From assembly GCA_902591495.1 (NCBI GenBank), contig CACJAW010000008.1:1-64000 (forward strand): 64,000 nucleotides of DNA, in the 5' to 3' direction. The position numbers and the translations under genes are program-made. Source of the stretch: an uncultured Pseudohongiella sp. (GTDB lineage: Bacteria; Pseudomonadota; Gammaproteobacteria; Pseudomonadales; Pseudohongiellaceae). This document shows positions 1 through 64,000 of this stretch, piece after piece. Each line of letters begins with the position of its first letter. Within the stretch, counting starts at the first letter, position 1. Below the pieces are notes generated by a model that ran no database searches, was not told the DNA's origin, and saw only the letters and a program-made list of their open reading frames with translations.

Positions 1-66
1 CTTAGAAGCAACTCAATGCTTTTTTCATAAGTAGAAATTTGATTTCGTTACTTCATGTGACTTTAA

Positions 67-1452
67 TTATAAAAGTACGTTTCTCGGTTTTGAAGACTCG
101 AAGCCTACGATGCAAATTAGGATTGTAAAAAAAGTGAATCCGAGAAGTACGGAATAAAGAATGTCATCGATTTTTTGTTCGGATAGTCCAAAAAAGCCAA
201 TCAATCCATAAATTAGCATTGCGAATAAATGACCAAACAAATAATAATTTATGAAGGGCGCCGTATTATGATTTGTCGGCCAGGCTTTACAAGAAACAAG
301 CCAGCCCGTCGCAATGATTATTCCAAAAATATCAGTCGGCCAGAAAACTAAGAGATTAATATTGTGATGAGTGTCCGTATGGCCAGATAGAAACCAACTG
401 CCGAGCATCAAGATGCCAAGGACTCCACTAAATAAAGACGTCAATGCGCCCAGTAAGGCAAGTATTCTATAGTTTAGTTTTGGGAACCGCAGCCCTATTT
501 GAGTTCTTGTCGCGTAGTAGGTTTGCGGAATTTTTCTAATCATGAGAAACAAGAAAACTACTGGTAAAGTTAGTAAATAGAACAACACATCATGAGGATC
601 TGTATCTACCGTTGGCGGCATAAATTGAGCAATTATCTGTGAATCGGACAGTAGCATTTGGCGCTTACCATTTTCTGCAACATCCGATTCGACCTGAAGC
701 AAGCGCTCGCGGAACTTTAGCGGCAAAAACATTTCTTCCCACTCAGAAATCTTTCGATCGATATTACTATTCATTAAGATATCCAGAGAGATTTCAACCA
801 GACCAACTGATTGATAATGAGATCTTACATGATCTCTAAAACTTAATTCAGTTGTGCCACTGAACTTGGGAAGCAGAGCGCCGCCCAAAGACTCATCTAA
901 ATAATCTCTAACCTTAGTCGTGCAGTTATTGAAAAAATACTGGTAGGCGTACGCAGTATTGGAAGATTCAAGGTTCCAAAGTAATCTTCGATAAAGCCTT
1001 TCTTTTTGCGGATTCGTAAGATTTATCTTGTCCTGCCATACCGTCCTTTGCTGAGCAGAATATAGGGCAAATTCTTGACTTGGCGTGCTTGTCGTTAATT
1101 GGTAATCCATTATCCCTTTAAAAAATTTCCATGAGAAGTCAACCACGCCACCGGAAATATCGAAAGTTCCCCAATTGAAAATTACGTCGGTGTTTGTATT
1201 TTCATCAAATACGCGGAGAGCAGTATGTCCAAAGTTATCCCAAACCTGATCGCCCACATCCACAGTGATCAAGTAAAAATTTAGTGCACTCAGATTTGAT
1301 GGTGCTTGATAATCCTCCAGATTTGCCTGAGCGCCTTGAGCATGACTCCTCTGAAAACTCAGTAGGGAGCAGAAAATAATCGAGCTCATTGAAAGACTCC
1401 AGCATGAGAGATGAGTCGGCCTTATTGATGTCTGAAGAAACATGCGATTCAA
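67..1452 (-). CDS. DUF4105 (Lnb N-terminal periplasmic domain-like) membrane protein
   Basis: 461-aa ORF; 'DVGDQVWDNFGHTALRVFDENTNTDVIFNWGTFD' typical of DUF4105, C-terminal TM helices. Confidence 0.75.
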   Translation of the reverse strand: MNRMFLQTSIRPTHLSCWSLSMSSIIFCSLLSFQRSHAQGAQANLEDYQAPSNLSALNFYLITVDVGDQVWDNFGHTALRVFDENTNTDVIFNWGTFDISGGVVDFSWKFFKGIMDYQLTTSTPSQEFALYSAQQRTVWQDKINLTNPQKERLYRRLLWNLESSNTAYAYQYFFNNCTTKVRDYLDESLGGALLPKFSGTTELSFRDHVRSHYQSVGLVEISLDILMNSNIDRKISEWEEMFLPLKFRERLLQVESDVAENGKRQMLLSDSQIIAQFMPPTVDTDPHDVLFYLLTLPVVFLFLMIRKIPQTYYATRTQIGLRFPKLNYRILALLGALTSLFSGVLGILMLGSWFLSGHTDTHHNINLLVFWPTDIFGIIIATGWLVSCKAWPTNHNTAPFINYYLFGHLFAMLIYGLIGFFGLSEQKIDDILYSVLLGFTFFTILICIVGFESSKPRNVLL

Positions 1453-1621
1453 TTATTATTAGGAAAAGGTTTATGGGTCACAACGGCACGGAGTTTATGC
1501 AAATCTTAACAAAGATTTTCTCTTGATTCACAGCAAATTGACCAACCGCTGCTATCTATCAAAGGTAGGGTTTCATCTTGAACTTGCAGCGTATTGATTC
1601 AGCATACTAAATTTAAGCGGG

Positions 1622-1652
1622 CTGAAAAGACCGGCTCCGCTGGTCTTTTCAG
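1622..1652. terminator. Hairpin downstream of the 1665..2648 gene
   Basis: Perfect 11-bp inverted repeat CTGAAAAGACC / GGTCTTTTCAG with 9-nt loop. Confidence 0.6.
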
Positions 1653-1664
1653 GTGCCTAAGTGG

Positions 1665-2648
1665 TTATGGGGAAGCCTCTGTATCTCGGAGCTCACTCAT
1701 CCTTTCTCCTCTTAAGATATTTACCATACCGTAGTTACCTTCATGACAGGCATACTCATATAACTGCCCATCGACCTTTGCCATAGGCACCATAGCCACT
1801 ATTTTATCTTTGAAGGTTGAGGGATCATCTACAGTGAATTCATACTCTACCGTAAACGGCCCAGTCCTTGTAAATTTCTCAGTGAGTAACTTATCCTTCG
1901 AAGTTCCATAGACACCGAAACTCTGAGTTAACCCATTAAAGTTCTTAGTCTCCACAACCAACGTATCCCCTTCCCAATGACCCCTCGAATCACCAGTCCA
2001 AAGTCGCACATCTTCGGTTAGGTTCGATCGAGTATTTAGTGGAACAATTCGCGCATCATGGATCATCTCAGTCATTATTACGACAGTATTTTCATTCTGT
2101 ATTATCTGGACATTGTTGTTGTAAAGATTAGGTGTAAAAGGCGGCCCTGAATTGAATCCAACAATACAACGCTCCGACAGTCCTCGGTCTTCTGGCCCAT
2201 CTTTAGCTATGCCTCCGACCACCATTCTTACAGGTCGTACACCTGGTTCATCTGGACCTAGGCCACCAACCTGCACCGGAACCCCTTCGATGGTTTCAGG
2301 CAGACGACCGTTCTCGGGGTAAGTTATCAATGAGGTGCGGTTATCGCCATTTTCTCCCATTTCGATCCAAAACGTATTGTAACCACCCACCCCAATCTCA
2401 TTAAGAGCCTCAAAACCCGCCTCTTGTCGACTTGAAAGTGCCGTTATTTCCTCATTAGACAAGGTTTTCTTGTCTCCCAAAAAAGTTGGGCGCTCTAACG
2501 GAATAATGGAGCTGAAATTCCAAACACCACCCAAATCAGCCGCACCCCATTCTGTTCTTGGCATGACGAAATCGTCTTGGCCGTATAAATGGCTACCAAA
2601 CAGGCCCGCGAGAATTATTGATGTCAATACAGATAAACTATTTTTCAT
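1665..2648 (-). CDS. Exported protein of unknown function ('DLGGVW' family); start set at MKNSLSV
   Basis: ORF with signal peptide; 'RTEWGAADLGGVWNFSS', 'GHWEGDTLVVETKNFNG'. Confidence 0.6.
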   Translation of the reverse strand: MKNSLSVLTSIILAGLFGSHLYGQDDFVMPRTEWGAADLGGVWNFSSIIPLERPTFLGDKKTLSNEEITALSSRQEAGFEALNEIGVGGYNTFWIEMGENGDNRTSLITYPENGRLPETIEGVPVQVGGLGPDEPGVRPVRMVVGGIAKDGPEDRGLSERCIVGFNSGPPFTPNLYNNNVQIIQNENTVVIMTEMIHDARIVPLNTRSNLTEDVRLWTGDSRGHWEGDTLVVETKNFNGLTQSFGVYGTSKDKLLTEKFTRTGPFTVEYEFTVDDPSTFKDKIVAMVPMAKVDGQLYEYACHEGNYGMVNILRGERMSELRDTEASP

Positions 2649-2775
2649 TTTCCCCCCAGAAAAAGATAAGGTTCGTATCAAACTAATTTAAGTATCCGTG
2701 ATTAAAGATAAAGTGTTCGCCCTCGCTTGACAAGCCTCGAATTCAACTGCTTTGGATGACTAAGTTATGGAGGTT

Positions 2776-3132
2776 TCAATCCGCTTTACGTTTCGCAGCT
2801 GCTTTAATTGCTACTTCAAAAGCACAGTTACTCCAGTCTCTCATGATATCCAAGTCGTCTAAAACTTCCTCAGGTGCCTGATAATAATTCAGGTTGGTTG
2901 TTTTTCCCTTTCGTTCATAACTGAATGGTTCAAGACCGCGGCTGATATAACGTTCACGAGAGTCACTATCAACTTTAAAATAAAGAGTGCTGTTAAATAC
3001 CAGCCCAAACATAACTCCTTCGAGGAAAATTCCGTGACCTCCAAACATTCGCTTTGAGTATACAGGTCCAATGACTTGAGAGAGGTCTACGACATATTCA
3101 ACAAATTGTTCGTGCCCCCACGATATCGCCAT
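2776..3132 (-). CDS. TfoX N-terminal domain-like protein
   Basis: 118 aa; 'SKRMFGGHGIFLEGVMFGLVFNSTLYFKVD' typical of TfoX_N. Confidence 0.8.
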   Translation of the reverse strand: MAISWGHEQFVEYVVDLSQVIGPVYSKRMFGGHGIFLEGVMFGLVFNSTLYFKVDSDSRERYISRGLEPFSYERKGKTTNLNYYQAPEEVLDDLDIMRDWSNCAFEVAIKAAAKRKAD

Positions 3133-3218
3133 AAAAAATTAAGATCTCGAAATAGCTTACTCGCTAGCCTTTAATGATCAAAGTGATATGATTTATCCGA
3201 AACTATAAAACTTTTACT

Positions 3219-4799
3219 TTGGAAGATAGTACCATGAATGGAGCAACTGCACTTATCAACACACTGGCCGATTGCGGCGTCGAATTTTGTATCGCAAATC
3301 CTGGGACTTCAGAGATGCACTTGGTGCAAGGCTTGGATGCGGTACCGAGAGTACGCTCGGTTCTCGCCTTATTCGAAGGGGTATGTACTGGCGCAGCAGA
3401 TGGTATAGGCAGAATGACCGGGAAACCAGCTGCTACCTTGCTTCATCTGGGCCCAGGAATGGCTAATGGTATAGCGAATCTTCATAATGCAAGGCGCGCG
3501 AATACTCCCATGATCAATATTGTAGGCAATCACCCCAATTTTCATGTTGGTTATGATGCACCTTTAACCTCAAATATAGACACCTTGGCAAGAAATTTTT
3601 CTTGTTGGTTAAAATCTGAAAGCACGGCAGCTACACTCGCTCAGGACGGAGCAGATGCTTACACTGCAACCTTACGCCAAACACCAGGTTCAACAGGTCA
3701 AATTGCAACATTAATTATGGGGGCCGATGCAGCTTGGGGAGAATCTGCGGGCCCAGCAAAACCCAATGCTCTACCTCAACGTCCAAAAGTTGACGAAACA
3801 GCGATCGAGGAAGTTGCAAAGCTTGTCAATAAAGGAGGTAAAACTGCGTTTCTTTTGGAGCATCATGCGGCAGAACAATCAGCAATGTCCGCTGCCAGTA
3901 AGATCGCAAGCAAAACAGGAAGTAAACTATTTAACGGAACTTTCCCGGCAAGGGTAGATGGCGGCCCCGGACGAGTTGAAATTGAGAGACTTCCTTATTT
4001 CCCGGAGCAGGTCCTCAGTGCATTAAAAGGAATTGAAAATTTAATATTGGTCGGAGGTGAGATCCCCGCTAGCTTTTTTGCATATAAGAATACGCCAGGA
4101 CAGCTAATCCCTAAAGGATGCCAAGTGACGCGGTTGGCGTCGATTGAAGAAGATGCAGCTGACGCGCTCGAGCGATTAGCCGATCGTTTGGGAGCCAGCA
4201 ACAATCCAGTGAGCTACTTTGAGAAAAAAGAAATAGAAAAGCCATCAGGCGAATTAAACACTAAAACAATTATCCAATCCCTAGCAGCTACACTCCCAGA
4301 GAATGTGATTGTCTGCACAGACTCGGGTGGCGGTAATGCAGCACACCCACTCTGCCAAAATACCACGCAAAATAGTTGGCTAAGTTTGACCGGAGGGGCA
4401 ATTGGGCAGGGAGGACCTTGCTCCGTAGGTGCTGCTTTGGCGTGTCCTGATCAAAGGGTTCTGGCAATGTTAGGTGATGGAGGGGCAGCCTATACGATTC
4501 AGGCACTTTGGACACAAGCCAGAGAAAACCTAGACGTTACTACGATAATTTTTGCAAATAACTCCTATAACATTCTTAATGTTGAATATGGGCGATTAGG
4601 CGTAACGGATGTCGGTGAAATTGCGGCAAGTTTGTTCGATATAGGAAACCCATCCATTGACTGGGTCGCCCTTGCAAAGGGATTTGGAGTCGAAGGAGGA
4701 AAAGCTGAAACTGCAGAAGATCTCTGTACTCTCCTAGAGAAAAGCTATAGAACGCCTGGTCCGTTTATAATTCAAGCTAATGGCGAACTGAGAAGGTAA
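3219..4799 (+). CDS. Thiamine pyrophosphate enzyme, acetolactate synthase large-subunit-like
   Basis: N-terminal 'GATALINTLADCGVEFCIANPGTSEMHLV'; C-terminal TPP motif 'GDGGAAYTIQALWTQARENLDVTTIIFANN'. Confidence 0.85.
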   Translation: MEDSTMNGATALINTLADCGVEFCIANPGTSEMHLVQGLDAVPRVRSVLALFEGVCTGAADGIGRMTGKPAATLLHLGPGMANGIANLHNARRANTPMINIVGNHPNFHVGYDAPLTSNIDTLARNFSCWLKSESTAATLAQDGADAYTATLRQTPGSTGQIATLIMGADAAWGESAGPAKPNALPQRPKVDETAIEEVAKLVNKGGKTAFLLEHHAAEQSAMSAASKIASKTGSKLFNGTFPARVDGGPGRVEIERLPYFPEQVLSALKGIENLILVGGEIPASFFAYKNTPGQLIPKGCQVTRLASIEEDAADALERLADRLGASNNPVSYFEKKEIEKPSGELNTKTIIQSLAATLPENVIVCTDSGGGNAAHPLCQNTTQNSWLSLTGGAIGQGGPCSVGAALACPDQRVLAMLGDGGAAYTIQALWTQARENLDVTTIIFANNSYNILNVEYGRLGVTDVGEIAASLFDIGNPSIDWVALAKGFGVEGGKAETAEDLCTLLEKSYRTPGPFIIQANGELRR

Positions 4800-4811
4800 A
4801 AATCGGCTAAC

Positions 4812-6353
4812 TTATTTCCAAGAAAGGTCCTTTTGAATTCGACCCAGCTTCTCATAGAACGGTTCAAAATTAGCGTTCGTTTCGTATGTATTAGGAAACA
4901 CGAGAGTTAGTATAGGTATAGAAATGACTGGCACCAGCAGCGTAACAAACGAGGGGTCACGCCATTCGCCCAATAGACTCATCAATTCGAACCACCACTG
5001 AGCAAAACCGCCCACTGTTGCATTCTCTGCATGACCAAACAAGGAGTTGAATAACCAGACGATTAATCCGCCGGCAAAACCAAGCGCCATACCCCAAAAA
5101 GCTGCCCTTTCAGAGGTGCGCCGCCAGTACAACACAAATCCGACAGCTACCGCTGGAGGGACCACCATCGCAAAACCCAGTAACACTAGTCCTAGAACTG
5201 AGCTTATGTTACCAAGCCATGCAATTAAAGCGGCACCAATTCCATAAACGACGGTAACCGACTTGTACGCAAATAATTTTTTATCAGAGCTGTAGTCCTT
5301 TGATCCCGGAATCCAATCGTTAACAAACATTGTGGCACTCGCCAACAAAATCGGCGCTCCAGAAGAAATAACAGCTGCAAGAACAGCAGCCAGAGCGATG
5401 CCACCCAGTATCGGACCACCATCTATTGCCAGTTGCGCGATGTTTAAATAACTAGTTAGACCGCTTTCCGGACCATATTCAGACATAGTCAGAATCCCAA
5501 TGAAACCCGCAACAACTGGCATGGCAGCAGCAATCAGACCCGCGAAGAAGAACCCCGGAATTAGGAAACTCTCCTTTTTAGCTGAGCTAGCATAATTTGC
5601 ATAGACAGATGCCGCTGGAGTATGAATAGTCGCTGAGATAAACATTGCGATGATCGTCGCAATTCCAATACCAGTAAAACTCCACCAAGCAGTTTCATTC
5701 ACCTCACTTGCTGCTAGCTGCTCTGATGCCCTTTGGATTACTACTCCCCAACCACCAATGTCATCCATCACAATTAAACCTACCAACATCAAACCAAAAA
5801 TAACCACCGAGCAATGAATTATATTGGCATAGGCAGTTCCTTTAAGCCCACCTGACACCGTAAACGTAATAATTAAAATTGCACCAATTGCCACTCCGAT
5901 AGGAAATGGTATTCCAGTTACTCCAGAGACTATAGAACCTATGATGTATGGCTCAATGATGTTAACCACTAGATATTCAGCTTGCACACAAAGACTAGTT
6001 AGCCATTGACAGCGGTATGATCCAAAACGTCGATCAAATACTTGACCTACGCTCACGACTTTCAGTCGACGATAAGGAATAACAAAGAAAAGACCGACTA
6101 GGAACAACGCAGCGAAAGAGTGAACTCCATACCACATATGCCCGATTCCCTCTGACATTACATCTCCAGCCACACCATAGGTGCCAGCCCCACCTATCCG
6201 CGTGCCAGCAGCGCCAGCCGCAATCATGAAAATTCCAAGTGAGCTTCCTCCTATCGCCCAATCCGACGCTGACCCTTTTTTTCGGTTCAGATAGAGCCCA
6301 AATATAGCGAAGGTTGCGAGATAGAGAATGATAACTAAGGCGGTGATATTCAT
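4812..6353 (-). CDS. Sodium:solute symporter (SSS) family transporter
   Basis: 513-aa polytopic protein, SSS-like organisation and 'GLKGTAYANIIHCSVVIFGLM' region. Confidence 0.85.
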   Translation of the reverse strand: MNITALVIILYLATFAIFGLYLNRKKGSASDWAIGGSSLGIFMIAAGAAGTRIGGAGTYGVAGDVMSEGIGHMWYGVHSFAALFLVGLFFVIPYRRLKVVSVGQVFDRRFGSYRCQWLTSLCVQAEYLVVNIIEPYIIGSIVSGVTGIPFPIGVAIGAILIITFTVSGGLKGTAYANIIHCSVVIFGLMLVGLIVMDDIGGWGVVIQRASEQLAASEVNETAWWSFTGIGIATIIAMFISATIHTPAASVYANYASSAKKESFLIPGFFFAGLIAAAMPVVAGFIGILTMSEYGPESGLTSYLNIAQLAIDGGPILGGIALAAVLAAVISSGAPILLASATMFVNDWIPGSKDYSSDKKLFAYKSVTVVYGIGAALIAWLGNISSVLGLVLLGFAMVVPPAVAVGFVLYWRRTSERAAFWGMALGFAGGLIVWLFNSLFGHAENATVGGFAQWWFELMSLLGEWRDPSFVTLLVPVISIPILTLVFPNTYETNANFEPFYEKLGRIQKDLSWK

Positions 6354-6562
6354 TGTGGTGCCTACAAAGGGATCTGGTACAACTCTACCCTTAAATACAG
6401 AGCGATGACCTTTTACTGGAGAATACTACAGAAGTTGTTGAAGAAATACTTCTCGATGTTACCAGTAGGTTTTCAATTCGCTACTCATCGCCTATCTTTT
6501 TGCACTCAGTATCAATTAGAGACGAGACAAAAGTGGCGATCACTTTAATTTTAGGTTTGGAT

Positions 6563-6979
6563 TTAACGTAAAATCCGCTTGATCACGCCACTACTGTTGA
6601 GCACTGGTTTATCTCCCACTCTAATTTCACAACGAGTAAATACAAGCGATTTTCCTCTTCGCACCACAAAACATTGAGCCTCAAGGAGATCTCCTTGAAA
6701 CGCTGGTGCTACAAATTCATTATTACAACTCACGGTAGCGACGCTTTCACTCTCACCCATGTTCGCACCTATACATAAGGTATAATCTGCGAAAGCCATC
6801 AACACACCCCCATGCACTGAGTTGTGCGCGTTGCAATTGTGTTCTTGGATTCTGAATGCCGTCCGAGGAGTCTCTCCATCAATATAAAAAAAGAAAGGGC
6901 CAATATAATCCTCTGCCTTATCGCCCTCCCAATGCCGATAATGTGATGGTATTTGAAAATCCTCTGGCTTTATACTCAT
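6563..6979 (-). CDS. PaaI/hotdog-fold thioesterase family protein
   Basis: 'NAHNSVHGGVLMAFADYTLCIGA' hotdog thioesterase motif; start placed at MSIKPEDF. Confidence 0.8.
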   Translation of the reverse strand: MSIKPEDFQIPSHYRHWEGDKAEDYIGPFFFYIDGETPRTAFRIQEHNCNAHNSVHGGVLMAFADYTLCIGANMGESESVATVSCNNEFVAPAFQGDLLEAQCFVVRRGKSLVFTRCEIRVGDKPVLNSSGVIKRILR

Positions 6980-6992
6980 CTGTATTGCCCAC

Positions 6993-7178
6993 CTATTCTT
7001 CATCTTCTTCCGATGTTGCCAATTCAACCGCAGCACTGGCCACTTTAAATGGCACCTTTGCAACTTCTATAGTTGTATCTACTGTTGTGCCAACTACCGT
7101 ACTCACTATACAAGACGAATATAACGTCGCAGACAAAAAAATACAGACTAAATAGATCAATGATTTTATATTTTTCAT
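6993..7178 (-). CDS. Small putative lipoprotein
   Basis: 61 aa, hydrophobic N-terminus ending 'LYSSC', acidic C-terminus; 13 bp upstream of the thioesterase gene. Confidence 0.5.
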   Translation of the reverse strand: MKNIKSLIYLVCIFLSATLYSSCIVSTVVGTTVDTTIEVAKVPFKVASAAVELATSEEDEE

Positions 7179-7341
7179 GCTGGCTAATTAAAATTATTTG
7201 AAGTTTTTAATACAACCTTATATCGACCTATTCGGCCATAGTTCGACTAAAAAAAGATTAAAAATTTACTGCAGCCCTACTCTAAGACAATCAATTTCAT
7301 TAAAAAGTTGCTTATTAAATCACTCACTTGTGAGGTCTTCA

Positions 7342-8415
7342 TCACCTCAACCTCTCCTTAATCGGCCTCACAATTGAGCTCACTTCTCCGCGCGCTATAA
7401 GCTCATCAAGCTCGACAGCAAGGCTCTCGCTCCTTTTCATTACCTCCTCCCAAACTTCGACCCTGTAATCAAAGGGCATATGCTTAAAATCAGATCTATC
7501 TGGAATTTTACTGCCAGGCAGATTTCTCACAAATTCTGTTGTAGGAGTTAGAAGGACTACCTTATCCAACTGTGAATCTTTGACTTTTCTCCAGGGTAAT
7601 TTCTTGTCAAACCAACCAGGAATAAGTTCCGACGAGTAGTGCGGGTATAAGACAAGATCATTCTCAGACTCAAGGAATGGCCAATCAAAGTGGTAATCCA
7701 AGATCCCTCCATCCCAATAACGTCCAAGCCTTGATCCGGTAATATTGTTCACTCCCTCTAAAACAAACGGAATAGATCCACTCGCTAACAAAGCATCGAT
7801 TAGATTTGCCTCTGTTAATGGCGAAATTGAGTCAACCACCGCTGAGTCAGACCATGGGGATGTAACCATATCGTTTGTAAAAATAGAACGATCAAAAAAG
7901 TGACGTAAAGATCCCCGCGTAAATACATTGCAGACTGCACTCAAGCCAAGATGCAGAGCATGTGCAAAGTCGCCTGCAGAAGAGTTTACGCCTTTTGACC
8001 TGACTGTAACAATATGAGTTTTAAAGACTTTGTTATGAACAACCTTTGTTTTACTATCATCTATCAAAATCTTTTCGAGCATTACTCTTGCGCTTTCAGT
8101 AACTTCTCTTACCGAGGTCATGTGTGAATAATCTTCGTGACAGTAGTAGTTGGCCAAGCGCTCTACGCACTTCGCCGGATCGCTAGCTGCAAGACAACAC
8201 ATCCTCCAAGCACCGACCGACGAACCAATCGTATAGAGTGATTCTTTCCTATTGGAAAAAAAATTTCCAAACAAATATCGATCGAGACCAAATAAAACAA
8301 ACCATTTTGGACCGCCTGATGCGCCCAGCATCAGCTTAAACTGCTCTGGTTTAAACCCTTCGTTTGTAATACGCTGCATCGCCGACGGCCCAGCATAGAT
8401 TGCGAGAGAATTCAT
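7342..8415 (-). CDS. Patatin-like phospholipase
   Basis: 'LMLGASGGPKWFVLFGLDRY', 'GSSVGAWRM' (GxSxG-like), 'WDGGILDYHFDWP' (DGG/D). Confidence 0.75.
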   Translation of the reverse strand: MNSLAIYAGPSAMQRITNEGFKPEQFKLMLGASGGPKWFVLFGLDRYLFGNFFSNRKESLYTIGSSVGAWRMCCLAASDPAKCVERLANYYCHEDYSHMTSVREVTESARVMLEKILIDDSKTKVVHNKVFKTHIVTVRSKGVNSSAGDFAHALHLGLSAVCNVFTRGSLRHFFDRSIFTNDMVTSPWSDSAVVDSISPLTEANLIDALLASGSIPFVLEGVNNITGSRLGRYWDGGILDYHFDWPFLESENDLVLYPHYSSELIPGWFDKKLPWRKVKDSQLDKVVLLTPTTEFVRNLPGSKIPDRSDFKHMPFDYRVEVWEEVMKRSESLAVELDELIARGEVSSIVRPIKERLR

Positions 8416-8520
8416 AGGCCCAAAATGATACAATCTCTGATCTTCGCAATCCATAATCTTTACTACGCCCTCAAGTGGACCAATTTAGTGAGTTTCAAGG
8501 GGATGATTTTTAACATTCAA

Positions 8521-9699
8521 ATGAAAACTTTTTTAAGTGATCGAAAGTCTTTTTTATTTATCTTAGCAGTCGGCAACGCGATCGCTTTTGCCACGTGGCA
8601 GGTTTTGCTCAATAACTTTGTTGTTGAGCGAGCGGCGTTTACCGGGGAAGAGATTGGCATCCTGCAGAGCTTACGAGAGGTGCCCGGTTTCCTGGCATTT
8701 ACTGCTATTGGAGTTCTTCTTTTCATCCGTCAACAAAACTTCGCTACTCTATCCTTGATTACTCTAGGAGTTGGCACCGCTATAACAGCATTTTTCCCAA
8801 CCGCCCTATGGCTTTACCTCTCGACAGTAATCATGTCCTTTGGGTTTCATTATTTAGAAACCATGCATAACTCTCTAAGCCTGCAATGGTTAACAAAGGA
8901 GGAAGCACCTACGGTCTTGGGTCAATTACTTAGCACAAGAGCAATAAGTAATTTGTTGGTGCTCAGTTCGATTTATTTATACCTAGTATTTTTCCCAGCT
9001 AACTATATTCTCATCTATCTCTTAGCCGGGGGCTCAGCAATACTGATCGGGATATTTTGTTGGACGGCGGTGCCACAATTCGAGGAAACTGTAGTTCAAA
9101 GGACTGAATTGTTCTTAAGAAAAAAATACTGGCTGTATTACGTTTTAACTTTTTTAGCGGGAGCCCGCAGACAGATCTTTGTGGTTTTCGCCGGATTTTT
9201 AATGGTAGAAAAATTTGGTTTCGCCATTGAGAATGTCGTTATGTTAACGCTGGTTAACTCAGCACTCACCTTTTGGCTTGCTCCAAAAATCGGCTCTTTA
9301 ATTGGTCACATTGGAGAGAGGCGCGCCTTGACTCTGGAATATCTTGGCTTAATCCTTGTGTTCGTTAGCTATGCTTTTGTGAATTCAGCCGCGGTTGCCG
9401 TGGCACTTTACTTACTCGACCATCTTTTCTTCGCCATGGCGATAGCAATTAAGACATACTTCCAAAAGATAGCTGATCCCGCAGACATAGCGGCTACTTC
9501 TTCTATTAGCTTCACGATCAACCACATTGCAGCAGTCGTCTTACCTGCCGCGCTAGGTCTATTATGGGTAATAAACCACAGCGCTGTATTCTTTGCCGGC
9601 GCAGCTATTGCTGCAATTTCCCTTGGATTAGCTCAGCTAATTCCTGACAAACCAGGACAGGACATAGTTACCCGCCGGGTCTACTCTTTAATATCCTAA
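8521..9699 (+). CDS. MFS-type transporter
   Basis: Polytopic, ~12 hydrophobic segments; start MKTFLSDRKSFLF. Confidence 0.75.
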   Translation: MKTFLSDRKSFLFILAVGNAIAFATWQVLLNNFVVERAAFTGEEIGILQSLREVPGFLAFTAIGVLLFIRQQNFATLSLITLGVGTAITAFFPTALWLYLSTVIMSFGFHYLETMHNSLSLQWLTKEEAPTVLGQLLSTRAISNLLVLSSIYLYLVFFPANYILIYLLAGGSAILIGIFCWTAVPQFEETVVQRTELFLRKKYWLYYVLTFLAGARRQIFVVFAGFLMVEKFGFAIENVVMLTLVNSALTFWLAPKIGSLIGHIGERRALTLEYLGLILVFVSYAFVNSAAVAVALYLLDHLFFAMAIAIKTYFQKIADPADIAATSSISFTINHIAAVVLPAALGLLWVINHSAVFFAGAAIAAISLGLAQLIPDKPGQDIVTRRVYSLIS

Positions 9700-9717
9700 T
9701 GTCTTAATTAACTATTT

Positions 9718-10311
9718 TTAGTGCCCCTGCTCAAAAACAATGTTAAAGCTCACGGGAACAGCTCGACTGATACTCGGTAATCCGGCAACTTCTCTGAGAG
9801 CCTCAACTCCACTAACAAGCCCGTGTGTATCAGCCATCACAATAATTGGCTTTACTGTTGAGGCTAGAACGCCACTCTCAGTTCGAGTCACTAATACATC
9901 AGCCGTGTAAGAACTTGTTTCACCATGAATCGCTAAATCAAAATCGACTGATATTGCCTGAGAGCCACCCGCAGCCATTTCAGCTATAGCATCAAGATCT
10001 ATCTCTCCTGAGATGGTCGCCTGTGGAAATAAGTTGGTCTCAAATAACATATTCTGCATTCGCTCATTTCTAATGTCGATTAAAGTATTAACACTCGCTA
10101 ATTCGATCGTAATCTGAACGCTGCCGTCGTCATTGATGTCTCCTGAAAGTTGATCGAAGGTATGAACTTCTCCGACATGATCAGCTTTAACGGTAACAAA
10201 ACTTAAGGTCGAAGAATTATTATCGAGTTCCCAGTGAGCTGAAGCCGAACTGGCAAAACAGAAGACAGAAACGAAACAAAAAATACTCTTTAACTTGGAT
10301 ATGAGGGTCAT
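9718..10311 (-). CDS. YceI family periplasmic protein
   Basis: Signal peptide + 'WELDNNSSTLSFVTVKADHVGEVHTFDQLSGDIN'. Confidence 0.85.
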   Translation of the reverse strand: MTLISKLKSIFCFVSVFCFASSASAHWELDNNSSTLSFVTVKADHVGEVHTFDQLSGDINDDGSVQITIELASVNTLIDIRNERMQNMLFETNLFPQATISGEIDLDAIAEMAAGGSQAISVDFDLAIHGETSSYTADVLVTRTESGVLASTVKPIIVMADTHGLVSGVEALREVAGLPSISRAVPVSFNIVFEQGH

Positions 10312-10474
10312 CCTCTTTCTCCTTCTAATACGCTATTGAATGATTATGCTTAAAATGAGATTCGTAAGCTTACCTGAAAACCACTTTCAAGGTATAGGGT
10401 GAATATTATCGTCTCACGAATAATGGCATTTTTAGGGTAAACTAGGGGCTTTCATTGATAATTTGTTCGATTTT

Positions 10475-12739
10475 ATGATCGCCAAGAGCCCCATAGTAAA
10501 GCACCTCGTCTTGATTGGCGGAGGGCATAGCCACCTCGCAGTGTTGAAGCATCTTGGTATGCACCCTGTGCCGGGCTTAGCCGTCACACTAATTAGTCGA
10601 GACATCAAAGTTCCGTACTCGGGTTTACTTCCAGGTTTTATTTCCGGAATCTATGACGCCAATGAAATTTTTGTCGACTTTCGCCCATTAGCTCAGTTTG
10701 CCAAGGCAAGAATAATTCAGGCAGATATCAAGAATATTGATCTTAATGATAAAAAACTGATCTTACCTAATCGCCCAAATATTTCTTTTGACTTACTTTC
10801 CTTAAATATAGGTTCAGAGCCTAACTTAAGCATGGTGCCTGGTGCTCAAGATCATGCAATTGGGATCAAACCCCTGCCCGCTTTTTTGGAACTGTGGCCC
10901 CAATTACTTCAGAGGGCCATCAGTACCTTGACTCAAAAGGAACAATTTAAGTTTGCTATTGTAGGAGGTGGTCCAGCCAGCGTAGAGCTCGCATTCTCAA
11001 TACAGCATCGCATAGAAAACGACTTAAATTTGAAGAGCAAAGAAAAGTCAAATCTGCAGATTCAAATCATCAGCGCAGAAAAAACACTTCTGCAGTTTCA
11101 CAATAACAGAGTGCGAAGCTTTGCTGCTAAAGAACTTACTACTAGGAATATCGATATTTTACTTAAAAAGAAAATGTCTGCTTGCGAAAAAGGCATTATT
11201 GTTTGTGAAGATGAAACGGAGATAACAGCAGATGCGATAATATGTGCCACTGGCGCAAGCCTACCCTCTTGGCCGGCAGAGTGCGGCCTCGCTATCAGTC
11301 AGGACGGTTTTATTGAAGTAGATAGCTTCCTTAAATCAACCTCCCATGACTATGTTTTCGCAGCTGGCGACGCAGCGACTATCAAAGGACAAACAAGACC
11401 AAAGTCTGGGGTATATGCTGTGAGACAGGGACTTCCTTTGGCAAAAAACTTAATAAGACACGCGACGAGTAAACGCCTTAAAAAGTATAAACCACAAACT
11501 CATGCACTAGCATTAATGAGCATGGGCAATAAAACTGCGATCGCGTCAAGAAGCAAATTTTTCACACACGGAAAGGTTGCCTGGTTAATCAAAGACAGAA
11601 TCGATACGAATTTCGTTAAAAAGTATTCGAATTTACCTCAAATGAATCAAAACTTAGAACTCGCAAAAGGGCTTGTTGATAATAAAACTCAACAACTCCT
11701 TAAATCTCATGCAATGCGTTGCGCCGGCTGTGGCGCAAAAGTCGCTAACAGTGTGCTTCAAGACGTGCTTCATCAACTTCCCAATACCGAGAAACCGGAA
11801 ATCCTAACTAACTTTTCATCTGCAGAGGATGCCGCGTTAATTCAGCTAGGGGACAACAAAGTTCTTCTTCAAAGCGTTGACCAAATCAAAGCTTTCATAA
11901 ACGATCCATGGATTTTTGCCCGCATAGCCACGAACCATTGCTTAAGCGATATCTACGCAATGGGTTGCAAACCTCATTCCGCACTGGCGATTGTTGGTCT
12001 ACCATTTGCGTCAAAAGAGTATTCCCAATCAGAGTTACGTCAACTAATGCTCTCGTGTAGTGAAACACTGAAAGAGCAGAATTGTTCTCTTATTGGAGGG
12101 CACTCAGCGGAGTCAGAAGATTTAACTTTTGGCTTGTCTGTCAATGGATTTACAACTGAAGATAAGGTGCTCTGTAAAAATGGAATGCAAAAGGATGATG
12201 TCCTGATTTTGACAAAACCTCTAGGCTCTGGAACCCTCCTAGCGGCAGACATGCGCTCAAAAGCTTCACACTCAAATATTCAAGGTGCCTTAAACGCGAT
12301 GGCAATTTCAAACCAGGAGGCATCATCGATCCTGGTTAAGCTGAAGGCAACCGCCTGTACAGACATCACAGGTTTCGGTCTGGCAGGACATTTGTTAGAA
12401 ATGTTAGCCAAAGACAGAATCGAAGTTTCAATCAACTTGGATGATATACCAATTATGGATGGTGCAGTAAACAGTTTAAAACAGGGTATATTTAGTTCAC
12501 TGCATGAGGATAATCGCACAGTTTCTTCCTATATCTCCGGCCATAGCAACCTAAGCAAGATGCCCAAATACGAAATTCTTTTTGACCCTCAAACCTCTGG
12601 GGGGCTGCTTGCAAGCATTTCCTCTGAGTTGGCGGAAATTTGCGTAAATCAATTGATAGGAGCCGGATATCAAAGTACTCGCATCATTGGCAGAGTTCTT
12701 TGTAGTAATACAGAAGAGCCAAAGATCATAATTGAATAA
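10475..12739 (+). CDS. selD: Fused pyridine nucleotide-disulfide oxidoreductase (NDH-like) + selenide, water dikinase
   Basis: N-terminal 'LVLIGGGHSHLAVLKHLG' and second Rossmann 'FAIVGGGPASVELAF'; C-terminal 'MRCAGCGAKVANSVLQDVL', 'QSVDQIKAFINDPWIFARIATNHCLSDIYAMG' (SelD). Confidence 0.9.
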   Translation: MIAKSPIVKHLVLIGGGHSHLAVLKHLGMHPVPGLAVTLISRDIKVPYSGLLPGFISGIYDANEIFVDFRPLAQFAKARIIQADIKNIDLNDKKLILPNRPNISFDLLSLNIGSEPNLSMVPGAQDHAIGIKPLPAFLELWPQLLQRAISTLTQKEQFKFAIVGGGPASVELAFSIQHRIENDLNLKSKEKSNLQIQIISAEKTLLQFHNNRVRSFAAKELTTRNIDILLKKKMSACEKGIIVCEDETEITADAIICATGASLPSWPAECGLAISQDGFIEVDSFLKSTSHDYVFAAGDAATIKGQTRPKSGVYAVRQGLPLAKNLIRHATSKRLKKYKPQTHALALMSMGNKTAIASRSKFFTHGKVAWLIKDRIDTNFVKKYSNLPQMNQNLELAKGLVDNKTQQLLKSHAMRCAGCGAKVANSVLQDVLHQLPNTEKPEILTNFSSAEDAALIQLGDNKVLLQSVDQIKAFINDPWIFARIATNHCLSDIYAMGCKPHSALAIVGLPFASKEYSQSELRQLMLSCSETLKEQNCSLIGGHSAESEDLTFGLSVNGFTTEDKVLCKNGMQKDDVLILTKPLGSGTLLAADMRSKASHSNIQGALNAMAISNQEASSILVKLKATACTDITGFGLAGHLLEMLAKDRIEVSINLDDIPIMDGAVNSLKQGIFSSLHEDNRTVSSYISGHSNLSKMPKYEILFDPQTSGGLLASISSELAEICVNQLIGAGYQSTRIIGRVLCSNTEEPKIIIE

Positions 12740-12814
12740 TTGAATAACCGCATAATTCTCGATCAAAAGGAATGAGCTCAAAAAGCCTAGAGTAATATTT
12801 TGCTTTTAGAAACT

Positions 12815-13864
12815 TTATTGGAGTTTAGCTTTTCTCTGAGTTTCATTTAGTTTTGCAAGTTCTGCAACTGAACTATAGAAAACTTCCAAATCATCATCAC
12901 TTTGCTTTAACAGCTTTTCAAAGTTCGGTACCAAATCGTTGTACGAAGTCACTGTCGAAAGTTGTGCATTATTTAAGGAATTTGCAAACCATGATTCGTA
13001 TCCGCCGCCACTCCCCCATTCTTCCGACAAAAGAAAAAACTCTTGTCTAAGTTTGTTCTGAAGTTCCTGTTTTTTTCTACGCTTTAAAGTATCTGGCAAA
13101 TCATCTTCGTACAATATACTCAATGTGTCTCGATAACTCGTAACTAGGTCGACAAACTGCTGCCTCTGGAGTTGACGTGAGTTTATCCGGCCGATAGTGT
13201 CAGTCTGTCCTAGCGATGATAACCAGCGACGAAGACCCTCATTCTCAACAACTGTCGCAAAACTTTCATTGAATGTGGTATCACCAGGAATGTATACAAC
13301 TTGATGTGCGAGTTCGTGAAAAATTAGACGAGCGAGCTGATTACTTGAGCGATTTATAATAGTGCTAGTAATAGGGTCATCAAACCACCCAAGGGTCGAG
13401 TACGCTGCGACACCACCCGTATAAACATCAAATCCTTGATTTTCCAGATTTTTTGCATATCGCAATGCTCGATCCTTTGAGAAATAACCACGGTAGGATA
13501 CGCATCCAGCAAAAGGGTAACACCACGTCGAAGGTTTTGTGGAGAATTCTGGCGCAGCAAATACATTCCATACTAGGTAATCTCGCTCCACGTCTACATA
13601 GCTTGAATAGTTATCTCCAACGGGCAGTCCAAGATTAACTTCTGCGAAATTCTTTATTCTCTCAATGTCTTCAAATTTATGTTTTAGATCTTCGGAAATA
13701 TTTCTAGCTGATACTAATTCATTGATATTTTGTCGCTGCAGAATAAGACCCAACTGACCTTGTGCTGCTTGCGAGTAGTAACCAATCGTCTCACATGAAA
13801 TCATCACTACAGAGAACAGTAGGTAAAAACCTAACTTTATCAATTGAATTATTTTGACATCCAT
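12815..13864 (-). CDS. Predicted aminopeptidase (putative zinc peptidase, PF10023-like)
   Basis: 'GYYSQAAQGQLGLI', 'RLIFHELAHQVVYIPGDTTFNESFATVVENEGLRRW' (HExxH ... E). Confidence 0.85.
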   Translation of the reverse strand: MDVKIIQLIKLGFYLLFSVVMISCETIGYYSQAAQGQLGLILQRQNINELVSARNISEDLKHKFEDIERIKNFAEVNLGLPVGDNYSSYVDVERDYLVWNVFAAPEFSTKPSTWCYPFAGCVSYRGYFSKDRALRYAKNLENQGFDVYTGGVAAYSTLGWFDDPITSTIINRSSNQLARLIFHELAHQVVYIPGDTTFNESFATVVENEGLRRWLSSLGQTDTIGRINSRQLQRQQFVDLVTSYRDTLSILYEDDLPDTLKRRKKQELQNKLRQEFFLLSEEWGSGGGYESWFANSLNNAQLSTVTSYNDLVPNFEKLLKQSDDDLEVFYSSVAELAKLNETQRKAKLQ

Positions 13865-13889
13865 CGTCGCAAAACTACTTAAGATTTTC

Positions 13890-14669
13890 TTATTTTTGAA
13901 TCAATTCAATCTGAAACAAATTAGACCAATGCTTACCAGTAACAAATAACCTTTCTAATTGCTCATCCCAAGCTATTCCGTTTAACACTGCCTCCCTGCT
14001 GCCCAGATCAGTTTCATTGCTGAGTCCTGTTAAGTCGACTAATGCAGCTACTATGCCAGTTTCAGGGTTAATCCTAGCGATAAAATCGGTTTGCCAGATA
14101 TTGGCCCAGATTTCTCCATTTATATATTCAAGTTCATTCAGATTGGCTAGGGGGTTTCCTCTTAAAGTGACTGTTATTGTTTTTGTCCGAGAAAATGACT
14201 CAGGATCTAAAAAGTAAAGCGAACTACTTCCATCGCTAAGAATTAACTCCGTTCCATTGAATGCCAATCCCCAGCCCTCGGTTGAGTTATAATATGTATC
14301 AATCGGTTCAAAGTTGCTCTTATCCCACACAAATACAATGTGAGACTGCCAGGTTAACTGATAAATCCTATCGCCAACTATCTCTATTCCTTCCCCAAAA
14401 TAGCGACGACTGAGATTTTTACTCATGAGCACTGTTGAATCGTCCAAATTAATTTTGCTGAGAGAAGACTGGCCCCTCTTGCCGGTCCCTTCGAAGAGAT
14501 AACCATCATGGAAGATCAAGCCCTGAGTGAATGCCTCTATATCATGCGGGTAAGTGTTTAAAATCCTATACCCATATTCAGAGACCAAATTTTGTGCAAA
14601 CACAGTGCTTAAGCCAGAATAAAAGATAAGGACTAATATGGTTTTTTTCACAACCTTCACAAATTTCAT
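13890..14669 (-). CDS. Glutaminyl-peptide cyclotransferase-like (glutamine cyclotransferase family)
   Basis: 'YPHDIEAFTQGLIFHDGYLFEGTGKRGQSSL', 'LNELEYINGEIWANIWQTDFIARINPETG'. Confidence 0.85.
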   Translation of the reverse strand: MKFVKVVKKTILVLIFYSGLSTVFAQNLVSEYGYRILNTYPHDIEAFTQGLIFHDGYLFEGTGKRGQSSLSKINLDDSTVLMSKNLSRRYFGEGIEIVGDRIYQLTWQSHIVFVWDKSNFEPIDTYYNSTEGWGLAFNGTELILSDGSSSLYFLDPESFSRTKTITVTLRGNPLANLNELEYINGEIWANIWQTDFIARINPETGIVAALVDLTGLSNETDLGSREAVLNGIAWDEQLERLFVTGKHWSNLFQIELIQK

Positions 14670-14719
14670 ATTTAGGATAATATAAGCTTAATAGAATAAA
14701 AGTAAAACGGGTTTCAACA

Positions 14720-15067
14720 ATGCCTAAAGACTGCCTTTTTTGTAAAATTATTTCAGGCGAAATACCATCGACTGAAGTCTACCGCGATGAAGAAATTTTT
14801 GCATTTGAAGATATAAATCCCGCTGCTCCCACTCATATACTTGTCATACCCATAAAGCACATTCAAGATATTAGTTCGGCAACCATCGAAGACCAAGAAA
14901 CTATGGGCAAATTGTTGCTGGTCGCAAATAAGATTGCGGAAGATAAAGGTCTAACAAAAGATGGTTTTAGGTACGTAATTAATACCGGGGCGTACGGTGG
15001 GCAAACCGTTTTTCATCTTCATTTGCACATCCTCGGTGGTCGGAGTTTAGGATGGCCACCGGGTTAA
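14720..15067 (+). CDS. Histidine triad (HIT) family protein
   Basis: 'CLFCKIISGEIPSTEVY', 'GGQTVFHLHLHILGGR' (HxHxH). Confidence 0.93.
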   Translation: MPKDCLFCKIISGEIPSTEVYRDEEIFAFEDINPAAPTHILVIPIKHIQDISSATIEDQETMGKLLLVANKIAEDKGLTKDGFRYVINTGAYGGQTVFHLHLHILGGRSLGWPPG

Positions 15068-16164
15068 TCCAGCAGTGCCTGTAATGAAGCTTCAGTTGCT
15101 TCAAAAACACCCCTCTCTGTTATTATTCCGGTGACAAGCTCAGCAGGGGTAACATCGAAAGCAAAGTTCTGTGTGCTTGTCCCATCTTCACAAATTCTAA
15201 CAGAGATTGGTTCTTTTGCAGCGCTGATCCCATGAACAAAACTTATCTCCTCCCCGGACCTCTCTTCAATTGGAATAGAGCCAACACCTGTCAGTAAATT
15301 AAAATCGATGGAAGACACGGGGACTGCAGCATAAAACGGAACACCGTTAGCTCGAGCAGCCAAAGCCTTTAGATAGGTTCCGATTTTGTTACAGACGTCA
15401 CCATTAGCAGCTGTCCGGTCGGAGCCAACCAAGCAAACGTCAACCTGTCCGGTTTGCATTAGATGGCCACCAGCATTATCGACAATTAAAGTATGAGGAA
15501 TGCCCTTTTTGGAAAGCTCCCAACATGTCAGTGAAGCCCCTTGATTTCTGGGCCTTGTCTCATCAACCCAAACATGCACGGGAATACCATGATCAGACGC
15601 CTTGTAAATGACGGACATTGCCGTCCCCCAATCGACTGCCGCAAGCGCTCCAGCGTTGCAGTGCGTGAGAATATTCAGGTATCTCTGAGAGTTTTTTCGA
15701 CTCTCCCAAAGCTCCCGCAAAATAGGAGCGCCCGCGTTCCCGATGGATTCGCAAATTAAAATGTCTTCTTTCTCTATGAGTTGGCATTGCTCCAATGCCT
15801 TATCTGCGATATCAATGGACTGCTCTTGAGAGAGATCTTCTTTCATTCTCTCCAAAGCCCATTTTAAATTAATTGCTGTTGGTCGAGTCTCCAATAGCTT
15901 TGAACAGGCTTGCTGAAGACTATCCGGATTTTTTCTTAGCGAGAGGTAGACGCCATAGGCCGCCGTAACGCCAATAAGCGGTGCTCCTCGGACTTTCATA
16001 CCGCAAATCGCATCACACACTTCCGAGAGAGTATTCAGTTCAACAATTACAAATTCATGCGGAAGCAGTGTTTGATCAATAATTTTTACGGAATCACAAT
16101 CAAGGTCATACCAGATACTTTGCACATGCTCCCCAGCTATTTTCATTTTAACTTCCAACGACAA
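15064..16164 (-). CDS. mtnA: S-methyl-5-thioribose-1-phosphate isomerase
   Basis: 'GMKVRGAPLIGVTAAYG', 'THCNAGALAAVDWGTAMSVIY', 'VDETRPRNQGASLTCWEL', 'VGSDRTAANGDVCNKIGTY'. Confidence 0.93.
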   Translation of the reverse strand: MSLEVKMKIAGEHVQSIWYDLDCDSVKIIDQTLLPHEFVIVELNTLSEVCDAICGMKVRGAPLIGVTAAYGVYLSLRKNPDSLQQACSKLLETRPTAINLKWALERMKEDLSQEQSIDIADKALEQCQLIEKEDILICESIGNAGAPILRELWESRKNSQRYLNILTHCNAGALAAVDWGTAMSVIYKASDHGIPVHVWVDETRPRNQGASLTCWELSKKGIPHTLIVDNAGGHLMQTGQVDVCLVGSDRTAANGDVCNKIGTYLKALAARANGVPFYAAVPVSSIDFNLLTGVGSIPIEERSGEEISFVHGISAAKEPISVRICEDGTSTQNFAFDVTPAELVTGIITERGVFEATEASLQALLD

Positions 16165-16182
16165 AGATATTGACAGCTCAAC

Positions 16183-18162
16183 TCAAATTACTCGCTCATT
16201 TCCCCCATCAATGGGGATTTGTGATCCCGTCGTCATATTCAAATCAACCCCTGCAAATAATGCTGCCGCTCTAGCCACATCGCTTGAGCTAACTTCCTGC
16301 TTCAATATATTTGATTTCTTGTATTCATCAACGGTTTTGCCATACATCGAGGCACGGGTTTTTAGCGTCTCATCATCCCAAATCCCAGTATCATAGACGG
16401 CGTTGGGGTGAAGAATGTTGATCCGAATTCCGTGCTCGCCCAACTCCATTGAAGCCACCCTGGCAAACTGAGTGAGACCGGCTTTTGCAACTGAATAGGC
16501 CGCCGCCCCGGGCCCCGGAGCAGGTACATTCTTTGACGCCATAATTACCACGGACGGATCAAAACCTTGTTTTAAATAGGGAACACAGGCTCGCACCACT
16601 TTCATGTGGGAGGTCAAATTCACATCCAAGGATGACGCCCAATTTTTGTCGCATATGGATTCGACGTTTTGACTCGTAGAAAAAATTCCAGCATTGCTAA
16701 TTAGGACATCTACCCCGCCAAAATGTTGCACCCCTCGCTCTAACGAAGCTTGTATTTCTCTTTCATCCGTTACGTCACATTGATTCGTTAATATTGTAGG
16801 CTCATTAAACATTTCATGTACCTTCGGATCGATATCAAGCGCTATTACAGCTGAACCTCTATCGCTCATTTCTCGGACACACGCTGCACCTATTCCAGAT
16901 GCAGCTCCTGTTACGAGAGTAACCTTACCCTCAAAGGGTGGTCGTCTCTTCTGAGAATTCAGTTTAGCTTGCTCAAGCTCCCAATATTCCACCTCAAACA
17001 GTTTTTCCATCGGTAAAGCCTTCCAACCTCCAAGCGCCTCACCTATTTGGATGGCATTTATTGTATGGCTAACAATGTCACTGACTATTTCCAAACGTTT
17101 AACATTGTCCGCAAAATAAGCTAAGCCTTTCCCTCGCCAAGCCGCAAAGCGTGGCATCGTATCGAGCATTTGTAGCCCCTCTGTTCTATGTTGCAAGAAG
17201 TAATTCTTATACTTTTCACTGAAGCTTTGAAGCCCAAAACTTGTTGTAGAATCCAACATCGCACCAAATACCTTCGTATGAATCGAATGATCTGGTGTGA
17301 GCGGTCCGCGCGAAATGAGGTCGCTACAAAGCTCTAACTCTGAAAAACCAACAGCTTTTTCGGAACTATCAAGCCGAGTCACAACAGCTCCTCCGAAAAG
17401 ACCTCCTGCAATTTTTCTAATTTTCGCTAGCTGCAGATAATCATTTTTTTTGATCACTGCCTTGGCCTTGGCAATCGTATTTATGTCTGTTTGCCCAATC
17501 AGGAATTTCTCTGCTGAATCAACTAATTCAATCATGTTGTCATAACTTGTCTTCGCATCATCGGCAAAAGTAAATACTCCATGATTGAGAAGGACAATCC
17601 CTTTAACTGCTGACCAATCGATTTCTCTCGTTGACGCAGCTATCTGCTTTGCCAAAATAAACCCTGGCATAACATAAGGTAATACCAAGACCTCATTCCC
17701 AAAAAGGTGCGTAATATCCTCTTTACCTTTTGATGAATTACTCATCGTAACGACTGCATCTGCATGCGTATGATCTACAAATTTAAAAGGAATCAAAGCA
17801 TGTAGAATAGCCTCAACCGATGGGTTTGGATCTAACGGATTAATTAAGGACAGTCGTAATTGTGACATCATCTCAGTATCAGAAAGCGAATCCAACTCAC
17901 TAAGTTTTAGTAAGTGATCCAATCTTGTAGCTGGGAAGCCAGCTTTCTCGATTGAACGCAGATCCCAACCAGAACCTTTGATAAACATAACGGTTTCTTT
18001 TTTTCGAAAAATTGACTCGACAGTCCCCTTTAAAGAGGTGTTACCACCACCATGCAGAACGAGGTCTTCCTCCGCCCCTAGAAGATTCGAAGTGTATACT
18101 CTCAAAGCTAAGTCATCTTCAGCGATGCTGTCGGCGAAAGATTGGTCCCAACGGTTTTTCAT
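16183..18162 (-). CDS. Bifunctional class II aldolase / short-chain dehydrogenase (RhaD-ADH type architecture)
   Basis: N-terminal aldolase/adducin domain 'VLHGGGNTSLKG', 'FVDHTHADAVVTM'; C-terminal SDR 'VTLVTGAASGIGAACVREM' and 'YSVAKAG'. Confidence 0.88.
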   Translation of the reverse strand: MKNRWDQSFADSIAEDDLALRVYTSNLLGAEEDLVLHGGGNTSLKGTVESIFRKKETVMFIKGSGWDLRSIEKAGFPATRLDHLLKLSELDSLSDTEMMSQLRLSLINPLDPNPSVEAILHALIPFKFVDHTHADAVVTMSNSSKGKEDITHLFGNEVLVLPYVMPGFILAKQIAASTREIDWSAVKGIVLLNHGVFTFADDAKTSYDNMIELVDSAEKFLIGQTDINTIAKAKAVIKKNDYLQLAKIRKIAGGLFGGAVVTRLDSSEKAVGFSELELCSDLISRGPLTPDHSIHTKVFGAMLDSTTSFGLQSFSEKYKNYFLQHRTEGLQMLDTMPRFAAWRGKGLAYFADNVKRLEIVSDIVSHTINAIQIGEALGGWKALPMEKLFEVEYWELEQAKLNSQKRRPPFEGKVTLVTGAASGIGAACVREMSDRGSAVIALDIDPKVHEMFNEPTILTNQCDVTDEREIQASLERGVQHFGGVDVLISNAGIFSTSQNVESICDKNWASSLDVNLTSHMKVVRACVPYLKQGFDPSVVIMASKNVPAPGPGAAAYSVAKAGLTQFARVASMELGEHGIRINILHPNAVYDTGIWDDETLKTRASMYGKTVDEYKKSNILKQEVSSSDVARAAALFAGVDLNMTTGSQIPIDGGNERVI

Positions 18163-18194
18163 AACTAGACTCTTCAGCAATAACGGCCGCAAAC

Positions 18195-18229
18195 AAAAAA
18201 CGCACCATCTTACGAGGGTGCGTTTTTTT
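18195..18229. terminator. Rho-independent terminator following the exbD-like gene
   Basis: AAAAAACGCACC / GGTGCGTTTTTT perfect stem with flanking A and T tracts. Confidence 0.75.
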
Positions 18230-18245
18230 GAATAAGTTGATAACT

Positions 18246-18665
18246 CTAATTTGGTTCGACAATCGAGATATTTGCCATACCAGCCTGCCTCGCTGAATCC
18301 ATGATTAAGACTAACGTCGAAACATCAGAATCATGATCTGGCTGAATAATCACAGATGCTGCAGGGTTCTCTGCTTTCAGTTGATCAATATTCGATCGAA
18401 TCTGAGTAGGAATAATAGGTCGAGGATTTCCATTAAGAATAATTTCGTTATTCGCACCTATCTCAAACAAAATATTCTTCTTATCGTTATCTTCGGGAGG
18501 GGTGTCATTATTATTGTTATCACTACTGGCGGCGCTTATAGATGTCTCAGAGAGAAAAGTAGCAGTCACGACAAAAAAAATCAGTAATATGAACACCACA
18601 TCAAGCATCGGTGTGAGATCAATTTTTGCATCGTCTTCAGATTTTCGGCCAGCTATCTTTTTCAT
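18246..18665 (-). CDS. ExbD/TolR family biopolymer transporter
   Basis: 'DAKIDLTPMLDVVFILLIFFVVTATF' signature. Confidence 0.88.
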   Translation of the reverse strand: MKKIAGRKSEDDAKIDLTPMLDVVFILLIFFVVTATFLSETSISAASSDNNNNDTPPEDNDKKNILFEIGANNEIILNGNPRPIIPTQIRSNIDQLKAENPAASVIIQPDHDSDVSTLVLIMDSARQAGMANISIVEPN

Positions 18666-18846
18666 ACTTTGTTATCCATCTTAATATCTTTATTATTCAA
18701 ATCTATCTTCAACTCTCTCAAGTATAACAGCCAGCTGCGCATAATCAAATTTCAGATTTTTAAATAAAAAAGTTATTTATATCAGATGCTTATCAAATTT
18801 CATCTGAAAAGAAGTTATTCTAATTTACAATCTTTAAAAGCATCCA

Positions 18847-19434
18847 TCATTTTTTTAAAGAGTCTATTGAGTGTTTCACCAACATTTTTAGCTGCTTTGT
18901 TTCTCTACCAGATCGAGAATTAATTCGAATACCATAGAGTGTATTCATTAGTACATCCGCAGCAAAATCAATACCTAGCCCTTTTTTAAGTTTTTTATTA
19001 GCTTTAGCTTCACTTAATCGCACCAAAAACTCTTTACGTATTAGCATCAACGAATCTCGAACGAGCTTTCGGAGAACCCTGTTTTGATTAACACTCTCAC
19101 ACAAAGAATTGACTAACATGCAGCCCATTGCTCGTTGTTTCTGAGATACATTTGATATAGTTTCCTCAAAATACGCTTCAATAGCGTTCCAACAGCTTAA
19201 ATTTTCATCTCTTAGAGAACTTTCAATCTGTTTCTGAACGATCATATTATAATGTTCGACACATACCCTGAAAAACGTATCCTTGTCCCCAAACGAATTA
19301 TAAAGGGTGCCCCTGTTAATGCCTGTGCAATCCAAAAGCTTTCTAACAGAGCTCGCTTCATAACCTTCTTTCCAGAATTGTTCCATCGCATTAGTTAATA
19401 CTTTATCCTCATCAAACTCAACAGGTCTTGCCAT
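18847..19434 (-). CDS. TetR/AcrR family transcriptional regulator
   Basis: HTH 'GYEASSVRKLLDCTGINRGTLYNSFGDKDTFFRVCVEHY'. Confidence 0.9.
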   Translation of the reverse strand: MARPVEFDEDKVLTNAMEQFWKEGYEASSVRKLLDCTGINRGTLYNSFGDKDTFFRVCVEHYNMIVQKQIESSLRDENLSCWNAIEAYFEETISNVSQKQRAMGCMLVNSLCESVNQNRVLRKLVRDSLMLIRKEFLVRLSEAKANKKLKKGLGIDFAADVLMNTLYGIRINSRSGRETKQLKMLVKHSIDSLKK

Positions 19435-19701
19435 AATTTATACTCAGCAACTTACATAGATTCTTTTTGATGACACTTAAACTTTCAAGGAACTAAATGA
19501 ATCAAGCTCATCGTGTGAGAATATTGTATTACAGTATATTACGATTTACATCACGCTCTGTATTTTTTTTAAAACCAGAATAGTTGGGCTAAAATTATCT
19601 GTAGAAGATACGTAAAGTAACACCTATGTGCACCTTAGGAGAGCACGCAGATAATTCATATAAAAATTTGTAACTTAGAAAATATCCAGGATTAGCGGTG
19701 T

Positions 19702-20448
19702 CTAACTCATCCGCAAAATAGAAACGACAAAACCAATAACTCCACCGAACGCGCAACCCCACACGACCAACCAACCGAGATGCTTGTGGATCATTGTTTG
19801 CACAATCTCCTTCACCATTTGGGGTGTCAACTGATCCAAGCGCTGATCGATAATCGAAGCAACTTTTTCACGGATGGTATCATCACTTAGCCCATTGGAA
19901 AGCTGGCTCTTAATTTTATCTAACAAATCAGAATCTGCAAAAGCGGATTGAAAATAGTCTCTCATCTTATTTGAGAACGGCACCTTTAAGGGGTCTAGAG
20001 CGTCTTTTCCTCCAATCATGCTAATCATATTTCCAAAAGTAGAGGCCATGATAACCTCCACTAATGAGTCAAATGCGTTGTCTAAATCCAACTCACCCAG
20101 GATTTCATTCAACCGAGATCTAAATAATTCTGAACTTGCTTTCCCCTCACCAAAGAAAGCACTTAGATCAGCTTTTTCAAAGAACTGCTCTATGATTAAA
20201 GCCCTTATACCAAGCTTAAATTCTTCAAATCGTATTTGCACTACTCCCGACCCGTATAAGCCAGGTACACGTTCGAATAACATATGAACTGCAAGCCAAT
20301 TAGTCAGACCGCCAGATAAGGCAAATAGCCCTGTATCCAAGGCAAACCTTGCATAAGGCGCAGGCAAAACTGTTCCTAAAACAATAAAAAAAACAGCAAT
20401 CAAATTGCTTAAAAGACTTTTATTGATAGTGCTACTCCAAAGCTTCAT
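19702..20448 (-). CDS. DUF445 family membrane protein
   Basis: 'GGLTNWLAVHMLFERVPGLYGSGVVQIRFEEFKLGIRALIIEQFF'; start at MKLWSS. Confidence 0.75.
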   Translation of the reverse strand: MKLWSSTINKSLLSNLIAVFFIVLGTVLPAPYARFALDTGLFALSGGLTNWLAVHMLFERVPGLYGSGVVQIRFEEFKLGIRALIIEQFFEKADLSAFFGEGKASSELFRSRLNEILGELDLDNAFDSLVEVIMASTFGNMISMIGGKDALDPLKVPFSNKMRDYFQSAFADSDLLDKIKSQLSNGLSDDTIREKVASIIDQRLDQLTPQMVKEIVQTMIHKHLGWLVVWGCAFGGVIGFVVSILRMS

Positions 20449-20560
20449 ACTTAGCGGACTTATGATAGTTGAAGCTACTTGCAAGGGGCAAGTGCAGAGA
20501 CCATCTAAAAAGAGTCTTATGATCTGCGCACGATCTCGAATATGATAATGTAACAGTGAT

Positions 20561-21007
20561 ATGCTTGTTTGGATTGAAAATACATCGTTAGCCCTCTGGG
20601 TTGGCACATCCCTATGGGCTTATCCAGTATTATTAAGTGCTCATATAACAGGTTTGGCAGTCATTGTTGGAATCATTGCAATGCGAGATTTTCATTTGCT
20701 TGGTTTCATCAATGGCGTAACAGAAGCCAATTTCCTTGAATTAAAAAATTTGGCTTATTGTGGCTTTCTCATCAATGGTATTTCTGGGCTTATGTTGTTT
20801 TCATCTCAGGCATCTTATCTGTCAACAAATCTACCTTTTCTAGTAAAACTCTTTTTTATAGGATCAGGAATGTTCTTAGCTTCTCAAATATATAAGAACA
20901 TAGAAAAAAAGTCGGTTCGAAACTCAACTAAATTCCTTGCAATCTTATCCTTATTCTCTTGGTTTGGTGCAATTACCGCCGGGCGCTTAATTGCATACAT
21001 ATTCTAG
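20561..21007 (+). CDS. DUF6644-like membrane protein
   Basis: 148 aa, 4 hydrophobic segments; 'SLWAYPVLLSAHITGLAVIVGIIAMRDFHLLGF'. Confidence 0.55.
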   Translation: MLVWIENTSLALWVGTSLWAYPVLLSAHITGLAVIVGIIAMRDFHLLGFINGVTEANFLELKNLAYCGFLINGISGLMLFSSQASYLSTNLPFLVKLFFIGSGMFLASQIYKNIEKKSVRNSTKFLAILSLFSWFGAITAGRLIAYIF

Positions 21008-21016
21008 TTCGAAAAA

Positions 21017-21508
21017 ATGATAGAAACTCTTACAAAAGAAATAATGGCAAGTCAGCTATCTCAATGGGTTCAAGCTACCTATTGGCTTTGGCCTGTTCTG
21101 GAAATCATTCACTTCTTTGGTTTGACCTTGCTCATGGGCGGGCTGATTATAGTTGACCTCAGGATGATCGGTTTTTTCCCCACGATTAGTCTACAAGGAG
21201 TTAAGAAACTGTTGCCCTTTGTGATTTTTGGTTTTTTGCTCAATCTGATAACTGGTATTTTCTTTATTTATGGCGATCCCTCAAGGTACGCTATCAATAT
21301 AGGTTTCCAAATTAAATTGATTTTGATACTGCTAGCTGGTTGCAACGCAGCAATCTATCATTTTAGGGTAGAAAGTTATGTCCTAGATTTAGGGTCATCA
21401 TCCAGAAGACCACCTTTAACGATCAAACTAGTTGGATTAACTTCTCTGGGCCTTTGGACTGCCGTATTACTTTTAGGGCGCCTTATTCCCTATGTCGGGA
21501 CCGGATAA
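21017..21508 (+). CDS. DUF6644-like membrane protein, tandem paralogue of the preceding gene
   Basis: 163 aa, same layout; 'TYWLWPVLEIIHFFGLTLLMGGLIIVDLRMIGFFP'. Confidence 0.55.
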   Translation: MIETLTKEIMASQLSQWVQATYWLWPVLEIIHFFGLTLLMGGLIIVDLRMIGFFPTISLQGVKKLLPFVIFGFLLNLITGIFFIYGDPSRYAINIGFQIKLILILLAGCNAAIYHFRVESYVLDLGSSSRRPPLTIKLVGLTSLGLWTAVLLLGRLIPYVGTG

Positions 21509-21587
21509 TACCTTTGATCTTTGTTACGCTTGGTGCGCTCTTAAGCAGCCTTACTTCCATATTTTGCAAAAAACACCGTCCAAAATC

Positions 21588-22334
21588 TTAATCGTATTTT
21601 GAAGGATAAAAACGAACTGAAGCCCTCGAGGCCTCAGGGTCACACCCGTAAGGGGCCAATCTGTAGCCTTCCCCCGCTGGCAACCATCGAGTGGTATAAG
21701 ACACTGGACCATTAAAAAACATTGGGTCCTCGACGGTGAGAGTCATATTCAGCTGTTCACCTTCACGCCAATATCGTTCTGTAACTCTCTTCTGAGATGA
21801 AGAGGGAATTCCATTGTAATCGTCAAATCCCGCTATATCGAACACAAAGTGAGTCGTAGTTACAAATAGAGAACCATCTTCATAATATCCTCTTGAAAAC
21901 CCTTGTAAGCTAAAATCGGCTGAGGTCGGCTCTCGACCATCCAGCCACACGGTTCGAAGTTGATCATCCTTTTCATATCGGAGTAAGACTCGATCAGGCC
22001 ATTGAGTAACTTGCATATGATATGGATCATATTGAATTGCTGGGGACGACGCTGGCTGACAATCATATTTTGGAGCCATAATCTCTTCCCAGACCTCTTG
22101 GTAAGCTCTAGCTCTCTGATTTAAGTCTGGAAAATTTTCTTCTCCCCAAGGCACCCGTTCACCATTTACGGGTCGAGAGCGAGGGGTCCCATCCCAGATG
22201 CCAGCTAAATTTGGTATATGACTATCTACTCCTTGAGCATCCGCTCCCCATCCTTCGAATACTGTTTGTAAGGAGACCGAACCAGCAATCACAGAAAAGA
22301 TAACTAGCACCCGCTTTAATTTATCTAACTTCAT
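21588..22334 (-). CDS. Exported protein of unknown function, distant paralogue of 1665..2648
   Basis: Signal peptide at MKLDKLKRVL; 'IPNLAGIWDGTPRSRP', 'YYEDGSLFVTTTHF'. Confidence 0.6.
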   Translation of the reverse strand: MKLDKLKRVLVIFSVIAGSVSLQTVFEGWGADAQGVDSHIPNLAGIWDGTPRSRPVNGERVPWGEENFPDLNQRARAYQEVWEEIMAPKYDCQPASSPAIQYDPYHMQVTQWPDRVLLRYEKDDQLRTVWLDGREPTSADFSLQGFSRGYYEDGSLFVTTTHFVFDIAGFDDYNGIPSSSQKRVTERYWREGEQLNMTLTVEDPMFFNGPVSYTTRWLPAGEGYRLAPYGCDPEASRASVRFYPSKYD

Positions 22335-22360
22335 ATTTTCTTCTCCAAACTGGGGATTCC

Positions 22361-22780
22361 TTAATTTTGCTCTCGCTCTCTGACGCCACCACCTTCGACA
22401 ATCGGGCTTCCATCCTCTCGAGTCATTCGCACACAACAAACCCCTTGCGAACCTTCCGCTCTTGATTTTCGTCCACTCAATTTGACAACCGTACCTACAG
22501 AAAGCGAGTCGGGTGTCCATCCTACGCGGCGCAACCCAACGGGCGCACCAAGCTCAACTTGCCATTCAGACACCTCTCCATCTTCCCCCTCAACATCTAA
22601 AAATAAAAATGCGTGTGGGTTTCGAAACACAAATCGAGTGACAGCACCTTGCAGTTCGACAACGTTCTCTGGGTCATAAAAAGGGGTACTAGCATGATGC
22701 GCTAAACTAGGCACCATGTAAGCTAAAAACGCAATACAAGCAAACAAAACTGCTGCTAAGAAATTTTTATGGGAATTCAT
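22361..22780 (-). CDS. DUF6152-like exported protein
   Basis: Signal peptide; 'HHASTPFYDPENVVELQGAVTRFVFRNPHAFLFLDVEGEDG'. Confidence 0.7.
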   Translation of the reverse strand: MNSHKNFLAAVLFACIAFLAYMVPSLAHHASTPFYDPENVVELQGAVTRFVFRNPHAFLFLDVEGEDGEVSEWQVELGAPVGLRRVGWTPDSLSVGTVVKLSGRKSRAEGSQGVCCVRMTREDGSPIVEGGGVREREQN

Positions 22781-22936
22781 AGTTTTTCCAAGGTCTGGTA
22801 ATTAATTTTCTATAATTGAGGGTAAAGTTTATTCAACAAAGAGTCAATTATATTTACCCCATAATGACCTAATCTATATCTCAATTTTAAATGTTCAACA
22901 TGCCCCTATTCATTACTATTCAAGGGTTTTGCGCAA

Positions 22937-25900
22937 TCACTGAACAACTGAGTCTTGAGATGAATTTGGAGATCCAAATGCTTGCTTAAACTCCGGTTCT
23001 AAATCCTCCCAAGGGCCGTTTAGCGTGTAGACTGCGCTAGTCAAACTATCCACTTGATTACCAAAAATCTGGTCAAAAAGATATGCACCAACAGCCAAAG
23101 GCAAGTTCGCCGTCAAGAGACCTAACCAAGGAATGTTATCGCTCAAAGGTAGCGTAACAAACATCTCACCCATGATAGTTTCGTCTTTTAAATCTAATGC
23201 CCCAGTAATCTGATACAAACTCGATGGTCCGGAAATGACAAGTCTATCCTCAATTTGTACTTGACCATCCTGCAAGGTGAGCTCAGCCTCTATTTCATCA
23301 TAAGCAAAACCAGTTCGGACAAAATCATCACTCAATCTTGCACGCCTCATGATTGCATCAAAATTCAAAATACTGATCAACCGCAATGCGCCTTGCCCAC
23401 CAGAGCCCTGCTGAAATCTTCCGTTATCAATGTCAAGATCAACTTCCCCACTGAGACGGGAACCCGCAAAATACGCAGGCGAACCTGGCCAAGTTACATC
23501 GGTAAAAAAAATAGCGTCCTCACTTTCTATGCTTGCAGCATAACCGTTCAATTTAAGTACATCCGCCATGTCATCAGCATATAGAATGCCAGTCAGGGCG
23601 CTGGAATGCTCAATCCCGTCATAACTCCAGGTAAAACTGGGCGCGAAGCGAGCAGCGTACTCATCAACCTCAGAACCATCCACATACGGCCCGTCCATAC
23701 CTAATCTTAGTCCTCTGAAATCAAATACCAAATCATCAAATGATGCTCCTTGATTATTAGGATTCAAACTAAAGCTCCATGAGCCGTAGGGTCGACTTCT
23801 AATCGAAAATTCATCTGTCGAAAATTTTAGACGAGGAAGCAATCTGGGATCGATGGACAAAAGAGGGTCTTCTCGCTCTTCTTCAGCTTCAGTTTGCAAT
23901 TTACTGGAATCGTAAGTCTCATTATTTCCCTGCCCCAAATTTTCGCTGAAAACGCTCACCTCATCCTCAGCACCCAAGTGAAGATAGTCTAGTTTTATTT
24001 CCAAATAGTCGTCATTACCGGGCGGCACTATTATATCTCCTTGAACCGAGTCACTATCGAGACTAACCATCAATGAGTTCTGCAAATTTTCTTGAACTCG
24101 AATATTTACCAATGGTAGTTCCTGTTCATAAACTTTAAAGGTTTCAGCAACCACGTCCACCAGTGCTAAGTTTTCTCCAATACCAGTGGACTGACTCCCA
24201 GAATCACCTAGTTCTGTTACTAGATCGATCCAGTCCTCTGCGACCACATTATCTAAATTTCCTAAAACCGTGATACCCGCCGAGTCAGAACCCATAAGCG
24301 TAGATAAGTCGATATGATTATCACCAAAATAAGCTATTCCATTTTTGATGGTGCTATCCATTTCCAAAACAAAATTAAGTTGATTCCCAAAACTGCCTGA
24401 GACGAGTTGTTCATCACCAAATTCAAACTCAATATTCAATGGCATAGTCGATGAAGCAAACTTGTTAAGTGGTGCAGGTAGATCTATAGACACTCCCAAT
24501 AGATCAGTGCTGATTTTTAATGAGTGAGAAGTTTGATCTTCCGACTGATTTAATATTAAGTCCGCGGAGTACGGCAAGTCACCCTCAAATCTTTTAAGAA
24601 TCGATCTTACAAAAGAATTTTGTTTTGGCCACTCTGTCAATTGCTCTTTAGATGCTCTTCCTTCAGCAGAGACAAAGATTCTTTGGATACGACCCTCGCT
24701 ACCATCCGAGTCAAGTAACACATTCGTTTCTTGGTTAAACAAATTACCGTTCAATTGAGTTCTTTCAAGACCGTTTTCAGTATCATAGACTATAGGACCC
24801 GACAGGTTGTCAAAGAATAACGAATAATCCGGGATTGTCAGCGAGTTTTTCTCTAAAGATAAATCTAAACGGACCTCGGCCGTGTTATTTGCAAGGTCAA
24901 GTGGGACGCTTAAATTCAATGACCCGTGGAAGCCTCCTTCTGCTTCCCAGTTTGAGACTACAGCGGTAAACCCTTCGTTTACTGGAATGTTTCGCAAATA
25001 ATTCAGTCCGATCGAGGTGTCAGAATTAATGTCACCGCTCAACTGCAATAAATTTTCACCAGCCTCGTCTTTTCCTATTTTACCAATGACATTTAGTATG
25101 CCGACACCAAGGCTGCTCGCCGAATCTACTTTGACATCTATTTTGTTATCATCAGTGCTCACTGTGCCCGATATTTCTGTGACAACTGGCCACTCTTCAC
25201 TAAATCTGAATTCACTATTCGAGAGTACAAAGTGACTTTGAAAAGTTTTCTCATAGGACGCAGCGTCCGGCAGGGTGCTTCCTCTATATAATATTCCGGC
25301 TCGTGTGATGTCACCCCGCAATATAGCTTCGTTCAAATAATCCATGGTGCTTCTTGTATTTTGCTTTATGTTAGGGCCGTCCGGTAAATATAAATACTTA
25401 CTAGCGGCATCTGCTCTGGTAGCACCTACCATCAATTCAATTTCTGCGTCACGTTCAGCGCCTGCCTCTCGATGATCTTTCAAGCCAAAAATGACCTGAC
25501 CGTCAATAGCTTCAGATTCAACGAAAATAACTGAGCTGGTTAAATCTAATTTCGTTCCATCATTTAAATCAAGCCGAAAATTTAATCGACCATTAACACG
25601 ATCATAATCCCAAGTGTTTGAGAAAATATTCGGTAGATTTATCGAAAAACCTTGTGATTCGATTTCTGCAAACCCAACACTTACTAGGGAAGCTTCATCA
25701 AAACTAGCTTCGACATAACCATTTAGTCCAGCCATCCCGGGAGAACCTCTAACAGAATCGATTTCGATATCCGCAATGTTAGATTTCAACAAAATTTGAC
25801 CATCAGAACTATCTTGTAGTGGCATTAGAAGACTAAAATTTTCAAGCTTGCCCGTGAGGCCATACCCCAAAAGTGTCTCACCATCACTTTCAGACAACAA

Positions 25901-26998
25901 TTCACTCTCAGTTAGAAATTGAGAAATAAAAGCTAAGTCGATTTGATCAGCTCGAAGTGATAAACTTTCAGATGGATCATAAGAAGCTTGAACGTTAAAA
26001 GGCTGCGGCAGATGATTGCCCCAATGCAGAGACATATTAGAGAAGGAAAGGTCCCACTCGTTATTTGGATTATCAAATATAACGCTGGAAGTACCACTAA
26101 TTTCGTTAAAGGTTATTGCTTCAAGGCCTAAGCCTACCAAACCAAACCTATTTAACTGAATCTCTGCAACTCCTTTCGAAAATTGTCCGTTTTCTATACC
26201 AAGCCAAAAATTTCCTGAACCTTGTATTTCTTGGATATTAACTTCTCCAATGGATTGCCCAATAAAAGGCTCAGAGTAATCCGCCTCTGGAAACTTTAAA
26301 TGAACTTGTCCATCGATTTCATCCAGTTCGTCGCCAGTTACTTCAAAAGAGAGAGCGATTAAATTGTCGCTCTCATCAAGATTTGCATCGATGTGTAAAA
26401 AATGCGAATCACCCCTATTTTGGATAGCAGCCTTACCATTAACCAAGTCGAAAGTTGCGCCTTGGTTTGTGACGAATTTGATACTGACATTACTCAAATT
26501 CAAATAAGAAATTCTTCTTAAAGACTGAAAAAGCTCTGAAAAGTCGAATTCATTCCCTTCTCGACTATCAAACCCAGCCAATCGCCATTTACCGTCTGTT
26601 GACTGTTCGACTACAATTTCAAGAGTTTCTACCGCAAAGTCATCAAGAATCCATCGCCTCTCAAGAATCGTGCGAAGTACATCTAGCACAATAGTCGCGT
26701 TATCAAATACCAAAGCGCTGTCGTTTTCATTTTGTATCGATGTGGATGCGCCTACAAGTAGTCTTAATCCGTCTACCCGAAGCTTTGGGTTTAATCCATC
26801 AAAAGAACCCGTTAGCGAGTCAACGCTCACCGGCACACCGGTATACTCTACGATGCGTTCTTCAAAGAAAGACGTATCTCTGGAAAAAATTGAAATCAGT
26901 ACGCGCCCACCGACTATATACGATGTCAACAACACAACTAACACTGCGACCAAAGTACCAGAATACGCAATGGCGCGTTTAAATTTAATCAAACGCAT
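22937..26998 (-). CDS. yhdP: YhdP family (AsmA-like/DUF3971) envelope protein
   Basis: 1353 aa with N-terminal TM; 'LRVDGLRL' N-terminal region, C-terminal 'GRFQQGSGGQGALRLISILNFDAIMRR'; lies downstream of mre-maf. Confidence 0.88.
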   Translation of the reverse strand: MRLIKFKRAIAYSGTLVAVLVVLLTSYIVGGRVLISIFSRDTSFFEERIVEYTGVPVSVDSLTGSFDGLNPKLRVDGLRLLVGASTSIQNENDSALVFDNATIVLDVLRTILERRWILDDFAVETLEIVVEQSTDGKWRLAGFDSREGNEFDFSELFQSLRRISYLNLSNVSIKFVTNQGATFDLVNGKAAIQNRGDSHFLHIDANLDESDNLIALSFEVTGDELDEIDGQVHLKFPEADYSEPFIGQSIGEVNIQEIQGSGNFWLGIENGQFSKGVAEIQLNRFGLVGLGLEAITFNEISGTSSVIFDNPNNEWDLSFSNMSLHWGNHLPQPFNVQASYDPSESLSLRADQIDLAFISQFLTESELLSESDGETLLGYGLTGKLENFSLLMPLQDSSDGQILLKSNIADIEIDSVRGSPGMAGLNGYVEASFDEASLVSVGFAEIESQGFSINLPNIFSNTWDYDRVNGRLNFRLDLNDGTKLDLTSSVIFVESEAIDGQVIFGLKDHREAGAERDAEIELMVGATRADAASKYLYLPDGPNIKQNTRSTMDYLNEAILRGDITRAGILYRGSTLPDAASYEKTFQSHFVLSNSEFRFSEEWPVVTEISGTVSTDDNKIDVKVDSASSLGVGILNVIGKIGKDEAGENLLQLSGDINSDTSIGLNYLRNIPVNEGFTAVVSNWEAEGGFHGSLNLSVPLDLANNTAEVRLDLSLEKNSLTIPDYSLFFDNLSGPIVYDTENGLERTQLNGNLFNQETNVLLDSDGSEGRIQRIFVSAEGRASKEQLTEWPKQNSFVRSILKRFEGDLPYSADLILNQSEDQTSHSLKISTDLLGVSIDLPAPLNKFASSTMPLNIEFEFGDEQLVSGSFGNQLNFVLEMDSTIKNGIAYFGDNHIDLSTLMGSDSAGITVLGNLDNVVAEDWIDLVTELGDSGSQSTGIGENLALVDVVAETFKVYEQELPLVNIRVQENLQNSLMVSLDSDSVQGDIIVPPGNDDYLEIKLDYLHLGAEDEVSVFSENLGQGNNETYDSSKLQTEAEEEREDPLLSIDPRLLPRLKFSTDEFSIRSRPYGSWSFSLNPNNQGASFDDLVFDFRGLRLGMDGPYVDGSEVDEYAARFAPSFTWSYDGIEHSSALTGILYADDMADVLKLNGYAASIESEDAIFFTDVTWPGSPAYFAGSRLSGEVDLDIDNGRFQQGSGGQGALRLISILNFDAIMRRARLSDDFVRTGFAYDEIEAELTLQDGQVQIEDRLVISGPSSLYQITGALDLKDETIMGEMFVTLPLSDNIPWLGLLTANLPLAVGAYLFDQIFGNQVDSLTSAVYTLNGPWEDLEPEFKQAFGSPNSSQDSVVQ

Positions 26999-27268
26999 GA
27001 CTTTGAAAATCGATCAATTGAAATTGCCTGATTCTCCAACTTTTAACAAAATAGTAGCCTTTGGGCATACGAGGGTTCTCCAGGCGAAACCGTTACTTTT
27101 GCTGAGTATACCGGTGTTCTAATCTGATTTTGACCATTTTGCAGACTAAATCCCATAATTAATGAGATAAAGCCAAAATCAATCTTGCAAAATTCTATTG
27201 GCTAAAAACTAATTTAGGGCGAAAAAGCAAGTTCATCAATTTACAATTAACCAGCTTAAAGTACGAAC

Positions 27269-27883
27269 CTAAAACTCCTGCCAACAATCGATACCAAATT
27301 CTCTCAATAACTCAGCTGTTTCAAACAATGGAAGGCCCATAACACCGCTGTAACTCCCCTTTATTGAGTGAATGAAGATAGCTCCAAAGCCTTGTATTGC
27401 ATAGGCACCCGCCTTTCCTCTGGGTTCTCCTGATTCCCAGTAATCCTCTGCCTCATCAGTAGTTATGGCCCTGAAGGTTACAGCCGTCTCTGAACAGATA
27501 GTTTTTGATTTATCATGACACATCACTGAAACAGCTGTGAGAACTCGGTGCCCCCTATTCGATAATCTCAGAAGCATTCTCACCGCATCAAATTTTCCAT
27601 CTGGCTTTCCAAACACCTCCTCTCCTAAAACGACTATGGTATCAGAGGCAAGGACGACTGAATTAATGTCTCCAGCCTTATTCAAACACGCACTTGCCTT
27701 TTGTTCAGCAAGCCTTTTAACTAAGTCAGTCGGTTTTTCATCAATTTGGCGCGATTCGTCGATATCCTGAACACTTACCGAGAATTTGACCCCAATTTGT
27801 TTCAGGAGTTCTCGCCTTCGGGGCGATTGCGAGGCTAGCAGTAATTTTGGAGCCGTTTCCCTTTTAACGAACTTCAAAACCAC
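27269..27883 (-). CDS. maf: Maf family nucleotide pyrophosphatase
   Basis: 'LLLASQSPRRRELLKQIGVKF', 'VLASDTIVVLGEEVFGKP'. Confidence 0.93.
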   Translation of the reverse strand: MVLKFVKRETAPKLLLASQSPRRRELLKQIGVKFSVSVQDIDESRQIDEKPTDLVKRLAEQKASACLNKAGDINSVVLASDTIVVLGEEVFGKPDGKFDAVRMLLRLSNRGHRVLTAVSVMCHDKSKTICSETAVTFRAITTDEAEDYWESGEPRGKAGAYAIQGFGAIFIHSIKGSYSGVMGLPLFETAELLREFGIDCWQEF

Positions 27884-28358
27884 GCCTTATTTGACGAAGC
27901 AACTGAAATAATGCTGGCCAGAGGACTGCACTTGTTAAAGCACCCATAATGAACATCATATCCGATGCTGCAGTATATCCAGTAATCACCTCTAGCCAGT
28001 GAGACAAAAACAAATTTATACCAAGTAAAATTAAAACTAGACCAGACTGTTGAATAGAGGAAAACATCCGGAACCTCAAATGTATGCTTGAAGTAACGTA
28101 GGCAACAATGACTAGTCCGATCGCATTAAGTCCCAGCACTGAACCCTTTAATATGTCCAAGATCAATCCGGCACACCATGCGGAACCAATGCCAACCCGG
28201 TAAGGAAGCGCCATGACCCAATAGATTAGAACCATCGGTACCCATTCAGGTCTGTAATTCATCGCCCATTCAGGAAATGGAACTATCGCAAGTAAGTATG
28301 CAAGAAAAAAGCTGAGCACAATGACCCAGACTCCGTTTGATTTTTCTTTTATTGCCAC
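27864..28358 (-). CDS. mreD: Rod shape-determining protein MreD
   Basis: Small polytopic protein in mreBCD order; 'RPEWVPMVLIYWVMALPYRVGIG'. Confidence 0.92.
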   Translation of the reverse strand: MAIKEKSNGVWVIVLSFFLAYLLAIVPFPEWAMNYRPEWVPMVLIYWVMALPYRVGIGSAWCAGLILDILKGSVLGLNAIGLVIVAYVTSSIHLRFRMFSSIQQSGLVLILLGINLFLSHWLEVITGYTAASDMMFIMGALTSAVLWPALFQLLRQIRRGFEVR

Positions 28359-28429
28359 GATTGCTCTTTAATTCGAATATGCTTTTGTTTTGCCTGCGAA
28401 ATCATTTCATTATTTCTTGCTGAATAATG

Positions 28430-29350
28430 TTAGTTGTCGGATTTCAAGGTTGATACTTGATTTTCAGCTTCAGGAAACACCAATATGACATGTCTAGTAC
28501 GCGCCATTTGAGCCAAAGGCCTCGCTCTGACTGTGGCGAAATCCAAACCTGGGTCTGCATAAACACTTATAATTTCAGCCACCGGATAATTTTTTGGATA
28601 AATTTGCCCCATACCTGAGCTTACTAACCTATCACCTGCCTTCATATCCTGTGTTTGAGTGACAAACTCAAGTTCCAACTCCGCCGCATTTAGTCGACTA
28701 CCTCGAGCTAAAGCCCTTTCGCCATTACGATTTACCTCCACTGGGGTCACATGATTAGGGTCTGTAATCAGAAGAACCCAACTTGTAAAAGGCAAAACCT
28801 CAACAACTTGTCCCATCAATCCATTAGCATCAAGTAACGGCTGGCCCACAAATACACCAGCATTCGCGCCTCTATTTACCAAAACCCTTTTTGAGAAAGG
28901 GTCTGGTGCAATGTTAATTATTTCGGCCGGCATAACGTCCCTATCAAGATTAGCCGTAGCAGTATTCAATTCGAGTAAACGACTGTTTTCGCTCGCTAAA
29001 CTTTCCAAGAGCTGTAATTCGCGACGAGCCATAAGCAGCTCTTCTCTTAGAGCTTGATTTTGCTCCAGTAAATCAGTCCTACTGACAAAAACGTCGTCTA
29101 TTAGAAATGAAACTCTAGCGGGAATATCAGCGACCCAGTACACCGGACTTGTGGCGTAACCAAGAAAGTAACGCATGCTGCCCAAATAACCAAAACGATT
29201 ATCGGCAACCATAAGACATAATGACAAAAGTATGAAAGAGAGAGCTCTGTACTCGAGGGCAACACCTTTAATGAACAATGTTTTGTCTATGTAGACCTCC
29301 CCATCTGCTATACAGTATCTTCTCTTTAGTACAAAGTGACTGAGGCGCAA
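28430..29350 (-). CDS. mreC: Rod shape-determining protein MreC
   Basis: Single N-terminal TM, coiled coil, 'SKRVLVNRGANAGVFVGQPLLDANGLMGQV'. Confidence 0.92.
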   Translation of the reverse strand: MRLSHFVLKRRYCIADGEVYIDKTLFIKGVALEYRALSFILLSLCLMVADNRFGYLGSMRYFLGYATSPVYWVADIPARVSFLIDDVFVSRTDLLEQNQALREELLMARRELQLLESLASENSRLLELNTATANLDRDVMPAEIINIAPDPFSKRVLVNRGANAGVFVGQPLLDANGLMGQVVEVLPFTSWVLLITDPNHVTPVEVNRNGERALARGSRLNAAELELEFVTQTQDMKAGDRLVSSGMGQIYPKNYPVAEIISVYADPGLDFATVRARPLAQMARTRHVILVFPEAENQVSTLKSDN

Positions 29351-29395
29351 TTTTTACTGCGACTAGCCTATCAACGCTTTTTAATTCTGTTCAAA

Positions 29396-30454
<1,059 letters not shown>

Positions 30455-30746
30455 TCAAATTTACGCATTTTGAAACTATACTTAGAGTCTTACTAAACGG
30501 CTGGACAACACAATGATTTAGTATTTATCTAATTTTTAAACCTTACCAATCTCAGCTTTGTCTCTTGAAATTGGTATCCAAAGTGCTTAATAACTTAAGT
30601 TTTTATTAGACGCCCAAATTCAAGTATAATCAATACTAAACTTTATCTCTAAGCACTTTAAAAATCGCAAAGTGCGAGGACAATGTTCACTTTTTTCAAT
30701 GCTAGCACTAATTGCAGCGTAATTTGGAACGGAAGGAGTTCCCTTT

Positions 30747-31034
30747 ATGGCTTTCGACAAATCAGAGGTAAGCAAAGTCGCACAATTGGCAAGAATCAAA
30801 ATTACTAGCGATGAAATAGAAGAGGTGGAGAGTCGAATTACGGAAATTTTGCACCTCATTGATCAAATGCAATCTGTTGATACTGACTCAATTGAGCCAA
30901 TGTCACATCCCTTCGGTGGGACGCAAATTCTTCGATCAGACACAATAACTGAAGAAAATAATCGTGACGAATTACAAAAAATCGCCCCAAAAGTCGAAAA
31001 TGGGCTATTTTTAGTACCCAAAGTTATTGAATAA
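30747..31034 (+). CDS. gatC: Asp-tRNA(Asn)/Glu-tRNA(Gln) amidotransferase subunit C
   Basis: 95 aa, directly upstream of gatA; 'VAQLARIKITSDEIE'. Confidence 0.93.
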   Translation: MAFDKSEVSKVAQLARIKITSDEIEEVESRITEILHLIDQMQSVDTDSIEPMSHPFGGTQILRSDTITEENNRDELQKIAPKVENGLFLVPKVIE

Positions 31035-31070
31035 ACAAATATAACTTAGAGTTAAGTTAAGCGGTTCATT

Positions 31071-32528
31071 ATGTTAGAGAAAACAGTCGCCGAATTATCA
31101 AAAGCTCTTCGCTCGCAAGAAGTGTCGAGTGTTGAACTCACCCAAGCATATTTAGAAAAAATTGCTGCGGTAAATGAAAGACTCAACACTTACATTACAA
31201 CCTGTGACGAACTGGCACTAAAACAGGCTTCAAAAGCCGACCAGCTGATAGCGGACGGTAATCAAAACCCCCTGCTAGGAATACCGATAGCGCACAAAGA
31301 TATCTTTTGCACAAAAAACATTAAAACAACCTGTGGTTCTAAAATGCTCGAAAATTTTGTTTCGCCATACGATGCGACAATCGTTTCCAAACTTAACAAA
31401 GCAGGAGCAGTAACTCTTGGCAAAACAAACATGGACGAATTTGCAATGGGTTCTTCTAATGAAACAAGTTACTTTGGCTCAGTCAAAAATCCATGGGACA
31501 CAAGCAAAGTGCCGGGTGGCTCCTCGGGAGGTTCGGCTGCAGCTGTGGCTGCTGACTTATGCGCAATAGCGACAGGTACCGACACGGGTGGCTCGATTAG
31601 ACAGCCAGCTTCTTTTTGCGGTGTTACGGGGCTAAAGCCCAGCTATGGTCGAGTATCTAGATGGGGAATGATTGCATTTGCATCAAGTCTTGATCAAGCC
31701 GGGCCTATTTCAAAAAGTGCGGAGGATGCTGCTATCTTAATGAATGTAATAGCAGGACCAGATAATCTCGATTCGACTAGTTCCCGCACACCTGTTGTCG
31801 ATTACACATTAAACCTAAACGATTCTTTATATGGGCTTAAAATCGGTGTTCCAAAGCAGCATTTTACTGAAGGGCTGTCCGCAGACGTTGAGGAAAGTAT
31901 CAGGCTGTCGCTTAAGGAATTTGAAAAATTGGGTGCTTCAATTACTCAAGTAGATTTGCCAAATAATCACCTATCCGTTCCAGCATATTATGTGGTTGCC
32001 CCGGCAGAAGCGTCCGCTAATCTTTCTCGATACGATGGGGTTCGGTATGGATTTCGCTGCGACAATCCCATTGACCTTGAAGACATGTATATGCGAACCA
32101 GGAGTGAAGGCTTCGGTAGTGAGGTCAAAAGACGCATTATGATAGGTACCTATGCACTTTCAGCGGGTTACTATGATGCCTACTATCAAAAAGCTCAAAA
32201 AATTCGGAGACTAATAAAAAATGATTTTGACGCCGCTTTTGAAACCGTTGATGTAATAGTGGGACCTACATCGCCCCATACTGCGTTCAGTTTAGGAGCG
32301 ACGACGGACCCTGTAAAAATGTACTTAGAGGATATATATACTATTGCTGTTAATCTCGCCGGGTTACCAGGTATATCAATACCGACCGGATTTGGAGGAA
32401 ATTTACCAATAGGTATGCAAATAATCGGAAAAGAATTTGCCGAAGCAAAATTGCTCAATGTCGCACATCAGTATCAGCAGGTGACTGAGTGGCATAAGTC
32501 GAAACCTTCTGAAAATTTCGGGGAGTAG
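31071..32528 (+). CDS. gatA: Asp/Glu-tRNA amidotransferase subunit A
   Basis: Amidase signature '[38 protein letters not shown]'. Confidence 0.96.
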
Positions 32529-32530
32529 CC

Positions 32531-33961
32531 ATGGTTTGGGAATCGGTTATTGGTCTGGAAGTACACGTATCCTTGTCCACCGCATCAAAGTTATTTTCTG
32601 GCACAGCATCGAATTTTGGTGCCGATCCCAACACGCAGGCGAACGTCTTTGACCTGGCAATGCCGGGCACACTGCCAGTTTTAAACGAGGAAGCTCTCAA
32701 AATGGCGGTAAAGTTCGGTTTAGCTATAGGAGCACAAATTGGAAAACACTCTGTGTTTGATAGGAAGAATTATTTTTATCCAGATTTGCCGAAAGGCTAT
32801 CAAGTTACTCAACTTGATTTCCCAACAGTAGGCAAAGGATCAATCAGTATTACCTTGGAGGATGGATCGGAAAAAGTCATCGGCATCACACGAGCTCATA
32901 TCGAAGAGAATGCCGGGAAGTCGCTACATGATGAATTTAGTAACGAATCTGGCATAGATTTAAATAGGGCTGGAGAGCCTCTTCTAGAAATTGTCTCTGA
33001 ACCAGAGATTACCAGTGCCAAAGAAGCAGTTGCTTATCTAAAAAAACTGCATTCGATCGTGCGTTATCTTGATATTTCTGATGCTATTATGGCGCAAGGG
33101 TCTATGCGATGTGATGTTAATGTTTCCATTCGCAAACAGGGAGAAAACAAACTGGGAACGCGGACAGAAATCAAGAATATTAATTCATTTCGCTTCGTTG
33201 AAAAGGCCATTAATTCAGAAACTGAGCGACAGCAAGAGATAATCGAGGATGGAGGTTCAATTACTCAAGAAACTCGAAGATATGACTCGACGAAGGACAT
33301 TACTACCAGTATGCGAAGTAAAGAAATTGCCAACGATTACCGCTACTTCCCTGAACCTGATTTATTGCCTGTGAAGATTGACGAAAGCTATATAAAATCG
33401 ATAGAACAAGAGCTTCCAGAGTTACCAGATATAAAAAAAGATAGGTTTATGACTGAGTATCAGTTGAGCACTTATGATTCTGGCGTCTTAACATCATCGC
33501 TAGAAATAGCGGATTACTATGAAATCGTAGTAAAGCACTGTCAAGACTCAAAATTAGCAGCTAATTGGGTGACTGGAAACTTATTGGCTATGCTAAATCA
33601 ACTAGAACTGGATTTAGCTTCATCACCAGTAAGGGCAGAGGACCTAGGTTGCCTTATAAGTCGAATTAAAGATAAGACTATATCAGGAAAAATTGCAAAA
33701 ACCGTGTTCGATACGTTAATAAATAGCAATCTTTCAGTTGATGAAGTTATTGAGCAAAAAGGTTTAAAACAAGTTACAGATACTGCTGCCATAGAAGAGC
33801 TTGTCATGCAAGTTATTGATGAAAACCCCGATCAGGTCATTCAATTGAGAGAAGGCAAAGAGCAAGTTCTTGGATATTTGGTAGGGCAAGCGATGAAATT
33901 ATCACAAGGCAAAGCTAACCCAAGCCAAGTCAGCCAATTACTAAAACTTAAGATTCAATAG
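32531..33961 (+). CDS. gatB: Asp/Glu-tRNA amidotransferase subunit B
   Basis: '[18 protein letters not shown]', '[16 protein letters not shown]', '[10 protein letters not shown]'. Confidence 0.96.
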
Positions 33962-34006
33962 ATAGATTACTAGGGACAGCATCAACGAATTTTATAAGGT
34001 AAAGCT

Positions 34007-34333
34007 ATGAAAGAGGGCAAGAAAAGAGGCGCTGAGCGGACACAAATAGCAACCAGAAACGAGGAATGGTCTGATGAACGTCTCAAACTATTTCTAAAGT
34101 CAAAGCCTCCTTCCGATATGCCGGCAGAGTACAATATTTTATTGAAGGCTTATCGAGGTATGACTGTGGAGCTCTTTGAAAGGTTTATAAAACTTTATGT
34201 AGATGCTGGTAATGACATCAATTGTGCAAACACAGATGGCGCTACACTTTATGACTTAGTTTCTCGGCATCGCAAGTCGAAAGACTATGCAACAATACTC
34301 AAAAGCGCAGGTGCGTTTTCAAATGAATCTTAA
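34007..34333 (+). CDS. PA4642-like family protein
   Basis: 108 aa; 'EEWSDERLKLFL ... YRGMTVELFERFIKLYVDAGNDINCANTDG'. Confidence 0.65.
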   Translation: MKEGKKRGAERTQIATRNEEWSDERLKLFLKSKPPSDMPAEYNILLKAYRGMTVELFERFIKLYVDAGNDINCANTDGATLYDLVSRHRKSKDYATILKSAGAFSNES

Positions 34334-34358
34334 GAAAGTAATTAAACCTCACTAACTC

Positions 34359-35591
34359 TTATTTGTGTTTGGATCTACTTTTTATCGTAAAACGGGATTT
34401 TCTTACAAAGGGTGGGGCAGGCTCTAAGAGATGATCCAAAGGATAGACACAATCTAACTTAGTACCTAATTTTTCCTCTATCGCCGGTAGAAGAAATGAA
34501 TCTTCCTCGCAGGCAAAACTGATCGAAGTGCCAATAGCGCCCGCTCTTCCTGTTCTCCCAATTCGATGCACATAGTCCTCAGGCTCTTCAGGTAACGAAA
34601 AATTTATTACATGACTTACATCATCAATATGTAAGCCCCTGCCCGCAACATCGGTTGCTACAAGAACCCGCAACTTCCCAATTTTAAAAGCATCAAGAGT
34701 CCTAATTCTTTTATACTGAGGTATATCACCCGAGAGAGCACCGCAATCTATACCACTCTTATGAAGATAATCTGCAAGTTCGCGAACCTGATCGCGTCTG
34801 TTGTTAAATACGATTACCTTTTCGGTTTCCTCCTCAAGAAGCAAATTATAGAGTAGATCATACTTATTATCTGACGTTGTCAGATAGATCATTTGAGTGA
34901 CAGAATCAGACGCGATTTTTTCTGGTTCGACCTCTACCATAACTGGATTCATCGCCCAACGCTGAGCCAACTCTATAATTTCATCTGAAAATGTTGCGCT
35001 AAACATCAACGTTTGACGACAATCTTTCTTGGGAGTTTGCGCAATTACACGTCTAACCTGCGGTATAAACCCCATATCCAACATCCTGTCAGCTTCATCC
35101 AAGACTAAAAGTTCTATTAACCCTAAGTAAATATTATCATTACTCACAAAATCAAGAAGTCTGCCTGGTGTCGCGACAACAATATCCACGGTTCTCTTCT
35201 CCAAAGCAGATAATTGTTTTTGATATTCCTCTCCCCCGACTAGTGTTACAACGTGAATGTCACAAAACCGGGTCAGGTCGTCAGCGTCAGCAGCAATTTG
35301 AATAGCTAACTCTCGTGTGGGCGCAACAATTAGAGCTCGCGGCTCAGCAATATAACGATCGTTTTTTGGGTTGCTTAATAAATCATTCAAAATGGTGAGC
35401 AGAAAAGCAATGGTCTTACCAGTGCCAGTCTGAGCGCGTCCAGTAACATCATGTCCCTCTAGCGTATAGGCCAAACTCTGAGCCTGAATAGGGGTGCAAA
35501 ATTCAAAACCTAAATTAAAAACAGCCTTTTGTAACGGTTCTGCTAGTTCGAGATCAGCAAACGGGAGTCTAATATTTTCTGTACTAATCAA
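34359..35591 (-). CDS. DEAD-box ATP-dependent RNA helicase (RhlB-like)
   Basis: 'AQTGTGKTIAFL', 'VLDEADRMLDMGF', 'SATF', 'HRIGRTGRAG'. Confidence 0.92.
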   Translation of the reverse strand: MISTENIRLPFADLELAEPLQKAVFNLGFEFCTPIQAQSLAYTLEGHDVTGRAQTGTGKTIAFLLTILNDLLSNPKNDRYIAEPRALIVAPTRELAIQIAADADDLTRFCDIHVVTLVGGEEYQKQLSALEKRTVDIVVATPGRLLDFVSNDNIYLGLIELLVLDEADRMLDMGFIPQVRRVIAQTPKKDCRQTLMFSATFSDEIIELAQRWAMNPVMVEVEPEKIASDSVTQMIYLTTSDNKYDLLYNLLLEEETEKVIVFNNRRDQVRELADYLHKSGIDCGALSGDIPQYKRIRTLDAFKIGKLRVLVATDVAGRGLHIDDVSHVINFSLPEEPEDYVHRIGRTGRAGAIGTSISFACEEDSFLLPAIEEKLGTKLDCVYPLDHLLEPAPPFVRKSRFTIKSRSKHK

Positions 35592-35713
35592 AAAAGTTAT
35601 CCATTAACTACGCTAAACGACACTATCCGCGCTTTTAAGAGCAGGCAGCATAATATCCACAAGAGGGTTAATTTGAAAGCTCCAGTTTTCTAAAAAATCC
35701 TTATTTAACCTAA

Positions 35714-36463
35714 TTAATTCCTGCTACAGACTTCGCAATTTGGTACTTTAGGCAAACGCATCTCTCGCCATTGAGAAGTAGACGCATCTAATATCAGCAA
35801 ACGTCCAGTTAGAGTTTTACCAACATTCGCAATAATTTTAATGGCTTCCATAGCTTGTAATGAACCTATTATTCCAACCACCGGAGACATTACTCCATTC
35901 GTTGAACAAGTCTCATCTTCACCGCCCTCCTGGTAAAGACATTGATAACATGGGCTGCTGGATTCACGACCATCGAAAACAGAAATTTGTCCTTCCATAC
36001 GAATTGCCGAACCAAAAACTAAAGGTTTTGAATGGCTCAAGCAAGAAGCATTGATTGCAAAACGAGTTGAATAGTTATCACAACAATCAACTACAACATC
36101 AACTTTGCTCACTAGTTGATCCAACAATTTACCTTCCAATCTTTCTTGAATACTGATTACCTCAACATCTTTATTCAAACCCTGCAAAATACTCGCCGCA
36201 GATTTCACCTTTGACTCGCCAAGATTTGAATGACCATGCGCTATTTGCCTCTGAAGATTCGTAACCTCAACGACATCATCGTCAGCGATAAAAAGATGTC
36301 CCACGCCTGCAGCTGCAAGATACATAGAAGCCGGACAACCAAGCCCCCCCATGCCAACTATTAAGACCGAAGAGTTTATCAAATTCGCTTGCCCCGCAAT
36401 ATCAATACCGGGCAACATAATCTGCCTACTAAATCTCAAAAGCTGTTCATCAGTGAGAATCAA
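35714..36463 (-). CDS. MoeB/ThiF-type adenylyltransferase
   Basis: 'RFSRQIMLPGIDIAGQANLINSSVLIVGMGGLGCPASMYLAAAGVG'. Confidence 0.92.
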   Translation of the reverse strand: MILTDEQLLRFSRQIMLPGIDIAGQANLINSSVLIVGMGGLGCPASMYLAAAGVGHLFIADDDVVEVTNLQRQIAHGHSNLGESKVKSAASILQGLNKDVEVISIQERLEGKLLDQLVSKVDVVVDCCDNYSTRFAINASCLSHSKPLVFGSAIRMEGQISVFDGRESSSPCYQCLYQEGGEDETCSTNGVMSPVVGIIGSLQAMEAIKIIANVGKTLTGRLLILDASTSQWREMRLPKVPNCEVCSRN

Positions 36464-37314
36464 CTATCTATAGCCTCCCATCTTGCTGCCACCATCCGAT
36501 CTATATCCGCATAATCTTTTAACCCTAATATATCAGAGTAACCAAATCTGCTAAGCTCTTTAATTAAATATTTTTGCTGATTATAGCCATGTTCTAATAG
36601 AAGCCATGAGTCTTTTTTTAAAAATTTTCGAGAATTCTGAATAATCGAATTCAACTCTGAATAACCCAAATTTTTTGCAGCCAGCGCTAGACGAGGCTCG
36701 TACAGCAAGCTTTTCTCATTTAAATGACTATCGCTATCCGAAATATAGGGCGGATTAGCCACGATCAAATCAAAATTTAAATCAGGCAAACCATCACACC
36801 AAGAGCCTTCATGAAAAATTATATTTGAAACTCCCAGATTTCTGGCGTTAGTTCTAGCAATCTCAAGAGCATCGGAAGAAATATCAACGGCGTGAACCGA
36901 ACACTTTGGATTTTCACGCGCTAAAGCGATTGCAATAGCTCCACTTCCTGTACCTAAATCCGCTATTCTTTCGGCTCCATTAAGACTACGAATAGATTTT
37001 AAAGCAAATTCAACCAATAGCTCAGTCTCGGGCCTCGGAATCAAAACTGACTCGTTAACCTTCAACTCAAAATCCCAAAAACAACGTTTACCAACAATAT
37101 AAGCTACCGGCATACCTTGTTTTCTTTTACAAAGCATTCGCTTAAATTGATTGATTTGAATCTCAGTTAAATTTTCGTCTTCATGAGCTCGAAGGTATTC
37201 TCTAGTTTTTGAAACAATGAATCCAAGAATCATCTCTGTATCCAGCAGGTAGGATTCACTATAAGGTTTAAGCGTTAGCGACATATTGAGGGCTTGACCA
37301 ATTGAGAAGCACAT
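36460..37314 (-). CDS. prmC: Peptide chain release factor N5-glutamine methyltransferase
   Basis: 'VLIPRPETELLVEFAL', 'DLGTGSGAIAIALA', 'DLIVANPPYI'; next to prfA. Confidence 0.95.
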   Translation of the reverse strand: MCFSIGQALNMSLTLKPYSESYLLDTEMILGFIVSKTREYLRAHEDENLTEIQINQFKRMLCKRKQGMPVAYIVGKRCFWDFELKVNESVLIPRPETELLVEFALKSIRSLNGAERIADLGTGSGAIAIALARENPKCSVHAVDISSDALEIARTNARNLGVSNIIFHEGSWCDGLPDLNFDLIVANPPYISDSDSHLNEKSLLYEPRLALAAKNLGYSELNSIIQNSRKFLKKDSWLLLEHGYNQQKYLIKELSRFGYSDILGLKDYADIDRMVAARWEAIDS

Positions 37315-37320
37315 TATCTA

Positions 37321-38409
37321 TTAGCTCTCATCTGATAAACCAACCAGTAGGTCTGCTTGATGTTCATTTATTAAAGGCTGGATGACAGAATCTAATTCCC
37401 CGGACATAATTTCTTCCAAACTGTAAAGAGTTAACTTTATTCGATGATCAGTCACCCGTCCTTGGGGATAGTTATAAGTTCTTATTTTCTCTGACCTATC
37501 ACCACTGCCAACTAACTTCCTTCGAGTATCTGATTCCTCCTGCTGTTGTGCTTGTTGTGCCTGATCTAGTAATTTAGCTTGAAGAAGAGATGTTGCTCGC
37601 GCCTTATTCTTATGCTGGGAGCGCTCGTCCTGACACTCAACTACAATTCCTGTTGGAATGTGAGTAATTCGTATAGCGCTGTCAGTTTTGTTCACATGCT
37701 GGCCTCCTGCTCCGCTCGCGCGAAAAGTATCGATTCGTAAATCGTTTTTGTTGATATCAACCTCATCAACTTCATCTAACTCTGGCATCACAGCCACTGT
37801 GCATGCTGAAGTGTGAATGCGTCCCTGAGTTTCCGTCTCAGGAACTCTCTGAACCCGGTGCGCTCCAGATTCAAATTTCAATCGCTCGTACACATCCCGT
37901 CCCTCTATTCTCACAACCACTTCCTTAAAACCTCCATGATCTCCGAGACGCTCAGAAATAACTTCAGCTTTCCAACGAACCTCCTCACAAAAACGCACAT
38001 ACATTTTAAATAAATCGCCGCAAAAAATTGCGGCCTCGTCACCCCCTGTGCCTGCGCGTATTTCTAAAAATACATTGCAGCTATCCTTCGAATCTTTTGG
38101 TAACAAAAGCTTTTGCAATTCCAGCTCAAGACTTTCAATTTGTGCCGCCTTGACTTTGACCTCTTCTTCAGCCATCTCTTTTATGTCCGGGTCAGCATCC
38201 AGCTTCATCTCTTCAGCTTCTTTTAAATCGGTTTTAGCGGCATTAAATTCACTATATTTTTTTACGACTCTTTCTAGCTCACTGTATTCTTTCGATAATT
38301 CCCTAAATTGATCTTGATTAGAAATAGTCAAAGCATCACTCAAGAGCGCTTCGATTTCATCAGATCTATCTTTCAAATTATCTAATTTTAAGCGGATTGA
38401 ATCTTTCAT
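37321..38409 (-). CDS. prfA: Peptide chain release factor 1
   Basis: GGQ motif '[24 protein letters not shown]'. Confidence 0.97.
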
Positions 38410-38427
38410 GATCAGTAATATTAATAC

Positions 38428-39762
38428 CTAATTGTTTACGTTTTTTAATTCAAATAGCTCATTTACTAGATCTATCAACTCAGTCCTTCCCTCTGAACTA
38501 GCGGTTTTTAACTGCACACTGGGCGCATGAGTAAACTTATTAGTAATGGTCCTAGCCAAAGATTCTAATACTTGTTCCACAGGCTCACCATTGGACAAGG
38601 ATTTGATCGCTCGTTCCAGTTCCCTCTCGCGAATTCGATCTGCTTTTTCCCTAAAAGCCTTCAATGTAGAGACAGCATCCAACGAACGCAACTGCCTTTC
38701 GTATTCTTCAACCCCGAGATCTATAATTGCTTCCGCTTGAATAGCCGCCTCTGTTCTACTTTTGATGCTATCCTCGATAGCCCCACTAATGTCATCAATA
38801 CTGTATAAATAGGCATCAGCAATCTCTCCTACCTGTGCCTCGATATCTCTTGGTACGGCCAAATCAATTAAGAGCATTGGTTGATGTTTTCTTCTTTGTA
38901 ATGCTCGCTCGACTGAACCTTTACCAAGGAGCGGTAGTTGGCTATTTGTCGAAGAAACAACCACATCAGCGGTTTCGAGCTGCTCTGGAATTTCGGAGAG
39001 TAAAACACCTTTACCTCCGAATTTTAGCGCGATTTCGAGAGCATTATCCAAAGTCCTATTGGCAACTGTAAGCCTAGACACATTCTTTTCATTGAAATGC
39101 GTTGCCACAAGTTCAATAGTCCGACCAGCTCCAATTAACAAAATGGATAAGGACTGAAAATCAGAAAAGATTCTCTCCGCTAGCACGGTTGCAGCATACG
39201 CAACTGAAACTGGATTTTCGCCTATTGCCGTGTCGGTCCGAACTTTTTTAGCAATAGAGAAAGCAGCAATGAAAGCGCGATTCACAGATGGACCAACTGT
39301 TTTAAGGTCTTTAGCTAAGGCAAAAGCAGATTTTATTTGGCCAAGAATCTGTGGCTCTCCTAAAACCAAGGAATCTAACCCACAAGAAACTTTCATCAGA
39401 TGTCTAACGACATCCATTCCTGAAAATGAATAAATACTTCGCTCAAGCTCACTAGGGTCAAAGTCATGAAAACTCGCCAACCAAGAAACCACATCTTTTA
39501 CTGTTTTTTGAACCAAGGAATTTTGAATATTGTGACCGAGCTTGTCGCTCAAGATCTCACCTTCGATTCTCTTGATGTATAATTCTGTTCTGTTACATGT
39601 AGACAGTAAAACCACTTCACTTACGTCAGCTAATGATCTAATGTCTCTCAACGCATCACTTACTATCTCTGGAGGAAAGGCGACTTTCTCCCTAAGCGAA
39701 ATATCAGCTGTCTTATGGTTTATTCCTACCAATATAAGACTCATTTCATTCCTTGACGACAT
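38428..39762 (-). CDS. hemA: Glutamyl-tRNA reductase
   Basis: 'LSTCNRTELY', 'GLDSLVLGEPQILGQIKSAF'; upstream of prfA. Confidence 0.96.
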   Translation of the reverse strand: MSSRNEMSLILVGINHKTADISLREKVAFPPEIVSDALRDIRSLADVSEVVLLSTCNRTELYIKRIEGEILSDKLGHNIQNSLVQKTVKDVVSWLASFHDFDPSELERSIYSFSGMDVVRHLMKVSCGLDSLVLGEPQILGQIKSAFALAKDLKTVGPSVNRAFIAAFSIAKKVRTDTAIGENPVSVAYAATVLAERIFSDFQSLSILLIGAGRTIELVATHFNEKNVSRLTVANRTLDNALEIALKFGGKGVLLSEIPEQLETADVVVSSTNSQLPLLGKGSVERALQRRKHQPMLLIDLAVPRDIEAQVGEIADAYLYSIDDISGAIEDSIKSRTEAAIQAEAIIDLGVEEYERQLRSLDAVSTLKAFREKADRIRERELERAIKSLSNGEPVEQVLESLARTITNKFTHAPSVQLKTASSEGRTELIDLVNELFELKNVNN

Positions 39763-39976
39763 GATTCAATTCCCGAGGTATTTTACTGCAATTTAAGGCC
39801 GGTTCCCATTAATCGGGTTTACCTAGAGAGCCTATGCTAATTTGGCCAATTTTTATAATGGCTTGAAAAAGAGCTTTGAATACTATATTTCAGTATCGTA
39901 AAGCGGTCTGAGGATTTACAAAATCAAGCGCATGATAGAAAATCCTCGGACAACCAACAATATCAGCTGACGCAGT

Positions 39977-41734
39977 ATGAAATTATCTAGTGTACACAAA
40001 AAACTAAAACTCATTTTCCAAGCATCAATCTTCATAGGCATTTTAGGCTGTACCTCAAATACTATTGACAAGCCAGCGGTGATCAGCGAGATGGAAATGA
40101 GTACCCCAGAGTCCGCGACCGAATCTGAAAAGGATATTGTCTATGGCTCTTTCACTGAAGAACAGTTATATCAAACCATTATTAGCGAGCTGAGCGCGCA
40201 GCGTGGAGATTTAAACGAAGCAGGAGACAATTATCTAGATCTCGCGATTGAAACAAAAGATCTCTCCATAATTCAACGCGCAATTCAATTCGCGTCTGTC
40301 AATAATGACGTCAATGCTCTAATGCAACTTGGATTACTTTGGTCTGAAGTTGAGCCAAATAATACAAGACCACATTTGATGCTTAGCTTTCAATTCCTCG
40401 AAAGTGGAAATTACTCCCAAGCTCTATCTCATATGGCTAGAATTCTCGACTTGGGTGATGACTTCGACTTCACTGCGCTGATCGCTCGAACAGCAACACT
40501 TGAAAATAGTGAAAGAGAACGCCTGATCACTATCGTGCAGTCACTTGTTGATGAATTTCACCAACAGGAGTCATTACGACTAACTTTAATTCAGCTTTTT
40601 GCTCAAAATCAGCGTATGGAAGATGCACTTTCTGAGGTGAAGATTTTTCTTAAAGAATTTAACCCTTCTCCGCGAGTGATTTTGCTACACGCTCAGATAC
40701 TTCAGAGTATGGGTGAACCAAATCAAGCGATCCAAACTCTCAAGTCTGGCCTTAGAGAGTTCGATCAGGACAGATCACTTCGATTAAGTCTTGCCAGATT
40801 AATGATTCAGAACGAGAAACTAGAGGACGCTTATGATCAATTTCAGGCCCTCGTTGAACAAGACCCTGAAGACTGGGAGAGTCTTTACTCCATGAGCTTG
40901 TTGGACTTGGAACTTGAAGAATACGACAGAGCGATACCTATACTTGAGAATTTAATAAGCGTTGATGAGAGATATGACGAAAGTCAATACTATCTAGGCT
41001 TGATCTATGAACAAACCGAAAAATATGAAGAATCAATTGAGCACTATCGAAAAGTCCGCACCGGAACAACCAATTATTTAGCAGCACAGCAGCAAGCAAC
41101 CCGTCACAGCATCGGCCTTGGAGACTTAGAGGAAGCACATTCATGGCTTACCCGACAGTCAAACGGCCAAGCAAGACTTGAGATCCTTTTCACAACTATA
41201 GAATCAAATCTATTAATCCAAGCAGGTTACGACCAGGAATCCAAATCTTTGCTAGATTCAGCACTCAATAGATTTCCAAACGAAGCTGAATTACTTTTTG
41301 CTCGTGTTCTTTGGTCTGACTCTCAACAAGATAGGGAAGGCTCAGAACGGGATTTGCGGCAAATCATCCGCATGCAACCCGAGGATGCTCGGGCACTAAA
41401 TCATCTTGGATACATGTTAGCCGATCAAACTAATCGCTTTGAGGAAGCTTTGAGTCTCATTGAACGAGCAATCGCGATATCCCCTGATGATCCAGCGATT
41501 ATAGATAGCTTAGCATGGGCACAGTACAAACTCGGCAGATATGAAGAAGCACTGGCCAATCTAAGGCGTGCTTTCTCCGTGTTCCCTGACCACGAGGTAG
41601 CTTCTCATCTTGGCGAAGTCCTTTGGCAGATGGGAGAATATGAAAAAGCGACCGAAGTGTGGGAAGAAGCACTAAAAGCGCGGCCTGAAAGTCAACTAAT
41701 CAAAGCAGTCATCGAGCGATTTAAACCTGAATAA
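39977..41734 (+). CDS. TPR-repeat lipoprotein
   Basis: Lipobox 'ILGC', multiple TPRs; directly upstream of lolB. Confidence 0.85.
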   Translation: MKLSSVHKKLKLIFQASIFIGILGCTSNTIDKPAVISEMEMSTPESATESEKDIVYGSFTEEQLYQTIISELSAQRGDLNEAGDNYLDLAIETKDLSIIQRAIQFASVNNDVNALMQLGLLWSEVEPNNTRPHLMLSFQFLESGNYSQALSHMARILDLGDDFDFTALIARTATLENSERERLITIVQSLVDEFHQQESLRLTLIQLFAQNQRMEDALSEVKIFLKEFNPSPRVILLHAQILQSMGEPNQAIQTLKSGLREFDQDRSLRLSLARLMIQNEKLEDAYDQFQALVEQDPEDWESLYSMSLLDLELEEYDRAIPILENLISVDERYDESQYYLGLIYEQTEKYEESIEHYRKVRTGTTNYLAAQQQATRHSIGLGDLEEAHSWLTRQSNGQARLEILFTTIESNLLIQAGYDQESKSLLDSALNRFPNEAELLFARVLWSDSQQDREGSERDLRQIIRMQPEDARALNHLGYMLADQTNRFEEALSLIERAIAISPDDPAIIDSLAWAQYKLGRYEEALANLRRAFSVFPDHEVASHLGEVLWQMGEYEKATEVWEEALKARPESQLIKAVIERFKPE

Positions 41735-42375
41735 TGCGGTCTTTGTCAGCGCTATGCAAATCTAAAATAAAGTACTTTGTTAGCAAAATTTTTTTATTAG
41801 CTCTGGGCATTATTTTATCGAAATGTTCCACCACGACAATCGACCTCAGCAAACATAACTGGCAACATCAGCGGGCTTTGCTCGAAAAAACCAGCGATTG
41901 GCAATTGAGGGGGCGAGTTAATGTCAGATATCAAAATGAATCATATACCCCTCGTATTCGATGGCAACAGCAGGGAGACAATTACAGAATTCGCCTCTGG
42001 GGAACCTTTAATGCAGGTAATACTGTAATCATAGGCGAACCGAAATTAGTCACAATGGAACACGACGGGGATAGCATCACTGCTAATACACCAGAGGAAT
42101 TGGTATTAGACAATCTTGGTTATGAGTTGCCGATTTCCTATCTGGAATTCTGGGTACGAAGTCTTCCTGCACCGGGCTCCAACGCAGAGCTAGAATTTAG
42201 CGTCCAAAACCACCTTTCGACGATTAAACAGGACGGATGGGAAATAGCATATCTGGATATGCGCCAATTTGATGGATTTATTCTGCCAAGAAGGGTTGAA
42301 ATCACCGGACCAAGAAATGACATTCGATTGAGGTTTGTTGGACTTAGTTGGACATTAAACACGGATGAAAATTGA
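41734..42375 (+). CDS. lolB: Outer-membrane lipoprotein LolB
   Basis: 'DWQLRGRVNVRYQNESYTPRIRWQQQGDNYRIRLWG'; between the TPR gene and ispE. Confidence 0.88.
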   Translation: MRSLSALCKSKIKYFVSKIFLLALGIILSKCSTTTIDLSKHNWQHQRALLEKTSDWQLRGRVNVRYQNESYTPRIRWQQQGDNYRIRLWGTFNAGNTVIIGEPKLVTMEHDGDSITANTPEELVLDNLGYELPISYLEFWVRSLPAPGSNAELEFSVQNHLSTIKQDGWEIAYLDMRQFDGFILPRRVEITGPRNDIRLRFVGLSWTLNTDEN

Positions 42376-43217
42376 TGAATCTCAAGATTGAATCCCGTCT
42401 ATCACCAGCAAAAATAAATCTTTTCTTACATGTCCTGCGACGCCGCGCCGATGGGTATCATGAATTACAAACCTTGTTTCAATTGCTTAACTATGGAGAC
42501 GAATTAACGTTTGAAACCGATAGTAATGGCACCTTAGAATTACACCAAGAATCCGCGGATAAAATACGAACACTCCCTTATAGTCAGAATTTAATCATCA
42601 AAGCCGCCCGACTTCTCCGACAAAAATCAGGAGACCCAAAATTAGGGGTCAAAATTTACCTAAATAAACGCATTCCGGCGGGTGCAGGACTCGGGGGTGG
42701 AAGTAGTAATGCTGCCACCACATTAAAGACCCTAAATAAGCTCTGGGACTGTGATCTGTCAATGGAAGAGCTGAAAACACTAGCCTTGAAGCTTGGTGCT
42801 GACGTGCCGTTCTTTCTGGAAGGAAAATCAGCGTGGGGAGAGGGCCTAGGAGAAAAGCTGCAACCTGTTGAACTCGAGAAAAACTGGTTTGCCGTAATTA
42901 CACCAAACTGTTCAGTATCAACGAGCCATATTTTTTCAAATGAAAATTTGACACGGAACACGCAAGCCATCAAAATGGCCGACTTTCTGGCCGGCGGGGC
43001 GAAAAACGACTGCGAGCCGGTGACTAGAGCGCTATACCCAGAAGTAGACGAAGCATTTTGCTGGCTTGAAGGTCATGCGGATACTCGGATGACGGGCACC
43101 GGATCTTCGGTCTTTGCGAAATTTCAGGAGAGGGAGCAAGCAGAGGGTGTGCTTGAAATGTTGCCCAATCATATGCGGGGTTTCGTAGCTGAAGGAATTA
43201 ATTCGTTATCGGTATGA
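42372..43217 (+). CDS. ispE: 4-diphosphocytidyl-2-C-methyl-D-erythritol kinase
   Basis: 'SPAKINLFLHVLRRRADGYHELQTLFQ', GHMP motif 'PAGAGLGGGSSNAATTL'. Confidence 0.96.
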   Translation: MMNLKIESRLSPAKINLFLHVLRRRADGYHELQTLFQLLNYGDELTFETDSNGTLELHQESADKIRTLPYSQNLIIKAARLLRQKSGDPKLGVKIYLNKRIPAGAGLGGGSSNAATTLKTLNKLWDCDLSMEELKTLALKLGADVPFFLEGKSAWGEGLGEKLQPVELEKNWFAVITPNCSVSTSHIFSNENLTRNTQAIKMADFLAGGAKNDCEPVTRALYPEVDEAFCWLEGHADTRMTGTGSSVFAKFQEREQAEGVLEMLPNHMRGFVAEGINSLSV

Positions 43218-43299
43218 TATTATTGAATATAAATTATTAGAGTCGGATATCAGGCTTTTATATAATTAACAAATTGAACTAGCTATAACAAAGATTATA

Positions 43300-43374
43300 T
43301 GGGGTGTCGCCAAGTGGTAAGGCACAAGGTTTTGATCCTTGCATTCGTTGGTTCGAATCCAGCCACCCCAGCCA
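43300..43374 (+). tRNA. tRNA-Gln (anticodon TTG), CCA encoded
   Basis: Acceptor TGGGGTG/CACCCCA, anticodon loop 'TTTTGAT', T-arm 'GGTTCGAATCC', 3' GCCA. Confidence 0.95.
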
Positions 43375-43430
43375 TTTTTTAGAAATCAATTAAAGAAGCA
43401 TAAGAAACGGACCTATCCGGGGAAGCTAGC

Positions 43431-44381
43431 GTGGCAACAAATTTAATGGTTTTTACTGGCAATGCTAATCCTGCACTTGCCGATGCTATTGCCAAAAATA
43501 TAGGTGTTCCCTTGGGACGTGCAAGCATTAGTAAATTTAGCGATGGAGAAGTTTCGGTTGAGCTAAACGAAAATGTTCGGGGCAAAGATGTATTCGTTAT
43601 TCAACCAACGTGCGCTCCAACAAATGACAGTATTATGGAACTGCTACTCATGTCAGATGCCCTCCATCGCGCGTCAGCAAACCGAATAACAGCAGTCATC
43701 CCATACTTTGGTTATGCTAGACAAGACCGCAGGGTTAGATCTGCTCGAGTTGCAATCAGCGCCAAAGTCGTCGCAGATATGATAGGGGCTGTAGGTGTTA
43801 ATAGAGTCCTTACTGTAGATCTTCACGCTGAACAAATTCAGGGGTTTTTTAGTATTCCTGTAGATAATGTATATGGCTCGCCCGTTCTAACAGATGATAT
43901 TGAAAGACAAAACTATTCGAACCTCACAGTAGTCTCTCCTGACGTTGGCGGGGTTGTGAGAGCTAGAGCCGTAGCAAAACAGATAAATGCCGACCTCGCG
44001 ATAATAGATAAGCGCCGCCCTACCGCGAACGAGGCGCAAATCATGCATATAATTGGTGACGTAAATGGGAAAAGTTGCTTGATCGTAGACGATATGGTGG
44101 ATACAGCAGGCACATTATGTAAGGCTGCTGACGCTCTTAAGGACCATGGTGCAACCAAGGTGGTTGCTTACTGCACCCATCCTGTTTTATCAGGCCCCGC
44201 TATTCAAAATATAGAAGGGTCAAGTTTAGATTCACTAGTAGTAACGGATACTATCCCATTGAATGAAAAAGCTAAGAGCTGTAAAAGTATCCGTCAGCTT
44301 TCGATGGCGAAACTTTTAGCCGAGTCTATCAGAAGAGTCAGCAATGAAGAATCCATCAGCGCGATGTTTGACAATACTTAA
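43431..44381 (+). CDS. prs: Ribose-phosphate pyrophosphokinase
   Basis: GTG start; '[28 protein letters not shown]', '[14 protein letters not shown]'. Confidence 0.96.
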
Positions 44382-44562
44382 GTCAAGCACCTTTGCTGGA
44401 TAAAATTGATTGTGGAGATTATCCAATACAATCATCATTAACACTTTGGTTAATCGGTCGCAGATTAATCAAAGCAAAGGAAATAAGTAAGAGTAAGATA
44501 GGAACATAGTGATAAAGACCATCACATTCTCATTTTAAGCTCTTACCAAAGAGGAAAAGATA

Positions 44563-45252
44563 ATGTCAGAAGATTTTGAACTAAGCTGTTCTGTTCGAGA
44601 AGACTTAGGGAAAGGTGCGAGCCGCCGCCTGCGTCGATTGAACCAATCCATTCCAGCTATTCTGTATGGCGGTGATGAGAAACCTATGTCCCTCACCATT
44701 GCACATAAAGATATAGCGAAGGCTACAGAGAATGAAGCCTTCTTCTCTCAAATCATTACACTGAAGGTTGGCAAGAAGAAAGAAAAAGCAGTGATTAAAG
44801 CACTCCAACGACATCCTGCCAAACCATTCATTCTGCATGCCGACTTCCTGAGGGTAAGCGATAAGCAGGCGATTACGGTTAGGGTCCCAATTCACTTTCT
44901 TAATGAGGATAAATGTCCTGGAGTGAAAATTGGTGGCGGTAACATATTGAAAACCCTCAATGAGATTGAAGTCTCATGCCTACCCAAAGATCTACCAGAA
45001 TACATCGAAGTTGATATGTTAGATGTCGATCTTGGCGAGTCTGTTCACCTCTCGGATATCACCTTGCCGGACGGTGTCATTAGTGTCGCCCTATCCGTGG
45101 GAGAAGAAAACGATCTGTCTGTAGCAATCGTTCAAGCACCTCGCGGCACCGGAGATGAAGAGGAGACGATCGATTCAGAAGAAGGTGATGTAACCGAAGA
45201 GCAAGCAGAGAATAAAGATTCTCAGGATAGCGAATCTTCAGATGGAGACTGA
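44563..45252 (+). CDS. rplY: 50S ribosomal protein L25 (Ctc form)
   Basis: 'REDLGKGASRRLRRLNQSIPAILYGG', 'LHADFLRV'; between prs and pth. Confidence 0.95.
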   Translation: MSEDFELSCSVREDLGKGASRRLRRLNQSIPAILYGGDEKPMSLTIAHKDIAKATENEAFFSQIITLKVGKKKEKAVIKALQRHPAKPFILHADFLRVSDKQAITVRVPIHFLNEDKCPGVKIGGGNILKTLNEIEVSCLPKDLPEYIEVDMLDVDLGESVHLSDITLPDGVISVALSVGEENDLSVAIVQAPRGTGDEEETIDSEEGDVTEEQAENKDSQDSESSDGD

Positions 45253-45288
45253 CGCAGATAAAGGCGCTCCGTAGCTTTAGGGACGGAA

Positions 45289-45876
45289 ATGATGCCAGAT
45301 CAACCAATAAAACTGATTGTGGGTTTGGGGAACCCTGGCCCACAACATGAAAGAAATAGGCATAATGCTGGCGTTATATTTCTGCATCATCTTTGCAAAG
45401 CCTATGGCAATAATCTTAAAGTTGAAACTAAATTCTTTGGTGAATTTTCCTCTATAGTTATAGATGGCGCCGATATAAAACTTCTTTTCCCAACAACTTT
45501 TATGAATAACAGCGGTAAATCTGTTGCTACAGTTTGCAAATTTTTTAAGCTCGCGCCAGAAAATCTGTTAGTCGCCTACGATGAGATTGATTTTGATGTT
45601 GGGATCACTCGTTTTAAGGAAGGTGGTGGTCATGGAGGACATAACGGCGTGCGTGATATCATAAATGCCTTAGGCGGTAAGAATGATTTTTCCCGATTAC
45701 GGATTGGCGTTGGACATCCAGGCCATAAGTCTATGGTGGCTAACTATGTTCTGAATGACCCCTCTCGAGTAGAGGCGGATGCTATTATGTCAAACATTGA
45801 AGACGCCATAAGAATTCTTCCGACCGCTATAAAGGGTAATTGGGAAGAAGCAATGCGTGTTTTACACAGTAATTAA
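45289..45876 (+). CDS. pth: Peptidyl-tRNA hydrolase
   Basis: '[19 protein letters not shown]', '[14 protein letters not shown]'. Confidence 0.96.
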
Positions 45877-45887
45877 AGGCAAATTGG

Positions 45888-46979
45888 ATGGCTGTTAAAT
45901 GCGGTATCGTTGGACTTCCAAATGTAGGAAAATCAACTCTTTTCAATGCTCTGACCAAAGCTGGTATTGCCGCCGAGAACTTTCCCTTTTGTACCATAGA
46001 ACCAAATTCGGGTATTGTTTCTATCCCCGATCAGCGTCTTGATAAGCTGGCCTCCCTAGTCAAACCTCAGAAAATAATTCCAACTACTGTAGAATTTACA
46101 GACATTGCAGGTCTGGTGGCAGGCGCATCTAAAGGAGAAGGTCTCGGCAATCAATTTTTGGCAAATATCCGAGAGACAGACGCAATAGCACATGTCGTTC
46201 GATGTTTTGATGATGAAAATGTTACCCATGTGTCAGATCAGATAAACCCTTCAGCCGACATCGAGACTATAAATACCGAACTTGCTTTGGCTGACTTAGA
46301 AACTATAGAAAAAACCCTAGACAGAGTTACTAGAGTTGCGAAGAGCGGTGATAAGGAAGCACAGAATCAAGTCACCCTATTAGAAAAAGTTAAACGTCAC
46401 TTAGATGAAGCCAAGCCAGTAAGAACGTTAGAGCTTTATAAAGAGGAGCAAGTAAATCTCTATTCACTCCACTTACTTACAGCAAAGCCTGTAATGTACA
46501 TCGCCAATGTAGATGAAAATGGCTTTACAGGTAACTCACATTTACAAGAAGTTAAGGACATCGCCTTAAAGGAAAATGCGGAAGTAGTAGCCATTTGTAA
46601 CAAACTGGAAGCAGAAATTGCTGAGCTAGAGGATGATGAAAAATTCGAATTTCTAGAAGATCTCGGTATGAAGGAAGCGGGTTTGGACAGAGTTATCCGA
46701 GCCGGTTACAACCTACTCGGGTTGCAAACATACTTTACCGCGGGTGAGAAAGAAGTAAGAGCTTGGACAGTTACAAGGGGTGCTTCAGCACCAGCCGCGG
46801 CCGGTGTTATTCACACAGATTTCGAAAAAGGCTTCATTCGAGCTGAAGTTGTTGCCTATGAGGACTTTATCCAAAATAATGGCGAGATAGGTGCCAAGGA
46901 TGCCGGCAAATGGCGATTAGAAGGCAAGGACTATCTTGTCGAAGACGGAGATGTAATACATTTTAGATTTAACGTATAA
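45888..46979 (+). CDS. ychF: Redox-regulated ATPase YchF
   Basis: '[38 protein letters not shown]'. Confidence 0.97.
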
Positions 46980-46985
46980 AAGCTG

Positions 46986-48365
46986 GTGCTTCTTATGAAA
47001 ATTATTAAAGCCGGGATTGTCATTCTTTTTTTTATTTTCTGTGGCGTCTTAAAGAGCCAAACTCTTGAAGACGAGGCGGTCGGTTGGCTTCAAAATTATA
47101 TCCAAATTGATACCATCAATCCGCCTGGAAACGAATACCGTGCCGTAGATTTTCTGGCAGAAATTTTTGAGGCTGAGGGTATCGAGTATCAAACCGCCGA
47201 AAGCGCTCCGGGGCGGGGAAATATATGGGCACGTCTCGAAGGTGGGAATGAGCCTGGTCTCATTTTACTGCAACACTCCGACGTCGTCCCTGCTGATGAA
47301 GAATTTTGGACTATTCCCGTACTTTCGGGAGCAATTCGAGATGGGGTTATTCTCGGCCGGGGGGCACGCGATATGAAGGGACTAGGGACTCTTCAGCTCG
47401 CTACTTTTATTGCGTTGCACCGCTCTGGTGTGGAACTCAATAGGGACGTAGTGTTCCTCGCAACCGCTGACGAGGAAGCTGGGGGGATGTTTGGGGTTGG
47501 CTGGCTTATCGAAAATCGTCCAGAAATATTTGAAGATATTGGTATTTTACTCAATGAGGGCGGTGGTGGAAGCCGAGTTGGTCAGAGCGTCGTCTTCAGT
47601 GTCGAAGTTACACAAAAAGTTCCGGTATGGCTTCGCCTATATGCTATCGATCAACCTGGTCATGGTTCATCACCTCGGACTACAAGCTCGGTAACCAGAA
47701 TTGTGCAAGCTTTGAATACTTTGCTTGAGAACCCATTTCCACCCCGTATTATTGGTCCGGTAAACGAATACTTTAGTGCATTGTCAGTGGACATGGAGGA
47801 AGAGTGGGCAGGTTCTTATGCCAATATACAGTCTGCTATCAATGACCCAAACTTCGTAGCAAAATTACATGATGCAAGACCTGGCCATAATTCCCTTATA
47901 AGAGACACATGTTCCATGACTCGCATGAGTGGCTCTAACAAGATAAACGTGATCCCCCCAACAGCATGGGCGGAATTGGATTGTCGCATACTGCCTGACA
48001 AACCTGCAGATCAGTTCATAAGTGAGTTAGATGATCTGATTGGTTATACCGGCGTAGAAATTCAGAAAATAATGGCATTCACTCCTGCCATTTCTGAGAC
48101 CAATTCCCGACTATATAGAGCAATAGACTCCGTAACTCAAGAACTGCACCCAGGTTCCAGAGTTTTGCCGTCTGTGAGTACCGGCTTCACCGACAGTCAC
48201 TTTACCCGAGACTTGGGAATAATAAGTTATGGCTTTAACCCTATCATAACAAGCAGAGGAGAGCACACGGGGGTTCATGGCAACGACGAACAGGTTGGGG
48301 AGGAAGCATTCCGTCGTGGCGTTGGAGACTTCTATGCTGTAGTTCGAAATGTGGTAATCGATTAG
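46986..48365 (+). CDS. M20 family metallopeptidase with signal peptide
   Basis: 'GLILLQHSDVVPADEEFWTIPVLSGAIRDGVILGRGARDMKG', 'ATADEEAGG'. Confidence 0.9.
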   Translation: MLLMKIIKAGIVILFFIFCGVLKSQTLEDEAVGWLQNYIQIDTINPPGNEYRAVDFLAEIFEAEGIEYQTAESAPGRGNIWARLEGGNEPGLILLQHSDVVPADEEFWTIPVLSGAIRDGVILGRGARDMKGLGTLQLATFIALHRSGVELNRDVVFLATADEEAGGMFGVGWLIENRPEIFEDIGILLNEGGGGSRVGQSVVFSVEVTQKVPVWLRLYAIDQPGHGSSPRTTSSVTRIVQALNTLLENPFPPRIIGPVNEYFSALSVDMEEEWAGSYANIQSAINDPNFVAKLHDARPGHNSLIRDTCSMTRMSGSNKINVIPPTAWAELDCRILPDKPADQFISELDDLIGYTGVEIQKIMAFTPAISETNSRLYRAIDSVTQELHPGSRVLPSVSTGFTDSHFTRDLGIISYGFNPIITSRGEHTGVHGNDEQVGEEAFRRGVGDFYAVVRNVVID

Positions 48366-48373
48366 CGCTGGTA

Positions 48374-48402
48374 TTGACATTTTAGACGTAAATCGACAAA
48401 AT
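48374..48402 (+). promoter_or_regulatory. Possible sigma70 promoter for tRNA-Met
   Basis: TTGACA - 17 bp - CAAAAT followed by GC-rich TCGCGG discriminator, ~70 bp upstream of the tRNA. Confidence 0.35.
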
Positions 48403-48474
48403 TCGCGGCTTTTCCCTACCACAAAAAATCTCGTTTAGGCCAATAAGCGGTATGTTCAGAAAATACAGAACAAA

Positions 48475-48551
48475 GGCTATGTAGCTCAGCTGGTTAGAGC
48501 ACAGCATTCATAATGCTGGGGTCGGTGGTTCAAGTCCACCCATAGCTACCA
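48475..48551 (+). tRNA. tRNA-Met (anticodon CAT), CCA encoded
   Basis: GGCTATG...CATAGCT acceptor, 'ATTCATAAT' anticodon loop, 'GGTTCAAGTCC' T-arm, ACCA 3' end. Confidence 0.95.
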
Positions 48552-48580
48552 AACATTGCTCCAGCAAACTCTGGAGAAAT
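48538..48580 (+). repeat. Left attachment-site-like direct repeat (within and beyond the tRNA-Met 3' end)
   Basis: acccatagctaccaaacattgctccagcaaactctggagaaat, matches 52078..52120 with 2 mismatches. Confidence 0.9.
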
Positions 48581-48594
48581 ACAAAGAAGCCCTC

Positions 48595-48617
48595 AAAGCC
48601 CTATGAAATAGGGCTTT
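48595..48617 (+). terminator. Terminator downstream of tRNA-Met
   Basis: AAAGCCCTAT gaa ATAGGGCTTT followed by TTT. Confidence 0.75.
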
Positions 48618-48673
48618 TTTATGTATACTAAGTCCATATACCTCCACTTAACTCCGATTGTATCCAAGAAATT

Positions 48674-48723
48674 TGACGGTATTTCTGACGGTATCTGCGG
48701 AAATTGAAAAGCACATACCGTCA
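48674..48723. repeat. Left cluster of TGACGGTA motifs (putative integrase arm-type sites)
   Basis: TGACGGTA at 48674 and 48686 (12-bp period), inverted TACCGTCA at 48716. Confidence 0.6.
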
Positions 48724-48740
48724 ATCATCAAGGGATTGTT

Positions 48741-48860
48741 ATGTAAAAGCTAACAGCTACCGCAGTGAGAGAGGCCACGGCTATGGCTACATCTAAAACG
48801 TATAATCCGTGAGACGGTGGTATTCTATGCTTGCATGTGAAATCCGATGGAACTAACTAT
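48741..48860 (+). pseudogene. Relic N-terminus of a P4-type (DUF4102 arm-binding) tyrosine integrase
   Basis: Frame read-through gives KLTATAVREATAMATSKTYNP*DGGILCLHVKSDG, resembling 'LTATAVRNAKP...YKLxDGGGLYLxVxPxG'; TAA after the ATG and an internal TGA. Confidence 0.72.
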
Positions 48861-51813
48861 TGAACAGGCGCTGCGGCAGGGCGTGAAAGCGCAAAAAGCA
48901 GGTAAACTTCAGGAAGCCGAACGCTTTTATCGAGCTATCTTGCAGTCTCAGCCTAGGCACTCAGACGCTAATCATAATTTAGGGTTAATAGCAGTGTCCG
49001 TTAATAAAGCGGATGCCGCGTTGCCGCTGTTTAAAACTGCTCTGGAAGCCAATCCAAAACGAGAGGTGTTTTGGCTGAGTTACGTCGATGCTCTCGTCAG
49101 AGACAAAAAGCTTGAAGCCGCGAAGCAAGTCCTCAAGCAAGCGAAGCAGCGGGGAGTCGCCGGCGAAAAATTAAATGCCTTAGCGGTGCAACTTGCATCT
49201 ATAAAAGGAACAGAAAGTATTTCCCTCCCAGCCCCACCTCAGGAGCAACTCAGTAATCTTTTGCAATACTATCAGAATGGGCGATATGACGACGCTGAAA
49301 GGCTTGCAATATCTATCACTCAAGAATTCCCAATGCATCAGTTTGGCTGGAAAGTCTTAGGCGCCGTACTCAAACAAACAGGCAGACTGAGTGAGTCATT
49401 AACTTCTATGCAAAAGTCTGTACAACTAGCGCCCCAAGATGCTGGAGCCCACAGTAATTTGGGCATCACGTTTAAAAGCCTTGGAAGATTGGAAGACGCT
49501 GAAGAAAGTTTTATACAGGCAATAGCGTTGAAACCTGACCTCGCCGAAATCCACAGCAACTTGGGTAACACGCTAAAAGAGCTGGGCAGATTAGAGGAGG
49601 CTGAAGCAAGTTATAAGAAAGCGATAAGTTTGAAACCTGACTATGCGGAGGCCCACAGTAACTTGGGCGTAACGCTGCAGGAGCTGGACAGATTATCCGA
49701 GGCTGAAGAAAGTTTTATCCAGGCAATAGCGTTGAAACCTAGCCATGCCGAATCCCACAACAACTTGGGTATCACGCTCAAAGAACTGCGTAGACTTGGC
49801 GAAGCTGAAGCGAGCTTTAAACAAGCAATAGCATTGAAGCCTGACTTTGCAGAAGCCCACAATAACTTAGGTAACTCGGTTCATGAACATGGCAAATTAG
49901 AGGAGGCTGAAGCGAGCTTTAAACAAGCGATAGCGTTGAAACCTGACTTTGCTCTAGCCCACAACAACTTGGGTAACTCTCACAATGAACTGGATAGATT
50001 CGATGAGGCAGAAGCTAGCTATAATAAAGCGATATGTTTTAAACCTGATTTTGCTGAAGCCCATAACAACTTAGGTAACTCGCTAAATGATCTGGGTAGA
50101 TTAGAGGAGGCAGAAGCAAGCTATAAGAAAGCGATAAGTTTGAAACCTGACTATGGTAATGCCTATTACAACTTTGGTATCACGCTACAAAAATTGAATA
50201 GATTAACCGAGGCTGTAGCGAACTACGCCCAAGCGATAGCGTTGACATCTGACAATGCTGATGCCTACTACAATATGGGGAGTGCTCTTCAAAATTTTGT
50301 CTTGACTAAGCCAGACTCTGATCTCCAACAAATAGTTATCACACTTCTCGATGGAGAAACTTATGTTAGTCCTGCAGAGATTTCTCTGGCAGTAATGAGC
50401 CTTTTAAAGTTTGAGCCGCTTTTACAGAAAGCTTTCAAAAAGCATTCTGTTGGAGAGCTTATGCAGGCAGTCCAGGAAACTATTTTGGACCTCTCTGACT
50501 TACCAATGTTACTGAAATTCATGAGTGTTTGCCCTATCCCTGATCCAGAGCTGGAAGGTCTTTTCCGAGAAATGCGTACTTGTTTACTTTTATTAAATTT
50601 TGAAACTATCGGAAATCCAAACGCGTTGCCCTTTCAATCAGCATTAGCACTTCAATGTTTCACGAATGAGTATATTTATAGTCAAACAAAAAAAGAATCT
50701 GATGCACTCAAAAAATTAGAATTGGTAATAGAAAAAGGACTGTCAAAAGGAATACAGCCAAGTCCGCAATCTATATTGTGTTTGGCCTCTTATAAACCTT
50801 TATATAAGTATGAATGGTGTAAATTGCTTACTACAAACTCTTATGTAGAAGACGTATTCACTCGGCAAATTATCGAGCCTAAGGAAGAAAATCGACTAAG
50901 AACTGAAATTCCCGCTTTACAAGAGATTACTAACAAAGTGTCATCAAGAGTTCGGGAGCAATACGAAGCCAACCCTTATCCTAGGTGGGTTAAGATACGA
51001 CTAGATCCAAGCCCCAAAACAATTTCGAAGATAGTTAAACGTGCAAATTTAAGGCTCTGTGATAAAAAAATACTTGATGTAACATGTCCGAATATTTTAA
51101 TCGCTGGCTGTGGAACGGGCCAACACTCGATAGGCACTGCAAGTGACATTAAAAACTCTAAGGTTCTTGCCGTGGATCTTAGCTTGTCCAGCTTAGCTTA
51201 CGCCAAGCGCAAGACAGAGGAATTAGGTATTCAAAACATAGAGTATATGCAGGCTGATATTTTGGATTTAAGGCAACTCAAGAGTCAGTTTAATATTATC
51301 GAAAGTGCTGGGGTCCTTCATCATATGGAAAACCCTATCGCGGGATGGAAAGTTCTGACGAACTGCTTAAGCCCTGGTGGGCTTATGAAAATAGGCTTAT
51401 ACAGTGAATTGGCTAGGCAAAACATCTTAGAAATGCGAAACGAGATCGAACAAGTCGGTCTTGAGCTAAGTGACGATTCAATGAGGTCTTTCAGAAACGC
51501 TATAATTGAGTCAAATGAGGAGCATCATAAACAGATACTTCTGAGTCCTGACCTTTATAGTCTGAGTACACTCAGAGACCTTCTGTTTCATGCACAAGAG
51601 CATCGTTTCAGCATACCTCAAGTAAAAGAATGCCTTGATGAGCTGGGGTTAAAGTTTTGTGGTTTCGAAAATCCAAATATAGTCATTGACTTCGAGCGGA
51701 GCAACCCCGAGCCAGATAGTCTTTTCGATTTAAATAAGTGGCATTCGTATGAAGAAGTAAACCCATTCTCATTTGGAGGAATGTATCAATTTTGGTGTCA
51801 GAAGATAGTTTAA
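48847..51813 (+). CDS. TPR-repeat protein with C-terminal class I SAM-dependent methyltransferase
   Basis: 988 aa; 'NLGNTLKELGRLEEAEASYKKAISLKP' TPR array; 'ILIAGCGTGQHSIGTA', 'ESAGVLHHMENPIAGWKVL' methyltransferase. Confidence 0.9.
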   Translation: MELTIEQALRQGVKAQKAGKLQEAERFYRAILQSQPRHSDANHNLGLIAVSVNKADAALPLFKTALEANPKREVFWLSYVDALVRDKKLEAAKQVLKQAKQRGVAGEKLNALAVQLASIKGTESISLPAPPQEQLSNLLQYYQNGRYDDAERLAISITQEFPMHQFGWKVLGAVLKQTGRLSESLTSMQKSVQLAPQDAGAHSNLGITFKSLGRLEDAEESFIQAIALKPDLAEIHSNLGNTLKELGRLEEAEASYKKAISLKPDYAEAHSNLGVTLQELDRLSEAEESFIQAIALKPSHAESHNNLGITLKELRRLGEAEASFKQAIALKPDFAEAHNNLGNSVHEHGKLEEAEASFKQAIALKPDFALAHNNLGNSHNELDRFDEAEASYNKAICFKPDFAEAHNNLGNSLNDLGRLEEAEASYKKAISLKPDYGNAYYNFGITLQKLNRLTEAVANYAQAIALTSDNADAYYNMGSALQNFVLTKPDSDLQQIVITLLDGETYVSPAEISLAVMSLLKFEPLLQKAFKKHSVGELMQAVQETILDLSDLPMLLKFMSVCPIPDPELEGLFREMRTCLLLLNFETIGNPNALPFQSALALQCFTNEYIYSQTKKESDALKKLELVIEKGLSKGIQPSPQSILCLASYKPLYKYEWCKLLTTNSYVEDVFTRQIIEPKEENRLRTEIPALQEITNKVSSRVREQYEANPYPRWVKIRLDPSPKTISKIVKRANLRLCDKKILDVTCPNILIAGCGTGQHSIGTASDIKNSKVLAVDLSLSSLAYAKRKTEELGIQNIEYMQADILDLRQLKSQFNIIESAGVLHHMENPIAGWKVLTNCLSPGGLMKIGLYSELARQNILEMRNEIEQVGLELSDDSMRSFRNAIIESNEEHHKQILLSPDLYSLSTLRDLLFHAQEHRFSIPQVKECLDELGLKFCGFENPNIVIDFERSNPEPDSLFDLNKWHSYEEVNPFSFGGMYQFWCQKIV
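49438..50290 (+). repeat. 102-bp-period TPR-encoding tandem repeats (~8 units)
   Basis: 34-aa periodic 'AHNNLGNSL..LGRLEEAEASYKKAISLKPDFAE'; nearly identical 55-bp blocks at 49591 and 50101 (510 bp = 5 x 102 apart). Confidence 0.9.
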
Positions 51814-51994
51814 GCGCAAGACCGTAAAAGACACCCAATACAGCCCTATAAATATCTGAAACCTGTAACCCGTCAAACAGACTAGTATCTATAAATAAGC
51901 GGAACTTTTATCTGAAAAAAGGGTGTATCACCCCAGGGGTGGGGTCTGCTAGGTAGCCTCGATAAAAAGAAAGGAGTGGGGTAATGAATTTGTT

Positions 51995-52014
51995 TGACGG
52001 TACTTCTGACGGTA
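51995..52014. repeat. Right TGACGGTA motif pair (putative integrase arm-type sites)
   Basis: TGACGGTA at 51995 and 52007, same 12-bp period as on the left. Confidence 0.6.
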
Positions 52015-52077
52015 TGTGAGAGATAATTAAAATAAATAACTATATATAACAATAGTTTATGACTACTATTCAGTAGT

Positions 52078-52120
52078 ACCCATAGCTACCAAACATCACT
52101 CCAGCAAACTCTGGAGAAAT
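52078..52120 (+). repeat. Right attachment-site-like direct repeat (orphan tRNA-Met 3' fragment)
   Basis: acccatagctaccaaacatcactccagcaaactctggagaaat; no full tRNA upstream of it. Confidence 0.9.
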
Positions 52121-52131
52121 TCAACGACCTA

Positions 52132-52158
52132 AAAAAGCCCTGATTTACAGGGCTTTTT
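52132..52158. terminator. Bidirectional terminator right of the island
   Basis: AAAAAGCCCTG atтta-type loop CAGGGCTTTTT, perfect 11-bp stem with 5-nt loop. Confidence 0.75.
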
Positions 52159-52169
52159 AATTAGGCTCT

Positions 52170-52988
52170 TTACAGTGCGAAACGTTTTTTGAGAAAGTGT
52201 GCAACCCCATCCTTATCATTATTGCCAATAACATCATTGGCTACCTCTTTTAATTTACCCTTTGCATTAGCAGGAGCGTAGCTCTCATCCGAAATTCTGA
52301 ACATGCTAAGGTCGTTGTCACTATCGCCAAAGCAAATTAAATTTGTAGCTCCGAGCGTGTCTTTAATTTTTTTTACTGCAGTACCCTTACTCGCTTTGAA
52401 GTGATGGATATCCATCCATTTATAGAGGCTGCCTTCCATAGCAGGACCTGAGTAAGAGATTAAATTGCGATTTTTATTTAATTCCTTCTGAACTTCTTCA
52501 ACCGCTTCCGCAATTCCGATCATACTTACGTTAGTAACTTGACTCATATCACTCAGCTTATCCAGAGACTTTATATTAGCTTTTGTATTTTGATAACGAG
52601 CATTGATAAGTTCTTTTTCAATCTCATGGCGCGGTTTCGCATGATAAATAGAATATTCACTTTCATTAACGGCATGAACAAAGGGCGTAATTCCTTGAAG
52701 CCCTGCTGCTTCAATAATCATCGATATCTCTGATGAGCCCAGCAAATGTTCGAGACTCAAGCTATTATTTCTGGGATCCCAAGTAGTTACACCGTTACTG
52801 TAAACTTGAGGCAACTGAAAACCGTGACCCTTTAAAATATCTGTACCAGTGAGCATCGTCCGACCAGTTGCGGCTGAGTATGCAATATTATTCAGCTTCA
52901 GTTTTACTAAAATTTCTTGCGTAAACTTGGAGATTTCGGACTCACTGTTGAGTAGCGTTCCATCGAGGTCGAAAAATAATAGGTCCAT
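52170..52988 (-). CDS. HAD superfamily (Cof-type) hydrolase
   Basis: 'LLFFDLDGTLLNSESEIS', 'ICFGDSDNDLSMFRISDESYAPANA'. Confidence 0.9.
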   Translation of the reverse strand: MDLLFFDLDGTLLNSESEISKFTQEILVKLKLNNIAYSAATGRTMLTGTDILKGHGFQLPQVYSNGVTTWDPRNNSLSLEHLLGSSEISMIIEAAGLQGITPFVHAVNESEYSIYHAKPRHEIEKELINARYQNTKANIKSLDKLSDMSQVTNVSMIGIAEAVEEVQKELNKNRNLISYSGPAMEGSLYKWMDIHHFKASKGTAVKKIKDTLGATNLICFGDSDNDLSMFRISDESYAPANAKGKLKEVANDVIGNNDKDGVAHFLKKRFAL

Positions 52989-53054
52989 AAAAACTATACT
53001 ACTAAGGTATTTAGTTCCTCGTTTTTTATCTAAGAGAAATATCTATTTGAATTT

Positions 53055-54284
53055 CTAGTGGTTAAAAATATCTATTGGTAAAAGCGCCGTCACACCAACA
53101 TTAGGAGAATCAACAAGCTGACTAATCCGCAAATCAACCGCCACACTAGCGATTACATAAGCCTGATTTCGGTCATAGCCATACTCGGACGTAATGTAGT
53201 CGATTATACCATCAACTGCATTTCTTGCCGCTAAGCTAATGTCGTTAGATAAATTAGTCAATCCCGGCACAAAATCTGAATTTAGGTAACCCATCCTTGG
53301 TGGCACCTCGCCCGATTCTTTAACGGGAATTCCAGTTACTGCGTAAAACCGACGAGACGGTATATCCAAAACATCAGACACTCCCTCATAGTGTGGCCCC
53401 CGAGAAAGGTCGGGTCCATTCTTGATTACCTCGGTGGTTACGCGGACATTGGCCGACATTTCGATTGCAGTACCCGAAACCTCTCCGTCTCCTTGCGCAT
53501 AATGCAAGTCACCAATAGTGAGACCGCAACCCTCAATATAGCACGGTAAGTAAATGGAGACACCGGCCTGCAAATAGCGAATATCCATGTTACCTCCATG
53601 CTCTCTGGGCGGAATCGTTCTCAAGCATTCAGTGGGAACAATCCCGCTAGGCCCACAAATATGTTCTGGTGAGGCTCCTTCTGAGAAAGGCAGAGAAACT
53701 TGACCACCGGCATCTGCCAGAGCCCTCTCCCGATCCAACATTTCAACCAACTGAGCTGGTCCCGGCAAAACCGAGACGACACCTGGAAAACTAGCATTAG
53801 GAATTCTTACACCGGGAATGTCATCACTCTCTGCAAATTCACTGTTGAGTCGCCAGATAGTCAAAAAATTACCCTCGACCAAATCGGGAATAAACCCTCC
53901 ACTCCCACCACGAGTGAAGCCAAATTTTCCGGGATCAATACTCAAAATGTTAACCTTTAAAGTATCGCCTTCACTTGCACCAGTGATATAAACTGGTCCA
54001 GCCATTGGATGCACGGACCCAAAATCCCTGTCTAAAGTCTCTGGCTCCTCATCCTGATCTGCGATTACACCAAGTACATCGTTCGCATCACGGGTGCGGA
54101 AAAGAATGGTTTGACCAGGGTTTGCAGTATGAGTCATGGGAATCAATGGGTGTAGACGATTCACACAACCTGAATCTTCGATACAATTGGAACCATCGCC
54201 GCCAACAACCACCAACTCTTGGGCTCCGTGGAGTGCCTTACTAAGAAATGAGCATAATAAAATCGTTAGCCATCTATAAAGCAT
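53055..54284 (-). CDS. Acetamidase/formamidase family protein with signal peptide
   Basis: 'GPVYITGASEGDTLKVNILSIDPGKFGFT', 'IGDLHYAQGDGEVSGTAIEMSANVRV'. Confidence 0.88.
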   Translation of the reverse strand: MLYRWLTILLCSFLSKALHGAQELVVVGGDGSNCIEDSGCVNRLHPLIPMTHTANPGQTILFRTRDANDVLGVIADQDEEPETLDRDFGSVHPMAGPVYITGASEGDTLKVNILSIDPGKFGFTRGGSGGFIPDLVEGNFLTIWRLNSEFAESDDIPGVRIPNASFPGVVSVLPGPAQLVEMLDRERALADAGGQVSLPFSEGASPEHICGPSGIVPTECLRTIPPREHGGNMDIRYLQAGVSIYLPCYIEGCGLTIGDLHYAQGDGEVSGTAIEMSANVRVTTEVIKNGPDLSRGPHYEGVSDVLDIPSRRFYAVTGIPVKESGEVPPRMGYLNSDFVPGLTNLSNDISLAARNAVDGIIDYITSEYGYDRNQAYVIASVAVDLRISQLVDSPNVGVTALLPIDIFNH

Positions 54285-54314
54285 AATATGTTCACCGGTC
54301 GCCTAATTTGAAAG

Positions 54315-55238
54315 TTACAGAGGCCGCTGTATTGTTTGACGCTGGAACCCAAGACCTTCAACACCTACGCGGACAACATCACCCGGTGTCAGGTATACGG
54401 GAGGTTCCATGCCATCTCCTACGCCGGCTGGGGTTCCCGTGAAAATTATGTCTCCCGGATTCAATGTCATGAACTGGCTTAGATGGCTTACTATTTCTTT
54501 AACGCCAAAAACCATGTCAGTTGTGTTCCCCTGTTGACGCTTTTCACCATTGACCTCTGACCAAATTGCAAGGTTTTGAACGTCTTTTATCATGTCTCGT
54601 GTTACGAGATATGGCCCAACAGGTGCGAAAGTATCCCCGCTTTTCCCTTTGGTAAACTGCCCTCCCCTCTCTCTCTGAAAGGCCCGCTCAGAAACATCAT
54701 GCCCTACTGTAAACCCGGCGATGTGATCAAAAACCTCATTCTCGTCTATATATTGAGCTTTACGACCAATTACCACCACCAGCTCTGACTCATAATCAAG
54801 CTTATGCCCATCGCGCGGCTGGATGACGTTATCAAATGGGCCAGTTAATGCCGAAGTAGCTTTCATGAATACCAACGGCTCGGAGGGCAAATCCACAGCC
54901 ATTTCCGCAGCGTGATTTACATAGTTAAAGCCAATCGCCACTATCTTGCCAATTCCTGTAAGCGGGATTCCAAGTCTATGATCCCCTGGAACAACTGGAA
55001 TCTGATCGAGCGGGATTTCGGCGATCTCCTCAAGAGCTTCATCAGAGAGCTGGCTGGGAGTAATGTCCTCAATAAATGCCGATAGGTCATGTATTTGGTT
55101 TTGATCATCTAAAAGGCCAGGCTTCTCCTCCCCAATCGGACCAAAGCGCACGAGTCGAAGCTCAGTAGCGCTTACCAGTCCTGCTAGAGTAAAAAACACA
55201 CTGATAACAGCGACGTCGACTAATTTATTTAGAAACAT
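54315..55238 (-). CDS. Fumarylacetoacetate hydrolase family protein with N-terminal signal-like segment
   Basis: 'IVAIGFNYVNHAAEM', 'DYESELVVVIGRKA', 'LNPGDIIFTGTPAGVG'. Confidence 0.9.
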   Translation of the reverse strand: MFLNKLVDVAVISVFFTLAGLVSATELRLVRFGPIGEEKPGLLDDQNQIHDLSAFIEDITPSQLSDEALEEIAEIPLDQIPVVPGDHRLGIPLTGIGKIVAIGFNYVNHAAEMAVDLPSEPLVFMKATSALTGPFDNVIQPRDGHKLDYESELVVVIGRKAQYIDENEVFDHIAGFTVGHDVSERAFQRERGGQFTKGKSGDTFAPVGPYLVTRDMIKDVQNLAIWSEVNGEKRQQGNTTDMVFGVKEIVSHLSQFMTLNPGDIIFTGTPAGVGDGMEPPVYLTPGDVVRVGVEGLGFQRQTIQRPL

Positions 55239-55344
55239 TATTTACCTCACTATTTTAGAGTTGCTCTTGTTGTGAATTTTATCTGTGAAAAAATTGGCAA
55301 CACAAATTTGGTTTAATATAAGATGAAAATAAAGGAGGTTACAT

Positions 55345-56385
55345 TCATTTCACCGCCATCTCTAATAACGTTAATTTCCTCTCGTCAGCATCCAGTCGAG
55401 CGGTTAATCCTAATGGCACAACCGTCTGGTCCTGGGTGTGACCAATCATAAGGCCTTTCACGACTGGAATACCAAGATTTTCGCATCTAGCTCGGAGTAC
55501 CTCCTCCACACTAAAAGTATTACTTCCATAGCTCACATTCGTGAACTTACCAAACGCTATACCTGCTACTTGCTCTAATTTGCCTGAAAGCCAAAGATGT
55601 GTAAGCATCCTATCAATGCTGTATGGCGGTTCGTAAACATCCTCTAAAAATAGTATTGCTCCGTCAAAATCCGGTTCATACTCAGTCCCTAGAAGCGTCA
55701 CTAATAATGATAAGTTACCACCAACCAATCTACCCTCAGCGATTCCACGCGATATCCTCGTTACCCTGTTCTCACGCTCCACGCGCCCGGGTCCTGACTC
55801 AAAATTTGGCGGCTCGCCAAGATCAACCATTTTTTGTGGATTCCGTAGTACTTTTTCAAATTGCTCGAATGTATAGTCCGTGAAATTCTCAAACGCCATC
55901 GGACCATGGTAGGTGACTAAACCCGTTTTTACCTGTATCGCATTTAACAGCGCTGTAATGTCACTGTAACCCATAAAGACTTTGGGATTAGCGGCTATAA
56001 TTTCATAATCCAAGAAAGGAAGAATCCTTGGCGCCCCGTAACCACCTCTAGTGCAGAAAATCGCATCTATTTCTGGGTCTGCAAAAAAAGTATTTAAATC
56101 CCGAGCCCGCTGCTGGTCAGTTCCGGCAAGATATTGGTTGCGAGCAAATAAATTAGGCGAGGCCTTAGCCTCAAACCCCAGAGACCTCACAAACTCAATC
56201 GAAGCCAAAATATCTTCATCTTCTGCTGCATTACTTGCGGGAGAGACTAATCCCACTGTCATGCCAGACTCAAGCTTATCTGGTTTTATCACCTCACGTT
56301 TTTGAGCAAAAGAAAAACCAGAAGCTGTCGAAACAGCTGTCCCAGTCGCTGCATAGTTTAAAAACTGTCGTCTAGTTACCGGCAT
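55345..56385 (-). CDS. LD-carboxypeptidase (peptidase S66 family) with Tat-like signal
   Basis: 'VTRRQFLNYAATG' twin-Arg; 'IFCTRGGYGAPRILPFLDYEII', 'VFMGYSDITALLNAI'. Confidence 0.88.
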   Translation of the reverse strand: MPVTRRQFLNYAATGTAVSTASGFSFAQKREVIKPDKLESGMTVGLVSPASNAAEDEDILASIEFVRSLGFEAKASPNLFARNQYLAGTDQQRARDLNTFFADPEIDAIFCTRGGYGAPRILPFLDYEIIAANPKVFMGYSDITALLNAIQVKTGLVTYHGPMAFENFTDYTFEQFEKVLRNPQKMVDLGEPPNFESGPGRVERENRVTRISRGIAEGRLVGGNLSLLVTLLGTEYEPDFDGAILFLEDVYEPPYSIDRMLTHLWLSGKLEQVAGIAFGKFTNVSYGSNTFSVEEVLRARCENLGIPVVKGLMIGHTQDQTVVPLGLTARLDADERKLTLLEMAVK

Positions 56386-56503
56386 GCTCCGACTCCCTGC
56401 AAGAACTTCCAAGAGCTACAATATAACATGGGAATAATAAAAAGACTCCGTGATTCAAAACGTCATAGTCGACTCTCTAAAGGTTTTTTTGTTAAATTGT
56501 GTC

Positions 56504-57271
56504 ATGTCAGTTACCAGCACAAAAATTAGGCGTGAGCTTTCTATGCAAGGAGCCTTAGGGACAGCCTTTCTAGTGCTCATTTCCACTACTTTGGGATTTT
56601 TAGACAGCGCTAAACTTGCTACCAATTTCCTTATCATCAGCGGGATAAGCTGGTTTTATGTCCTTGCAAATTGTCATGGTAAATTGCACCTCAACTTCGA
56701 CCCAAAGAGTGAACGGTACTTTCACAAACTTGGTATAGGTAATCGCCTAACGTTAACAAGAGGACTACTTATTGGGGCGACCGCTGGATTCATCGGGACA
56801 GACCCCTCAACTCTCAGCAAATTTGCTGTGTTTTTACCAGCTATTTTTTACACAGTCGCGGCGATAGGAGATGCGTTGGATGGTTATATTGCTAGGGTAA
56901 CAATGCAGACTACTCAATTGGGAAGTGAGTTAGATAACGAACTTGATGCTTTCGGATTATTAATAGCACCAGTCCTAGCTGTACTCTGGAACAAACTTCA
57001 TTTCACTTACCTTCTTGTATCAGCCGCTTTTTATGTTTTTAGACTTGGTATTTATCTTAGAAAACACCAAGGAAAACCGGTTTACGAACTTGTTCCAAAC
57101 CGATTTCGTCGGAGACTAGCAGGCTATCAGATGGGCGTGGTTGCGACTTCTCTTTGGGCTCCCATACCAGCCGAACTAACAAAACCAGTAGGAGTCTTGT
57201 TAATGATTCCTCTCCTAATAAGATTTTTGCTAGATTGGCTACAAATCAGCGGGCGGATCAAAAAAAAATGA
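56504..57271 (+). CDS. CDP-alcohol phosphatidyltransferase family protein
   Basis: Complete motif DALDGYIARVTMQTTQLGSELDNELD = DxxDGxxARx8GxxxDxxxD; start uncertain (GTG 56450 or ATG 56504). Confidence 0.88.
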   Translation: MSVTSTKIRRELSMQGALGTAFLVLISTTLGFLDSAKLATNFLIISGISWFYVLANCHGKLHLNFDPKSERYFHKLGIGNRLTLTRGLLIGATAGFIGTDPSTLSKFAVFLPAIFYTVAAIGDALDGYIARVTMQTTQLGSELDNELDAFGLLIAPVLAVLWNKLHFTYLLVSAAFYVFRLGIYLRKHQGKPVYELVPNRFRRRLAGYQMGVVATSLWAPIPAELTKPVGVLLMIPLLIRFLLDWLQISGRIKKK

Positions 57272-58290
57272 TCGCAAGATTTCAGAAGAAAAAATTCTTA
57301 AACAACTTAATTTGGTTCAGTGCCGTTGTCCTTTTAATTTTAACCGTTCGTGAGTTACCTATTAGTGAAATGCTTCAGCGCATTTATGCGATTTCATTTT
57401 CTGCATGGACCACATTATTTTTTGTCAATTTAGTTATACTTTTTCTAGCTGTCAAACGTTGGCAAATTCTTTCTAGAACATTTGATATTAAGATATCTTT
57501 TGCGCGCCTATTCACTATCCGCCAAGCAGGTAGCACTTTTAGTTTTGTGACACCCGGCCCTCAATTTGGGGGAGAGCCTCTCCAAGCCTATTGGCTTTAT
57601 CAAGATCACGGGATGCGACTGGATAACATTATTGCTCTTATTGGAGCAGATCGCTTTATTGAAATTTTTATCAATTTTTCATTTTTATTTCTGAGTATCT
57701 TACTAGTAATACAAGGAAATATAGAGGCTGACTTATCTAATGCTGTTCTTTTTGTTTCTCTCTCATTAGTCTGCCTCATAGCCTTGTTGTTGTTATTTTT
57801 ATATAAATATCGTTTTATCGTTAGTGCGTTATTTTCGTTGTATGGCAAGGTATTTCAGAAAGCATCGGATAAAGATCAGGAAGAACGGATAATCACCAGT
57901 ATAAGCATGATTTTTTCAAGGATTGAGAAAGATAAATTAAGAGTGTCTTTTGCGATATTTATTGGAGTATTCGGATGGCTTGCTCTTATTTTCGAATTGT
58001 ATCTAATGATGAGTGCATTAAATCTCACTCCTGATCTTTATGAAATAGTGTTTGTCATGCTTGGAATTCGAATAGCATTACTGATGCCAATTCCTGGTGG
58101 AGTTGGGACCATTGAGGCCTCGCTAATATGGTCTTTCGGTATCCTTGGCATCAGTTTGGTTGGAGCTGGTGGGGTAATGGCCTTAAACAGAATAAGAGAT
58201 TTAATAATTCTTGCAATTGGTGCTGGATGCTTATTTTATCTGTCGAGTCCTAACTCAAGACGGGAGAATTTTTCAGAGCGAGGTCAATAA
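57268..58290 (+). CDS. Lysylphosphatidylglycerol synthase TM region/flippase-like family membrane protein
   Basis: Polytopic; 'FSFVTPGPQFGGEPLQAYWLYQDHG', 'MPIPGGVGTIEASL'; ATGA overlap with preceding gene. Confidence 0.82.
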   Translation: MIARFQKKKFLNNLIWFSAVVLLILTVRELPISEMLQRIYAISFSAWTTLFFVNLVILFLAVKRWQILSRTFDIKISFARLFTIRQAGSTFSFVTPGPQFGGEPLQAYWLYQDHGMRLDNIIALIGADRFIEIFINFSFLFLSILLVIQGNIEADLSNAVLFVSLSLVCLIALLLLFLYKYRFIVSALFSLYGKVFQKASDKDQEERIITSISMIFSRIEKDKLRVSFAIFIGVFGWLALIFELYLMMSALNLTPDLYEIVFVMLGIRIALLMPIPGGVGTIEASLIWSFGILGISLVGAGGVMALNRIRDLIILAIGAGCLFYLSSPNSRRENFSERGQ

Positions 58291-58314
58291 CCCAAAGTAA
58301 TCTGTGCTTTTGAA

Positions 58315-58692
58315 CTATATCTCGCTCTTGTAGGCAGCCCAACAACTCTCATTTTCCCATAACTTTACAGATAGTGTCCCGGTAGGTCCCATTTTAATTT
58401 TTTTTGCCAATTTCTGATTAAGAATACGGGAAAAGTGTTCGATACTCGGATTGAGACCCTCGAATTCCGGCTTGTCGTTTAGCATGGTGTCACGAAAGTA
58501 ATCAACAATACCATCCAAACCTGCCTCGATATCAACAATATCAACGAGATAGCCATGCTCGTCCAGAGTGTCGCTTTCAATACTAACCTCGACCACATAA
58601 TGGTGAGCGTGTGGTTCGTTCTCAGCACCCCAGTCGCCACCAATTAAAAAATGGTTCGCGATAAATTCTCTAGTTACAGCTACTTTATACAT
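58315..58692 (-). CDS. PTPS/6-carboxytetrahydropterin synthase-like (QueD superfamily), atypical active site
   Basis: 'FIANHFLIGGDWGAENEPHAHHYVVEV' (H ... HxH), 'LNPSIEHFSRIL'. Confidence 0.8.
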   Translation of the reverse strand: MYKVAVTREFIANHFLIGGDWGAENEPHAHHYVVEVSIESDTLDEHGYLVDIVDIEAGLDGIVDYFRDTMLNDKPEFEGLNPSIEHFSRILNQKLAKKIKMGPTGTLSVKLWENESCWAAYKSEI

Positions 58693-58700
58693 AAATTCCT

Positions 58701-59732
58701 CTATCCATCTTCGTATTTAAATATAACTTGCAATATTCCTTTCTCTCCATCATTGATTCGCTTATAGAACTCAGGGGCATCTTGAATATCTACAGAGTGA
58801 GAGATAAATTTACTGGGTTTCACCTTCTTCAGCATTTCCCATACTAAACTGATTCTCCGGGCCTTATCCCATCGTCCAGTCAAGTCTGGTCCAATTGTAC
58901 TCACTTGACTGGTGATAAATTGAAGGCGATTCCTGTGAGCTACGCCACCCAATTCAACCTTAGCTGATCTAGTCCCGTACCAACTACCGAGCACTATACG
59001 ACTGGAAAAACCGGCTAATTCAATAGCCAAATTCACTGCTTCTGGCTGACCACTAACTTCATAAATCAAATCTGCGTCAGATACGGCAGAAAGCTCATTC
59101 AGGGTTAACTTTTCGGGAGCAAATACGTTTGCAACACCAGCTTGCTTTGACCACTCTCGACGGTCTTCATCTTTGTCAAAACTTGTTAGAGAGGCGAGTG
59201 GGTACTGTGACAACAAACCAGCTAACAATAAACCCACGATACCCTGACCTAAAATAACAACACTCTCACCCACTAACGGTTTCCCGTCTTGAGCTAAATT
59301 CACTGCCGTTTCCATATTTGGCAAAAAAACGGCATCCTTCATCGCAACACCTTCAGGTATTGCGATTAACTCCTTTATTGAGGCAACAAAATGGCTTACA
59401 TGTGGATGAAAGCAAAAAACTTCGCGCCCTAACCAACTAGTTTCAACCTTTGCACCCACTTCAATAATGCTACCAACACATGCATAGCCATATTTTTTTG
59501 GATACCCTACACCGGTCTTTAGACTTTCAATTGAACTATCCATAGGCATATCACTCGGCATTTCACCTCTATAAAGAAGCAGCTCTGAGCCAGCACTAAT
59601 GGCTGAGTAGAGAACAGAAACTAGGACCTCAGTTGGACCCGGTTTTCTCAACTCAGTTTTTCGCACCTCTACTTGATTTGGTGCAGTAAACCACACTTCT
59701 TGAGACTGGCGATGTTCTAATTTATTGTTCAT
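58701..59732 (-). CDS. MDR/zinc-type alcohol dehydrogenase family protein
   Basis: 'VVILGQGIVGLLLAGLLSQYPLASLTSFDKD' Rossmann; start at MNNKLEHRQSQ. Confidence 0.85.
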   Translation of the reverse strand: MNNKLEHRQSQEVWFTAPNQVEVRKTELRKPGPTEVLVSVLYSAISAGSELLLYRGEMPSDMPMDSSIESLKTGVGYPKKYGYACVGSIIEVGAKVETSWLGREVFCFHPHVSHFVASIKELIAIPEGVAMKDAVFLPNMETAVNLAQDGKPLVGESVVILGQGIVGLLLAGLLSQYPLASLTSFDKDEDRREWSKQAGVANVFAPEKLTLNELSAVSDADLIYEVSGQPEAVNLAIELAGFSSRIVLGSWYGTRSAKVELGGVAHRNRLQFITSQVSTIGPDLTGRWDKARRISLVWEMLKKVKPSKFISHSVDIQDAPEFYKRINDGEKGILQVIFKYEDG

Positions 59733-59737
59733 CAGAT

Positions 59738-60454
59738 CTAGTTTTTGTAATCGATTTCGCCCCAAACAATGATCTCATCATCCTGCTGATGACTATTCAG
59801 AGCTACAATTCTCGGAAAGATAGAATCATTGACCAAAGTATTTACTGCTTTGTATCCTCCGACCAGCATAGGGGCAACTGTTAACGTTATCGCGTCTGCT
59901 AATTGTGCTTTGAGAAATGAGGAAATGACATTAGCTCCACCTTCAACCATTAAAGTTTTTATCCCTCTCGCATAAATAGCGCTCATTGCTGATTCTAAAT
60001 CCACTCTACCTTCGTTATCGGATTCAACAACTATTTGCTCGAAGGTGCTTTGGTAATCTTTTACTTGCGAATTTGTTAGTACCCATGGCTTTTGGTTATT
60101 TTCCCGGCAAATTTTGCTATCAGAGGGGAGCCTTTGACTACTATCAAGCACTATTGGTTGAGGACTAGGTCCACCCCACTCTCTTACGTTAAGCAAAGGA
60201 TCATCCGCTAGCACAGTGCCAATACCTATCAAAATCCCATCATGCCAGCTTCGAAGGGCATGCGTCATAGCATTAGTGGTACGGCTACTAAGCGAAATAG
60301 TCTTTCCGGGCTCGGTAGTTATGCTCCCATCCCAGCTCTGAGCATAGCTCAGAGTAATAATTGGCCTATTTTCGGATTCGCATTTGCTCGCAAGGGCGCC
60401 GGACTCTTGACGCAAACTAGTCAACCATCGCAATATTTGGTCATTGAGCTTCAT
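59738..60454 (-). CDS. RibD C-terminal (reductase) domain protein
   Basis: 'ITLSYAQSWDGSIT', 'HDGILIGIGTVLADDPLLNVR', 'PIVLDSSQRLP', 'VEGGANVISSFL'; no deaminase domain. Confidence 0.88.
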   Translation of the reverse strand: MKLNDQILRWLTSLRQESGALASKCESENRPIITLSYAQSWDGSITTEPGKTISLSSRTTNAMTHALRSWHDGILIGIGTVLADDPLLNVREWGGPSPQPIVLDSSQRLPSDSKICRENNQKPWVLTNSQVKDYQSTFEQIVVESDNEGRVDLESAMSAIYARGIKTLMVEGGANVISSFLKAQLADAITLTVAPMLVGGYKAVNTLVNDSIFPRIVALNSHQQDDEIIVWGEIDYKN

Positions 60455-60458
60455 TAAC

Positions 60459-61073
60459 TCATTTCTTTAAGGTTTTGATCTTTAAGATGTGATTCATCCT
60501 TTGCGCCTTGGTTTCGAGATAACTAACGTTGTCAGAGTTAGCAGCAATATCCAGCGAAACTCTTTTTGACACGACAATACCCAAATCCTCAAGCGCATTT
60601 ATTTTCCCTGGATTATTTGTAATTAAATCTACTGAACTGACTCCTAAGTCACGAAAAATGTGCGCGGCTAGGGAGTAATCTCGAGCATCCGCCTCGTGGC
60701 CTAACTCTAGATTAGCATCCACTGTATCTAAGCCTTTATCTTGTAAATTATAGGCTCTTAATTTTTCTAGAAGACCAATACCTCTTCCTTCCTGCCTCAG
60801 ATAAACTATTACTCCGATACCAATTTCTGAAATCATTTTCATCGAACAGTCGAGCTGCTCCCCACAGTCACATCGCCTTGAGCCTAAAACATCCCCCGTA
60901 AAACACTCTGAGTGAACACGAGCGAGCACCGACTGATGTTGAGAAAGGTCTCCCATAAATAGTGCCAGATGCTCCTTGCTATCTTGTGTGTTTGAGTAAA
61001 AGCATAGCTGAAAATCCCCATAATCGGTGGGAATTCGTGTGCTCACCTCGCGAGTAACTTCAAGTTTATTCAT
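60459..61073 (-). CDS. ribA: GTP cyclohydrolase II
   Basis: 'ARVHSECFTGDVLGSRRCDCGEQL', 'YLRQEGRGIGLLEKLRAYNLQDKGLDTVDAN'. Confidence 0.95.
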   Translation of the reverse strand: MNKLEVTREVSTRIPTDYGDFQLCFYSNTQDSKEHLALFMGDLSQHQSVLARVHSECFTGDVLGSRRCDCGEQLDCSMKMISEIGIGVIVYLRQEGRGIGLLEKLRAYNLQDKGLDTVDANLELGHEADARDYSLAAHIFRDLGVSSVDLITNNPGKINALEDLGIVVSKRVSLDIAANSDNVSYLETKAQRMNHILKIKTLKK

Positions 61074-61202
61074 TTTGGTTTGTAGAAAAAATCCTATAAC
61101 TGTTAATCTTATACCAAGCTTAATTTATCAATCATCACCTGTCTATTTAGGCCTATGATTCACTAAAATTAAGCATACAACTTTAAAAATGGATGTAGTC
61201 AC

Positions 61203-62255
61203 TTGTTAAATTCGGAACTGTATTTCGTTTTTCCTGGTAATCTTAACACCAATACTGGTGGCTATCATTACGACCGCAGAGTCATCGAAGAACTAGGAAA
61301 ACTGGGCAGCTCCGTAAAAATTATCTCCCTGTCAGAGGAGTTTCCTTTCCCAGACGAAATTGCTTTAAGAAATACTGCATATATTTTTTCAAGTATACCA
61401 GATGATTCCGTTGTAATCGTGGATGGTTTGGCTTTTGGGGCGATGAAAAATGTGATAAGACTTCACAAAAATAGGCTTTATTTGATCGCACTCTGTCACC
61501 ATCCTTTAGCTATGGAAACAGGATTAAATCCTCGTGAAAGAGAATCACTTCTTCAATCCGAGAACTATGCCCTTAAAAACGCAGCTCATGTCATAGTAAC
61601 TAGCCAAAATACGCGCAAAATTTTGATCGAGGATTTTTCAATTTCGGCGTCTCAAATTACGGTTGCCCTTCCAGGAACAGATAGATATCCATTCGCTAAG
61701 TGTAATGGTTCACCAACAAGACTTTTAACTTGCGCGTCTCTTACAAAGCGGAAAGGTCATGATGTACTCATTGAAGCATTAAGCAAAATTGATTTTTTAG
61801 ACTGGCAAGCCCGGTTCGTTGGCGATGAAACTCTTGACCCAGCATGGGCTTGCGAGCTAAAGAATAGAGCTGAACTTAGAGGTCTGAGTGACCAGATTGA
61901 GTTTGTTGGCGCTGTTGCTAACATCTCTCTTGAATACCAAAATGCAGATATTTTTGTCTTACCGTCAAAATTTGAGGGTTATGGCATGGTGTTATCCGAA
62001 GCGATAGCACATGGGTTACCAATAGTCTCAACTCGGGTTGGAGCTATCCCGGAAGTGGTTCCTGAGTCCGCTGGAATCCTCGTTGATATTGAAGATCACT
62101 CTGCTTTGGCGGCAGCACTAAAAAAACTAATCTTAGATAACGATTTGAGGAACAAAATGCAACTGGGTGCCCAAAAAGCAGCGTTGACCCTGCCCTCCTG
62201 GGGAATTTGCGCTGACCTCATAGCAAAGGGCATGGAGACAATTCCTAAAAAATGA
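61203..62255 (+). CDS. Glycosyltransferase family 4 protein
   Basis: TTG start; 'LTCASLTKRKGHDVLIEAL', 'FVLPSKFEGYGMVLSEAIAHGLPIVSTRVGAIPEVV'. Confidence 0.9.
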   Translation: MLNSELYFVFPGNLNTNTGGYHYDRRVIEELGKLGSSVKIISLSEEFPFPDEIALRNTAYIFSSIPDDSVVIVDGLAFGAMKNVIRLHKNRLYLIALCHHPLAMETGLNPRERESLLQSENYALKNAAHVIVTSQNTRKILIEDFSISASQITVALPGTDRYPFAKCNGSPTRLLTCASLTKRKGHDVLIEALSKIDFLDWQARFVGDETLDPAWACELKNRAELRGLSDQIEFVGAVANISLEYQNADIFVLPSKFEGYGMVLSEAIAHGLPIVSTRVGAIPEVVPESAGILVDIEDHSALAAALKKLILDNDLRNKMQLGAQKAALTLPSWGICADLIAKGMETIPKK

Positions 62256-63082
62256 GCGGATTTAGTATCGAGTGGCTTAATTTAAGAGAAGTCTCGGATC
62301 ACAGAGCCCGAGATAAAGATTTGCTTAAGACTGCGGTTGACTGGTTAAACAACCTTAAAGCGAAGGATAAAGTGATTGTTGATTTAGGAAGCGGGACTGG
62401 CTCTACAATTCGAGGACTACAGAGATACACAACGCTAACACCTTCAATTCAATGGAGACTAGTTGATAATGATCCTGGGTTGCTAGCTGAGGCTATTCAT
62501 AGACATTCAGAGGAGTACTCAATCGAGAGCTTTTTAGTAGATCTTTCTGAAACTCAAAAACTACCGCTCAAATCAGTAAGTTTGATAACAGCCTCTGCTC
62601 TTCTCGACCTCGTATCCGAGAATTTTATCCGGGATTTGTGTCAACTCATCAAAGAAAAGAATGAGTCCCAACCCGTAGGATTTTATTCTACTCTCAACTA
62701 TGATGGATGCATAAAATGGACGCCTTTTCATCCTCTTGATGCATCAATTCTCATGAACTTTAATGCCGATCAGAGGAGAAATAAAGGTTTTGGTCCGGCG
62801 CTAGGCCCTGACGCGACCGATTTTCTAACAAGACAATTTCACTGTGCCAAGTTTCAATGCCTAAGCGCAAAGAGCCCTTGGTTACTTGGTCCTGCTGATT
62901 ATCTATTAACAGAATCCCTGATTAATGGTATCTCGGGTGTCGCTATTAAGACGGACGGATTAACAAATTCAGACATCCTAGATTGGAAAACCTTTAGAAT
63001 GAAGAATATTAGAACTGGAACTTGTTTTTTAGGACATACTGATATTTTAGTTCTACCAAACAGTTTGGCACGTTACAGATAA
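62252..63082 (+). CDS. Class I SAM-dependent methyltransferase
   Basis: 'VIVDLGSGTGSTIRGL', 'WRLVDNDPGLLAEA'; ATGA overlap with glycosyltransferase. Confidence 0.82.
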   Translation: MSGFSIEWLNLREVSDHRARDKDLLKTAVDWLNNLKAKDKVIVDLGSGTGSTIRGLQRYTTLTPSIQWRLVDNDPGLLAEAIHRHSEEYSIESFLVDLSETQKLPLKSVSLITASALLDLVSENFIRDLCQLIKEKNESQPVGFYSTLNYDGCIKWTPFHPLDASILMNFNADQRRNKGFGPALGPDATDFLTRQFHCAKFQCLSAKSPWLLGPADYLLTESLINGISGVAIKTDGLTNSDILDWKTFRMKNIRTGTCFLGHTDILVLPNSLARYR

Positions 63083-63120
63083 AATTCTTGAATATGACTT
63101 TGTTTACATGGTGGTAGAAA

Positions 63121-63723
63121 TTATTCTTGTACAGCCTCAAACTCAAAACGTAGTATCACTTTGTTCCCTACCATGTCGTTCGACACACCATAATCCATAC
63201 CCCAAAGGCTTCGATCAATAACGGTGTTTGCTGATATTCCAATAGTTTCTTTTCTATGTCCAAACGGGTATCTAGCAAACTTGTTTAGCTTAATATCCAG
63301 GATTATGGGATGGGTCATTCCGAGAAGTGTTAGGTTACCTAGCAACTCACCACCAGATCGTTGCTGATTGGGGAGAAACTCACTAGCCTCAAATAAAATC
63401 GTTGGATGCCTTCTTGAATTCAAAAAATCTCTGCCTCTCAAATGATCATCTCGATCATCATTATTAGAGAAAATGCTTCCCGCTTGAATTTCTACTCGAC
63501 CCGAAAAGAACTCGAAAGTTCCAGGGTCAAAATCAAACTCCCCAGACCCTTCTAAAAAAAGACCTAATTGACTTTGATATCCTATATGGTCTGTTTCAAA
63601 CACTATAGAGAAATGCTCGGGATCGATCTCCCACGTGACTGGTTGGCCAATCACAGCGCCACTAGGGCCTAACAAACCGAATGACAGCAACAAAAATATT
63701 TTTAATTTTATTAGCGAGCTCAT
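63121..63723 (-). CDS. YceI family periplasmic protein
   Basis: 'WEIDPEHFSIVFETDHIGYQSQLGLFLEGSGEFDFDP'. Confidence 0.88.
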   Translation of the reverse strand: MSSLIKLKIFLLLSFGLLGPSGAVIGQPVTWEIDPEHFSIVFETDHIGYQSQLGLFLEGSGEFDFDPGTFEFFSGRVEIQAGSIFSNNDDRDDHLRGRDFLNSRRHPTILFEASEFLPNQQRSGGELLGNLTLLGMTHPIILDIKLNKFARYPFGHRKETIGISANTVIDRSLWGMDYGVSNDMVGNKVILRFEFEAVQE

Positions 63724-63770
63724 TTTTAGTATTCGCCTCCTTTATATTCCATTAAGCCGTTCAAAACGGT

Positions 63771-64000
63771 TTAAGTGACGTTTTGCTTTTCTTGAAATTT
63801 TTCTTCCATAAATGATCGGCTTTGAACAACCTCAATCAGTTTTTTAACAGCCAAACCAATATCTCTATTTGACAAGATCATCGGAGAGAATCCAACTCTG
63901 AGTATATTTGGAGCACGAAAATCCGCAATTACTCCTTCTTCCATCCAGGCCCTACTTATGGGATAGGCATACGGGTGCGAAAATGAAAGTTGGGCTCCTC
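63771..64000 (-). CDS. kynU: Kynureninase, C-terminal part (truncated by window edge)
   Basis: Reverse-strand translation 'GAQLSFSHPYAYPISRAWMEEGVIADFRAPNILRVGFSPMILSNRDIGLAVKKLIEVV' matches the kynureninase C-terminus; not in the ORF track. Confidence 0.75.
   Translation of the reverse strand, partial: GAQLSFSHPYAYPISRAWMEEGVIADFRAPNILRVGFSPMILSNRDIGLAVKKLIEVVQSRSFMEEKFQEKQNVT

Follow-up and report, generated by a model that had tools for sequence, protein, structure and literature searches.

Eight genes of an uncultured Pseudohongiella sp., together with a neighbouring YceI gene, are tentatively read, at somewhat less than even chances, as one uncharacterised and patchily distributed pathway that would lead from GTP to a modified 2-amino-4-oxo-pteridine without FolE. 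They occupy positions 56,504 to 63,082 of a stretch of 64,000 nucleotides, here called the window (GCA_902591495.1, contig CACJAW010000008.1, positions 1 to 64,000, forward strand), and the gene block is found again in haloarchaea and in six or more bacterial phyla. No paper describing the pathway was found in the literature on this gene combination. The gene context is in part already on record, as a 2017 network paper lists PF00925 and PF01872 beside PTPS-IV; that paper proposes no pathway and misnames the PF00925 cyclohydrolase as FolE2 (PMC5445326).

Gene organization

All eight open reading frames were confirmed at the coordinates and on the strands given in Table 1. The near-contiguity of ribA, ribD-C, MDR and PTPS-like genes reported in the first-pass annotation holds, with gaps of 4 bp (RibA-RibDC), 5 bp (RibDC-MDR, counted with the MDR start as the ATG at 59732) and 8 bp (MDR-PTPS), and the ATGA overlaps described there for the two flanking gene pairs are both real (57268-57271 and 62252-62255). 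Pfam E-values were 2e-12 for CDP-OH_P_transf, 1.5e-37 for LPG_synthase_TM, 8e-26 for PTPS, 2.5e-42 for RibD_C, 3e-67 for GTP_cyclohydro2, 2e-33 for GT4 and 1e-4 for Methyltransf_25. The intergenic stretch that separates ribA from the glycosyltransferase gene is presumed from its sequence to be a two-way promoter, and no FMN riboswitch was found.

Table 1. Features of the gene cluster, with positions in the window
Feature	Position	Strand	Basis
CDP-alcohol phosphatidyltransferase-family membrane enzyme	56504..57271	+	PF01066 48 bits and catalytic motif
LPG_synthase_TM / flippase-like membrane protein	57268..58290	+	PF03706 130 bits; TIGR00374 96 bits
PTPS/QueD-family protein	58315..58692	-	PF01242 90.8 bits
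BchC/RspB/polyol-dehydrogenase-like MDR oxidoreductase	58701..59732	-	TIGR01202 84 bits, below cut-off; fold model
RibD C-terminal-domain reductase, without deaminase	59738..60454	-	PF01872 145 bits
GTP cyclohydrolase II (RibA)	60459..61073	-	TIGR00505 255.6 bits
Intergenic region ribA/glycosyltransferase, 129 bp, divergent	61074..61202		Sequence
GT4-family glycosyltransferase (GT)	61203..62255	+	PF00534 116 bits
SAM-dependent methyltransferase (MT), ATGA overlap with GT	62252..63082	+	PF13649, weak
YceI-family periplasmic lipid-binding-type protein, accessory member	63121..63723	-	PF04264 112 bits

Conservation and distribution

The survey covered 80 GTDB loci from Gammaproteobacteria, Chloroflexota, Desulfobacterota, haloarchaea and others, in which PTPS was present 71 times, GT 68, RibD-C 63, MT 57, RibA 49, CDP-OH 41 and LPG 39. 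Profiles for RibA and RibD-C were built per domain, since fused ORFs merge whole-gene profiles; the two are fused in 12 of these loci. MDR homologues (E<=1e-20) occur in 23 of the 195 genomes of the order and each adjoins a PTPS gene; because of this constant neighbourhood and the recurrence of the set across phyla, the arrangement is not a matter of chance. Among Chloroflexota the MDR was found in 55/301 genomes, and a sublineage of this phylum has a locus without RibA and RibD-C, which counts against the pathway as proposed. The co-occurrence in distant genomes that the first-pass annotation had made a check of its pathway reading thus extends deep across phyla and leaves that reading unrefuted.

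Two kinds of loci are distinguished, type B (that of the window) and type A (with PTPS-IV). In nine type-B loci YceI comes directly after GT-MT, several type-A loci have it directly behind the CDP-alcohol gene, and the YceI gene of the window belongs to the conserved neighbourhood. Mirror-tree correlations within type B (r 0.66-0.86, without phylogenetic control and therefore of little weight) agree with joint inheritance of the cluster genes. Five type-A loci have a creatininase of the ArfB family close to RibA, and two archaeal loci also contain one. The sulfatase label of one neighbouring gene, seen in several gammaproteobacteria, was dropped as it had no Pfam support.

GTP ring opening and the riboflavin question

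The cluster RibA is a GTP cyclohydrolase II well above the TIGR00505 cut-off of 205.85 bits, with the zinc Cys triad (ECFTGDVLGSRRCDCG in translation) and the active-site Tyr kept, in the motif YLRQEGRGIG. An enzyme of S. coelicolor is said to form FAPy, and a Tyr-to-Met change was therefore expected in cluster RibAs co-occurring with creatininase; this was unsupported, Tyr being found in 62/62. In five haloarchaeal loci (L118, L127, L128, L137, L138) and one plasmid the place of RibA is taken by GCH III, a member of an unrelated family that opens the same GTP ring, while a further profile-based call (L104) proved a mere remnant and was left out of the count. Many haloarchaea with the cluster carry a single GCH III, and haloarchaeal clusters have no RibD-C, although they may share ArfC for the reductase step; both facts count against the proposed pathway.

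The presence of RibA and RibD_C families could suggest dispersed housekeeping genes of riboflavin synthesis. This explanation is practically refuted, since the same genome carries RibD, RibBA and RibH on a separate contig (C38), which makes the cluster RibA and RibD-C extra copies, and the cluster reductase has neither a deaminase nor the bacterial Lys. No RibB, RibH or RibE was found within the cluster, so it is not a riboflavin operon. On one Chloroflexota chromosome (G474) the cluster RibA and RibD-C are the only copies and RibH is missing, so the cluster set does not serve riboflavin there. The second rib set, for which the first-pass annotation had asked, leaves its pathway reading standing, and the distinctness from riboflavin, queuosine and folate pathways that it claimed is supported for an uncharacterised GTP-derived pathway.

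The reductase

The cluster RibD-C (238 aa) consists of the reductase domain alone and thus differs from the bifunctional bacterial RibD. Where bacterial enzymes have the substrate-selecting Lys, the window protein has Ser and fungal DARPP reductases have Thr; Lys was found at this position in 0/85 cluster reductases, and Ser, Thr, Ala or Cys in 67/69 type-B sequences. The best PDB match of the window protein is the DARPP reductase 4ha7. By its single domain and small or polar residue it would be placed with the DARPP reductases of fungal/archaeal type, while the cut-off of the archaeal equivalog TIGR01508 was not reached. In ScRIB7 the T35K exchange shifts preference away from the 2-amino substrate and towards the 2-oxo one (PMC3631187), and as Lys is absent from all 85 sequences, the cluster reductases should reduce the un-deaminated 2-amino pyrimidine like fungal RIB7. 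Retention of the 2-amino group is therefore predicted, which favours a pterin as the product.

The PTPS-like protein

Membership in the PTPS/QueD superfamily (T-fold) is clear from PF01242 (cut-off 22.4 bits) and from a structure model (pLDDT 95) whose top PDB fold match is 3d7j SCO6650, with QueD and human PTPS also matched. The signature is WGxENxxH[AS]H, in the window WGAENEPHAH. Conservation over 43 sequences shows that the metal ligands H14/H28/H30 are kept and that the pterin-anchor Glu113 is present in 42/43, whereas Glu24 occupies the position of the QueD Cys and the catalytic Asp-His is changed to Arg-Asp. The protein is not PTPS-I/QueD, having Glu for Cys in CxxxHGH and 48.9 bits for TIGR03367 against a cut-off of 89.25, nor PTPS-III, whose motif is ExxHGH (PMC5041015), because its Glu stands at -4 from the first His (ExxxH[AS]H) instead of -3.

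A bypass of folate or queuosine synthesis, in which this protein would supply housekeeping folate or Q with 6-hydroxymethyl- or 6-carboxy-pterin, could appeal to the PTPS fold and to a Glu close to the PTPS-III position. It is very improbable in view of that QueD score and the shifted Glu; moreover, most relatives have FolE and a separate PTPS/QueD-family gene, and GT, MT and CDP-OH would be needless for either purpose.

Among the closest known systems is the PTPS-IV neighbourhood (AGeNNT cluster-node 62, PMC5445326; 3d7j SCO6650), which shares the MDR/PTPS/GT/MT/RibD-C/CDP-OH context in type-A loci L036-L058 and whose PTPS, like that of the window, lacks the known catalytic residues. The FGPAQ signature of PTPS-IV is found in type-A loci and not in the window protein, whose signature is WGxENxxH[AS]H and whose three metal His are all present, and the MDRs of the two types are divided by a fully supported tree branch. 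For PTPS-IV a role in F420/deazaflavin has been stated on unpublished data (PMC5041015). CofD is present in the four haloarchaea tested, in G474 and in three type-A genomes, which agrees with that statement. It is absent, however, from 11/14 type-A genomes and from 10/10 type-B proteobacterial genomes tested, including the 66% complete window genome (genome-wide tests being protein-family searches), and as these comprise near relatives, such a role is largely refuted for the window and may be regarded as most improbable. Of the modified pterin/deazaflavin-like product suggested earlier, the pterin part thus stands through the predicted 2-amino retention, and the deazaflavin part falls with the prevalent absence of CofD.

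The MDR dehydrogenase

In Pfam the MDR is weak (ADH_zinc_N 3e-5, below cut-off); in NCBIfam it is clear, with BchC as best match, yet 84.3 bits for TIGR01202 against a cut-off of 291.25 do not make it a BchC. The catalytic zinc ligands (Cys of the first motif, His of GHE, Cys) were checked, and the first two sites read SxxSxG[ST]E and YGYA, near-invariant over 37 sequences, which sets the protein apart from zinc-dependent alcohol dehydrogenases. An acidic residue of NAD type stands at 188 (Asp/Glu in 37/37). The nearest folds of the model (pLDDT 90.5) are RspB and butanediol, threonine, sorbitol and idonate dehydrogenases. By analogy with BchC and polyol dehydrogenases, which share the MDR fold, oxidation of a secondary alcohol would be the expected type of chemistry, though sorbitol and xylitol dehydrogenases have the zinc ligands that are missing here.

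Sugar, methyl and membrane genes

Glycosylation and methylation of the product are plausible because the cluster retains GT and MT, and six gammaproteobacteria have them as a fusion. Pterins of limipterin/cyanopterin type come from FolE/biopterin and are not known to involve RibA, RibD-C, MDR or a CDP-alcohol enzyme. The likeness of the cluster to these pterin glycosides (Chlorobium pteridine glycosyltransferase, PMC5683033) is by description and consists in a pterin with a glycosyltransferase. The CDP-alcohol phosphatidyltransferase has an intact catalytic motif D(x)2DG(x)2AR(x)8-9G(x)3D(x)3D, which reads D-AL-DG-YI-AR-(8)-G-SEL-D-NEL-D in the translation, and its PF01066 score compares with 22 bits. 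The LPG_synthase_TM-like protein comprises the TM region alone, without the aminoacyl-transfer domain, and is above the cut-off of flippase-like TIGR00374. Attachment of the product to a lipid is possible.

The genes could instead form two modules that happen to be neighbours, one for GTP/pteridine and an unrelated one for lipid/glycan (CDP-OH, LPG, GT, MT), as they stand on different strands in the window, and CDP-OH and LPG shift position and are lacking in roughly half of the loci, for which short contigs are partly the cause. We consider this improbable, because GT, in 68/80 loci, often comes right after PTPS on the same strand, and CDP-OH/LPG recur in gamma- and alphaproteobacteria, Actinomycetota and Chloroflexota, with CDP-OH in haloarchaea too.

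Proposed pathway

In the single pathway preferred here, RibA would open GTP to diamino-ribosylamino-pyrimidinone phosphate (DARPP), and the RibD-C reductase would convert the ribosyl into a ribityl chain with no deamination beforehand. All chemistry downstream of the reductase we infer. The NAD-dependent MDR would oxidise a side-chain hydroxyl, most simply at C2', cf. sorbitol/xylitol dehydrogenases, and the reductase and MDR steps together would resemble the xylose reductase/xylitol dehydrogenase route from aldose to ketose. Closure of the 5-amino group onto the ketone would give a dihydropterin phosphate of 7,8-dihydroneopterin type; the PTPS-like protein would bind the pterin and may catalyse closure, epimerisation or side-chain trimming, after which GT4 would add a sugar and MT a methyl group. 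Least certain of all, the CDP-alcohol phosphotransferase might link a phosphatidyl group to the product, which the flippase-like protein might then turn outward; YceI and cytochrome b561 would be putative periplasmic or redox partners.

The opening of GTP and reduction before deamination are shared with the early riboflavin pathway of fungi and archaea (RibA or GCH III, then RIB7/ArfC), and so is the small residue at the yeast selectivity position, but the cluster has no deaminase and no lumazine synthase and goes on to MDR and PTPS. With FolE-dependent pterin synthesis (folate, biopterin, queuosine) it has in common a PTPS-family enzyme and the presumed dihydropterin, whereas the entry is by RibA, reductase and dehydrogenase instead of FolE.

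Reduction and oxidation would cancel to an Amadori shift, which FolE does without redox, and the MDR has no zinc of the known polyol dehydrogenases; both observations speak against this model. FolE is present in 9/9 other type-B proteobacterial genomes (it was not found in the incomplete genome of the window), so dihydroneopterin from another route would be superfluous, unless the cluster yields a different product. A conserved GTP pathway whose product is not a dihydroneopterin-type pterin, namely an 8-substituted pteridine or an open-ring pyrimidine conjugate, has a chance of about one in three. The MDR would then act as a reductase or at another point, and ribityl-diaminopyrimidine would be what PTPS handles; FolE in the proteobacterial hosts agrees with it, and the textbook reactions are not obligatory for a PTPS that lost its catalytic Cys/Asp/His and an MDR without zinc. 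The near-constant pterin-anchor Glu argues against it, as do the polyol-dehydrogenase likeness and NAD-type residue of the MDR, which fit ribityl-chain oxidation.

Biological meaning

Most known biological pterins begin at FolE, GTP cyclohydrolase I (PMC13259868). If the proposed pathway is true, biology would have a second way into pteridines, through riboflavin-type ring opening, with a first enzyme non-homologously replaced in several archaea with the cluster, and functions would be offered for orphan subfamilies, i.e. the window PTPS type, PTPS-IV, the BchC-like MDR and the GT4/MT pair. The fullest version, a FolE-independent pathway common to bacteria and haloarchaea that yields a glycosylated, methylated, phospholipid-anchored pterin flipped to the outside of the membrane, is unlikely, at perhaps one chance in five; if true, YceI and cytochrome b561 would serve redox- or light-active lipids of a new class. 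No pterin efflux system is known, although pterins have roles in the periplasm of bacteria (PMC13259868), and the membrane steps, if real, would bear on this stated gap.

Gene content and distribution of the cluster

The gene block proposed at 56504-63082 in the first-pass annotation was borne out, its genes, strands and gaps being confirmed from the sequence and its families from Pfam and NCBIfam. On the minus strand ribA, ribD-C, the MDR gene and the PTPS-like gene are separated by 4, 5 and 8 bp.

Table. Features of the cluster and its surroundings in the window
Feature	Position	Strand	Basis
988-aa ORF, many near-identical TPR-like repeats, then apparent methyltransferase domain	48847-51813	plus	by eye
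HAD Cof-type phosphatase, about 6 kb off the cluster	52170-52988	minus	PF08282
Fumarylacetoacetate-hydrolase-like, apparent N-terminal signal sequence	54315-55238	minus	by eye, sequence
Another secreted-looking hydrolase; LD-carboxypeptidase-like gene	53055-54284; 55345-56412		by eye
CDP-alcohol phosphotransferase and LPG_synthase_TM gene, overlapping	56504-58290	plus	sequence; Pfam, NCBIfam
PTPS-like gene	58315-58692	minus	sequence; Pfam, NCBIfam
MDR dehydrogenase	58701-59732	minus	sequence; Pfam, NCBIfam
ribD-C	59738-60454	minus	sequence; Pfam, NCBIfam
ribA	60459-61073	minus	sequence; Pfam, NCBIfam
GT4 glycosyltransferase and methyltransferase, overlapping	61203-63082	plus	sequence; Pfam, NCBIfam
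YceI gene, next after the GT4/methyltransferase pair	63121-63723	minus	Pfam, NCBIfam

At least 574 relatives were found in a scan of GTDB genomes. The best 80 loci, many of them on truncated contigs, come from Gammaproteobacteria, Chloroflexota, Desulfobacterota and other deltaproteobacteria, Binatota, Neomarinimicrobiota, haloarchaea and one methanonatronarchaeon, and contain PTPS (71/80), GT (68/80), RibD-C (63/80), MT (57/80), RibA (49/80), CDP-alcohol phosphotransferase (41/80), LPG (39/80) and YceI (9/80). The same block is carried on plasmid records of Methylosinus, Rhizobium, Thiodictyon, Microbacterium, Streptomyces and Haloarcula, and the expected co-occurrence in distant genomes is thereby confirmed. 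MDR is present in 23 of 195 genomes of the window's order, adjoined by PTPS in every case, and in 55 of 301 sampled Chloroflexota genomes. The distribution is patchy: MDR is missing from two near-complete assemblies of the genus to which the window belongs. In one Chloroflexota sublineage (L173-L177) an antiporter-like gene sits between MDR and PTPS, and no RibA or RibD-C was found in the locus. Three MAG bins titled Klebsiella pneumoniae (L071, L102, L119) contain a type-B cluster; the MDR tree places them with other gammaproteobacterial MAGs, and their titles look wrong.

Homologues of two neighbouring genes also occur near the cluster elsewhere: the phosphatase in L035 and the fumarylacetoacetate-hydrolase-like protein in L060, L097, L102 and L127. 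A hydrophobic, presumably membrane, protein of about 118 aa (L089:1852-2208), with no Pfam match, lies near the cluster in 10 Chloroflexota loci and one Haloarcula locus.

Two cluster types and the F420 explanation

Types A and B are split by a fully supported branch of the protein tree. Type A has a PTPS with FGPAQ, which is PTPS-IV, and type B, that of the window, has the signature WGxENxxH[AS]H. PF00925 and PF01872 were reported as neighbours of PTPS-IV in 561 sequences, the former labelled FolE2 and no pathway being put forward (PMC5445326). Part of the gene context of type A could thus already be seen in that network study of 2017, to which the present analysis adds type B, the substitution of RibA in archaea, the predicted substrate choice of the reductase and the gene fusions. 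An F420 role of PTPS-IV has been mentioned as unpublished (PMC5041015). F420 does not account for the cluster, because its marker CofD is absent from 10/10 type-B proteobacterial genomes (including the 66%-complete window genome) and 11/14 type-A genomes.

Separation from riboflavin synthesis

The view that this is not a riboflavin operon stands. Full-length RibD, a RibBA-type protein and RibH are located together on a separate contig (C38) of the window genome (assembly 66% complete), so the cluster does not hold the genome's sole rib genes and its identity with the riboflavin set is rejected. A cobalamin riboswitch (L140:7410-7560) lies on the same contig as these housekeeping genes. RibBA and full RibD are also encoded outside the cluster in six near relatives possessing it. 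In a Chloroflexota chromosome (G474) the only RibA and RibD-C copies are those of the cluster and RibH is missing, so there the cluster set cannot feed riboflavin.

Reductase, dehydrogenase and PTPS-like protein

A conserved lysine of bacterial RibD reductases is thought to select the deaminated pyrimidine, while threonine at this position in yeast RIB7 favours the 2-amino substrate and T35K flips the preference (PMC3631187). The lysine is present in the housekeeping RibD of the window genome and in 0/85 cluster reductases, which have Ser, Thr, Ala or Cys (67/69) or Asn (2) in type B and Gln or His in type A. The cluster RibD-C also has no deaminase part, so the 2-amino group should be kept, and 2,5-diamino-6-ribitylamino-4-pyrimidinone phosphate is the predicted intermediate. 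Its ribityl phosphate could be taken off by the HAD Cof-type phosphatase, because this broad family includes riboflavin-pathway phosphatases.

The closest matches of MDR, both in sequence and in modelled fold, are polyol and secondary-alcohol dehydrogenases (RspB, butanediol, threonine, sorbitol, idonate). It has SxxSxG[ST]E and YGYA at the zinc-ligand sites of zinc enzymes, and its NAD-ribose position is occupied by Asp or Glu (37/37). The PTPS-like model (pLDDT 95) matches 3d7j SCO6650 best, then QueD. The metal ligands H14 (43/43), H28 (42/43) and H30 (43/43) are retained, as is Glu113 (42/43), which anchors the pterin; Glu24 replaces the QueD cysteine (43/43) and the catalytic Asp-His is mostly replaced by Arg-Asp. 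Judged from these residues, the protein should bind a pterin-like ring, whereas neither the QueD nor the PTPS reaction is expected of it.

Proposed pathway

Of the best 80 GTDB loci, 12 encode RibA and RibD-C as one fused protein, and six type-A genomes have a fusion of GT and MT. GCH III, a different family which opens the GTP ring with the formyl group retained, takes the place of RibA in haloarchaea (L118, L127, L128, L137, L138 and one Natrarchaeobaculum plasmid). In Natrinema gelatinilyticum (L104) only a GCH III remnant (L104:8808-8927) is left beside an otherwise intact cluster; the gene is complete in the related N. pallidum (L128). The fusions and this exchange are counted as evidence that the cluster genes would act on one substrate line. 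Genes of the creatininase family, to which the archaeal FAPy deformylase ArfB belongs, are close to RibA in five type-A loci and are also present in two archaeal loci; the expected Tyr-to-Met change was not found in the RibAs of creatininase-bearing loci.

It is proposed that RibA or GCH III opens the GTP ring and RibD-C reduces the product without deamination to ribitylamino-diaminopyrimidinone phosphate. MDR would then oxidise the ribityl C2' hydroxyl, allowing the 5-amino group to close the pteridine ring and give 7,8-dihydroneopterin phosphate. FolE achieves the same net change through an Amadori shift, which reductase and dehydrogenase would replace by two redox steps, much as xylose reductase and xylitol dehydrogenase substitute for xylose isomerase. 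A sugar and a methyl group may be added later, as the families of the enzymes suggest, and still more tentatively a lipid.

With a separate rib set and wide co-conservation, the GTP-derived pathway first suggested from the sequence is real, widely conserved and uncharacterised. A pterin-type product is the leading model, and its membrane anchoring is a reasonable guess.
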